Shown: piece after piece, positions 1 through 36,728 of the stretch
How the letters are laid out: every line of letters starts with the position of its first letter
How positions within the stretch are numbered: position 1 is the first letter of the stretch
DNA from: a virus
Direction: 5' to 3' (one strand)
Virus record (IMG/VR): IMGVR_UViG_3300048580_000135
Coordinates: 1 to 36,728 of that record
Length of the DNA stretch: 36,728 nucleotides
Program-made: the position numbers and the translations under genes
The notes under the pieces: generated by a model
What the model was told of the DNA's origin: nothing
Databases searched by the model: none
Seen by the model: only the letters and a program-made list of their open reading frames with translations

Positions 1-127
1 ACTCTATATCGCACTCGAAGCGGTAGCAGTGCAGCGGCAAAGCCTGTGTCTGTCGATATCCGCTCAAAACTTCCAAACTCTGAATCGATTGCTTTGCCGT
101 CCCAGTGATACCAGCCTGAATCCTGCG
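1..127. repeat. Terminal direct repeat, left copy (circle closure)
   Basis: Bases 1-127 are identical to 36602-36728. The gene crossing the junction stays open when the two ends are joined, so the repeat marks one circular molecule of 36,601 bp. A length of exactly 127 matches a common assembler k-mer, so the repeat is more likely an assembly overlap than a real packaging repeat. Confidence 0.95.
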
Positions 128-440
128 TCAATGCTGCCTGAACGTCTGCAGCCAATATGCTCATCAACTTGTCTAGCGGCTCTGTGTCATGCTCACTCTG
201 CATGACATGGAGTCGCAAGTGCAAAATCATCTCGTAGCCAATTGCTGGCGGATTACCCGGACAATCGATTTCCGGTAGTCGCTCCAACGCATGCCGAACA
301 ATTACCACCTGATCGTTTTTTGGCGTCCACTCGTCGACTTGGTTTGTCTGCCTAACAATTTCCAAGTCTGTTAACTCCGCTTCAAGCAGCGTTACAACTT
401 CCTCGGTTATCGCTTCGTCAACTGGCACATCTAGCGGCAT
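1..440 (-). CDS. Tail completion / minor tail protein (gpU-like), 5' part; continues across the circle junction
   Basis: The ATG is at 440-438, overlapping the end of the upstream connector gene. The frame stays open to base 1 and, after joining the ends, runs from 36601 to a TGA at 36568-36570, giving 157 aa. It begins MPLDVPVDEAITEEVV and ends SENNLYEPRL. I place it as the small minor tail or tail-completion protein because it sits exactly between the head-tail attachment protein and the gpZ-like protein, where lambda-like tails carry gpU. The sequence itself has no diagnostic motif, so the family name is inference from size and position. The same codons appear again at 36568-36728. Confidence 0.7.
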   Translation of the reverse strand, partial: MPLDVPVDEAITEEVVTLLEAELTDLEIVRQTNQVDEWTPKNDQVVIVRHALERLPEIDCPGNPPAIGYEMILHLRLHVMQSEHDTEPLDKLMSILAADVQAALTQDSGWYHWDGKAIDSEFGSFERISTDTGFAAALLPLRVRYR

Positions 441-799
441 TCCAGCACCAACATTCCGTGGTCTTGAGTGACAAGCCTCACAATTGACCGCTTGGTAGCG
501 TCCATTCCGTCACGCGCAGCAAACTCGATCTGGTCGCCACCCGTATCTAATTCCGTCGAGCTAATACCTAACGTGGCACTGTTAGCAACGTGAACTTCAA
601 AGACTGGCAGGACCGTAGCCCCGCCATCCTCTGCCACGGTTGCCATTGTTTCTCGCATCACTACAGCATTGATAGTCCGATCTGGCCGCGTATCGCCCTG
701 CTGAAACAGTCGTGGACAATACGTTACCTCTTCGGCAAAAGCCGCTGTGTCTAAAAAGACAACAGCGGCATCGTCTGCTATAGCGTCACGAAGCGACAT
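431..799 (-). CDS. Head-tail attachment/joining protein (lambda FII-like)
   Basis: This 122-aa protein lies between the capsid/decoration genes and the tail completion gene, the slot of the head-tail joining protein in lambda-like phages. The pattern fits that small beta-rich family: an N-terminal start (MSLRDAIADDAAVVFLD), a mid-protein segment about altered epitopes (TYCPRLFQQGD, VVMRETMA), and a C-terminal RSIVRLVTQDHGMLVLECR strand pair. It is predicted to cap the portal channel and take part in joining the tail. Its stop overlaps the start of the next gene, as expected for translational coupling. The assignment rests mainly on position and general pattern. Confidence 0.65.
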   Translation of the reverse strand: MSLRDAIADDAAVVFLDTAAFAEEVTYCPRLFQQGDTRPDRTINAVVMRETMATVAEDGGATVLPVFEVHVANSATLGISSTELDTGGDQIEFAARDGMDATKRSIVRLVTQDHGMLVLECR

Positions 800-801
800 G
801 G

Positions 802-1470
802 TTAAGCTCGGCGTGTAGTTACCTTGACGTAATCAACGATTACTGAATCAACGTTACCGTTGGCCGTCTTTTGCAACTGGATGATTGGCTGTAGTCCAGA
901 GCTATAGCCTGACATGTCGAACGTCTGCGAAGGAGCGACCCGCTGTCCGTCAATGTAAAACTTGACGTTGGACTTGCCGCCAGTGAAGTCGATCACAAAA
1001 CGCTTAAACGTGGTTCCAAGAGCTACGCCGGTTGAAACATCGCTCACATCTCGCACACCATCGTCAGTTTCTACATCTAAGATGGTTGTGCTTCTGGCAC
1101 CTTCCATCCGAAACCATGCGTGAGCAGCAACACTGTCAGGCGTATCGTCGCGGGCTGAGCCGACTCCGAACACAAGGATAGAACCGCTGGTAAAGGTTGC
1201 AGCACCGATCCGCACTCGCATCTCAACGGTCTGGATGTCGTCGATGTCGAAATCCAACGCGTCGCCAAAGTGGTTGCAAATGTTGACGATGGCACTGTCG
1301 TTGTTTAGCGTCATGGTGCAAACACTCGTACCCTTGGTGTAGGTCGGAGTACCAGTCACTGAGGTGTCGTCTACCAGCCACGGAGTAGCCGGATCGGCTG
1401 AAGTTGGAAGCGTTGCTACCGTTCCATTGAAGTCGTCGTAAAATACTTGGAAGTCTTGAATGCCTGACAT
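802..1470 (-). CDS. LamG/concanavalin-like virion protein, probable capsid decoration
   Basis: A 222-aa beta-rich protein. Segments typical of concanavalin A-like lectin/glucanase folds are visible: YDDFNG near the N-terminus, alternating strands such as VEMRVRIGA, and KRFVIDFTGGKSNVKFYIDGQRV, the usual penultimate strands with an Asp-Gly turn. It follows the capsid gene directly, where decoration or head-fibre proteins usually lie. A surface role that binds host or environmental polysaccharide is inferred. No enzymatic residues are evident. A stable hairpin lies in the gap between this gene and the capsid gene. Confidence 0.6.
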   Translation of the reverse strand: MSGIQDFQVFYDDFNGTVATLPTSADPATPWLVDDTSVTGTPTYTKGTSVCTMTLNNDSAIVNICNHFGDALDFDIDDIQTVEMRVRIGAATFTSGSILVFGVGSARDDTPDSVAAHAWFRMEGARSTTILDVETDDGVRDVSDVSTGVALGTTFKRFVIDFTGGKSNVKFYIDGQRVAPSQTFDMSGYSSGLQPIIQLQKTANGNVDSVIVDYVKVTTRRA

Positions 1471-1530
1471 TTTATTTTTGTCTCACTATTTGAAGGTTGA
1501 TTTGTAGCTTGGTTACTCTCGGTCGGTCGC

Positions 1531-1566
1531 CAGCGGGTGAGGGTGAGAGCAAGCCCCCACCCGCTG
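1531..1566. other. Intergenic hairpin between capsid and decoration genes
   Basis: CAGCGGGTG at 1531-1539 pairs perfectly with CACCCGCTG at 1558-1566 around an 18-nt loop that is purine-rich on the plus strand. No T run follows on either strand, so it is not a canonical intrinsic terminator. It may stabilise the abundant capsid mRNA 3' end or tune downstream expression. Confidence 0.6.
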
Positions 1567-1584
1567 TCATCACGGAGGATTCAA

Positions 1585-3816
1585 CTAGGCAGAGTTGCGG
1601 AACAACCCACGCCAATCGATTGCCTTGACTCCGAACGTCTGTCGAACCTTGTTTTTGTAAACGTCCTTGTCAAAGTCCCATTCGCTTTCGATGACCGGCG
1701 ATTCTTCACCTTGCAAGAAGGTGAGTTCCACGGTATCGATCTGTCCTGGGTCAGCGGCTAGATACCAAACTGTGGTGCTGGACGCATCAAGTTGCGGTTC
1801 GCCGATCACGGTCAGGCTACGAGGTCCGCCAGGGCCGTAGATGTTGCGGACGCCTTCGTTGTTGTTGGCTGCGTTGTAGCTGGTCGAGTTGACTAGCTCC
1901 AATGCAGTGGCCTCGTAAGACACTGGCACAATCAGGTATCGCGGTGCGATGTTCAGAATCGCTGAACTGTTTAAGCCGGTCTGCCGACGCATTGCGGTAA
2001 ACCCAGTGTTAAGCGTGCCGACTGCTGGAGCACCCGCGCCGCCGCTGGTGTTACTTCCAGATGCGTGAGAACCGAACAACGCCACACCATCACCCATAGT
2101 CGGGTTGCTGGTTAGCACTTCGTACACTTTTTGATTCTGTGTACGTCGAGCGGCGTTGCCGTGCATCTGTGGAACGCGACTGATTGCGTCTAGGTCGTCA
2201 TTGACAACCGTTTCCCACGTGATGGTGAAGATGCGTCCGAACTTTTCGACCTTGTAAGTCTCCTTACTGTCGACCATCGCACCTTCTTTGTAGTCGGTGT
2301 TTTCTGGAACCATTTCCAGATTAGGCGATTCACCAAACCGAATGCGGTTGATGTTTTTGAAGTCGGCAACACTGGACCCCTGACGCGCCCAAAGATTCCA
2401 AGTATATGGAGCTTCTTCATAGCCAGCCAAAAGCGTCTTGTTGGCGGCGTCCAACAGTAAATTTGCAAAGCTACCAGTTGTGTGGTAAGCGTCGCGAATA
2501 ATGTTGTTTGCCTGCAACCGATCAATTGTCGGTCGGTGATTAAACGCCACCATCGTCATTTCTTGCGGTGACATGCGGCGAGTATCAACGTCAGCAGCTT
2601 GCAATGATCGCTCGACCATTCGCAGCATCGACATGCGTTCGAAATCCTGGTAGCCAGCTACCTTGTCAGCGTCAGCGATTTGAGTATTGCGTGACCCGCT
2701 GCCCTGCAATGCTCGACTAATCAAACCCGCTCGCATTGCCTTGCGCAATTCTTCGCGGCCTTCGCGAACCACTGATGGTCCGCTTCCCAGTGGTTGCGTC
2801 GTAGTCATTCGTTCCAAAACCTTCTGACGTGCGATGTCAAGTGATACACCGGAGTCGCAAAGCTCGTCAGCGAACGCACGTTCAATCTTCACTGACTCGA
2901 CTATTGCTCGGATTTCCTTTTGTCGCTGTAGTTCAGCTTTTGCCGAACGCTTGACAGCCTTTTCGATTTCTTCTTTCATGTCCTTTTCGCCTTCCATGCT
3001 TTCGATTTTTTCCGCCTCTGGTTCTTCGGCGTCCGATTCTTCTGCGACAACTGGCGGTTCCTCTGCCGATTGGATTGGTTCTTCAGCAGCAACGCTGGGC
3101 GTTAGTGCCGACATAAGACCAGCCGCCCAGGCTAGTGCTTGTTCCGCATCGTCGATCTGTTCGGGCATTCCCTTGGCTACGAGTGCGGCTTTGATTCCTT
3201 CTGACAACATGCGTTTAGTCTCCTTATGAGAGTTCGAGTAACTACGCAGCAGCTCGCGTACGGTTGAAGTTTCATCTGCACCGGCTGCTACTAGCGATGC
3301 GTCTGTGGGTGTCCATTCAGTGACGATCACCGCTGGCCCTGTTATTTCCTGAGTGCCGTGAACCACTGATTCACCGCGACGAATAGCCCGCTGTGCCGTT
3401 GGCGTTGCGGTTATCGAAAAGTCTGTTAGGTGTCCGTCTAGTAGCTTTTCGTAAGCCACTTGCGAATCGGTATCTCGTGCGAATGTCGCATCGCCGACTA
3501 GCTGCCCGTTCTCAGGTCGGATGTTACGCACACTTCCAAGCACGTTACGGACGGTCGATCGATCATGGGAATCGACTATCGGTAACTGCTGGCGATTGGT
3601 GCGGAATCGAACGCCGTCCATCGATAGGATTTCGCGGTAGTATTCGCCTGCGTTGTCGTCCCATCGCTCAACAGGATTCTCCGAAGCGATGACGACCGGA
3701 ACCGACTTTGTTTCAGCGTTGGCTTGCTCGCGTCGAACTTCCACCATGCGCATGACCATTTGGCTTGCTGGTGGCTCGTTGTGCTTAAATGACTTTAGTT
3801 TCTTAGTTGTCGCCAT
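1585..3816 (-). CDS. Prohead protease - scaffold - major capsid protein fusion (HK97 fold)
   Basis: A 743-aa polyprotein. Residues about 35-190 are an HK97-type prohead protease: VDSHDR gives the catalytic His84 and TDFSITATP gives Ser134. Residues about 200-350 are Glu/Ala/Lys-rich, low complexity and probably coiled coil, as in a scaffolding delta domain. Residues about 400-743 form the capsid protein, with RMSPQEMTMVAF, GYEEAPYTWNLWARQGSS, EKFGRIFTITWETVVNDDL and a C-terminal VRQTFGVKAIDWRGLFRNSA, all typical of Mu/HK97-like capsids. The enzyme should assemble in the procapsid, cleave itself and the scaffold, and release mature coat. Its start overlaps the portal gene end by 14 bases. Confidence 0.92.
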   Translation of the reverse strand: MATTKKLKSFKHNEPPASQMVMRMVEVRREQANAETKSVPVVIASENPVERWDDNAGEYYREILSMDGVRFRTNRQQLPIVDSHDRSTVRNVLGSVRNIRPENGQLVGDATFARDTDSQVAYEKLLDGHLTDFSITATPTAQRAIRRGESVVHGTQEITGPAVIVTEWTPTDASLVAAGADETSTVRELLRSYSNSHKETKRMLSEGIKAALVAKGMPEQIDDAEQALAWAAGLMSALTPSVAAEEPIQSAEEPPVVAEESDAEEPEAEKIESMEGEKDMKEEIEKAVKRSAKAELQRQKEIRAIVESVKIERAFADELCDSGVSLDIARQKVLERMTTTQPLGSGPSVVREGREELRKAMRAGLISRALQGSGSRNTQIADADKVAGYQDFERMSMLRMVERSLQAADVDTRRMSPQEMTMVAFNHRPTIDRLQANNIIRDAYHTTGSFANLLLDAANKTLLAGYEEAPYTWNLWARQGSSVADFKNINRIRFGESPNLEMVPENTDYKEGAMVDSKETYKVEKFGRIFTITWETVVNDDLDAISRVPQMHGNAARRTQNQKVYEVLTSNPTMGDGVALFGSHASGSNTSGGAGAPAVGTLNTGFTAMRRQTGLNSSAILNIAPRYLIVPVSYEATALELVNSTSYNAANNNEGVRNIYGPGGPRSLTVIGEPQLDASSTTVWYLAADPGQIDTVELTFLQGEESPVIESEWDFDKDVYKNKVRQTFGVKAIDWRGLFRNSA

Positions 3817-5584
3817 CAGTAGCCTCCACGCTTTCTAGCTTGCCGCTACCGTCCATCGCATCAACTATCAGTGCGTCAATTGACTCTTGAGCCATACCGA
3901 CGCTACCGAGGAATACTCGAGCTTTCGCTTCGGTAATCTTGCCTTCAGCTAGTTCAGCCAACACGGACTCGATAGCCTTGCGATTGCGCTTGAATTGCAG
4001 TGTTGAAACTGCTGCTAGCTCGCCGGAGGGTTGCGTTGCTTCTGGCTGTTCGGATTGTTCGCCTTGCGGTTGCTGCGGCTGGTTCGGATTCCAGTTGATT
4101 GCCGACAATCCGAGCTTCGCTAGCAGTGCGTTTTCCTTGGCTCGTTGGTAGAAAACATGCCGCCAGTTCAAGCCCTTAGCACCAAGCTCATCTGCGTAGG
4201 TCGCTTGGTAAGCGGCGATGGCATTTTGGCTTGATGATTGCTCTGTTGATGGATCGACCCACTCCCAAGTGGGCGGCATGAACTCGCAAGGAGCATAGCG
4301 ATCGAAGTCCTCGGATAGCTGGTGCATCGAAGGAAAGCCGACCTTGCCAATCAAAGCAGCCGCTTCGTTGAACTTACGCCACACAGGGGAACATAGATGG
4401 TTGATTAGGTAAGACTGCCAGCAGCGGAATCGTCGGCGGTCTTCCAGTTGACTAGCTCGGTTGCTGCTGTAGTTGGTCTGCGAAAAGTCGCGTGCAACAA
4501 TCTCATAAGAAAGACCAGTGCCAACTGCGATACCTCGCAGCATCAAGGCTATCCAAGGTTCCGCGTTGCTGTTCGGTCGCGATGGATTGACTGTCTCAAC
4601 CGACTCACCTGGACGCAGATAGAACACAGCCCCAGGCTCTAGGTAACTGTACTGGTTGCCGTTAGTGTCCGAGGCGTCTCCGTTGTTTGGCCCCATCAAC
4701 GATGGAAGCGGTGTTTCGGTCTTGATCATCGCCGTAGCACATGATGCAACCGCACCGGCTTGCATCTCGTTGTCTAGGTAGATACCTAAATCCCGCATCC
4801 AAGACACAGCAGGAGCAAACCACGTAACGCCGCGAGTCTGCCCTACGCGATCTCGCCGGAACAAGTGCAGGATGTTTTCCGCCGGTATGCGAACTGGCTC
4901 GCGCCTAAAGCTGTGATAGTCCAACGGGTGAGCAGGGTAAATCCAGTAGGCACATGGCTTGCCAAATTCGTCAAGCTCAACGCCACGCACAACCCGCCGA
5001 CCTTCTGAGCGTGAGTATTGGTAGGTGTCTCGATCGGTTGCCAGCCGATCCGCTTCAATCAGTTCAAGTGCCAACGGTACTGGTCGACGGATTCCGTTAT
5101 GAATCAGCGGAACCGTTACCATGTGAATTAGGATTTCACCAGCTTCGGCCATTTCGCGTTGACACATGGCCTGAACTTCTGACCAGCACATTTGGCCGGT
5201 TAGCTCGCAGACCTTAGCCCAATCGCTCCAGGTCTTATCGCGGATCTCGTTTGTCAGTTCTACGTCTTCGCCGTCTTGCGTCTCCAGTAGCGATTGCGTC
5301 CTGATACCTTGCCCGACGACTGACGAAACGATTGTGTCAACCACACCCCAAGCGTAGGCGTTGTCGCGAACCAAAGTCCTAGCCCATGCTCGTAGCTTGT
5401 CGGCCCCGGCTGGCCCAAGCATCTCTTGATCGGCTGGCCTGTTCTGCGGACGACGATTGCCGTCTAAGCGGCTCGGTTCTGCACCGGCATAACTGCGTGC
5501 GAGAATAGCCCTTGCCTGAGCCCGCTTCAGTGCGGCACTTGGTGCAATGGATTCGATAACAGAATCAACGAAGCGGCCTATCAT
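3803..5584 (-). CDS. Portal protein (lambda gpB family)
   Basis: A 593-aa lambda-type portal. Recognisable segments are ADKLRAWARTLVRDNAYAWG near the N-terminus, MCQREMAEAGEILI, VGQTRGVTWFAPAVSWMRD in the core and FSQTNYSSNRASQLEDRRRF, a signature stretch of this family. The C-terminal 100 residues are Gln/Pro-rich then alpha-helical, probably the crown and barrel. It forms the dodecameric DNA channel, docks terminase and nucleates the procapsid. ATGA overlap with the gpW-like gene upstream and overlap with the capsid gene downstream place it in a tightly coupled packaging/head operon. Length is normal for the family. Confidence 0.95.
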   Translation of the reverse strand: MIGRFVDSVIESIAPSAALKRAQARAILARSYAGAEPSRLDGNRRPQNRPADQEMLGPAGADKLRAWARTLVRDNAYAWGVVDTIVSSVVGQGIRTQSLLETQDGEDVELTNEIRDKTWSDWAKVCELTGQMCWSEVQAMCQREMAEAGEILIHMVTVPLIHNGIRRPVPLALELIEADRLATDRDTYQYSRSEGRRVVRGVELDEFGKPCAYWIYPAHPLDYHSFRREPVRIPAENILHLFRRDRVGQTRGVTWFAPAVSWMRDLGIYLDNEMQAGAVASCATAMIKTETPLPSLMGPNNGDASDTNGNQYSYLEPGAVFYLRPGESVETVNPSRPNSNAEPWIALMLRGIAVGTGLSYEIVARDFSQTNYSSNRASQLEDRRRFRCWQSYLINHLCSPVWRKFNEAAALIGKVGFPSMHQLSEDFDRYAPCEFMPPTWEWVDPSTEQSSSQNAIAAYQATYADELGAKGLNWRHVFYQRAKENALLAKLGLSAINWNPNQPQQPQGEQSEQPEATQPSGELAAVSTLQFKRNRKAIESVLAELAEGKITEAKARVFLGSVGMAQESIDALIVDAMDGSGKLESVEATDGDN

Positions 5585-5793
5585 GCTGATGGCCTCGTAA
5601 TCTTCGCTAGTCGAATTGCTCCACCGCCTGCACTGCGGCTAACTTCGTTCTGAAGCAAACGACGCTCCTCCATGAGCGTCTTAAGGTCAAGCCGCGTGAC
5701 GGTCCTTGCCCCAATGCTGTAGCTGGAGTGTTGCCCAGTCAGCAAAGCAGTGATTGCGGTTTCTATCGCGTTTAGAAGTGCGGCTGCATCCAT
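5581..5793 (-). CDS. gpW-like head-tail connector
   Basis: A 70-aa helical protein starting at the fourth codon of the longest frame (MDAAALLNAIETAITALLTG). The pattern of an N-terminal helix ending ALLTGQ, a short beta segment YSIGARTVTR and a second helix DLKTLMEERRLLQNEVSR matches gpW-like small connectors, which sit between terminase and portal genes. It should attach below the portal after packaging. The stop shares ATGA with the portal start. Confidence 0.75.
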   Translation of the reverse strand: MDAAALLNAIETAITALLTGQHSSYSIGARTVTRLDLKTLMEERRLLQNEVSRSAGGGAIRLAKITRPSA

Positions 5794-5847
5794 GCCCCGC
5801 AAGATAGCACGGATTGACTATTTCTTAGTGGCTTTAAGCCTGTTTAT

Positions 5848-6246
5848 TCAACCACCGTTGAAACGCGGTGTAATATCCTTCCACGTGTTCCGGCATTTTC
5901 TGCAACGGCAATATCGAACAATGCTATTTTCAGTTGTGACTTTTCCGTAGACTTCCGTATAGCTAAGGCCAGGTAAAGCTACGCACACGCTGCAGACTGG
6001 TGGCGTATATTGTTTTGGCTGTGGCTCTATCGCCTCCGCACTCCCTGAATCCAGCCGCCCGGCCTCTGCCGAAATCGGTTCTGTGGCTGTGCTGACTGTT
6101 TCGATTGTTGCGATTGCTGCGGGTTGTACGATTGCAACTGGTTCGGCTCTGGCTTCGGAATCACCTTGAAGCCCTGCAGCGAACTTGCCAGCAGTGCTAG
6201 TGCTGTCGCGTCTAGCCAGTGATTGTTTCGGTTTACGACTGCCCAT
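5848..6246 (-). CDS. Zinc-ribbon protein overlapping terminase 3' end
   Basis: Residues in the C-terminal 55 aa carry CSVC...CRCRKC followed by NTWKDITP, a four-to-five cysteine zinc ribbon of the kind often found between terL and portal genes. The frame has no ATG after the terminase stop. The nearest ATG is at 6246 (132 aa), so about 220 bases are shared with the terminase C-terminal tail in another frame. The N-terminal half is Ala/Glu/Ser-rich and low complexity, as expected when it is dictated by the Gln-rich terminase tail. A rare start codon closer to 6030 is possible. Function unknown; nucleic-acid binding during packaging is a guess. Confidence 0.6.
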   Translation of the reverse strand: MGSRKPKQSLARRDSTSTAGKFAAGLQGDSEARAEPVAIVQPAAIATIETVSTATEPISAEAGRLDSGSAEAIEPQPKQYTPPVCSVCVALPGLSYTEVYGKVTTENSIVRYCRCRKCRNTWKDITPRFNGG

Positions 6247-8231
6247 TTGCTCACTAATCCTTTCCCTGGAATGAATTGTTCCCTCCGCTCCTCTGCTACT
6301 AGGTGATGTGAGAAACTTAGGTGCTCTTTCGCGTCTGATGTGCTCCACAGTGATAACGCTCCGTCTGTTAGTTGATTTTGCTGGTTAATCGTTTCCGTCA
6401 GTAGCCTTTGCTGTACTTGGTGCTTCCAGTACTCCGAATCGAAGTTGAATAGCCACACGCCAGCCGCTGACTGGTAATCCGCTCTAGCCCGCTCGAACTG
6501 CCTGCGGGTTTCCGAGTCCTTGCCTTCAAAATGTAGCTTACTACCTGCGTGACCTTTCGATGCGTTAAATGGTGAACCGTACTGCCGGACGAACGCATAG
6601 ACTGCGTTGTTGTAGTCGCCAGAATCAATCAGCACCATGTCCGGCGGATTCTCGCTCTGAATGTCGATTCTCCACGCTTCCAGCGATTTCAGGATTGCTG
6701 TCTCTATCGACATTTCGTCCGATGTTGCCGACAAGCCAGGCGTCTCCATGATGCCGTAGTCGACGATGTGACTGATCGCGTTGCCATGCGTTACCAGCTT
6801 TGTCCAGTGGGAGTAGTATTTGCCGATGTCGAGCCCGACTGTGATTTTGTATTGATCCGTTTTAGGTAGCTCGCCGCGTGCTAGTCCGCTCATGCGTCGC
6901 TGAACTAGACCAGCAGTTAGCTTGCGGTTATCGACTTCGCTATGGTTTGCTGGTTGCTGCTGCAATTCAGCCAGCACCGCATCGAGCCCCCAATCAGCCA
7001 CGCGGTTAAAGAACGCTGCCAGTGCGTCCAGTTCGATAACGTCGCCGTCCTTATTGGTTTCTTTGACATGCCGATAAGGGTTAGCTATAACCGCACCAGC
7101 GTTCATATCGTCAAAGTTGTCGCGATAGAACTGAGTTGCAGTTGGTCCGTCCTTCTTACCTGCCGCTTGGTCTTTCTGCCTAAGTGAAATATACTCGTCC
7201 CAAAGTTCGCGATGCGTCGGCCACTCGACCAACTGAGCGTACCGCTCACCATCAAACGACGGCTTCAGGTGCTTGTCGGTGACTCGGAAGGAATAACAAT
7301 CTGGATTTTGAATCGTAGTCAGCACCACTCGCGGAATCTTAGTATCTGGACCGCTCAAGCCTGCAACGTCGCCGTCAATCATCTGCTCAATATCTTCGTG
7401 CCGGTCAGTCGGTGAAAACGCTACCTCCCGCGTTTCTGGGTCGTCGATGATCGCCAGGTCCGGGCGCATGTGCTCAAAGCCTTCGCCACGAATCGCTGAG
7501 TCAAGGCCAAAGAACGTCAGCCGCTTACCTCCCCAATGCGTCGTTCCCCATTTCTGCGGCGGCACTGTCGGCATCACCAATAAATGCTGGCTCCATGTGA
7601 TAAACGTCCTTTGACCGTCAACGTGCTGCTTGGCTGCCCGCTGTGGTGCTCCTTCCAGCCCATCAACACATGCGGTAATCTCTGGGAAGTCGCCGTGAAA
7701 CTCTGGGTACAAACTGCCGTTCTCGAACTTATTGCGGAACTGTTGAAACAGCTTTCGACCTTTGACCATAGTATTGCCGATAAGGACCGGAAACTGCGTC
7801 GACGTTCCAAGTAAAGCCATTACAGCGGTACAGATAACGATCTGGCTCTTGCCGTCACCGCGTGGAGCCGCGATTGCTTTATCCCCTCCACTTATCGCAC
7901 GCTCCCATATCGCCTCTATCATCGCGATATGATGCCGACAAAACGGGTTATAAAAGATTCGCTTAAAGTAGGTTCGTAGTGCTCGTTCCGGGTCTTGCAA
8001 GCAGGCTTCCCGACGTGCTAGGTCAAGTGGTTCGGGAATGTAGACGCGAGCATTTGCACTGCGAGTATTTCGCTTTCTTAGAGTATCTTTGCCGTGCTCA
8101 GTCGTTTCAACTACCAGCTTTTGAGTCGCTATCGGCTGACTCGATATGCTGCTGATCTGGCTCGTTATGTCCGAGACTAGCAAGCTGAGCCCTGATCTCG
8201 ATAAGTGCGGCAATTGCTGCGTTGTGCTCAT
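6027..8231 (-). CDS. terL: Terminase large subunit
   Basis: A 734-aa packaging motor. The N-terminal ATPase carries a Walker A variant APRGDGKS (about 122-129), a Walker B LAIIDDPE (about 259-266) and a coupling segment VVLTTIQNPD. The C-terminal nuclease carries VGLDIGKYYSHW, LIDSGDYNNAVY and the closing NNHWLDATALALLA, matching the GpA-like terminases. The last 50 residues are Gln/Pro-rich and basic, an unusual low-complexity tail that overlaps the zinc-ribbon gene. The ATG at 8231 overlaps the presumed small subunit by 125 bases and has a poorly spaced ribosome site, so the true start may lie further in. It works with the upstream small subunit and the portal. Confidence 0.93.
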   Translation of the reverse strand: MSTTQQLPHLSRSGLSLLVSDITSQISSISSQPIATQKLVVETTEHGKDTLRKRNTRSANARVYIPEPLDLARREACLQDPERALRTYFKRIFYNPFCRHHIAMIEAIWERAISGGDKAIAAPRGDGKSQIVICTAVMALLGTSTQFPVLIGNTMVKGRKLFQQFRNKFENGSLYPEFHGDFPEITACVDGLEGAPQRAAKQHVDGQRTFITWSQHLLVMPTVPPQKWGTTHWGGKRLTFFGLDSAIRGEGFEHMRPDLAIIDDPETREVAFSPTDRHEDIEQMIDGDVAGLSGPDTKIPRVVLTTIQNPDCYSFRVTDKHLKPSFDGERYAQLVEWPTHRELWDEYISLRQKDQAAGKKDGPTATQFYRDNFDDMNAGAVIANPYRHVKETNKDGDVIELDALAAFFNRVADWGLDAVLAELQQQPANHSEVDNRKLTAGLVQRRMSGLARGELPKTDQYKITVGLDIGKYYSHWTKLVTHGNAISHIVDYGIMETPGLSATSDEMSIETAILKSLEAWRIDIQSENPPDMVLIDSGDYNNAVYAFVRQYGSPFNASKGHAGSKLHFEGKDSETRRQFERARADYQSAAGVWLFNFDSEYWKHQVQQRLLTETINQQNQLTDGALSLWSTSDAKEHLSFSHHLVAEERREQFIPGKGLVSKWAVVNRNNHWLDATALALLASSLQGFKVIPKPEPNQLQSYNPQQSQQSKQSAQPQNRFRQRPGGWIQGVRRR

Positions 8232-8379
8232 CCTTTTGATTCTGACCCTCCATTACTGCCGCGATCTGTGCTGCTCTCAATGCGACCCTTGGATCTGCAT
8301 CGCCCAAGAACGCATTAACCGTTGCAGCCGCCCGCTCTGCATCAACTGGGTATCTTCGCCTGATCGCAGTCTCAAGCAT
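8107..8379 (-). CDS. Putative terminase small subunit
   Basis: A 90-aa protein immediately upstream of and overlapping terL. The first 50 residues (MLETAIRRRYPVDAERAAAT, VALRAAQIAAVMEGQNQKDE) are helical and basic, and the C-terminal tail is acidic, the general plan of small terminase subunits that bind DNA by an N-terminal helical domain and contact TerL by the tail. I do not see a clear HTH signature, so the call rests on position and size. A weak promoter candidate lies just upstream. Confidence 0.5.
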   Translation of the reverse strand: MLETAIRRRYPVDAERAAATVNAFLGDADPRVALRAAQIAAVMEGQNQKDEHNAAIAALIEIRAQLASLGHNEPDQQHIESADSDSKAGS

Positions 8380-8398
8380 GCGTAAGTCACCCCTGACC

Positions 8399-8428
8399 CC
8401 TATAGCGCCACCTAACTCAAAACATCAA
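8399..8428 (-). promoter_or_regulatory. Candidate promoter before the terminase genes
   Basis: On the minus strand TTGATG (8428-8423) and TATAGG (8404-8399) are separated by 18 bases, about 20 bases upstream of the small terminase start at 8379. It lies in a 135-base gene-free gap. The match to a sigma-70 promoter is only fair. Confidence 0.3.
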
Positions 8429-8514
8429 AAAGCCGGACTGTGTGTATGAAAACCGAGCCCCGCGTTGACCTCGTTAATGCCTTTTTGGCAGGAAGGACCC
8501 AACCCGGTGGGGGG

Positions 8515-8808
8515 TTATCGACCACATGAGTTTGCCACGATTGACAGTGCTGACGTATGCGTCGTGACCGTGCAAGAGTACTCGCGATTACCTGCGACTC
8601 TCACAGACTTATTAGCCGTCAACACCACTTCGCCTGCTGCATCTTCAAGCGTTACCCAAGTCGTCTGCCCTGGTCCTCGACTGTTAAGCGTTGCCTCACC
8701 TGCCGACCCCGCCCAGGTGCAGTCTAGTACGTGATCGCCCGGCCCGCATGAAACCCAATCTGCTGCTTGCCCTGTTCCGGTTGTCGTCACTGTTGCCACT
8801 TGTGCCAT
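8515..8808 (-). CDS. Small beta-rich structural protein, hypothetical
   Basis: A 97-aa protein between the beta-helix tailspike-like gene and the terminase block. It is Thr/Gly/Ala/Val-rich with alternating strands (VATVTTTGTGQAADWVSCGPG, TWVTLEDAAGEVVLTANKSV) and a final SCGR. The pattern resembles small trimeric virion or fibre-accessory proteins. Three cysteines could form a disulphide if it is exposed on the virion. No enzyme motif is visible. A role as capsid-stabilising or tailspike-accessory protein is inferred from its neighbour. Confidence 0.6.
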   Translation of the reverse strand: MAQVATVTTTGTGQAADWVSCGPGDHVLDCTWAGSAGEATLNSRGPGQTTWVTLEDAAGEVVLTANKSVRVAGNREYSCTVTTHTSALSIVANSCGR

Positions 8809-8825
8809 TTCGTTTTTCTCCTTAA

Positions 8826-10460
8826 TTAAGAATCTGTACTTGCGTTATCGTTTGTCGTCACATCGTATTGCGTCGACCATCGCGTCCTGACTTCTGCCAA
8901 TGAATTAACTGTCGCACCTAGCAACGCACCCCAAACGCCAGTGCCTGTTATCAAGTAGCGATTGTTATTCACGACGTTGCCTGCTCCGATATTAGCCAGC
9001 AACTGACTGTAAAGGTTGCCGCCGCTGACATGGAACGTATTGCCAGTTACCGTGCAGCTTTCCGGTGCTATTGCCCCAGGAGAAAACTCAAGAGCAATTG
9101 CCGCAGCTCCCGCACTATACACCACGTTATCGGTGACCACGCACTCGCTCGCATCTTTAATGAGTATTCCGTTTGCTGCACCGCCGGTAAATGTGTTGCC
9201 GGTTACGCTGTTTGAGGTTCCTTTTAGCACCAGAGCATAGTTACCGCCGCCGCTAGCGTTGGTCGTATTGCCTTCGACGACCACATCTTCGCTGCCAGTA
9301 GATACCAGTATTGCATGCCCATTAGTTCCTGTATTGACTACAGTATTTCGCTTAATCTCATGCTCAGTGCAGGTAAATGACCCTCCGTCATCTGGCCATG
9401 CGATACCGACAACACCCAGGCTAGTGACGTCGTTGTCATTGCAGGTGCCGTACTGCGTTACACCTTGAATACTGACGCCCTTAACACCGCTTGTGGTTAC
9501 TAACGTGTTTTCATCTATATTCAACAGTGATCGGAATGAAGCATTTCCGCCAGTATGAACCACGTTTCGCGCGGTGTTGTACCTGACGACAATCTCTGCT
9601 TTATAGCTTGCAGTTCGTCCTGTCAGGCTGATAGCAGTCTTAGCACCCGTGTTAGATGTGACGTAGCCTGTACCGCTGACGCTGATATTGTGAGCCACAG
9701 ATACGCCACTGCGATCATTGCCGACAACACGGAAGTTTGTCGCATTGCTGATAGTGATCTCAAACGCACCGGCTGACGTAAAAATACAACGCTTCACGCC
9801 GACATTATCATGCGACGTGCCAACCATTGAAAATGAACCGGTCTTACTATTTGTATCTGTGAACACGCAATCGACGACATCGAAGTTAGTTAATGCTGTT
9901 CCAGAAAAATGCACAAAACCTACTACGCTCGAAGTGCTTTGTATTTCCAGGTTTTGAAAGCGAATATTGCCACTCGTGGTATTTGGCCTGATAACGTAAC
10001 TACCGCTAGAGTTGATGACAATTGGCCGCGTTCCTGGCTTGCCGCGAACAGTGACGCGATTAAGAAATGCTTTTGTGAAAAGTAAGTAGCCAGACGCTGC
10101 GTTTTCCGTGTAAGTTCCCGCATCAACCCAAATCGTGACTGGTGTTGCATTGCTCGTGCTGACCGTGTTAAACGCCTTCCAGATTGTTAGCCATGGATTG
10201 CCTTCCGACCCGTCCCCGGTCGTGTCGTTCCCTGACTTCGTAACGTGATAATCCGTTACCGCTGGCTCCCACTCCGCAGCCTCAATCAATGTCGGCCCAA
10301 GATAGGTGCCGTAGCCTTCGACGATGTAGCGAGTGTCAGCGTCATACGAGGTTAAAGCCTCGAACTCATCAGCAGTCAGATAGACGCCAGAACTAACTCC
10401 GCCGTCCAATGCTGTCGCTACTGGTTTGGCTATCGATTGTGCTATTGCTCGTGCGACCAT
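8826..10460 (-). CDS. Right-handed beta-helix tailspike / depolymerase-like protein
   Basis: A 544-aa protein. Residues about 1-75 form a small N-terminal adaptor (YLTADEFEALTSYDADTRYI). From about residue 85 comes a pectate-lyase-like repeat (TDYHVTKSGNDTTGDGSEGN, then PVTIWVDAGTYTE), followed by some ten rungs of Asn/Val/Thr-rich repeats such as VTGNTF, VVGND and VVEGNTTNASGG. These are typical of right-handed parallel beta-helices in tailspikes that bind and often cleave host surface polysaccharide. The C-terminal 50 residues look like a cap or trimerisation region. It is the best candidate receptor-binding protein, although it lies away from the tail genes, upstream of terminase. Confidence 0.8.
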   Translation of the reverse strand: MVARAIAQSIAKPVATALDGGVSSGVYLTADEFEALTSYDADTRYIVEGYGTYLGPTLIEAAEWEPAVTDYHVTKSGNDTTGDGSEGNPWLTIWKAFNTVSTSNATPVTIWVDAGTYTENAASGYLLFTKAFLNRVTVRGKPGTRPIVINSSGSYVIRPNTTSGNIRFQNLEIQSTSSVVGFVHFSGTALTNFDVVDCVFTDTNSKTGSFSMVGTSHDNVGVKRCIFTSAGAFEITISNATNFRVVGNDRSGVSVAHNISVSGTGYVTSNTGAKTAISLTGRTASYKAEIVVRYNTARNVVHTGGNASFRSLLNIDENTLVTTSGVKGVSIQGVTQYGTCNDNDVTSLGVVGIAWPDDGGSFTCTEHEIKRNTVVNTGTNGHAILVSTGSEDVVVEGNTTNASGGGNYALVLKGTSNSVTGNTFTGGAANGILIKDASECVVTDNVVYSAGAAAIALEFSPGAIAPESCTVTGNTFHVSGGNLYSQLLANIGAGNVVNNNRYLITGTGVWGALLGATVNSLAEVRTRWSTQYDVTTNDNASTDS

Positions 10461-10742
10461 TTATTCGTTCAATCCTGTTATTTCTTTCGCCAGTAATCTT
10501 GCTAAATCGTCTGCAACTTGCTCGATCACTGTTTCGTCGATGTCCCAAAATGCCGCGTGCAATCCTTCATGGATTAGCACCTCAATAAGTTCTTGCCCTC
10601 GAAGAGAACTCAGTATTTTTATTTCTTTGTTCTTCTTGTCGGGCGGATCGCATGAGCCGCGAGTCTGTCCTAAGTCTAAAAACTTTCCTAAATTTGGCAC
10701 ACGCCGCACGTTCCAAATCTTGCCGCGTATCTTGTGCCGCAT
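10461..10742 (-). CDS. HExxH zinc metallopeptidase-like protein
   Basis: A 93-aa protein with the zincin motif IHEGLHAAFWDIDE (His58, Glu59, His62, and Glu70 as likely third ligand), preceded by an RGSCDPPDKKNKEIKI strand and followed by a helix VIEQVADDLARLL. This layout is a common small phage zincin resembling the SprT/wss family core. The substrate is unknown; candidates are host proteins or virion maturation. It sits directly upstream of the tailspike-like gene and four bases from the endonuclease gene. All catalytic residues are present, so it is probably active. Confidence 0.75.
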   Translation of the reverse strand: MRHKIRGKIWNVRRVPNLGKFLDLGQTRGSCDPPDKKNKEIKILSSLRGQELIEVLIHEGLHAAFWDIDETVIEQVADDLARLLAKEITGLNE

Positions 10743-10746
10743 TGGA

Positions 10747-11286
10747 TCACGCCGTCACCACTTGGTTGTTTTTAACGATGTACTCAATCGCCTTTTGCAT
10801 GAGTTCTGTGTTTTCTGCAAACATCCCTATACCGCTGTTGCAAGAACCGCACAAAACACCGCGGACCTTTCCTGTTTCATGGCAATGATCAACGCACAAA
10901 TAACCCTGCTGAGTTTCGCTTTCGTGTGTTCCGCAAAGTTCACAACGATTGTTGCTGCGTTTCCAAAGCTCCAAATACTGCTCTGGTGTACAAGCAAATG
11001 GTAAATAGCCCCTCTTTTCTGCTTTTTTTCTTGCTGCTGTAATTTTCTTTTTTGCCCAGGCTATCGAACCAACGTTTTTATGACCGCCTTCCCAAGCGTG
11101 GTGACATTGCCCGCGCTTTCCGCATGTTTTTGAGTCGCCTGATTTCAAGTTAGAAGCACGAACGTTTGCAATTCTTCCACATTCGCAAACGCACTCCCAA
11201 AGAACTCCGCCATGCAGTCTCCCGATATCGCCAATTACCGTTAGTTTTCCAAATTTTTGACCTGTGAGGTTTTTTGCCTTTCCCAT
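10747..11286 (-). CDS. HNH endonuclease, recombination endonuclease VII-like
   Basis: A 179-aa protein in two parts. Residues about 5-60 (NLTGQKFGKLTVIGD, then LWECVCECG and SKTC) form a Cys-containing DNA-binding region seen at the N-terminus of phage homing-type HNH enzymes. Residues about 110-165 carry CELCG, CVDHCHETGKVRG and LCGSCNSGIG, the zinc-bound HNH/endonuclease VII fold with DHCH as catalytic core. It may be a free-standing homing endonuclease inserted between the metallophosphoesterase and zincin genes, or a resolvase-like nuclease. It overlaps the metallophosphoesterase stop by one base. Confidence 0.88.
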   Translation of the reverse strand: MGKAKNLTGQKFGKLTVIGDIGRLHGGVLWECVCECGRIANVRASNLKSGDSKTCGKRGQCHHAWEGGHKNVGSIAWAKKKITAARKKAEKRGYLPFACTPEQYLELWKRSNNRCELCGTHESETQQGYLCVDHCHETGKVRGVLCGSCNSGIGMFAENTELMQKAIEYIVKNNQVVTA

Positions 11287-12311
11287 TATGCTGAAACAAC
11301 CTCCTTGTTTTGCAACTGCTTGTAGTTAAGGACATCGAATACGCCTGAAGACCCTACCTCTACAATTGCGTGCCCGTGATTCCATTTGTTTATCCTGGCA
11401 TATTCTGGCGAAAGATCGCATAAGCACCCCACTGACCAGCAGTTTATCGGTTCGTGCTTCCATGTGTACTCGACGTGCGACGAAGACCTGTGGTGGTGTC
11501 CAAGAAGCGATGTGTCAATCATCCTCAAGAAAGCACCTCTCGCAGGATTCACGCTCGACTGCAAGCCCCTCGGCAATTCGTGGCCATGCCACACCGGCAA
11601 CTTGCCAAGCATTACAGGTCGCTGCTCGCCAACAAATTCAACCTCTGCAAGCTCGTCGATCTTGTTTAGCTCCGCATCAATCGTTAGCAAACCTTTCCAG
11701 CTGATGTGATCCAGACCCACTAGCTCCGGTGCTCGACTCCAACAGTATCGCTCTAGCCTTTCCTCATGGTTGCCAAATTTGTAAATCAGTTTCGCGTCAG
11801 GAAACGATCGCCGAAAGTAAAGCAGACCATCGCGGATAACCTCAAGGCTGTTTGCCGTATCAATCGCCTTAGGTGATTTTGCCCACGAACTAAACTCCTC
11901 TGCGTCTGCGAAGTCGCCGTTCAGCAACACAACGTCCGGCTCACCAAACTCTTTTACATGTTCAACTGCCGCCTCAATCGCCGCTGCGTCATGCTTTGGA
12001 AAGTGGCAATCGCTAAAGATTGCAACTACCTTTCCATCTACTTGGTACGGCTGCCAAGGCTTGGCTTTGCTTGGTGGACAGGTCAACTGTTTACTGCCGA
12101 CCCTTGGCATGTCCTTAATTCTCGCTTTGACTACCGATCGCTTGTATTCTCCAATCGTTCCTGTAACCGCTCGCACTGTACTTCTTGCCGCTTCGACTGA
12201 CGAAAATAGCTTCGGGTACTTTGCCACAAGCAGCATTGCTACACGTCGCTTACTCGCTTGAGGATTCGCCTTCAGCATTTCAATAGCTAATTCTGATCTG
12301 CTTTGGGGCAT
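11286..12311 (-). CDS. Calcineurin-like metallophosphoesterase
   Basis: A 341-aa protein. The first 85 residues are helical and basic (RSELAIEMLKANPQASKRRV), suggesting a DNA-binding or HTH-like extension. The catalytic domain starts near residue 92 with FSDCHFPKHD, then LLNGDFADAEEF, FGNHEERLER, WHGHELPRG and LGHHHRSSS. These are the metal-binding Asp, His and Asn residues of binuclear phosphoesterases, in order. Phage members of this family are phosphatases or nucleases of uncertain substrate. It sits between the lysis block and the HNH gene. Confidence 0.88.
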   Translation of the reverse strand: MPQSRSELAIEMLKANPQASKRRVAMLLVAKYPKLFSSVEAARSTVRAVTGTIGEYKRSVVKARIKDMPRVGSKQLTCPPSKAKPWQPYQVDGKVVAIFSDCHFPKHDAAAIEAAVEHVKEFGEPDVVLLNGDFADAEEFSSWAKSPKAIDTANSLEVIRDGLLYFRRSFPDAKLIYKFGNHEERLERYCWSRAPELVGLDHISWKGLLTIDAELNKIDELAEVEFVGEQRPVMLGKLPVWHGHELPRGLQSSVNPARGAFLRMIDTSLLGHHHRSSSHVEYTWKHEPINCWSVGCLCDLSPEYARINKWNHGHAIVEVGSSGVFDVLNYKQLQNKEVVSA

Positions 12312-12587
12312 CTACACCACTCGCGATTCGAGGATTTCCAACCGTGTTTTGACCGCTGCAAGCTCCACGCGAATTTCTTCACGCTGCTTGTGGCAGTCCT
12401 TTACTTCGTTCCTCTGCTGGTCGTACTCGGCTTCCAGGTGAGTGAGTCGAGCAAGTAAACTTGCCTCGTTTCGCTCGTAATCTGTCACTTGCTTCTTGTA
12501 GAACTGCGCGACAACACCAGATAGAGTTGCAATCACCGTTGTTACTCCCGCCAGTATCCAGCCGAAATACGAGTTCTCTTGCGTCAC
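12312..12587 (-). CDS. Membrane-anchored coiled-coil protein, possible spanin-like
   Basis: A 91-aa protein with one N-terminal transmembrane segment (WILAGVTTVIATLSGVVAQF) and then about 60 residues of charged heptad pattern (LARLTHLEAEYDQQRNEVKD, VKTRLEILESRV). Inner-membrane spanin subunits have exactly this plan, and the gene lies at the end of the lysis/membrane block, next to a small secreted protein. No lipobox partner is evident, so the spanin reading is only a hypothesis. Other options are an antiholin or a tail accessory. Confidence 0.6.
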   Translation of the reverse strand: MTQENSYFGWILAGVTTVIATLSGVVAQFYKKQVTDYERNEASLLARLTHLEAEYDQQRNEVKDCHKQREEIRVELAAVKTRLEILESRVV

Positions 12588-12612
12588 TTCTTGAGCTTTC
12601 TACGCTAAACGA

Positions 12613-13086
12613 CTAACGACCAAACACCCACCGCACCGCTGAACGCACCGGCCTTGCTCGCATGACGTTCCTTACTGGCTGACGCATTGCGTACTGCTGA
12701 GAATAGCCGCCGCTGCCATAGCTTTCGTTGCTGTAAACTGTCGCGGCATATCCGGCACTGCCGTAGCTTTGCTGCGTTACTTGCTGGCCTACCGATCCGT
12801 AGCTTTCCGATTGCTGATAAGGAGGTGTCACAGCTTGCACAACGGCACTTGTAGCCTTCACCGCTGCAACGGTCGTATCCTTCGCAACCTCAGCGACGTT
12901 GGCCACTGCGTTGACAACTGGCCTAGCCTTTGGCCGCGGAATCGGGCAGGCACCGCCGATGCAGTCCTCATATTCCAGAACTTGTGCTGCCTTAGCAGTG
13001 CCGCCCGTTCCGTTGCTCTGCTGTCCATTGGTCAGCCATCCCATAATCGAGGCGACTAACGCGACGACGACTAATTGAGGCTTCAT
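12613..13086 (-). CDS. Secreted SYGS-repeat protein, unknown function
   Basis: A 157-aa protein with a signal peptide-like start (MKPQLVVVALVASIMGWLTN), a short Cys motif DCIGGACPIPRPKARP, an Ala/Val-rich helix, then a Ser/Tyr/Gly/Gln region with repeats (ESYGS, QSYGSAGY, ESYGSGGY) and a basic end PVRSAVRWVFGR. Arg/Pro/Phe-Gly-Arg ends of this type remind me of small secreted planctomycete proteins. It lies directly after the papain-like protease gene and could be exported to act in the periplasm or envelope, or be a virion accessory. The repeats could mediate self-association. No known family recognised. Confidence 0.65.
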   Translation of the reverse strand: MKPQLVVVALVASIMGWLTNGQQSNGTGGTAKAAQVLEYEDCIGGACPIPRPKARPVVNAVANVAEVAKDTTVAAVKATSAVVQAVTPPYQQSESYGSVGQQVTQQSYGSAGYAATVYSNESYGSGGYSQQYAMRQPVRNVMRARPVRSAVRWVFGR

Positions 13087-13117
13087 TTTTTTAACTCCGT
13101 TTAAGTGTTGAACTGAA

Positions 13118-13972
13118 CTAACCTATAATCGATTGTTTTGTGAAGTCGATTTTGATCGGACGCGGCCTTGGTGATTCCATGTCTGACCGGCCGTAAACGA
13201 CAGTGAATTGATGCCGTCGCATTTGGTTAAATGCTCTCGGTGACAGGTACGCATAGCCTTTTTGACCCCAGCGTGCCGACCAACTATTTTTCATCAGCAA
13301 CCACCAACCGTCACCTGACTGTCTGCCAATGTCATCGTCTGGAACGTAACCGCAGATAACCCAAGCATGACCGCCACCACCAGCAGAGAACGAAGTGATA
13401 CAGCCGTCTCCGTCTGGGTTCATCGAGTTGCCCCAAGAGCAACCGACCTGCAAAATACCTTCTCCGCTGCCGATGTACGCTTTGCCATGTTCTGCGTCGG
13501 TAATGTTGGTATGGCTCTGTAGCTTGTAAACAGCCTTAGCTTTTCGTTCGTCGGTTAGATAACTGCGGCCTGGATAAACCGCCCGATATGGCTGAGTCTC
13601 AGCCGGAAAGCCTTTCAGGAATGCCCGCGTTCCACCATCAAGCGTGCTTCCGCGATCACCGTTGATGCCGCTTTCAACTTGGCTGGCAATGTAGGCGTAC
13701 ATATTGTCGATCTGCACGACTTCGCCAGTTGCAAACGCATAAGCGAACTCACCGCAGCAGGCTAAAGAAAAGCCTTGACATGCACCCACGCTGCCTTGAT
13801 TTTCAACGCGGATAAACCCCTGATCAGCCAGCGGACTATTACGAGGGTCAATTCTTGGTGGCAAGTCACCCATCATCAGCAGGCTAGCGTTAGTCTGTGT
13901 TGCCGCTAGCCACTCGCGATCTTCAGACTCAATCGCGTATCCGGTCCATACCCCATCCTTGAGCACTACCAT
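13118..13972 (-). CDS. Papain-like (C1) cysteine protease
   Basis: A 284-aa protein with the C1 catalytic set in order: ENQGSVGACQGFSLACCGEF (oxyanion Gln59 and nucleophile Cys65), GGGGHAWVICGY (His201) and LMKNSWSARWGQKGY (Asn228). The residue after Cys65 is Gln where papain has Trp, but the rest of the core is intact. There is no signal peptide. It occupies the endolysin position, after the putative holin and two membrane proteins, and no peptidoglycan amidase, glycosidase or muramidase was found elsewhere. It may therefore be the lysis enzyme or cleave an envelope protein. Alternatives are a virion maturation protease or a host-interaction factor. Confidence 0.88.
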   Translation of the reverse strand: MVVLKDGVWTGYAIESEDREWLAATQTNASLLMMGDLPPRIDPRNSPLADQGFIRVENQGSVGACQGFSLACCGEFAYAFATGEVVQIDNMYAYIASQVESGINGDRGSTLDGGTRAFLKGFPAETQPYRAVYPGRSYLTDERKAKAVYKLQSHTNITDAEHGKAYIGSGEGILQVGCSWGNSMNPDGDGCITSFSAGGGGHAWVICGYVPDDDIGRQSGDGWWLLMKNSWSARWGQKGYAYLSPRAFNQMRRHQFTVVYGRSDMESPRPRPIKIDFTKQSIIG

Positions 13973-14466
13973 GACTTAGCAATCCTCCGCAAGAACTGCT
14001 CAACCTCGGCTTCCCTGCCGCCAAAACTTCCGTCGTCGCCACGCGGTAAAGACAGGTGGAACATTTCGTCAAACGGTCGTTGCTTTTCCTTACGCAGTTC
14101 GACCAAAGCAGGCTGCACAAACTCAAGCAAGGCCTTGTCTGTTTTGATTTCCCCGCTTGCGACTTTGTCGGCTGCGGTTGCGAATGTTTCGCTGTAGCCT
14201 TTCGAGATGGCTGGTAGCACTTCGCTGACCGTGCGTTCGATAGATGGCTTGTCTGGCCCTGGACCCGGCGTCGGTGTTGGATCGACTTTGATGTTCTGCC
14301 AACCAAGCACTGCGACGATACCGACGATTGCAACTAGTGCCGGCCCCCAAGTCTCGAGCCACGTTTGCTTGACTGGCTCTGTGCCTTCCAGTTCTGCCAG
14401 TCGCTTGAGTGCTTCGGCTAGCTCAGCTTCGATCTGTGCTTTGGTCTTTCGCTTCGTGCCGGTCAT
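13966..14466 (-). CDS. Single-span membrane protein of the lysis block
   Basis: A 166-aa protein. Residues about 5-30 are a charged coiled coil (AQIEAELAEALKRLAELEG), followed by one hydrophobic helix (WGPALVAIVGIVAVLGW), a Pro-rich linker (TPTPGPGPDKP) and a soluble helical domain ending REAEVEQFLRRIAKSW. The start overlaps the upstream gene by four bases (ATGA) and the stop overlaps the protease start, so it is co-translated with the lysis genes. Topology suggests a cytoplasmic N-terminus and an external domain. It may regulate the holin or present the protease; function is not known. Confidence 0.65.
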   Translation of the reverse strand: MTGTKRKTKAQIEAELAEALKRLAELEGTEPVKQTWLETWGPALVAIVGIVAVLGWQNIKVDPTPTPGPGPDKPSIERTVSEVLPAISKGYSETFATAADKVASGEIKTDKALLEFVQPALVELRKEKQRPFDEMFHLSLPRGDDGSFGGREAEVEQFLRRIAKSW

Positions 14467-14708
14467 TCCTCTGGCTCTCCGCTGATTGGGTCCAACCCTG
14501 GATCTTGAATCTTCCTGTCACGCCACCATAACCAAAGTTTGATCGCGTAGTAAATCATCGCGATTACCGTCGCTGGGTCTAGACCATAGGTGGCTAACTT
14601 ATGCCGCAAGCAAGCCTCTAATTGGTCTTCGTGTTCGCACTCAGACAAACACTGAGCCGCTAGATTGCGTGCCAGTCTGCGTCGTCGTGTTGAAAGTGCA
14701 ACAGCCAT
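14463..14708 (-). CDS. Small membrane-associated protein, hypothetical
   Basis: An 81-aa protein: a basic helical N-terminus (STRRRRLARNLAAQ), a mid-region with two Cys, one hydrophobic helix (VIAMIYYAIKLWLWW) and an acidic tail DPISGEPEE. It lies between the putative holin and the single-span protein, abutting one and overlapping the other, so it is likely part of the lysis set, for instance an antiholin or second holin component. No family recognised. Confidence 0.6.
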   Translation of the reverse strand: MAVALSTRRRRLARNLAAQCLSECEHEDQLEACLRHKLATYGLDPATVIAMIYYAIKLWLWWRDRKIQDPGLDPISGEPEE

Positions 14709-14888
14709 TTATCGCCTCGGTGCTACTGGCCGAACTTCGCGGAGACTGTCACCGACGATCCAAACTGCAATCACCATCACGATGTCGTTAATCTGCTGCT
14801 CTGTGAACGGCAAACGGTCGGCGGCTAGAACGACAATGACTGACGAAACTGCGGCCCAGAAACGCTTGGACTTAATAAGATTTTGCAT
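14709..14888 (-). CDS. Putative holin
   Basis: A 59-aa protein starting at ATG 14888, preceded by AAGGGG eight bases upstream. It has two hydrophobic helices (FWAAVSSVIVVLAA and INDIVMVIAVWIVG) separated by a short PFTEQQ turn, a basic N-terminus (IKSKRFW) and an Arg-rich C-terminus (VRPVAPRR). That is the plan of small class II holins. It heads the membrane/protease block and has a sigma-70-like promoter candidate upstream. A longer frame back to 14912 exists but has no ribosome site. Confidence 0.6.
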   Translation of the reverse strand: MQNLIKSKRFWAAVSSVIVVLAADRLPFTEQQINDIVMVIAVWIVGDSLREVRPVAPRR

Positions 14889-14911
14889 CGAGATTCCCCT
14901 TTGGTGCGGCA

Positions 14912-14940
14912 TGATAACCGATTAGGGGTGTTTAATGCAA
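14912..14940 (-). promoter_or_regulatory. Candidate promoter of the lysis block
   Basis: Minus-strand TTGCAT (14940-14935) and TTATCA (14917-14912) are 17 bases apart, in an AT-rich 70-base gap, with the holin start 24 bases beyond. Spacing is ideal and both hexamers are moderate matches. Confidence 0.35.
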
Positions 14941-14959
14941 ATTTTTCAAAATGGGTAAT

Positions 14960-15340
14960 CTAGTCGCTGGCAAGATGGAGTCCTAAATTCTCCAACACAG
15001 CTTCAAGTTTCTGTATGGTAGCCGCTGAAATCTGCTTGATTTCCAAGAGTTTACCAGGGGTCTGATTGCATAGTTGACCTAGCGTCCTGATGCCTGCCAT
15101 TTCCAACTTTTCTGCAATCCTTAGCGGCAAGACAGCATCGAGTCTGGTCTTTGGCTCGTACCGCACTTCATCGCGTAGCTCAAAAAAAGCTCTCTCGACT
15201 GCGGCTATCGCTTGGTCCTTGTTGCGACGATAAATTGCGACTTCCACCATCCTCGCATGCTGCTGTGCTATGGCTTGTAAATGCGGGTGCTCAGCAATCA
15301 CATCGGATAGCATCGGTCTATCGTCGGCAGGTTTTACCAT
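14960..15340 (-). CDS. RNA polymerase alpha C-terminal-domain-like protein
   Basis: A 126-aa protein. Residues about 64-126 (DAVLPLRIAEKLEMAGIRTL, GQLCNQTPGKLLEIKQIS, then SAATIQKLEAVLENLGLHLA) follow the alpha-CTD pattern. The pieces are an opening helix with Leu-Arg, the GI(R/K)T(V/L)G(Q/D)L turn, a helix-hairpin-helix with two helices ending in a conserved GLxL. The N-terminal 60 residues are helical (EHPHLQAIAQQHARMVEVAI) and unlike host alpha. It could compete for promoter UP elements, contact activators, or bind DNA through the hairpin. It lies just upstream of the lysis promoter. Confidence 0.65.
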   Translation of the reverse strand: MVKPADDRPMLSDVIAEHPHLQAIAQQHARMVEVAIYRRNKDQAIAAVERAFFELRDEVRYEPKTRLDAVLPLRIAEKLEMAGIRTLGQLCNQTPGKLLEIKQISAATIQKLEAVLENLGLHLASD

Positions 15341-15402
15341 TGTGAATCCGTTCGTTAGTCGGCAGGCGTCATAACTTGCGCAGAAATCGTTTAATAACTA
15401 GT

Positions 15403-15699
15403 TCAACGGTGACTATCCCAGCCACTCGCTACTAACCAGTTGCACACGTCAACCATGTGGCTTTCATCATCGAAAGTAAAATCTTCCAACCCAAGGCGAA
15501 CTTCTCCGCTCGATTCAAACCAGTAAACGCAACTAATGCTCAATCCAGCACCATCTAGAAGGCAATCGTCATCAACTAGAGCTATCTTGTCGCCGGTCCT
15601 TGGGACAAATGGCATCGCAACTTTCTTGAAAAACTGCCTATTCGTTCTGTCCTTACCATTACCAAGCGAACCATTAAAAACCAAAATCAGGTCAAACAT
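15403..15699 (-). CDS. Hypothetical small protein with structured leader
   Basis: A 98-aa protein (MFDLILVFNGSLGNGKDRTN ... VCNWLVASGWDSHR), slightly acidic and beta-rich (DKIALVDDDCLLDGAG, SSGEVRLGLEDFTF). No transmembrane segment and no family I recognise. It is separated by about 100 bases from the gene upstream, and that gap holds two competing RNA helices, so its translation may be regulated. It belongs to the accessory stretch between replication and lysis. Confidence 0.55.
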   Translation of the reverse strand: MFDLILVFNGSLGNGKDRTNRQFFKKVAMPFVPRTGDKIALVDDDCLLDGAGLSISCVYWFESSGEVRLGLEDFTFDDESHMVDVCNWLVASGWDSHR

Positions 15700-15727
15700 G
15701 CGTCACCGTTGAAAAATGTGATGAATC

Positions 15728-15775
15728 GGAGCCGTGGGTAGAATCGTTTGGCAATGGTGGCTCCTGTCCCACGGC
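15728..15775 (-). promoter_or_regulatory. Competing helices in the leader of the 98-aa gene
   Basis: GCCGTGGG (15731-15738) pairs with CCCACGGC (15768-15775), while GGAGCC (15728-15733) pairs with GGCTCC (15759-15764). The helices share three bases and interleave, so they are mutually exclusive at full length or form a pseudoknot if slightly shortened. They precede the start at 15699 by about 30 bases. Confidence 0.45.
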
Positions 15776-15800
15776 CCGATTATCAAAACGTTCGTCAAAT

Positions 15801-16004
15801 CTAATTCCCCGGCAAAACTAAATACTCGATCGTTGGCTTGTCTGGCCTCGCGTGCGCAACCCAGCCGTCTGGTCTTGCTACGCATAGACTCGCAATCTCA
15901 ATGTTTTTTGGCTCTAGCATGCACTGCTCGCTGTATAGCTGGTAGCACACTGGTAAATCTTGGGGATAGGTTTTCAATAACTCAATCAGTTCTGCAACTG
16001 TCAC
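15801..16004 (-). CDS. Conserved small phage protein, unknown function
   Basis: A 67-aa protein (MTVAELIELLKTYPQDLPVC ... TIEYLVLPGN). The opening MTVxELIELLKxYPxDLPV with a later LEPKNIEIASL and PDGW is a pattern I know from many phage and environmental genomes, usually annotated as hypothetical. It is a compact alpha/beta protein without catalytic residues. A ribosome site (AGGAGA) precedes the start closely. Function unknown. Confidence 0.7.
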   Translation of the reverse strand: MTVAELIELLKTYPQDLPVCYQLYSEQCMLEPKNIEIASLCVARPDGWVAHARPDKPTIEYLVLPGN

Positions 16005-16021
16005 AATCGAATCTCCTAAAC

Positions 16022-16504
16022 TTATTTTACTTCCAAAAACTTTACAATCTTCCTATTCAACTTCTGATCCCAAGCATGCCTCAAGCCTAGCTCTGGGTCT
16101 TTGCGAACGTGGCCGCCAATGCCATCAAGATATTCCACATGCCGACCGCCACGATTCCATGCTATTTCCATTTCTTCCGCTGCCACCATGTGTCCGCGTC
16201 CTTGGTCGTTCCAAATAATCAACGCCGGGGCATTTCCTCTCGCCGCCTTCATCCGTCCTAGCGGACCTTCGTAAAGAACTACCCGATCAAATACTTCAGG
16301 CATCAGACACGTTAGGTCCGCGATGATTCGGCAACCGCGACTGTAGCCGATGGCTGATAGGCTACCTGCTCCCAGCCGCTCGATCTCGCGTCGAGCCAGC
16401 CGGACGTTGCACGCTGAACTGAAATGAATATCCAGTTCGATACTGCCGATGTCCTCTTGAAGCATCTGAGCCGTGCCGCCAAATCCGTGGTAGGCGATGA
16501 TCAT
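16022..16504 (-). CDS. Small alpha/beta hydrolase
   Basis: A 160-aa protein starting at ATG 16504 (GGGA seven bases upstream). It has HGFGG at 6-10 (oxyanion region), the nucleophile elbow GYSRG with Ser55, an Asp in IIWNDQGRGH (Asp100) and a late His in GIGGHVRKDP (His132). This is a minimal serine hydrolase with a complete triad. Substrate is unknown: an esterase acting on lipids or cell-envelope esters, or a small-molecule hydrolase. Such genes are uncommon in phage accessory regions. A 21-bp repeat of its start region occurs at 17712-17732. Confidence 0.75.
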   Translation of the reverse strand: MIIAYHGFGGTAQMLQEDIGSIELDIHFSSACNVRLARREIERLGAGSLSAIGYSRGCRIIADLTCLMPEVFDRVVLYEGPLGRMKAARGNAPALIIWNDQGRGHMVAAEEMEIAWNRGGRHVEYLDGIGGHVRKDPELGLRHAWDQKLNRKIVKFLEVK

Positions 16505-16505
16505 G
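16485..16505. repeat. 21-bp direct repeat (second copy at 17712-17732)
   Basis: The 21 bases ending in the start region of the alpha/beta hydrolase gene recur exactly at 17712-17732, beside the start of the 60-aa gene. In the hydrolase the repeat encodes MIIAYHG. At the second site a different frame is used. It suggests a small local duplication or recombination scar. Confidence 0.7.
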
Positions 16506-16518
16506 CTATGTCCCGTAT

Positions 16519-16710
16519 TTAGTCTTTCGCCTTCGGTGGCCTGTTTGCTGGCGGGCGTTCCGTCAGCTTCTTTGCCACCTTCGTAGGTAGCTTCGCTTTG
16601 GCAGCTTCCCCTAGCCAAGCCGCTAGCGTTAAGCCTTCGGCTTTCGCTGCTTCTTCAAATGCAACCCACCAATCGGAAGGTTGCGTGATGTTCTTTCGCT
16701 CGTTCGTCAT
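16519..16710 (-). CDS. Small RHH-like protein, hypothetical
   Basis: A 63-aa protein whose ATGA start overlaps the PP-loop gene stop. The core QPSDWWVAFEEAAKAEGL followed by TLAAWLGEAAKAKL resembles small DNA-binding or antitoxin-like helical proteins (helix, Gly, short Leu-rich helix with Trp), and the C-terminal 20 residues are Lys/Pro-rich. It may be a DNA-binding cofactor of the neighbour, but the resemblance is slight. Confidence 0.55.
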   Translation of the reverse strand: MTNERKNITQPSDWWVAFEEAAKAEGLTLAAWLGEAAKAKLPTKVAKKLTERPPANRPPKAKD

Positions 16711-17546
16711 ACTCCACACATGCCTTCACACTCGTCCATAAAACTAAAAGCCTGCTGCCCCTTTTCAATATCGCTTCTGAAATCGACCTTATCAAGCGTT
16801 TTTCTGGAGCGATGAAAAAACGGAATGCCTTCAAAATTCACCTCGATGTTTTTTTGCTGCTGCAAATGCTTTTCAAACTCAACAGCCTGCTTGAACTCAT
16901 CTGGTTCCTGCGTCTGTAGCCTTCTCCATTCGGAGTTGCTATGAAAAGGACAAAAAACACATGATGATCTTGGAGGTTTCGGGTAGCCATGAACTTCCAT
17001 CCAATCGATGCAGTTCTGTCGTGTCATTTTCAATTCGACCAAGGGCCAGCGATTTACTACAAACTTTTCTCTACTGAATTTCATCCTCTGCATTTCGTCG
17101 TAACTAATACCGATCAAACTTGTGACCGTAGCGTATTTTTGCCCGCGTTTAACTCCGCACCTTGCTTTTATTTCACGCAGAATTGGAAGAACTTTGTATT
17201 CAATTGTGCATTGCCTTGTGTTCGAAAATCCTGGTTCACCTGTTGTTTTTGAAAGTGTGTAAACTGGCAGCAAATTCTTTATGTACGGTGCATCATCTGC
17301 TTTTTTGTTTCGCACTTTCAGCGCGTCTTCACTTAGCTTGCCTTTGGTTACCCTGTAAACAGGAAAGGCCAATTGCTTTTCCAGCCAATCCAGCCAATCG
17401 TAAACTTTTCTAGACTCGTTTTGAGTGTCTGAAAAAATTGCAAAATCCACGTTGATTCCGCAAAGTTCGTTGCGAGATGCCATCAGTGCCATCGTGCTTG
17501 ACTGAACACCCGCGCCTAGGCTGATAACATTCCATAGCTTTTCCAT
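16707..17546 (-). CDS. PP-loop ATP pyrophosphatase / PAPS-reductase-like enzyme
   Basis: A 279-aa protein. The PP-loop SLGAGVQSSTMAL (9-21) binds ATP in N-type pyrophosphatases. FSDTQNESRKVYDWLDWLEK, GFSNTRQCTIEYKVLPI and a Cys cluster SSCVFCPFHSNSEW follow, and the protein ends CEGMCGV. This architecture is seen in phage members of the phosphoadenosine phosphosulfate reductase family that adenylate a substrate and may use an Fe-S cluster or bound sulfur. A nucleic acid sulfuration or base modification role is plausible but not shown. It is the second PP-loop enzyme here, distinct from IbrA. Confidence 0.85.
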   Translation of the reverse strand: MEKLWNVISLGAGVQSSTMALMASRNELCGINVDFAIFSDTQNESRKVYDWLDWLEKQLAFPVYRVTKGKLSEDALKVRNKKADDAPYIKNLLPVYTLSKTTGEPGFSNTRQCTIEYKVLPILREIKARCGVKRGQKYATVTSLIGISYDEMQRMKFSREKFVVNRWPLVELKMTRQNCIDWMEVHGYPKPPRSSCVFCPFHSNSEWRRLQTQEPDEFKQAVEFEKHLQQQKNIEVNFEGIPFFHRSRKTLDKVDFRSDIEKGQQAFSFMDECEGMCGV

Positions 17547-17555
17547 CGTTTGCTC

Positions 17556-17738
17556 CTATCCGTAAACCCAAGTTAAACACTGATCTGCAACAGCCTTCCA
17601 TAGCGTCTCGACAAACGCCTCGCTTGCGTCAGGCATCCAGCAAATAATCTCGCAAGTTTCTGGCAACAAGTTCCATACATGTGTTCCGATTGAATCCTCG
17701 TCTCCCAAAAGCCGTGGTAGGCGATGATCATGTTTCAC
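17556..17738 (-). CDS. Hypothetical 60-aa protein
   Basis: A 60-aa frame (MKHDHRLPRLLGDEDSIGTH ... CLTWVYG) overlapping the upstream gene stop by four bases (ATGA) and ending ten bases before the PP-loop gene. The C-terminal two thirds (CEIICWMPDASEAFVETLW) read like a real amphipathic helix. The first codons come from the 21-bp repeat shared with the alpha/beta hydrolase gene. Function unknown. Confidence 0.5.
   Translation of the reverse strand: MKHDHRLPRLLGDEDSIGTHVWNLLPETCEIICWMPDASEAFVETLWKAVADQCLTWVYG
17712..17732. repeat. 21-bp direct repeat, second copy
   Basis: Exact copy of 16485-16505, lying over the start of the 60-aa gene. See that entry for interpretation. Confidence 0.7.
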
Positions 17739-17932
17739 CTGCCTCCCTGAACTGCTTTAATATCTTCAATCGCCTCGACAATGCTTGTTGCATAGTATTC
17801 CAATTGCTGCACAGTTTTTAAACTGGCATCTGCACTGAGTTCCACTATCTGCGTGTCTCTCAGCTTTGCATTTAGATTCCGAAGTTTACTTACTGCCGAC
17901 CTTAGATGAACTTGTGCTTCAGATGATTCCAT
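17735..17932 (-). CDS. Hypothetical helical protein
   Basis: A 65-aa all-helical protein (HLRSAVSKLRNLNAKLRDTQ, LEYYATSIVEAIEDIKAVQG), probably a coiled-coil dimer. It is coupled to the 60-aa gene downstream by ATGA overlap and starts four bases after the zinc-finger gene. No family recognised; it may be a small partner protein in the replication/accessory operon. Confidence 0.6.
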   Translation of the reverse strand: MESSEAQVHLRSAVSKLRNLNAKLRDTQIVELSADASLKTVQQLEYYATSIVEAIEDIKAVQGGR

Positions 17933-17936
17933 GTCT

Positions 17937-18209
17937 TCACCAATCCATCACCAAACGTTCACATCGCAGATGCCCACTGTCTACCATTGAGTTGTTTTGG
18001 ACTATGAAAAGCCGTCTCGCATAATCCAGAGGGTCTATCTCGATCTCCTCAGCCTTCTGACTTCCGCCACGCCGCCGAGCTTCCCGCGTACACTCCGGCC
18101 CGCATGTCGTCCTTATCTTTTGGTTTTGCGTTTTCGTCGCAAAAAATATAGTTCCGCAAATCTTGCATGTACACTCCTGCGGTTTTCTCTTCGGTCTAGG
18201 CACTGGCAT
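17937..18209 (-). CDS. Zinc-finger protein, hypothetical
   Basis: A 90-aa protein starting at ATG 18209, preceded by AGGAG. It has a treble-clef-like set CTCKICGTIFFATKTQNQKI then TTCGPECTREARRRGG, with CxxC and CxxxC spaced 20 residues apart, a basic tail to the finger and an acidic-to-aromatic C-terminus. The pattern is typical of small phage DNA/RNA-binding zinc proteins. Its start overlaps the gene upstream by 14 bases. Target unknown. Confidence 0.7.
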   Translation of the reverse strand: MPVPRPKRKPQECTCKICGTIFFATKTQNQKIRTTCGPECTREARRRGGSQKAEEIEIDPLDYARRLFIVQNNSMVDSGHLRCERLVMDW

Positions 18210-18690
18210 AACTCCTGAATGCTTGCTGTATCTCTCCAATTTCCTCACCCGCAATGATCCGGTCTGTCACATCGTGGACAATACACATCGGTTCACCGCG
18301 TTCCAGCATCGCCCTTCCAACCGCATAGGCTCGTTGCATCGTCGCGTCCATCGGCAGCTTCTGATACTCTGCCCGTCGCTTAGCTGCCTCTTGCTGATGC
18401 CTGGCATGACTAACAAGTTCATCTTCGCTCATCGGCGTGTTGCGTCTGTCGGCAAGCACCAGCCGTCGGATAAACGGCCCTGGCCCTCTGTAGTCCTCGT
18501 AGCCAATGCCACCGGACTTGATTAACTTCGCCAGTGCTTCTCTGCACTCAATTAGCGTTAGGTCGTCCCATGCGGCAATCCAGCCCCTATGCGTTGCCCC
18601 AAGGTCTGGTGAATCCTTGGCAACACTTTCAAATGTCGGAAACTTGGTAATAAGTTCCCGAACGAACTGCTTGCCTTCTTCTAAATTCAA
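18196..18690 (-). CDS. Possible helicase-loader-like protein (lambda P position)
   Basis: A 164-aa helical protein whose start overlaps the initiator stop by four bases. It begins EGKQFVRELITKFPTF and carries HRGWIAAWDDLTLIECREAL then GPGPFIRRLV, after which come charged helices. Small loaders such as G39P have a similar W...L...E..L helical N-terminus and lie directly after the O-like initiator. No Walker motifs are present, so it is not a DnaC-type ATPase. The role is inferred mainly from position. Confidence 0.5.
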   Translation of the reverse strand: MNLEEGKQFVRELITKFPTFESVAKDSPDLGATHRGWIAAWDDLTLIECREALAKLIKSGGIGYEDYRGPGPFIRRLVLADRRNTPMSEDELVSHARHQQEAAKRRAEYQKLPMDATMQRAYAVGRAMLERGEPMCIVHDVTDRIIAGEEIGEIQQAFRSYASA

Positions 18691-19460
18691 AATGCAATCT
18701 CCTTAACTTTTTGGTGGCCACTCTCCCTCGTCCACGCTTCCGGTTCATCCTCCCACATTGCACTATTCAGCCACACGCTAGGCATCACAGCGTACTCGCT
18801 TCGGCCCTGCTCACTGTCGGCGTAATCCGTAGCCCGTCGAATCAACAACCCCGCGTCAGCACGCTTCAACGCTTGCTTCCATTTGCGGTAGGCTTCCTGC
18901 TTCTTCGTTCTCCGCTGCCTTGGGTAGACTTCCCAGAAACTCTCAAACTCTTTCGAGTACACATGCCGTCCGCTTTCCGCTTCGAAAACGGACAAAGAAG
19001 ATCCTTTCCATTCCCTTTCCTCTTCCCTGTTCCCTGTTCCCTGTTCCCTTTCCAGGCGTGGAACGTTCTTGGAAGGTTCTTGGAACGTTCCTGGAACGTT
19101 CCTGGAATTGTCGTTTTCCTTGGGGTTTTCGTTAAAAATAGGCTCTAACTTCGACTTTTGAGGTTTATCGATTCTTTGGTGATCTAAAAACTTGCAGATG
19201 CGGCCGACTGGTTTTCCGGCACACTCTCGGACCTCCACGTAACCTATTCGGGAAAGCTCTTGGAGGCTTCCAAGAACGTTCTTGGAATGTTCCTCGAATG
19301 GAAAACACGCTGCTCGAACTAGATGCGGATTCGCCAGGAAAAACCCGCTGTCATCAGCATGGTTCAAAAGTGCAATAGCCAGCAAGCGAGCATGCTCCGG
19401 CAGACCTGCGAGCGTCTCATTCTGCCAGAACTCAGGCTTGATCGTTCGTATCCTTGCCAT
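18687..19460 (-). CDS. Replication initiator (DnaD/O-like phage protein)
   Basis: A 257-aa protein starting at ATG 19460. The N-terminal winged helix is of the MARIRTIKPEFW...HARLLAIALLNHADDSGFF type common in phage replication proteins. A central low-complexity linker (about 105-150) includes NVPGTFQEPSKNVP and EQGTGNREEE, which come from DNA repeats. The C-terminal domain FESFWEVYPRQRRTKKQEAY and MPSVWLNSAMWEDEP is a DnaD-like/primosome signature. Binding to iterons inside its own gene, then recruitment of the helicase by way of the next gene product, is the lambda O model. Confidence 0.82.
   Translation of the reverse strand: MARIRTIKPEFWQNETLAGLPEHARLLAIALLNHADDSGFFLANPHLVRAACFPFEEHSKNVLGSLQELSRIGYVEVRECAGKPVGRICKFLDHQRIDKPQKSKLEPIFNENPKENDNSRNVPGTFQEPSKNVPRLEREQGTGNREEEREWKGSSLSVFEAESGRHVYSKEFESFWEVYPRQRRTKKQEAYRKWKQALKRADAGLLIRRATDYADSEQGRSEYAVMPSVWLNSAMWEDEPEAWTRESGHQKVKEIAF
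19059..19113. repeat. Iteron-like 11-bp tandem repeats (candidate replication origin)
   Basis: Four units of TGGAACGTTCY (19059, 19070, 19081, 19092) with one or two changes each, and a degenerate fifth unit at 19103-19113. The palindrome GGAACGTTCC is embedded. Three further units in the same 11-bp phase lie at 19261-19293, including the perfect palindrome CCAAGAACGTTCTTGG at 19270-19285. An AT-rich stretch follows at 19113-19140. All lie in the initiator gene, as in lambda ori. Confidence 0.65.
19261..19293. repeat. Second iteron-like cluster, three 11-bp units
   Basis: Units at 19261, 19272 and 19283 related to the 19059-19113 array; the middle one is part of the 16-bp palindrome CCAAGAACGTTCTTGG. 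Same phase and consensus core as the main cluster, 150 bases away. Confidence 0.5.
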
Positions 19461-19611
19461 CCCCAATCCTTCCTGTCTCAACAAAATTCTTCACTAGCTG
19501 ATAGACCTGATCGGGGTCTAGTCCGTCGTGTAGGCAACACTTGATCGCTCCGTAGAACCCCAATATTGCCGCACCTACTTTTTGTTTTTCACTGTCAGCC
19601 ACTTTTATCAT
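19432..19611 (-). CDS. Hypothetical 59-aa protein overlapping the initiator start
   Basis: An ATG at 19611 opens 59 codons (MIKVADSEKQKVGAAILGFY ... GDGKDTNDQA) ending TGA at 19432-19434, overlapping the previous gene stop and the initiator start by 29 bases. It fills an otherwise empty gap, and the sequence reads like a helical protein. An AGGA precedes the ATG closely; a GTG nine bases downstream has better spacing. It may couple translation into the initiator. Confidence 0.5.
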   Translation of the reverse strand: MIKVADSEKQKVGAAILGFYGAIKCCLHDGLDPDQVYQLVKNFVETGRIGDGKDTNDQA

Positions 19612-19804
19612 TTCCTGTTTGCATGCGTGCCTTCCTAACCACTTCCTGCATTTCCCTTGGAGCCGGAACGTTTGGCCACCGCTTCCGCCATAACTTATAG
19701 GCTTCCTTCTCGGCCTCGTGCCGTGTCATGCCAGCGTCAAACTCTGCGATCCCGGCCCGCTCGCCAAACCACTCCATGTGCTCTTGTGCTGTCCAGTCGT
19801 GCAT
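19595..19804 (-). CDS. Conserved small phage protein, unknown function
   Basis: A 69-aa protein from ATG 19804 (AGG eight bases upstream). The segment HMEWFGERAGIAEFDAGMTR followed by HEAEKEAYKLWR is a pattern I know from phage primase-region proteins (E-R-A-G-I-x-E-x-D-G/A), usually of unknown function. It is helical and charged, and lies next to the replication initiator. Confidence 0.65.
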   Translation of the reverse strand: MHDWTAQEHMEWFGERAGIAEFDAGMTRHEAEKEAYKLWRKRWPNVPAPREMQEVVRKARMQTGNDKSG

Positions 19805-19838
19805 CGATATCACCTGTTGGCCGTGTTCTTACTTTTTA

Positions 19839-20183
19839 TCACTCGCTAGGTGGTGATAATGATGAGTTCGTCGTACCTAATTGCGCCAACAATGCGCCAA
19901 ACGTGCTTGATTTGCCCGGTGTTGGCACAATTGGCTTAACGTGCAAATACTCCGTTGGTCCCAGGTTGTCTTGCCATGCCTCCAAAAACTCCTTTGGATC
20001 AGTCCATGTTTCTGTCCCGATCGACCATCCGCCTTTTCCTAGACTTACGGAATCGTCGTACTCCGCAATCAAATCAACCGCGTGAAGGATTGCCGCTTCT
20101 TCTGTCTCAAACAACATCACGCAATGACACGGGAAACTATCTCCAATTGTGTCCACTGTCGAAACCAATGCAAATTTACTCAT
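19839..20183 (-). CDS. Hypothetical protein
   Basis: A 114-aa protein from ATG 20183, with a good ribosome site TTAGGAG seven bases upstream (a TTG two codons earlier is less likely). Sequence MSKFALVSTVDTIGDSFPCH ... NSSLSPPSE is alpha/beta, with a mid-helix AILHAVDLIAEYDDSVS and no recognisable motif. It begins after a structured intergenic stretch behind ibrB. Function unknown. Confidence 0.6.
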   Translation of the reverse strand: MSKFALVSTVDTIGDSFPCHCVMLFETEEAAILHAVDLIAEYDDSVSLGKGGWSIGTETWTDPKEFLEAWQDNLGPTEYLHVKPIVPTPGKSSTFGALLAQLGTTNSSLSPPSE

Positions 20184-20220
20184 ACTCAACTCCTAATAGG
20201 ACGACGAACAATTGATTGCA

Positions 20221-20320
20221 TCGAAGTCCCCGTCGACGCGTTTTCTGATGGATAGTCACCGAGCGGGGACTCGATGAATCAAAGCGTTCTGCTGACGAGC
20301 GACCACGTTGGTTACTCGTC
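20221..20320. other. Two strong hairpins after ibrB
   Basis: TCGAAGTCCCCG (20221-20232) pairs with CGGGGACTCGA (20264-20274), with one bulged A. GACGAG (20294-20299) pairs with CTCGTC (20315-20320), with inner ACCA/TGGT pairs, and covers the ibrB stop codon. No T run follows. They may be a structured terminator, processing site or small RNA. Confidence 0.55.
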
Positions 20321-20986
20321 GTTGTCAATTTCCCACGCCTTCGAAAAGTCGCGATCCTTAAACACCTCTGCGAGCCCGCTTATCTGACACAGACGCAACA
20401 CTTCATCCGAATCCATGCCAAGCTCCTTGGCTATCTTTTCGTCCGACCAATTGCGGCGTTTCAACTCAACGACGATTTCCGACATCGAATCAATCCTGTG
20501 GGCACCGCGAGCGCGGTTGTGGCGGATCGTTGCCGCCATTCTGTCGGGTCTATCTGTGCGATCTGCCTTGATGCTTACAACTGGCAAGTATCCTTGCACT
20601 CTTGCGTTTACGTCTTTGCTTTCTTTGCCAACTCTGTTTCGGTGAAAACCGTCAACGACTTCGAATCGTTGCTCGCTTGGCATGGTTACGATTGGTTGCG
20701 TGTAACCGTCTTGCAGGATAGACAACTCCAGCAACTTCATTTCCGTTGGTGCAACGCTGTTGGGGTTGTAGTCGTTTGCGAACACCTGGCTGTTTTTTAC
20801 CCATGTGACACAATCAACAGGCTCTTGAGAAAACGGGCTAACTTCATGCAATCGTGTTTTGATCGCGTTAATGGCTTCAATCTTTTCTTCCGTTTGAAGA
20901 CTCTCGACAATCGCAAGCAATGCGTCTGTTGCGCGCTCCAATTCTGGATTTGATTCGATTGGTAAATCTAAATTAAGCTGATTCAT
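20312..20986 (-). CDS. ibrB: IbrB, ParB/Srx-fold regulator
   Basis: A 224-aa protein from ATG 20986 with GGAG upstream. The ParB-like core has VDCVTWVKNSQVFANDYNPN, APTEMKLLELSILQDGYTQP and FEVVDGFHRNRVG, followed by a HTH region (IVVELKRRNWSDEKIAKELG). These are IbrB hallmarks. In E. coli IbrA and IbrB together raise expression of prophage eib genes; the mechanism is not settled. Here it overlaps ibrA by 14 bases, as a co-translated pair. The N-terminal QLNLDLP resembles a clamp-binding motif. Confidence 0.85.
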   Translation of the reverse strand: MNQLNLDLPIESNPELERATDALLAIVESLQTEEKIEAINAIKTRLHEVSPFSQEPVDCVTWVKNSQVFANDYNPNSVAPTEMKLLELSILQDGYTQPIVTMPSEQRFEVVDGFHRNRVGKESKDVNARVQGYLPVVSIKADRTDRPDRMAATIRHNRARGAHRIDSMSEIVVELKRRNWSDEKIAKELGMDSDEVLRLCQISGLAEVFKDRDFSKAWEIDNDE

Positions 20987-22208
20987 TTTTTGCTTCTCCG
21001 TCAAACAAGTTCCATTCGGCACGCTTCTTTCGCATCAATTGCAGGTACTTTTCGTAAGCACTGCTTTTTGTTGGACTAAATCCAAGCGTCTTTAACCAGT
21101 AATCGTTTTTCAATAATGCCTTGACGATTCTTCGCCATGATCCAACCAAGTCGCGAGCTTCCATGTCTGTGTCTGCGAAATCCGGTATTCCGTTTTCATA
21201 ACCTCGCAACTTATACCAAGTGATGTACTTGGCTAATTTGTTTTTGTAATGCTCCGCTGTTTTCGGTGGCATTGAATCGAGTAAGAATTTTGCAAACGAT
21301 TCCCACGTGTGACCTTCGGGAAGTTTTACGGATCGATTGCCTAGAATGTTTCCTGATTCGTTGCCGTACATCTTGCCAGTGTTGGCACCGCATACGCGAC
21401 AGGACATCTTGGCCCATAGCTTTGGTTCTATGATTTGGTACATCCACAATCCGCGTCTCTGTGTATCTCCAAACGGTTCATCGATTCGCATTTGATGCAA
21501 TGTCAATCCGGCTTTGTGCATCATGTCGTAAAGCTTGTTGTAGGACTTGCCGTACTTGGCGATGTATGTCCAATCGTCTTCAACCGTCCAATCGTAGATT
21601 GGGTAAACGTTCCAGCAGTTATCAACTACGTTTGTCGTGTACTGCTTTCCGTCTAATCCGATCTTGTCGTCGCGTGCAATGCTTCGAAATCGATTCAAAC
21701 TTTCGGCTGTTCGTATGCCGACGAAACACGCGCAATCCTTTCCGCCTGAAAACCATTTTGCAAACAACGGCGTAAATTCTTCAAACATCATTCCGTACCA
21801 GTAGAACGGAAAAAATGATCTGTCTTTTATTGACATAGGGTTGCGATCACGTACCCATAGTTCCTCTTTTCCTTCTTCCCAGCACGTCCATTCTGGCTCA
21901 TGCATCGAGCAACCGTTCCAGGTTTTTATTGGCAATGCAACCCAGTATGGTTCAATCCATTCCGCGTACTCCGCGTACATCTGTTCGATGTGCTCAATCG
22001 TCAATGTGAATTGACATTCCCAATCAATAAACATGCAACCGATTTTGCGATTTCGTTTTTTTGCTTCCTCCATAACCATGTGCATCATAACAGTGGAATC
22101 CTTGCCACCAGAAAACGAGATGTAAATCTTTCCGAAACGATCAAACGTCCACGCTATTCGCTGTTTTGCCGCTTCGTAAACATCCATGTCAATCATTCGC
22201 TTACGCAT
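20973..22208 (-). CDS. ibrA: IbrA, PAPS-reductase family (DUF3440) protein
   Basis: A 411-aa protein from ATG 22208, chosen because family members start MRKRxIDxxVxEAA and the frame before it is not conserved-looking. The PP-loop SFSGGKDST (31-39) binds ATP. Further marks are CMFIDWECQFTLTIEHIEQM, WFSGGKDCACFVGIRTAESL, NCWNVYPIYDWTVEDDWTY and CRVCG. Those cysteines may hold a metal or Fe-S site. The enzyme probably adenylates an unknown substrate; with IbrB it regulates or modifies nucleic acid. The start overlaps the preceding gene by eight bases. Confidence 0.88.
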   Translation of the reverse strand: MRKRMIDMDVYEAAKQRIAWTFDRFGKIYISFSGGKDSTVMMHMVMEEAKKRNRKIGCMFIDWECQFTLTIEHIEQMYAEYAEWIEPYWVALPIKTWNGCSMHEPEWTCWEEGKEELWVRDRNPMSIKDRSFFPFYWYGMMFEEFTPLFAKWFSGGKDCACFVGIRTAESLNRFRSIARDDKIGLDGKQYTTNVVDNCWNVYPIYDWTVEDDWTYIAKYGKSYNKLYDMMHKAGLTLHQMRIDEPFGDTQRRGLWMYQIIEPKLWAKMSCRVCGANTGKMYGNESGNILGNRSVKLPEGHTWESFAKFLLDSMPPKTAEHYKNKLAKYITWYKLRGYENGIPDFADTDMEARDLVGSWRRIVKALLKNDYWLKTLGFSPTKSSAYEKYLQLMRKKRAEWNLFDGEAKNESA

Positions 22209-22602
22209 ACATTGATTCCCATTCCGCGATAACTTTATCTGCAATCTCATTTGCTGTGCTTCTTTGTTCTTCTGTCAACATCCACCATGCAACACGCACC
22301 ACGTCATCACTCGCATTGCATGCGATACAACAGCACGCACGCCCAAGCCACGGACGGCGATTGATTGTTGAATCATGGAGATTTTGCGTGGTTGCGATAG
22401 GCCATTCTCGTATCACCTTTTGCATTGCCTCAAGGCATTTCTCGGCGGTTGACAGGGTTTCTACTGACGCTTTTAACTTTTCGTCAAAACAAGATTTATC
22501 CGTTGGCTTAAACATTCCTGATTTGTAATCTTCCCAATGCCAATACGGGCTCAGCTTCGGTAATGGACTCCAAAACATCATCTGCGTTACTGCTTGTTCC
22601 AT
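22201..22602 (-). CDS. IbrA-associated small protein
   Basis: A 133-aa protein overlapping ibrA. The C-terminal half (NRRPWLGRACCCIACNASDD, then RVAWWMLTEEQRSTANEIAD) is a pattern I associate with small genes next to IbrA-like PAPS-reductase genes in plasmids and phages. The Cys cluster CCCIAC could bind metal. Upstream lies a perfect 14-bp-stem hairpin, and AGGAGGAGAG gives a very strong ribosome site, so the whole cassette is probably translated at high level. Confidence 0.65.
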   Translation of the reverse strand: MEQAVTQMMFWSPLPKLSPYWHWEDYKSGMFKPTDKSCFDEKLKASVETLSTAEKCLEAMQKVIREWPIATTQNLHDSTINRRPWLGRACCCIACNASDDVVRVAWWMLTEEQRSTANEIADKVIAEWESMYA

Positions 22603-22635
22603 GTCTACTCTCCTCCTCTTTTCGCCGCAGAAATC

Positions 22636-22668
22636 GGGTAAGGGTCATCCTCGCGATGACCCTTACCC
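22636..22668. other. Perfect 14-bp hairpin upstream of the IbrAB cassette
   Basis: GGGTAAGGGTCATC (22636-22649) and GATGACCCTTACCC (22655-22668) pair fully around loop CTCGC. It lies between the RusA-like stop and the strong ribosome site of the 133-aa gene on the minus strand. No T run follows, so a classical terminator is unlikely; a terminator without U-tract, RNase site or translation control is possible. Confidence 0.7.
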
Positions 22669-22692
22669 ACACCACCACGGCATGCGGTTGCT

Positions 22693-23040
22693 CTAAACTT
22701 CCTCGATCAGCAGATACGTTACTTCATCTTCTTTCGACTTGCATTTGACCTGCTGATACCTGACCTCCTTGACGAACCTTGGCGAATCGTCCGCAAGTAT
22801 TCCTGAATGCACGAGTCCATCAATCGCCGCCTTCGCTGAAATTCCATCGGCGTCACAGAGCCTTGATCGATGGCTAATGATTGTGATACAGACTGGTGAA
22901 TTAAATCGCGAACCTTTTTTCGCTTCCAGTGATGCATGGCTAGTAGCTGGTTCCATGTCGGCAGCGCGAACGGTATCACTACTACCAACGACTGTCGCTG
23001 TTCCAATCTTGCTTCCCTTCATAAATCGCTTAGCTCTCAT
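22693..23040 (-). CDS. RusA-like Holliday junction resolvase
   Basis: A 115-aa protein from ATG 23040 (GGGAG eight bases upstream). The C-terminal half carries the RusA signature CDADGISAKAAIDGLVHSGI followed by ADDSPRFVKEV and VTYLLIEEV. Asp residues match the metal-binding D-x-D and DD of RusA; the usual Asn after the second Asp is Gly. The N-terminal half is shorter than usual. It resolves branched DNA made by RecE/RecT recombination or replication. It follows the tRNA-like element directly. Confidence 0.7.
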   Translation of the reverse strand: MRAKRFMKGSKIGTATVVGSSDTVRAADMEPATSHASLEAKKGSRFNSPVCITIISHRSRLCDADGISAKAAIDGLVHSGILADDSPRFVKEVRYQQVKCKSKEDEVTYLLIEEV

Positions 23041-23055
23041 GCTTCATTCTCCCAG

Positions 23056-23147
23056 TGACCCTGGCTGGCCTCGAACCAGCACCGCAGCTACTAATTCGCC
23101 TTCCCGGACGACTCCTTGCTGCACTCTTCCAATTGAGCTACAGGGTC
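23056..23147 (-). tRNA. tRNA-like gene with enlarged anticodon loop
   Basis: On the minus strand GACCCTG (23147-23141) pairs perfectly with CAGGGTC (23063-23057), the discriminator is A, the D arm GCTC-AATTGGAA-GAGT and the T arm GCTGG-TTCGAGG-CCAGC are canonical, and U8/A9 are present. The anticodon stem GCAGC/GCTGC encloses about 29 nt instead of 7, an insert of about 20 nt, so no anticodon can be assigned. No CCA is encoded. It may be a degenerate tRNA, a tRNA with an insertion, or a tRNA mimic. Confidence 0.55.
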
Positions 23148-23241
23148 ATAAACGCCCTGTGTCTTTCCACTGAGCACTACTGTCAGGCTATTCGGTCGCG
23201 ATCCCCGTCGCCAACGGTTACTGCGAGCTAGCCGCAGTGTT

Positions 23242-23493
23242 TCAAAACAAATCCAACTGTTCCACCTTCGGCCTAGCTGCCACCGCTGGCAAGCTAAGCA
23301 TCACACCTTCACGAATCATCAACCCTTGCTTAACAGCCTCATCAATCGCCGCTTCCCACTGACCAACCGTCGCTTTGGTCCACTGCCGATTAGACAGCGA
23401 TTCCTGCAAAATCAGCCGTACTAACTCAGTGTCTCGCACTGATCGACGTTCGCCGCGTAGGTAGTCCGTGATCTCTTTGGGGAGGTCAGTCAT
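23242..23493 (-). CDS. Winged-helix-like protein with C-terminal clamp-binding motif
   Basis: An 83-aa protein from ATG 23493 (MTDLPKEITDYLRGERRSVR ... VEQLDLF). The body is helical with a small HTH-like core (WTKATVGQWEAAIDEAVKQG) and a wing LMIREGVMLSLP. The last residues EQLDLF match the consensus for binding the DnaN sliding clamp. That would bring the protein to replication forks. It lies between the methyltransferase gene and the tRNA-like element. Confidence 0.65.
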   Translation of the reverse strand: MTDLPKEITDYLRGERRSVRDTELVRLILQESLSNRQWTKATVGQWEAAIDEAVKQGLMIREGVMLSLPAVAARPKVEQLDLF

Positions 23494-23562
23494 GCAACAC
23501 CATGCCCAGCAAACAGAAAGCTGTCCCACCCAAACAAAACCCAAGAGCAAAAACTAACATCA

Positions 23563-24420
23563 TCATTTCATAGCCTCTATAATCTGCCGTCCGATGTACT
23601 CTGCGACCTGTGGTACTACTGCGTTTCCGAGTCCTCGCAATCTGTCCACCCTTCGGGGAATCCCATTAGCCACTCGACCCACATCGGGTTCAGACTGCCA
23701 CCACTCACTTCGGCTAGGCTTGGACCCGCAGACCGGCCGCGCTCCGCTTGCGTCTTGCCCTTGCCGCTGCGGTAGTCCCTCGCCGTTGGCGTCGGAAACA
23801 TTGCAACAAACTGCGTCAGTCCTTTTTGACAAAGCCTGCCAGTGTCTTTGTCGTACAATCTCTGCTTCATGTGTGTCGGTCGGTTGCCGTCTTTGTCCAC
23901 CAATCGCTCCGCTTTCATGCCTGGTTCGTTTGCCGCTGGAGTAGGCAACCAAGAAGACTCGATCGCGGAGGTGCGGTGCACCAACGGCGGCAGCCGGTAT
24001 GCAATGCCATTCCGCATCGTACCCGAGCGAGGCCAGCGACCCGAGAACGGAATCCATCCCCCGAGTAAGCAGAGCTGCGACGTTCTCCAATACAACGATT
24101 CTTGGTCCCATGTCGCGAACGATCCGCATGGCCTCGTAGAACAATCCGCTTCGCTCGCCGGCAAGGCCTGCTCCCTTGCCTGCGTAGGAAATATCCTGAC
24201 ATGGGAAGCCTCCGCAGATGACATCGACTCGCTCTGTGTCTGGCTGAGGCCAAGTTCTAACGTCACCATGCCTTCGCACTCCTGGCCAATGTTTTGCAAG
24301 AACTTTCGTTGCGTATTCATCAATCTCGACTTGCCATTTACAAACCATCCCTGCACGCTCAAAACCTAAATCAAATCCACCGATTCCTGCAAACAATGAT
24401 CCGAACGTCAGTGGTTTCAT
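23563..24420 (-). CDS. C5-cytosine DNA methyltransferase
   Basis: A 285-aa enzyme. The start is set at 24420 because AGGAAGG lies six bases before it; a 25-codon upstream extension merely translates the tRNA-like element. Motifs: FGSLFAGIGGFDLGFE (SAM), GGFPCQDIS with catalytic Cys74, VVLENV, RDRVFLVAY, and the closing RLRGLGNAVVPQ. The target-recognition region (about 165-235) is short. It should protect phage DNA from host restriction or mark it; no cognate endonuclease was seen. A second conserved-looking frame covers most of the gene. Confidence 0.92.
   Translation of the reverse strand: MKPLTFGSLFAGIGGFDLGFERAGMVCKWQVEIDEYATKVLAKHWPGVRRHGDVRTWPQPDTERVDVICGGFPCQDISYAGKGAGLAGERSGLFYEAMRIVRDMGPRIVVLENVAALLTRGMDSVLGSLASLGYDAEWHCIPAAAVGAPHLRDRVFLVAYSSGKRTRHESGAIGGQRRQPTDTHEAEIVRQRHWQALSKRTDAVCCNVSDANGEGLPQRQGQDASGARPVCGSKPSRSEWWQSEPDVGRVANGIPRRVDRLRGLGNAVVPQVAEYIGRQIIEAMK
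23616..24224 (-). CDS. Overprinted ORF inside the methyltransferase gene
   Basis: A 202-codon frame (from MSSAEASHVRIF) lies fully within the methyltransferase gene, shifted relative to it. It contains segments I know from annotated phage proteins near cytosine methyltransferases: FPTQAREQAL, WRTSQLCLLGGW, FSGRWPRSGTMRNGIAYRLP, FPTPTARDYRSGKG and LNPMWVEWLMGFPEGWTD. Part of that resemblance could be a shadow of the conserved methyltransferase. The frame may be translated or may only be a conserved by-product. Confidence 0.4.
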   Translation of the reverse strand: MSSAEASHVRIFPTQAREQALPASEADCSTRPCGSFATWDQESLYWRTSQLCLLGGWIPFSGRWPRSGTMRNGIAYRLPPLVHRTSAIESSWLPTPAANEPGMKAERLVDKDGNRPTHMKQRLYDKDTGRLCQKGLTQFVAMFPTPTARDYRSGKGKTQAERGRSAGPSLAEVSGGSLNPMWVEWLMGFPEGWTDCEDSETQ

Positions 24421-24437
24421 TTCCATCCTTCCTAAAA

Positions 24438-24500
24438 CGTGCCTCACTGGACTTGAACCAGCAGCTTGGGGTATGAGCCCTTGCCGCACCTGCAAGCACG
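24438..24500 (-). tRNA. tRNA-Met(CAU)-like element lacking a normal D arm
   Basis: On the minus strand CGTGCTT (24500-24494) pairs with AGGCACG (24444-24438), the T arm GCTGG-TTCAAGT-CCAGT (24462-24446) is canonical, and GGG-CTCATAC-CCC gives U33, anticodon CAU (24475-24473) and A37. Only about 10 nt lie between acceptor and anticodon arm, so a standard D arm cannot form; a rival helix CTTGC/GCAAG exists. It sits in the gap between recT and the methyltransferase ribosome site. Confidence 0.4.
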
Positions 24501-24516
24501 CCCGCTGCTGCTGCGG

Positions 24517-25203
24517 TTAGCTCACCGTTCCGGCTGCTTCTGCAATTCCTTCGGAAGTGGCAGATGCCCGCCTATTGGCAACTCGCTGCTTGGCAACATC
24601 GATAACGCTACACTTGCCAGACAGTTCGTCGTCAGAATACACGCCTAAGATTACTTCTGGAAAATAGACTCTCGCCCAGTCCCTTGAGGTGTTGTAGAAC
24701 AACTGCAAATCAGGCTTGGACTTCCATAGCGGAGAGTTCTTCGGAGTGATACTGCCGATCTCTGGCGAGGTGTACTCAAGCGGCTCATCGCTTCCGGCAA
24801 TATCAGCCCACACCGTGCAACGTCGCTTATCGCCCTCGCCGCTAAACGTGTGCCGCAACCTACCTTCAATTGGTGCGCGTTCTTCGATGACGGCATGAAT
24901 CAACTGCGACTCGTAGCCTACGCGATCATTGACAACGTAGCTTTTGTTTGCGACGGCAAACGGACTGAATCTCCACTCCATCGCCTGTATGCAAATCGCC
25001 AAGCAAGAGCCTGGATTTCCTCGCAAGTGCGGCGGTATAGCCTGACCCGATACGGACATCAGCTTTGCAAACTCCATTACGTCGCCCATGTCTTTGCACG
25101 CGACGGAACCATTCGCAAAGGTCATCGCCTTAGCAACCGACTTATCGATACTCGATTCAATCAACTCAGACTTCGTTTTCGTCGTTGTCACTGCGTTACT
25201 CAT
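24517..25203 (-). CDS. recT: RecT single-strand annealing protein
   Basis: A 228-aa protein with the RecT core: AKAMTFANGSVACKDMGDVM, GQAIPPHLRGNPGSCLAICI, WRFSPFAVANKSYVVNDRVG and LQLFYNTSRDWARVYFPEVI followed by LGVYSDDEL. Typical full-length RecT is about 260 aa; this one is slightly shorter at the C-terminus. It anneals ssDNA exposed by the RecE-like nuclease, whose stop overlaps its start by eight bases. The pair drives phage recombination or circularisation. Confidence 0.92.
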   Translation of the reverse strand: MSNAVTTTKTKSELIESSIDKSVAKAMTFANGSVACKDMGDVMEFAKLMSVSGQAIPPHLRGNPGSCLAICIQAMEWRFSPFAVANKSYVVNDRVGYESQLIHAVIEERAPIEGRLRHTFSGEGDKRRCTVWADIAGSDEPLEYTSPEIGSITPKNSPLWKSKPDLQLFYNTSRDWARVYFPEVILGVYSDDELSGKCSVIDVAKQRVANRRASATSEGIAEAAGTVS

Positions 25204-26026
25204 TTACCGCTTCCCCCATTTCAAAACCGACCCAGCGGGGTTTGATAAGATCGACTGGCCCGCTGTCCAAGTACCGATCTAGGTTGAAATAACTCATCTC
25301 ATCCACCGCAACAATCAGCCGCGCCTCCGCATCTTCCAACCACGGTTCAGGCATGCGATACGGACTAACCTTGTAGCTACCGCTAGTGTTAATCGCAACG
25401 ATGTAGACTTCTGGATCATGCCCGAACTGGTGCCGATACCCGCGACGGTAAAACGCCAACCGAACGTCATAAGCCCTCGCCGCTGCATCCCTCGCAAACG
25501 TCCTTGCGTCTGGCTGCGTCGTCGTCTTCCAGTCAACAAGAATCCCGTTCAAAATGGCGTCTGATTTCATGCGGCAATCAACCGATAAATCCTCGTCATT
25601 CCAGACATACTCGGACTCTTTGATAGAGGTTTCAATCACCGACCGACACCAACTGTTAGCACTCAGGTGATCCCATATTGTGGCCAGCGGATTAGCTTCC
25701 CCAGGCTTCAGGTAAACCTCCGCAGGATTGGCCGCTTTCCAATCGAGCCATGCTTTGCCCTTGCAATGGCCTTGTTCATTCAGAACTTCCGCTGGAATCT
25801 CTTTGACGATTGCATCACAGCCGCCGAGTTCAATCATTCGATGGACCAGCGTGCCAAACTGCATCGCCTCGCTAGACTTATCACGCGGCCAGTCTTTCAA
25901 ACAATATCGGTGATACCAGACAATCGGGTCTGTCAGATAACAAGCCACCTCGCTGCTACTCAGTTCGTGTCTGCTGTGGTAATCGACTGCTTGGCTCGTC
26001 TCGTAAACTGTCGCTTCTTCGCTCAT
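25196..26026 (-). CDS. RecE-like exonuclease (PD-(D/E)XK, DUF3799 type)
   Basis: A 276-aa protein from ATG 26026, which overlaps the stop of the preceding gene (TGATG). Motifs: ELSSSEVACYLTDPIVWYHR, EAMQFGTLVHRMIEL with the His of the active site, VDCRMKSDAILNGILVDWKT giving the D...D-x-K catalytic set, and YDVRLAFYRRGYRHQFG. This is the RecE/exodeoxyribonuclease VIII family. It should resect 5' ends to supply RecT, encoded just downstream. All motifs are intact. Confidence 0.88.
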   Translation of the reverse strand: MSEEATVYETSQAVDYHSRHELSSSEVACYLTDPIVWYHRYCLKDWPRDKSSEAMQFGTLVHRMIELGGCDAIVKEIPAEVLNEQGHCKGKAWLDWKAANPAEVYLKPGEANPLATIWDHLSANSWCRSVIETSIKESEYVWNDEDLSVDCRMKSDAILNGILVDWKTTTQPDARTFARDAAARAYDVRLAFYRRGYRHQFGHDPEVYIVAINTSGSYKVSPYRMPEPWLEDAEARLIVAVDEMSYFNLDRYLDSGPVDLIKPRWVGFEMGEAVNE

Positions 26027-26364
26027 CAACGCACCCCCAACAACTGGCCTACCGACCGCTTGATTTCCCCGCTAAGGCTTTCCATCTGCTGAGCCGTCAT
26101 CTCATCCCAGTAATCAACCAAACAAATCGCCCTCCGTGGCGAGATCGGCAACTCGTCCGCGAGTGCAGCCCGTAGGGAGTCGACTAGCGATTCGCCTTCT
26201 TCGTCGATCTCTCCCGTTATTCGTAGCGTGCCTGGGTAGCCAAGCTGTATCTTGGCGTGCTCCAGGTGATTGATCGCAGCTTGTAGCGTTTGCGCACATC
26301 TGCGGGCTACTCGGTCGATGGCTTCTGCCTTGATTTTGTCCATTGGCTTCGGTTCGTTTTTCAT
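26026..26364 (-). CDS. Hypothetical early protein
   Basis: A 112-aa helical protein (KAEAIDRVARRCAQTLQAAI, then SLVDSLRAALADELPISPRR, and a final IKRSVGQLLGVR). No motif recognised. It is coupled to the RecE-like gene by TGATG and starts three bases after the previous stop, so it is a member of the early recombination operon. It may be an accessory to RecE/RecT. Confidence 0.6.
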   Translation of the reverse strand: MKNEPKPMDKIKAEAIDRVARRCAQTLQAAINHLEHAKIQLGYPGTLRITGEIDEEGESLVDSLRAALADELPISPRRAICLVDYWDEMTAQQMESLSGEIKRSVGQLLGVR

Positions 26365-26367
26365 CTG

Positions 26368-26655
26368 CTACACCTCCACGTATTCAACAGGCTGCTTGCG
26401 GGTCTGAACTGGTGAGTAAACCCGCGACTCCCAGACTAATCCATAAGCCTTAGCCGCCACCGTCACGTAGTCGCCGTCACGCGGCCCGGCCAACACCTGC
26501 CCGCTAAACATTGGCCGAAACTCCGACTCGACTAGATAGACCTTGCCAAGTCCGATGTTTACGAACTCAATCTTCAGACCCTCACGATCGATAATGTCGG
26601 CGACCTTTCGCAGCATCTCGACTGTGCTTAGCTTGCTTTCCACTTCTGTTACCAT
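26368..26655 (-). CDS. Hypothetical early protein
   Basis: A 95-aa protein from ATG 26655 (AAAGG upstream): MVTEVESKLSTVEMLRKVAD ... KQPVEYVEV. A short N-terminal helix with IIDREGLKIEFVNIG and a beta-rich C-terminal half (VYLVESEFRPMFSGQVLAGP, DYVTVAAKAYGLVW). No family recognised. It follows the winged-helix gene and precedes the recombination genes in the early operon. Confidence 0.6.
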   Translation of the reverse strand: MVTEVESKLSTVEMLRKVADIIDREGLKIEFVNIGLGKVYLVESEFRPMFSGQVLAGPRDGDYVTVAAKAYGLVWESRVYSPVQTRKQPVEYVEV

Positions 26656-26684
26656 GTTGGACCTTTTAGTTAATGACTTGCACC

Positions 26685-26999
26685 CTAAAACAACTGCAAC
26701 TGACCGACATGCTTTCTTGCTACCTGCCACGTTCCAACTGGTCGGCCATAACGTCCTGTGGCTACACCGTCAGTACGCACCAACTCGCCGCTGGCTGTAA
26801 GATTGGTGATAGCCCGCCTAACGCTTGTGATTGGGGCTAACGGAAGAACGGCAGATTGAATCTGCTCAGGCGAAAACGACTCGCTAGGATTAGCCAGGAA
26901 GAACGCCAGAGCTAATTGCTCCTGCGTCTGTGCAGCGACCTCGTATTGTGCAACTTGATCGCTAGTCAAAAATGGCTGCGTGCCGTGGTATGACGCCAT
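26685..26999 (-). CDS. Winged-helix protein with C-terminal clamp-binding motif
   Basis: A 104-aa protein from ATG 26999 (AGGA eight bases upstream); the longer GTG-start frame to 27128 is mostly leader. The core EQLALAFFLANPSESFSPEQ, then TSVRRAITNLTASGELVRTD and GRYGRPVGTW is a winged helix (recognition helix VRRAITNL and wing). It ends VGQLQLF, close to the DnaN-binding consensus QLxLF. The operator-bearing promoter at 27134-27161 should drive it. It may be an early regulator that works at the replication fork. Confidence 0.7.
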   Translation of the reverse strand: MASYHGTQPFLTSDQVAQYEVAAQTQEQLALAFFLANPSESFSPEQIQSAVLPLAPITSVRRAITNLTASGELVRTDGVATGRYGRPVGTWQVARKHVGQLQLF

Positions 27000-27010
27000 G
27001 ATCCTGAACC

Positions 27011-27043
27011 AAAAAAAGAATCCTGCAAGCAGCTCACCGCTGC
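27011..27043 (-). terminator. Possible attenuator in the early leader
   Basis: On the minus strand GCAGC-GGTGA-GCTGC (27043-27029) overlaps a second small stem CTGC/GCAG (27032-27023) and is followed after a few bases by seven T (27017-27011), just before the ribosome site of the gene at 26999. The spacing between stem and T run is longer than ideal. Confidence 0.3.
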
Positions 27044-27133
27044 GTGTGTTTGGCTTGGTGCTCAGATAGGAGCAAGAAGCCGTAGGCAATTTGCTAACTG
27101 CTCGGCTACTACACCTTGCAATCAACACCCATA

Positions 27134-27161
27134 GTTTTACCTATTATCGGTACAACGTCAA
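27134..27161 (-). promoter_or_regulatory. Early promoter with embedded operator
   Basis: Minus-strand TTGACG (27161-27156) and TAAAAC (27139-27134) are 16 bases apart. Between them lies GTTGTACCGATAAT (27156-27143), nearly identical to the operator in the other promoter at 27427-27455. It should direct the leader and early operon starting with the winged-helix gene. Confidence 0.55.
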
Positions 27162-27169
27162 TAGGGAGT

Positions 27170-27418
27170 TTACGATTTTTTTGATTTAGCAGAAAACCCA
27201 ATGTTTTGTGGGGTTTTTGCTCTTGGTCTGCCGGTGGTATGCGGCTTGTCAGCTAGTTTTTTTGCTGAAGTCAAATCAACGAGCCACAGCCTCGCACTAA
27301 ATTTCTTGCCGGATAACTCACCATTTCGCAGCATGCGACGAAGATACCCATCGGTATATCCCGTGAGTTTTGCAGTTTCTTCTAGCGTTAGCCATTTACC
27401 GTCTAGCATTGTTACCAT
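27170..27418 (-). CDS. HTH excisionase/AlpA-like regulator
   Basis: An 82-aa protein with a MerR/excisionase-type HTH: GKWLTLEETAKLTGYTDGYL then RRMLRNGELSGKKF and a wing ARLWLVDLTSA, with a basic disordered tail (HTTGRPRAKTPQ, SAKSKKS). Candidates are Xis-like directionality factor, Cro-like repressor or AlpA-type activator. Its promoter holds an operator repeated in the next early promoter. The transcript would have a very short leader; ATG four codons later (MLDGKW) is an alternative start. Confidence 0.7.
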   Translation of the reverse strand: MVTMLDGKWLTLEETAKLTGYTDGYLRRMLRNGELSGKKFSARLWLVDLTSAKKLADKPHTTGRPRAKTPQNIGFSAKSKKS

Positions 27419-27426
27419 ACCTGAAT

Positions 27427-27455
27427 AGTATACATTATCGGAACAACTATTGCAA
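27427..27455 (-). promoter_or_regulatory. Promoter of the HTH gene with embedded operator
   Basis: Minus-strand TTGCAA (27455-27450) and TATACT (27432-27427) are separated by 17 bases. The spacer contains GTTGTTCCGATAAT (27447-27434), which differs at one position of 14 from the sequence in the promoter at 27134-27161. Transcription would start close to the start codon at 27418. Confidence 0.6.
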
Positions 27456-27515
27456 GAAACACTTTATCGGGTAGTAGATGACTTCCTACGGCAAGCCAAA
27501 CCGACAAAGTGTTTC
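27456..27515. repeat. 15-bp inverted repeat beside attP
   Basis: GAAACACTTTATCGG (27456-27470) and CCGACAAAGTGTTTC (27501-27515) are reverse complements with one mismatch, 30 bases apart, ending three bases from the tRNA-derived attachment core. They may be integrase or excisionase arm sites, or a transcript hairpin between divergent units. Confidence 0.65.
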
Positions 27516-27518
27516 AAG

Positions 27519-27570
27519 GGTGAGTGATGGGGGTTGAACCCACGACAACTGGAGCCACAATCCAGCGCTC
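27519..27570 (-). other. attP core: 3' part of tRNA-His(GUG)
   Basis: Read on the minus strand the stretch gives the D-stem 3' side GAGC, an anticodon arm CTGGA-TTGTGGC-TCCAG (anticodon GUG), variable loop, T arm GTGGG-TTCAACC-CCCAT, acceptor strand CACTCAC and discriminator C73, a His-tRNA hallmark. No matching 5' acceptor or D-stem half follows. A 3' tRNA remnant beside an integrase is the usual attP. Confidence 0.85.
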
Positions 27571-27693
27571 TTCGATACGGCCCGCAAAATCGGACCGAAA
27601 AACCACCGGCACAAGTTAGGTTGCTGCGGACGCCACTAGACATGGAAAAGTCGCTTAATCTTCATAGATGTAACGCTATGAAAGGTATGCCCC

Positions 27694-28554
27694 ATGCTTT
27701 TAGTAGACCTGCTTGGACAGCTTGTAGCTGAACGTGCCATTTCGCCTATTACCGTCGCCCAGTACCGGCGTGCCGTATCACGCTTTACTGAGTTCCTTTG
27801 TCGGTCAGCGACGATAGCAGACCTGAACTATCAACAGGTCAATGCGTACTTGCTTTGGCTAGAAACTATCGGTCAGTCACCATGCTCGATTCGCAATCAC
27901 AGAATCGGCATTATTTGCATTTGGAATTATGCAGTTTTCCCTGCTGAGATTGTGCCGCAGTTCATGACGCGTCGTATACGCAATCCACGTTTAACCCGAA
28001 AGCCTGTTGCCGCTTGGAGCGTTGATTCTGTCCAGCAGCTATTGCGAACCACTAGCCAAGTCCCTGGAAAGTTGCGTTGCGGAATCCCCGCGTCATTGGT
28101 GCTGCAACTACTGATTCGACTTGGCACGGAAACAGGACTTCGACCAAGTGACTTACGGCTTCTTCAATGGCATCAGATAGACCTTAAGAATCAGACGATT
28201 CAACTAACGCAACACAAGACAGGTGGAGCGATTGCCGTCTGCATTTCGGATGACACGGCAAGGCTGTTGGCTGCATTAAAGAAATACTGCCTGCCGCAAG
28301 TTCTGCCGATAGGTAAATCGGGGATCAGGAAATGGGAAGCCAAACTGTACCAACTGGCAGCGGCAATCGGATTCGTTAGGCGTCCCGGCCAAGGTCTTGG
28401 TACGCTAAGAAAAACGCACGCTACAGAAGTCTACCGCACGCACGGTATAGCCGCTGCGTCTGAATCCCTTGGACATCGTAGCGGAACGCGGATAGCCCGC
28501 GACCACTATATTGACGCAACGGCGCAAAAAAGCTATCTAGTTAGCCTTGGGTAA
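27694..28554 (+). CDS. int: Tyrosine-recombinase integrase
   Basis: A 286-aa integrase. The N-terminal 95 residues form a SAM-like core-binding domain (YRRAVSRFTEFLCRS, YLLWLETIGQS). The catalytic domain has Arg150 (TGLRPSDL), Lys175 (TQHKTGG), Arg239 (GTLRKTHAT), His261 (LGHRSGTR) and Tyr272 (DHYID). The usual His three residues before Arg239 is Gly. It integrates the phage at tRNA-His through the attP 120 bases upstream. Ribosome site AAAGG precedes the ATG. It runs opposite to nearly all other genes. Confidence 0.95.
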   Translation: MLLVDLLGQLVAERAISPITVAQYRRAVSRFTEFLCRSATIADLNYQQVNAYLLWLETIGQSPCSIRNHRIGIICIWNYAVFPAEIVPQFMTRRIRNPRLTRKPVAAWSVDSVQQLLRTTSQVPGKLRCGIPASLVLQLLIRLGTETGLRPSDLRLLQWHQIDLKNQTIQLTQHKTGGAIAVCISDDTARLLAALKKYCLPQVLPIGKSGIRKWEAKLYQLAAAIGFVRRPGQGLGTLRKTHATEVYRTHGIAAASESLGHRSGTRIARDHYIDATAQKSYLVSLG

Positions 28555-28595
28555 AGCGTAATAAACTCACACCAGTTTTTGTAAGAGAAACCACC

Positions 28596-28865
28596 ATGAC
28601 CGAACAAAAACCAAGTGCCACCATCGAACTGCTGAAAGAGATCCGGCGATTGCGTGAAGTTGCCGAGAAGGAATCGGCTGCGAGAATCGCCAGGGAAAAT
28701 GCCGAACTAGTCAGAAAGAAGTCTCAAAATAAGCTGCTGATTGCCGGTGCAGTTTTCTTCTTTTTGCTGACCATAGCGGCGATGCAAGGCCAAGCGATTG
28801 ACCAAGCACTTGTGATGATCGGCATTAGCATTCTGTTTGTCTGCTGGCTTGCTTGGAGACGGTAA
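28596..28865 (+). CDS. Two-helix membrane protein, possible lysogeny-expressed factor
   Basis: An 89-aa protein: coiled-coil N-terminus (IELLKEIRRLREVAEKESAA, IARENAELV) and two hydrophobic helices (LLIAGAVFFFLLTIAAM, ALVMIGISILFVCWLAW) ending WRR. It follows the integrase on the same strand, so it may be made in lysogens; superinfection exclusion is a possible role. Small holins also have two helices, but the lysis block is elsewhere. Its stop abuts the stop of the opposite gene. Confidence 0.65.
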   Translation: MTEQKPSATIELLKEIRRLREVAEKESAARIARENAELVRKKSQNKLLIAGAVFFFLLTIAAMQGQAIDQALVMIGISILFVCWLAWRR

Positions 28866-29246
28866 CTAACCCCACGGCCATTTCTCATTCATCCATTTTT
28901 GCCGGTCCTCGCAGCCGCATGGAGCACCGAGCCACTTCATCAGCCGCTTGAACTTTCGTCCGCCCACGCTGGCTAGCAGACGCTCTACCGTGTCACCGGC
29001 TCCGAGTTCGCCTGGTTGCTTGCGGGATTCCAGAAAGCTGATCACTTTGGGCAAATGCTTTTGTCTTGCCGCCTGCTTGGCTTTCTTTGCCGCGATTTCT
29101 TCCGGTGACTTCTTCGGTCGTGGCTGCGTGCCGTTGCCACCGTTGCAATGAACCAGCGTACCGCACTTGACGCAGACCAGTGTTGTTGCGATAGGTGAGT
29201 GGTGAGGCCATTGGCAATTGGGGCAGGGGGTCATCATGTAAACCAT
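28866..29246 (-). CDS. Zinc-ribbon protein at end of tail module
   Basis: A 126-aa protein with CPNC and CVKC (a four-Cys zinc ribbon), a Lys/Ala-rich helix (SPEEIAAKKAKQAARQKH), and a C-terminal module APCGCEDRQKWMNEKWPW that resembles a conserved ending in phage tail-region proteins. Overlaps the fibre-like gene by 13 bases and is the last minus-strand gene before the integrase. Function unknown. Confidence 0.7.
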   Translation of the reverse strand: MVYMMTPCPNCQWPHHSPIATTLVCVKCGTLVHCNGGNGTQPRPKKSPEEIAAKKAKQAARQKHLPKVISFLESRKQPGELGAGDTVERLLASVGGRKFKRLMKWLGAPCGCEDRQKWMNEKWPWG

Positions 29247-30079
29247 GCTGAAGCGGTAAGTGTTCCAGGTGGTGGATCTGGCCAGGATATTGTAGTGCCT
29301 GGGTATGGATCAGGACCAATGACGTTGCCGCTTAATCCTTTCGTGGTATTGGATGTTGATCGACTAGCACGAAGTAGACACTGACCCGTTCCTTCGATGT
29401 TCCCAGTGAACAAACCAGCACCACCACCGAGCCTTAAAAGGTTTAGGTCCGAGGGATTGATTTTCACAAACTGCACCGCAAGACTTATGCTCGCGACAAC
29501 ACCAACACCAGGACTAAAGTTAATCCAAGCTGACGAAAAGCCAAAGTAGGTTTGATACTCAGTTGTATAGGTAGTCCATGTCGCCGTTGCTACCCCAGCA
29601 TCATAAGGGTAAGTGATCGGGCTCGCGGATTTTGTCCTAAACCCAGAACACCCATTACCAAAAAGGCTAATCGGAATGACCCAACTTCCGCTAGCCTGAC
29701 TCCACTCTGTACCTGTAGCGACAATTTTTAGATTCAGATTTGTGTAGCCTGCATCAATAATATCTTGGCAGCAGCTAGTTGCTTCACAGGACTCCCATTC
29801 GCCCACCGTTTCTTCATCAACAACTAGCGTGACTTCACCCTCGCCGACTTGGCAAAACGCTCTTAATTCATAGTCTCCTGCTGCTGGATTTATGATACAG
29901 CCGGAGTTCAACTCAGCCACCAACACAGGAGGCGTATCCATTCGCCATAATTCCGCACGCACAACATCGCCGCTAGTCTCCCAGCACAGCGTGCAATTAT
30001 CTTCGTCCAAGATGATTCGACCCGCGCAGTTCACGCAACAACTCGGCTCGCACATCTGAGGGTTAAAATGCGGCATCAA
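29234..30079 (-). CDS. Cysteine-rich tail-tip/fibre protein, hypothetical
   Basis: A 281-aa protein with an N-terminal Cys cluster (CEPSCCVNCAGRIILDEDNC) and later SCCQDI, then a beta-rich body (VTLVVDEETVGEWES, TWTTYTTEYQTYFGFSSAW) and a Gly/Pro-rich end. Virion-exposed disulphides are possible. It shares ATGA with the Ig-repeat gene upstream. A tail-tip or adhesin role is inferred from position. Confidence 0.65.
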   Translation of the reverse strand: MMPHFNPQMCEPSCCVNCAGRIILDEDNCTLCWETSGDVVRAELWRMDTPPVLVAELNSGCIINPAAGDYELRAFCQVGEGEVTLVVDEETVGEWESCEATSCCQDIIDAGYTNLNLKIVATGTEWSQASGSWVIPISLFGNGCSGFRTKSASPITYPYDAGVATATWTTYTTEYQTYFGFSSAWINFSPGVGVVASISLAVQFVKINPSDLNLLRLGGGAGLFTGNIEGTGQCLLRASRSTSNTTKGLSGNVIGPDPYPGTTISWPDPPPGTLTASAWFT

Positions 30080-31647
30080 TCTTCCTCAACCTGGAACGTG
30101 TACGTGAAGGTGATTTCGCAGCCTTCATGCTCACCGCTCTCTACTGTGCCGGTGATAGTGACAACGTAAGTGCCTGCTGCCTGCGTTCCAGCTTCGATCA
30201 CCACGGAAGAAGGGTAGCCGCCTGGACCTATCGAAACAATGGCTCCGGCAGGCTCACCGCTAACACTGATATCGGTAACGTTATCCCAGTCTACGATATG
30301 TGACAGCCCCCCGCCTGTTGTCCAGTTGTGCGGTTGTCCAGGTTGGAGTACAGGATTCCAATCAAATGACGCCCCCAGTGCCTCATAGTCGGTTGGACCT
30401 GGACATTCGTAATTGCAGTCATTCAAGAAAATAATTTGCCGCTTGCGAACTGTACAGCCGTTTGGAATTGACTCAGCTTGTAGCTCGATGTAGATCACCG
30501 CTCGACCGCTTGGCAAAATCGTAACGTCGTCGCAAACGTCTTCAGGGGGCGTGCCGTAGACTCTGCCTATTGTGCCTGTCGCGTCGACCTGCTCAAATGT
30601 AAGCCAGTCTGGTAGCTCGCTGGCCGTCATGTTTTCCGCGTCAATCGCCGTGAAAAACATTAAGCCAAATTCGCCAATAGCAAAGTTGGAATTGCTAACT
30701 GTAAGAATAGCCGCATTGCCCGCATCGCATGGCCCAATGTTGATAGTGAACTCGACTTGAATCGGGCAACTATTTTCCGGTGTTGTTCCAGTAATGGTGA
30801 CTTGCCAAACCGACTCTGCTGGTAGCTCGTCGCTGTGCAGTGTGATTGTGCCTGCGCCTATCGTCGCTTCAATCTCGTCCGGCAGTCCGACTATTTCGAT
30901 ATCGTCAACGTCGGTAAATGTTATCTCGTGATCGTACTCCTCGAACTCGGTAGCTTCCGGCAACTCTCCGATGACTATCTCCGAAGTGCCAACGTCGCAC
31001 GGATTGACGAGCAAATTAAAGCCAGCGGCTATTGGACAATCGTTTTCAAGCGTCGTGCCACTGACTATAACAGTAAACTCGCCTTCGGTCGTTGGCGTGC
31101 CGGTTATTGTGATTGTCCATTCATCATCGCCGGTTTCCTCGATGGTTGCCGTTAGTCCGTCCGGCAGTCCGGTTATGGTAGGCTCACTGGCAAAATCAGT
31201 GACCACGATTTCATGCTCGTAGACTTCGTTTACTGTTGCTTCTGGCGGAGTGCCGAGGTCAATAGTCGATGCAGCTTCGTCGCAGGAAAGATCGGGACAT
31301 GGACCTTGCAGAAACTCCCACCGCGAGCCAGTGTTGTAGCACAGCCCATAGTAGTCGGCATTAGCTCCGGCTGGCTTGTTCCACTGATGGTTGATTCTGA
31401 TAGCTGCACTAGTTGGCTCGTAGATGGTTCCGCTTCTGTCGCAGCGTCTTGCGAGTGTTCCTGCTGGCCGGAAGTCCTCGACAAACTTGAAGAACTCTAG
31501 CTTGCCACTTCCGCCGCCAATGGTCCGTGGCCAACGCTTCATTATCTGGTCGACGAATCCGCGAGATAGTATGCCGCTAGCTCGAATCTGCCGGATGGTA
31601 TCGAGTGCCATTCGTGCATCTTGCGGCGTCATTGTGGTTAGGTCCAT
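30076..31647 (-). CDS. Ig-like repeat tail fibre/adhesin
   Basis: A 523-aa protein. Residues 1-120 form a module (PQDARMALDTIRQIRASGIL ... FLQGPC) that is also the whole of the next gene upstream. The rest is three to four cadherin/He_PIG-like Ig repeats, each with a variant of TGxPxxxGxFxVxVxG and an NxCPI strand (for instance TITGTPTTEGEFTVIVSGTT, LPDEIEATIGAG). Such domains mediate surface binding. It is probably a tail-tip adhesin, complementing the beta-helix tailspike-like protein. Confidence 0.78.
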   Translation of the reverse strand: MDLTTMTPQDARMALDTIRQIRASGILSRGFVDQIMKRWPRTIGGGSGKLEFFKFVEDFRPAGTLARRCDRSGTIYEPTSAAIRINHQWNKPAGANADYYGLCYNTGSRWEFLQGPCPDLSCDEAASTIDLGTPPEATVNEVYEHEIVVTDFASEPTITGLPDGLTATIEETGDDEWTITITGTPTTEGEFTVIVSGTTLENDCPIAAGFNLLVNPCDVGTSEIVIGELPEATEFEEYDHEITFTDVDDIEIVGLPDEIEATIGAGTITLHSDELPAESVWQVTITGTTPENSCPIQVEFTINIGPCDAGNAAILTVSNSNFAIGEFGLMFFTAIDAENMTASELPDWLTFEQVDATGTIGRVYGTPPEDVCDDVTILPSGRAVIYIELQAESIPNGCTVRKRQIIFLNDCNYECPGPTDYEALGASFDWNPVLQPGQPHNWTTGGGLSHIVDWDNVTDISVSGEPAGAIVSIGPGGYPSSVVIEAGTQAAGTYVVTITGTVESGEHEGCEITFTYTFQVEED

Positions 31648-31653
31648 TGTCTA

Positions 31654-32025
31654 CTACTCCGGCGGCGGAATGCATGGACCTTGGACAAACACCCACTCAT
31701 CTTCTTCGGTGGTCTCGTTGTAGACCTTGCCGTACAAAGCCTCGTAGCCATCCGCTGCGTTGTCAATTATTCCAGCCCAGTTGATGACGACCACAGGCAC
31801 CGACTCGACTTCTTCCGTCGTGTCTATTTCGGTCTGTGTCCCTGCCGCTTCAGCCAGCGTGAAGAACTTCAGCGTTGAACCTGGATCACCCCCAAGTCCA
31901 CGCGGTAAGCGTTGTAGTAGCGTTGGGAAGTGGTTAGGATGCAGTATCCCACTAGCACGAATCTGACGCACAGTGTCTAGCACCATGCGAGCATCTTGCG
32001 GTGAAAATATCGCAGCGTCGGACAT
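31654..32025 (-). CDS. Tail protein paralogous to the Ig-repeat N-terminus
   Basis: A 123-aa protein from ATG 32025. PQDARMVLDTVRQIRASGIL and later YEALYGKVYN...WVFVQGPC align with the first 120 residues of the Ig-repeat protein. This marks a duplication of a tail-attachment module, one copy alone and one with receptor-binding domains attached. The upstream extension to 32061 overlaps the previous gene and is less likely. Confidence 0.72.
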   Translation of the reverse strand: MSDAAIFSPQDARMVLDTVRQIRASGILHPNHFPTLLQRLPRGLGGDPGSTLKFFTLAEAAGTQTEIDTTEEVESVPVVVINWAGIIDNAADGYEALYGKVYNETTEEDEWVFVQGPCIPPPE

Positions 32026-32033
32026 GGCTAGGC

Positions 32034-32396
32034 TTAGTCCTCGATGCCGTAAACGAGGCACTTACAAGCGGCTGTGTTGGCAATCAGGTAGAGCGTTGTT
32101 GCTGGATTAAGCCGGAATGATGCGGTTTCGCCTGGCTCTAACCTTCCACCATAAACACCAGTTGAGAAACCCCACCGAACATAGTTAGCGGTGCTGAGGT
32201 TTTTTATGATAACCCAGCCTAGCGTACCAAGTTCGGAGAATGCTATTGATTCTTCGGTTGTGCCGATAGTGACATACCCCGGCGTAGGTCCACCCGCTGC
32301 GGCTTGGTCGAATTGCAGCGTTCCAGTGTCGTAGGAAAATGACAGTGAGCCGTTCGTAACCTTGATGGTCTGTCTGATCTGTATTTCGTTTGCCAT
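32034..32396 (-). CDS. Small tail protein with beta fold, hypothetical
   Basis: A 120-aa beta-rich protein (MANEIQIRQTIKVTNGSLSF, TSEESIAFSELG-like strands, YVRWGFSTGVYGGRLEPGET, TTLYLIANTA). The W-G and L-PGE turns are typical of small jelly-roll virion proteins found near tail tips. It lies between the predicted distal tail gene and the fibre modules. No catalytic motif. Confidence 0.62.
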   Translation of the reverse strand: MANEIQIRQTIKVTNGSLSFSYDTGTLQFDQAAAGGPTPGYVTIGTTEESIAFSELGTLGWVIIKNLSTANYVRWGFSTGVYGGRLEPGETASFRLNPATTLYLIANTAACKCLVYGIED

Positions 32397-32397
32397 G

Positions 32398-33288
32398 CTA
32401 TGAAAACCCTAGTGCATTAAATGGAAGGGATTTGTATCGTTTGAACTCTAGCCAGATTGAGTTAGCTTCAGCATCTTCAGGAGCTATCTGGTAGCCGCTT
32501 GCGTCGATCGGAACCGGAGTTACAACTTTGTTTCCAGTTGCGTCCGTAGCGTGCTCGATGTCGTCTGTCGCGTCGTTTTTTACGCGGAATCCCTCGTGCA
32601 AAACCCTTGCGTACCATGCCTTGTCGGCTGTCGTGTTGTACGGGTAGCGAAACTTAAATCGTGCGGTGACTTGCCAGTAAAGGTTGCCACCTGAGCCGAC
32701 TAGCTTTCCTGGTGCAGAAATCAATCGAGCCGTTCCAGGAGCAAAGCTATAGAACGTGTCGCTGTTGACCGCCATTCGATACTGATGGATCAAATGCGGG
32801 TTGTAGTTTGCAAAGTTTTTTTGAACCACTAGCACAGGGTCAGCAATGTCTATCGTCACTCCGTTTATCTTTTCCCCGTTGACGGTCTGAATCGGCTTAG
32901 GCGTGTCGTCTGCTGTCTGGTCAATTGGCTCGTTACTTGTTTCGTCGCTCCACTCGATCACAGGGGGAGCGTTCACCGGGTCTTGTGCTGGGTCTGGATT
33001 TTCTCCACCGTCGCTGCCGGAAAGTTCGATGCTAAAATCGCACAAAACCATTGAGAAGATCGGACTGACCACCTCGCGATTCTTGGACTTGCATGGCACA
33101 ATCGTTCCAGGAAAAAACGCTCCCAGACTCGGTATTCCTGTGGCGTTTAGTATTTCGTTATCAGTTGCGTCGGCAGAATGCGTAACCTGATAGCCTTGGC
33201 GATTGGTGAACGTAAAAGTACGGCCGTCGCTGGTCGATACGCCAGAACCCGCCTTGCTCCATGATAGTTCAACGTGGTCAATCGTCAT
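32398..33288 (-). CDS. Tail-tip protein after tape measure, hypothetical
   Basis: A 296-aa protein overlapping the tape-measure stop by four bases, the usual position of the distal-tail protein. Strands at the N-terminus (HVELSWSKAGSGVSTSDGRT, FTNRQGYQVTH) and C-terminus (WLEFKRYKSLPFNALGF) flank an Asp/Pro-rich linker near 90-130. I do not recognise the family; function is inferred from order. Confidence 0.6.
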   Translation of the reverse strand: MTIDHVELSWSKAGSGVSTSDGRTFTFTNRQGYQVTHSADATDNEILNATGIPSLGAFFPGTIVPCKSKNREVVSPIFSMVLCDFSIELSGSDGGENPDPAQDPVNAPPVIEWSDETSNEPIDQTADDTPKPIQTVNGEKINGVTIDIADPVLVVQKNFANYNPHLIHQYRMAVNSDTFYSFAPGTARLISAPGKLVGSGGNLYWQVTARFKFRYPYNTTADKAWYARVLHEGFRVKNDATDDIEHATDATGNKVVTPVPIDASGYQIAPEDAEANSIWLEFKRYKSLPFNALGFS

Positions 33289-34427
33289 GATACCACCTCG
33301 ACTCGCACGCCTGGAGCCTGCGACATCTTTTGCATGATGCTTTTCAGTTCGCCAAGTATTGTCTTGCTTTGCTCGGCAATTCGCTTTTGTTCCTCCTGCG
33401 TCTTGGCAATCTGTTTTTGCAAGCCTTCGTCGGAATCTCTACCAGTGGTCAGTAGCCTGGATTCGTTGGCTTGTAGTTCAGGAGCAGGAGTGGCTAGCGT
33501 CAGTTGTTGCGTTACTTCGCTTTGTTGGCTTTTATTCTCTGCCAACTGTAACTCAGCCTGTGCTCTTTGGTTTCTTTCTTCCATTACTGCAATATACTGC
33601 TGATCTTGTGCTAACGTTTGCTTCTCGGCCTGTGCTTGCAAGCTGCGTTGCTCCGCTAGTTCTGCTTCAATCCCTATCATGCGTTGTAGTTCATGGCGTG
33701 TTTCCATTAGGACTTCTTGCCGTTCCCGCTCACGGTCAATTGCTCGTTTATTTTGCTCGGCTATTTTTTGCTCGGCTGCGGCTTCATCGCCACCGCTTGC
33801 CTTGTCCAAAGCAGCCGACCAAAGTGATCTGCCAGAAGCTACAGTTGCCGCTCTTGCGGATTCCTGTGCCGACATTTGCTGCTGCGTTTCTGTTGACGAA
33901 TCTATTTCTTTATTGATTCGAGCAATTTCTGCTTGAATAGCTGCCTCGCCTCCACCGGCTGCCTCAATTCTTCTCTGCCTGTCATTTAAGTCTTGCTGCA
34001 AGCGACGTTGCGATCGCTGATGCAAACGCTCTGCCGCTTCTTCCAGCCGCGTCATTTCGTCGATTGTTGCTTGTAGGTCGCTTGTCAAATCGTTGATTGC
34101 CGACCCGACCTGCCAGCCAATGACTGCCGCCGCTGCAACTAGTCCACCTTGAAACGCCAACGCCGATGCACTGCCCTTGTCCGCTGTCTGAGCAAACTGA
34201 GACGCTTTCTCCGTTAATTGTCCGAGTTGGCCTGCAACTGAAGAAAGAACGCCGCCGCCAGCAAGATTGGAAACTGACCCAAAGAACTCAGTAGTGGCTT
34301 TTGTGTTTTTAAGCGTCTGAACTTCCGACTTCGACAATGCTTTGTCTGTTTCGTTCATTGCGTTCTTAATGACCGCTGAGGCTTTATCCTCTGCGCTCAA
34401 CTCGATCTTAATTGCACCGTCGCTCAT
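33285..34427 (-). CDS. Tape measure protein (short)
   Basis: A 380-aa helical protein: Ala/Gly-rich hydrophobic segment (LAFQGGLVAAAAVIGWQVGS) followed by long charged coiled coils (DRERERQEVLMETRHELQR, ALQAQAEKQTLAQDQQ-like, KQIAKTQEEQKRIAEQSKTI). Its position after the tail chaperone frameshift pair is diagnostic. It is short for a siphovirus, so a short tail is expected. Its ATGA start overlaps the chaperone extension stop. Confidence 0.82.
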   Translation of the reverse strand: MSDGAIKIELSAEDKASAVIKNAMNETDKALSKSEVQTLKNTKATTEFFGSVSNLAGGGVLSSVAGQLGQLTEKASQFAQTADKGSASALAFQGGLVAAAAVIGWQVGSAINDLTSDLQATIDEMTRLEEAAERLHQRSQRRLQQDLNDRQRRIEAAGGGEAAIQAEIARINKEIDSSTETQQQMSAQESARAATVASGRSLWSAALDKASGGDEAAAEQKIAEQNKRAIDRERERQEVLMETRHELQRMIGIEAELAEQRSLQAQAEKQTLAQDQQYIAVMEERNQRAQAELQLAENKSQQSEVTQQLTLATPAPELQANESRLLTTGRDSDEGLQKQIAKTQEEQKRIAEQSKTILGELKSIMQKMSQAPGVRVEVVS

Positions 34428-35091
34428 CGCGTTCTAAACTCCATTTCGTCATGCTGCAAAACACTAATGGCTTCCATCACCCAGGCTGACTGGTCGAGCA
34501 CACCACCGGCAATTGGCAACAATCCTTTTTCGCTGTAGGTCGATAGCTGAGCCACCTTTACCACGCTTCGGCAATACTGCTGCGGGCAGCCGGTGATCGT
34601 AACTATTCCATGCTCGCACTCCGTGCAACCCTCACCATTGCAAAGCGGGCATTCCATTTCCAGCGGTTGTTCTTCTGTCCCCTCATCAACGCATTTAACC
34701 GACGAGCAACCCGCACATATTTTGCCTGTGCGAATTGCTGCGACGACTCTTAGCTTTTTTTTTCTTCCGGCGTAACGTGCTGATTCAGCATGATTTTTCG
34801 TAGCAGTTCCCGCATCTCGAAATAACTCAGCACTTGGACAATCGACTCAGCATTGAACTCGTATGGTATGTGCTTCCAGCCGACGCAATGCTCGAGTATT
34901 TCCTCGGCGAACTTGCCAAGCGTGTCGGCGATTCCTTCCGTGCGTTCCGCGTCCAGGAACTCGGCAATCCGAATCATGCCGCGTCCCGATTGCGACTTGC
35001 ACAGGAACGTCGGCCTAGAATCGGCTGGCTTGTCTTTGTCGCAGTCCAGCACGACTGGAAATTCTTGATTTGGTTCAAGGAACAAAGGCAT
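34424..35091 (-). CDS. Tail assembly chaperone, frameshifted long form (gpGT-like) with zinc fingers
   Basis: Joining the 113-aa frame to the -1 frame at the A9 run (34755-34763) yields 222 aa. The -1 frame is open from the run to 34424 and adds ICAGCSSVKC, then CPLCNGEGCTEC, a six- to eight-Cys zinc-binding module, and a helical end HDEMEFRTR. This matches lambda gpG/gpGT, in which the T part binds the tail tube and G binds the tape measure. Internal start 34657 is unlikely to be the main one. Confidence 0.8.
34750..35091 (-). CDS. Tail assembly chaperone, short form (gpG-like)
   Basis: A 113-aa protein between tail tube and tape measure, ending at TAA soon after a run of nine A. Sequence has an N-terminal beta part (LEPNQEFPVVLDCDKD) and helices (FLDAERTEGIADTLGKFAEE, SIVQVLSYFEMRELLRKI). 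The zero frame stops six bases after the slip site. It is the G-like chaperone that coats the tape measure. The start follows the tail tube stop by overlap. Confidence 0.8.
   Translation of the reverse strand: MPLFLEPNQEFPVVLDCDKDKPADSRPTFLCKSQSGRGMIRIAEFLDAERTEGIADTLGKFAEEILEHCVGWKHIPYEFNAESIVQVLSYFEMRELLRKIMLNQHVTPEEKKS
34755..34763 (-). promoter_or_regulatory. Programmed -1 frameshift slip site (A9)
   Basis: On the minus strand the codons GAA GAA AAA AAA AGC TAA contain nine A in a row, giving an A AAA AAA heptamer with P- and A-site Lys codons. A slip of one base back reads AAA AAA AAG and enters the open -1 frame. Position, size and context match lambda G/GT. Confidence 0.82.
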
Positions 35092-35987
35092 TAGGTACCG
35101 AACTCCAGCGAAAACGAAGTATTCAAACCAAACTCCAAGTCGTCAACCATGATTCCGTTTCGGTTGCCATCACCCACGCTTAGCACTTGTGCTTTGGTAG
35201 CCGCAAACACTATGCTATCGGTGCCATACGCCATGCTCAGCGAGAACGCTGCTTCGGTTCCTGCGACTAGCTGACCATGCGGATTGCGTGACGCCACCAG
35301 TGCCGATTCAGGGTTAGCTGTTAGCTTGCTGTAGCGATCCGTGACAAGTGCCGTGTGAAAGCCTGTGGCGTCCGTCGCACACTCGCGCATGACAACGGTA
35401 TTGCCAGCGTCGAGCGTCAAAGACTCAACGCACAATGCAACAGAGTTAAATGTGGTCGTAGCCGACGCATAACGCATGACGGTATCAGTCGGATAGGTCG
35501 GAGTCAGCAAAGCTGTGTCTGTAACCGCTGCCCATTTGCCGGTGAATGTCCACTCTATGTAACATGGCCTCCCATTCGGACAGACGATACGGAACGTCCC
35601 CATTGCACCATAGATGGAAAACAGCTTGCCATCTGAATAGACGCCGATTGTCACCGTCTTGGCGTTAGTCCCTGGTGCTTCTGCTACCGGCTCGAATAGT
35701 CCAGTCGTATTCTTCCAACCGCACGCAGGCAGGCAAACGCTTGCCCATGTCGGCACCGCTGAATCAGTGGCCGCCAGCATCGTCTTAAACGTGCATGTAC
35801 CCTGTCGAGCACCTGGGTTGCCGCCATTGCGGTCAAACCCGCCTGGCTTTACGTGTTCTTCAACGTTGATATTTGGGGTAATCGTTATGTCGTAGGCATT
35901 GAAAGCTGCATCACCGTTAGCTAATGCAATGGCCGTGCCTGGAGTTGTTTCATGCTTAATGGCAATCAGTCGTTTTTTACGTAGCAC
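35091..35987 (-). CDS. Major tail tube protein
   Basis: A 298-aa protein starting at GTG 35987 (AGGAA eight bases upstream). It is of the type that begins RLIAIKHETTPGTAIALANG and is rich in Thr/Ala/Gly beta strands, with ITPNINVEEHV and a C-terminal domain (SALVASRNPHGQLVAGTEAA). This is the usual tube protein placed between gpZ and the chaperone. It forms the tail tube hexamers stacked on the tape measure. Start overlaps the gpZ-like stop by 11 bases. Confidence 0.82.
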   Translation of the reverse strand: MLRKKRLIAIKHETTPGTAIALANGDAAFNAYDITITPNINVEEHVKPGGFDRNGGNPGARQGTCTFKTMLAATDSAVPTWASVCLPACGWKNTTGLFEPVAEAPGTNAKTVTIGVYSDGKLFSIYGAMGTFRIVCPNGRPCYIEWTFTGKWAAVTDTALLTPTYPTDTVMRYASATTTFNSVALCVESLTLDAGNTVVMRECATDATGFHTALVTDRYSKLTANPESALVASRNPHGQLVAGTEAAFSLSMAYGTDSIVFAATKAQVLSVGDGNRNGIMVDDLEFGLNTSFSLEFGT

Positions 35988-36564
35988 TTTTTGTGTTCCT
36001 TAATTTGCCTTGTGCCTTAAGTGTCAGAAAGCGGATTCGCTCTCTAATTTGCTTTGGGAGTTCTTCGTTAGCGACTGAGACTGCAACTCTGTCTATTCCG
36101 TGACTTTGCATAACGTCGCCAGGCTTAACGCCATGCTGTAGGTCAAGTGGTCTCCGTTCTTTGCCGGCTCGCCTGTAAACGCTTTTGCCCCATTTGTCGT
36201 TCATAAATCCATCTGGAATGCGTCGGCGTGTTCCGACAAACTCTTGGACGATGACGCCGAACTTGCCTTTTCTCGGTGAGGTCGGCTTGAAGTATTTCAG
36301 TGGTATTGGATGGCCAGCCTGCAAGTAAACCGTGACCGAAACAACATTGGATCGCTTGCTAACTTTGCCGCGTGTGACTGCTCGCTTGAGTACCTTTGTC
36401 GGTGCTGCAATAACCTGCCTTAGTCTGCGGCTGGCTTGCGTCTTTACTTTCTTCACGGTCTTAGAGATCGCGACGTTGATAGCCTTGTCAAAGCTTTCGC
36501 CAAGGTCTTCAAGTATCTTGCGAGTTGCCGCGACTGACTGCTTGTCTAAATGCACGTTCAGCAT
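35977..36564 (-). CDS. Minor tail protein Z-like (head-tail/tail completion)
   Basis: A 195-aa basic protein with the gpZ pattern: NVHLDKQSVAATRKILEDLG, IAAPTKVLKRAVTRGK, IPLKYFKPTSPRKGKFGVIV and VYRRAGKERRPLDL. In lambda, gpZ lies at the tail terminus and aids infection. It starts three bases before the stop of the gpU-like gene at 36568, as expected. Length is normal. Confidence 0.85.
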   Translation of the reverse strand: MLNVHLDKQSVAATRKILEDLGESFDKAINVAISKTVKKVKTQASRRLRQVIAAPTKVLKRAVTRGKVSKRSNVVSVTVYLQAGHPIPLKYFKPTSPRKGKFGVIVQEFVGTRRRIPDGFMNDKWGKSVYRRAGKERRPLDLQHGVKPGDVMQSHGIDRVAVSVANEELPKQIRERIRFLTLKAQGKLRNTKSAT

Positions 36565-36567
36565 TGC

Positions 36568-36728
36568 TCACAGCCTCGGTTCATAAAGGTTGTTTTCGCT
36601 GACTCTATATCGCACTCGAAGCGGTAGCAGTGCAGCGGCAAAGCCTGTGTCTGTCGATATCCGCTCAAAACTTCCAAACTCTGAATCGATTGCTTTGCCG
36701 TCCCAGTGATACCAGCCTGAATCCTGCG
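36568..36728 (-). CDS. gpU-like gene, 3' part (continues from base 440)
   Basis: The last 52 codons (to the window end) plus stop TGA at 36568-36570 of the protein that starts at 440. The codons within 36602-36728 duplicate bases 1-127. Open frame through the joined ends supports circularity. Confidence 0.7.
   Translation of the reverse strand, partial: QDSGWYHWDGKAIDSEFGSFERISTDTGFAAALLPLRVRYRVSENNLYEPRL
36602..36728. repeat. Terminal direct repeat, right copy
   Basis: Identical to bases 1-127. See that entry. Confidence 0.95.

Follow-up and report, generated by a model that had tools for sequence, protein, structure and literature searches.

In M.EcoHK31I, the cytosine methyltransferase made of two polypeptides that goes back to Lee, Kam and Shaw (1995), the small subunit is reportedly read in an alternate frame within the gene for the large subunit, and both are said to be needed for activity. 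The large polypeptide of this C5-methyltransferase (YGGCCR) carries motifs I-VIII and X, the small one carries motif IX only, and the predicted target-recognition domain (TRD) has been placed in the large subunit (PMC3404938). M.AquI (CYCGRG) is also a C5-methyltransferase of two polypeptides, but its small subunit carries motif X in addition to motif IX (PMC3404938). A Paracoccus phage enzyme of specificity YGGCCR has been described as well (PMC6536676).

The gene studied here is located in the window, i.e. the whole 36,728-nucleotide stretch of viral DNA that was analysed (IMG/VR record IMGVR_UViG_3300048580_000135). An earlier note on this DNA had read cytosine methyltransferase motifs in the main frame, which we name alpha, and a second conserved-looking frame printed over it, and had proposed two alternatives: a genuine second family that is overprinted, or a widely annotated family that is no more than the shadow cast by methyltransferase genes. 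The methyltransferase assignment of the main frame was borne out by matches of alpha to PF00145 over residues 5-169 (Pfam, E=2.3e-49), to TIGR00675 (NCBIfam, 141 bits against a cut-off of 100.65) and to PHROG_363 (3.6e-84). Alpha constitutes the catalytic large domain, with AdoMet-binding motif I and motifs IV (PCQ), VI (ENV), VIII and X, and contains neither a motif IX nor a recognisable TRD. In a single-chain enzyme both of these would be present in alpha; here the Pfam match ends at residue 169 and the motif-IX-like peptide is found in the +1 frame only. The pLDDT of the AF2 model of alpha is mostly >90 for residues 1-165 and <50 for residues 166-209 and 216-256, so that 166-256 is mostly disordered in the model, and Foldseek aligned alpha with M.HhaI over about 164 columns of 327 residues (31% identical). 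The alpha chain appears to be without the small DNA-recognising domain. The features of the locus are compiled in Table 1.

Table 1. Features of the alpha/beta locus, with positions in the window (SN and NS are defined in the text).
Feature	Position	Strand	Basis or observation
Alpha, C5-cytosine methyltransferase, frame 0, 285 aa	23563..24420	-	Motifs I, IV, VI, VIII, X; Pfam, PHROG_363, AF2, Foldseek
Beta, gene nested in the +1 frame; likeliest start ATG 24269, giving 217 aa	23616..24269	-	Predicted start
Alpha residues 1-96	24133..24420	-	Alpha frame alone selected; SN 1197 : NS 36; codon identity ~1.0x for 1-64
Motifs VI-VIII of alpha (residues 97-165), overlapping beta WRTSQ...WPRSGTMRNGIAYRLPPL	23926..24132	-	Both frames selected; identity 1.4-1.7x; SN/(SN+NS) 0.63-0.86
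Alpha residues 166-225	23746..23925	-	Beta frame alone selected (LPTP-type repeats); SN 27 : NS 291
Possible ribosome-binding site AGGAG, 9 nt upstream of ATG 24267-24269	24279..24283	-	Suggested by sequence context
Alternative beta start ATG (202 aa), inside alpha Asp66-Val67	24222..24224	-	Positional enrichment
Further alternative beta start ATG	24320	-	
Beta peptide WPRSGTMRNGIAYRLP over alpha LGYDAEWHCIPAAAVG, same bases	23988..24035	-	Sequence
Beta peptide LNPMWVEWLMGFPEGWTD, motif-IX-like	23640..23693	-	hhalign to canonical methyltransferases; alpha-frame copy in L231, L312
Alpha motif X, LRGLGNAVVPQVAEYIG	23590..23640	-	Beta stop inside; synonymous constraint ends there

The second frame, which we name beta, is open from position 24365 to a stop at 23616 (stop codon 23616-23618). 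Both peptides quoted in the earlier note are present in this +1 frame, for which the note had taken the ATG at 24224 as the start, and its claim that two frames are overprinted in the methyltransferase gene is confirmed: both open reading frames were located, and the overlap is far beyond chance (see below). The +1 frame of the window matched PHROG_1008 (1.2e-27) and no Pfam or NCBIfam family, and searches with beta gave no match in Pfam, PDB or PADLOC. PHROG_1008, PHROG_26627, PHROG_27243 and PHROG_31772 are the phage protein families closest to the second frame, and the second frame belonged to PHROG_1008 in 47/47 aligned relatives. The label of PHROG_1008 is 'DNA methyltransferase'. Catalytic motifs are, however, absent from the relatives examined, which are encoded in +1 relative to methyltransferase genes; PHROG_1008 is a real family under a misleading label. 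In phage Diva, the annotators had already marked an 'internal gene' at the corresponding place.

Conservation of the second frame might merely reflect the methyltransferase protein and its codon usage, in which case it would be an untranslated shadow. We compared the gene with relatives comprising 80 loci found with methyltransferase patterns, 80 found with second-frame patterns and annotated phages, and used shuffles (60 per gene) in which synonymous codons were permuted while the methyltransferase protein and the codon usage were kept. Similarity to the family and the open frame were both lost on shuffling, which argues against a shadow. Thus, for 156/156 methyltransferases the similarity of the +1 frame to the family was higher than in all 60 shuffles (median z 8.4), and the same was observed for each of the 76 members of an independent set that had been collected solely by methyltransferase patterns (76/76). 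The +1 open reading frame had a median length of 245 codons in the 156 methyltransferases, compared with 114 in their shuffles, and in the window it spans 249 codons against a shuffle mean of 97. No excess length was detected for the +2 frame of the 156 genes (52 versus 65 codons in shuffles); its similarity was likewise raised (median z 4.6), which is the expected outcome under constraint on the DNA as such. Every locus listed with both tblastn matches had its second frame in +1 relative to the methyltransferase frame.

The constraint on synonymous codons followed the second frame. Among distant relatives, synonymous-codon identity was 1.01x the expected value for residues 1-33 and 1.03x for residues 34-64. 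Inside the second open reading frame it rose to 1.7x (residues 101-135), 1.4x (136-165), 1.7x (201-240) and 2.3x (241-268), and it returned to 1.01x in residues 269-285, exactly past the end of this frame. The freezing of codons is limited to the second open reading frame, a pattern that reflects selection on a second protein. According to the earlier note, synonymous variation in the methyltransferase frame that freely breaks the second frame would refute the observation; what we found is that such codons are constrained, and only inside the second frame. For residues 65-96, the similarity of the second frame is largely dictated by the alpha protein, as a shadow would have it. A few codons near the C-terminus are almost invariant, a feature that would suit a constraint at the level of the nucleic acid, such as an RNA structure or a binding site, instead of a second protein. 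The pattern is however codon-periodic in the +1 frame and stops at the +1 stop codon, and the frame-specific substitution classes described below also disfavor this explanation. Rfam detected no family over positions 23400-24600 at gathering, nor did it report one for the gene at E<=5. We consider the probability of a constraint of this type to be negligible.

The +1 arrangement was present in all 332 assembled loci, among them the 80 best of 353 relatives, taken from GTDB genomes that belong to many phyla. Of about 600 genomes drawn evenly from two phyla, 32 displayed a match to the second-frame profile, and at every place examined the match was +1 over a methyltransferase. A standalone second family, the existence of which the earlier note had suggested checking, was found neither among phages and plasmids nor among the best 80 of the 353 GTDB relatives and the about 600 further genomes. 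That the second family was never seen apart from the methyltransferase is a point in favor of a shadow. So are weak, stop-interrupted partial matches over other methyltransferases (L385-L388), which have the look of a true one. On the other hand, the second frame is absent from canonical methyltransferases: the C5-methyltransferases of this type in the same bacterial genomes have a motif IX in frame ('LTPRECARLMGFPDTF'-type) and no +1 open reading frame beyond shuffles except for a single one of 124 codons (L334), whereas the window-type methyltransferases in those same genomes all have the second frame. Hundreds of phages and bacteria possess this arrangement, under the annotation of an ordinary one-protein enzyme.

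Selection on the two frames was resolved by sorting the isolated substitutions in 55 disjoint close pairs into two classes: SN, synonymous for the methyltransferase but nonsynonymous for the second frame, and NS, the converse. Both frames are selected, and the selected frame switches along the gene (Table 1); in residues 268-285, the ratio was SN 204 : NS 8. The inversion of 27:291 relative to 1197:36 corresponds to a Fisher p of about 1e-237, with pairs taken as independent, which is only approximately true. Because the substitution classes are inverted in residues 166-225, the alpha frame is a passenger in this region. Hence, after motif VIII and before motif X it is the second frame that is selected and the methyltransferase frame that is the passenger. 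The window and its nearest relative (L096) illustrate this for residues 166-240, where beta is 89% and alpha 53% identical at a DNA identity of 80%. That in residues 166-225 the methyltransferase frame is the unconstrained one is a further argument against a second frame that is a shadow of the enzyme. Together, the shuffles, the synonymous constraint and the substitution classes support the first alternative of the earlier note, a real and overprinted second protein, and rule out the second for all practical purposes, so that we regard a shadow as exceedingly improbable. The results go beyond that note in that it is the methyltransferase frame which is a shadow in residues 166-225, and in that the second protein resembles a small-domain subunit that the enzyme would otherwise lack.

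Several start codons can be considered for beta (Table 1). An ATG at the 24224 position is present in 37/84 relatives, compared with 23.3 expected from synonymous shuffles (z=4.0), and in the clade to which the window belongs the beta start codon is not invariant. The situation is clearer in the clade whose alpha proteins start with MNELALF. Asn2 is encoded by AAT in 44/44 of these loci, against a gene-wide use of AAT for 41% of the Asn codons, and this AAT fixes a +1 ATG that follows the alpha start by four bases and usually has a purine-rich, Shine-Dalgarno-like stretch ahead of it. The alpha start codon itself is often GTG or TTG, and synonymous constraint sets in at the +1 ATG codon, from which a beta N-terminus reading MSWLFS... 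is predicted. The invariant ATG and the constraint from there onward therefore indicate that beta has its own start in the MNEL clade.

Alternatively, programmed frameshifting could fuse the N-terminal part of the methyltransferase to the C-terminal part encoded by the second frame, so that no separate protein would be made. This would agree with the observations that in the clade of the window strong synonymous constraint is present only from near residue 97, that some of its members have +1 stop codons up to about 10 codons upstream of it, and that in L116 and L204 the beta open reading frame shares its frame with the N-terminus of alpha. Such a fusion would however drop motifs VI-VIII of alpha, which are strongly selected. 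Moreover, it is difficult to reconcile with the invariant ATG in 44 loci, followed by constraint in the beta frame, and with the fact that 154/156 loci offer a candidate start codon (ATG, GTG or TTG) ahead of the conserved block, within the stretch that is open. We consider frameshifting very unlikely, and internal initiation is the favored route by which beta would be produced.

The conserved parts of beta are WRTSQ, a WPRSGMMRNGxxYxLPPL block, (W/L)PTPxAxD repeats and LNPMWVEWLMGFPxGWTD. The last of these represents a motif-IX-like peptide (LNPxWVEWLMGFPxGWTD) that is present in beta and missing from the methyltransferase frame. When the full beta profile was compared with full canonical methyltransferases by hhalign, the sole alignment obtained, a short one of only moderate significance, fell exactly on motif IX (18 columns, E 0.0007-0.05, probability 1-26%). 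The LPTP repeats bear a resemblance, and a resemblance only, to the TL-motif of known TRDs (PMC2413257). Modeled alone by AF2, beta reached a pLDDT of 61 and its model had no fold match in PDB; the proposed role as a TRD is thus based on position, selection and the order of motifs.

Relatives in which motifs have moved between frames bear on the identity of this peptide. In L231 and L312, the methyltransferase frame itself contains LNPDWVEWLMGFPIGWT / LNPDWVEWLMGYPISWT immediately ahead of motif X, and the +1 frame ends short of this peptide, which strengthens its identification as motif IX. The methyltransferase open reading frame stops after motif VIII in phage Wildflower (L011), in an Embleya plasmid (L367) and in L240, where motifs IX and X are on the +1 open reading frame. 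Judging from these sequences, the motif-IX peptide is retained in whichever frame. The alpha frame also ends after motif VIII, with the beta frame open, in the bacterial loci L208 and L240, the latter having a beta that terminates in motif X; these two may be split enzymes, cases of decay or assembly errors. We rejected the possibility that beta acts alone in L240 and L011, as the presence of motif X on beta makes them split enzymes. In some enzymes of actinobacteria and actinophages (L402, L400/L409, L008, L010 and L012) the methyltransferase frame contains a motif IX of the WMMGWPxGW type, yet +1 still encodes the N-terminal part of beta. This block may accordingly serve a separate function. 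In an Actinoplanes genome (L242:1317-3539 and L398), the beta open reading frame runs without a stop for 741 codons into the downstream protein, which contains an ATPase-like CGKSRLLD stretch; this is a possible natural fusion of beta.

Two natural knock-outs were considered and found to be uninformative, both frames being damaged in each. In Mycobacterium phage Llama and its sister phages (L363) a single indel breaks alpha and beta, and annotation lists the fragments as two 'DNA methylases'. The E. coli prophages that carry the unit include those of PCP07014 (L365) and PT62 (L364), with beta annotated in neither, and L365 has an internal stop and a PGAP pseudogene flag. EcoHK31I itself was not found in the E. 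coli search, which yielded only prophage relatives in four genomes.

A real overprinted beta could also have a job unrelated to methylation, for instance as an inhibitor of host defence. The failure of beta to match entries in Pfam, PDB or PADLOC, and of its model to match a PDB fold, leaves room for such a function. However, beta was never seen without a methyltransferase and it bears the very motif that is missing from alpha. In addition, when this motif is in the alpha frame, as in L231 and L312, it is gone from beta, and in the split loci L011, L240 and L367 motif X too is on the beta open reading frame. An unrelated function is therefore judged unlikely.

We instead consider it very probable that two genes, one nested in the other on the same strand, here encode the subunits of a C5-cytosine DNA methyltransferase of the M.EcoHK31I type, for which we infer translation, assembly and methylation. 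Frame 0 would give alpha, responsible for cofactor binding and catalysis (motifs I, IV, VI, VIII and X), and frame +1 would give beta from its own initiation site inside the alpha gene. Beta would be composed of a small conserved N-terminal domain, the LPTP-repeat region in place of a TRD, and the motif-IX peptide. The two proteins would assemble, with beta providing the small (DNA-recognition) domain in trans, and the alpha-beta pair would methylate the phage DNA. Beta is probably the specificity subunit, which carries target recognition. With somewhat better than even confidence, we extend this to a recognition module that is out of frame throughout the family: beta alone would set the target and the overlapping alpha stretch would be a disordered passenger, with specificity evolving via the +1 frame or motif IX moving between frames, such that nested, split and single-chain versions arise from the same DNA module.

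If the two-subunit reading is correct, many single 'DNA cytosine methyltransferase' annotations of the window type would actually be nested two-gene units, and annotation would usually omit the subunit on which the choice of target probably depends. Work that starts from the annotated protein alone, be it cloning or the prediction of specificity, would then fail or mislead. The locus would also be among the clearest natural long same-strand overlaps with a visible hand-over of selection, and a good benchmark for methods dealing with overlapping genes.

Two other features were observed near the gene. Rfam detected a tRNA at positions 23056-23147 (minus strand; RF00005, E=9.5e-8, 44 bits, above gathering) that was missed by ARAGORN; its anticodon arm is enlarged (29 nt versus 9 in the model), possibly as the result of an insertion or because the tRNA is decayed. 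Immediately upstream of alpha, positions 24438-24515 (minus strand) contain a tRNA-like stretch with an anticodon-like arm containing CAU (GGGCUCAUACCCC), a T-loop (GGUUCAAGUCC) and complementary ends, for which neither ARAGORN nor Rfam made a call.

Judged by its motif layout, the window locus is of a known kind, namely a member of the M.EcoHK31I type. Like M.EcoHK31I as described, it has an alpha with motifs I-VIII and X and a motif IX on a smaller polypeptide. A small-subunit gene nested in another frame, as reported for that enzyme, is likewise present; in the window it is the +1 open reading frame, which is under its own selection. The two may differ in the TRD, which for M.EcoHK31I was predicted in the large subunit, whereas here the large-subunit frame is unselected in this region and the small-subunit frame is selected. 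Members of the present family occur in phages and across many bacterial phyla. The resemblance to M.AquI consists in a natural split in the variable region with motif IX on a second polypeptide. Motif X of the window is in alpha, unlike that of M.AquI, in which motifs IX and X are together on the small subunit, and it is L011 and L367 that resemble the AquI layout. The canonical enzymes M.HhaI, M.HaeIII and Dcm have the large domain in common with alpha but, unlike the window, contain the TRD and motif IX in one chain and have no conserved +1 open reading frame. Within the literature searched, the breadth of the family, the frame-switching selection, the putative location of the TRD in beta, the paired start codons and the frame-switched variants appear to be new.
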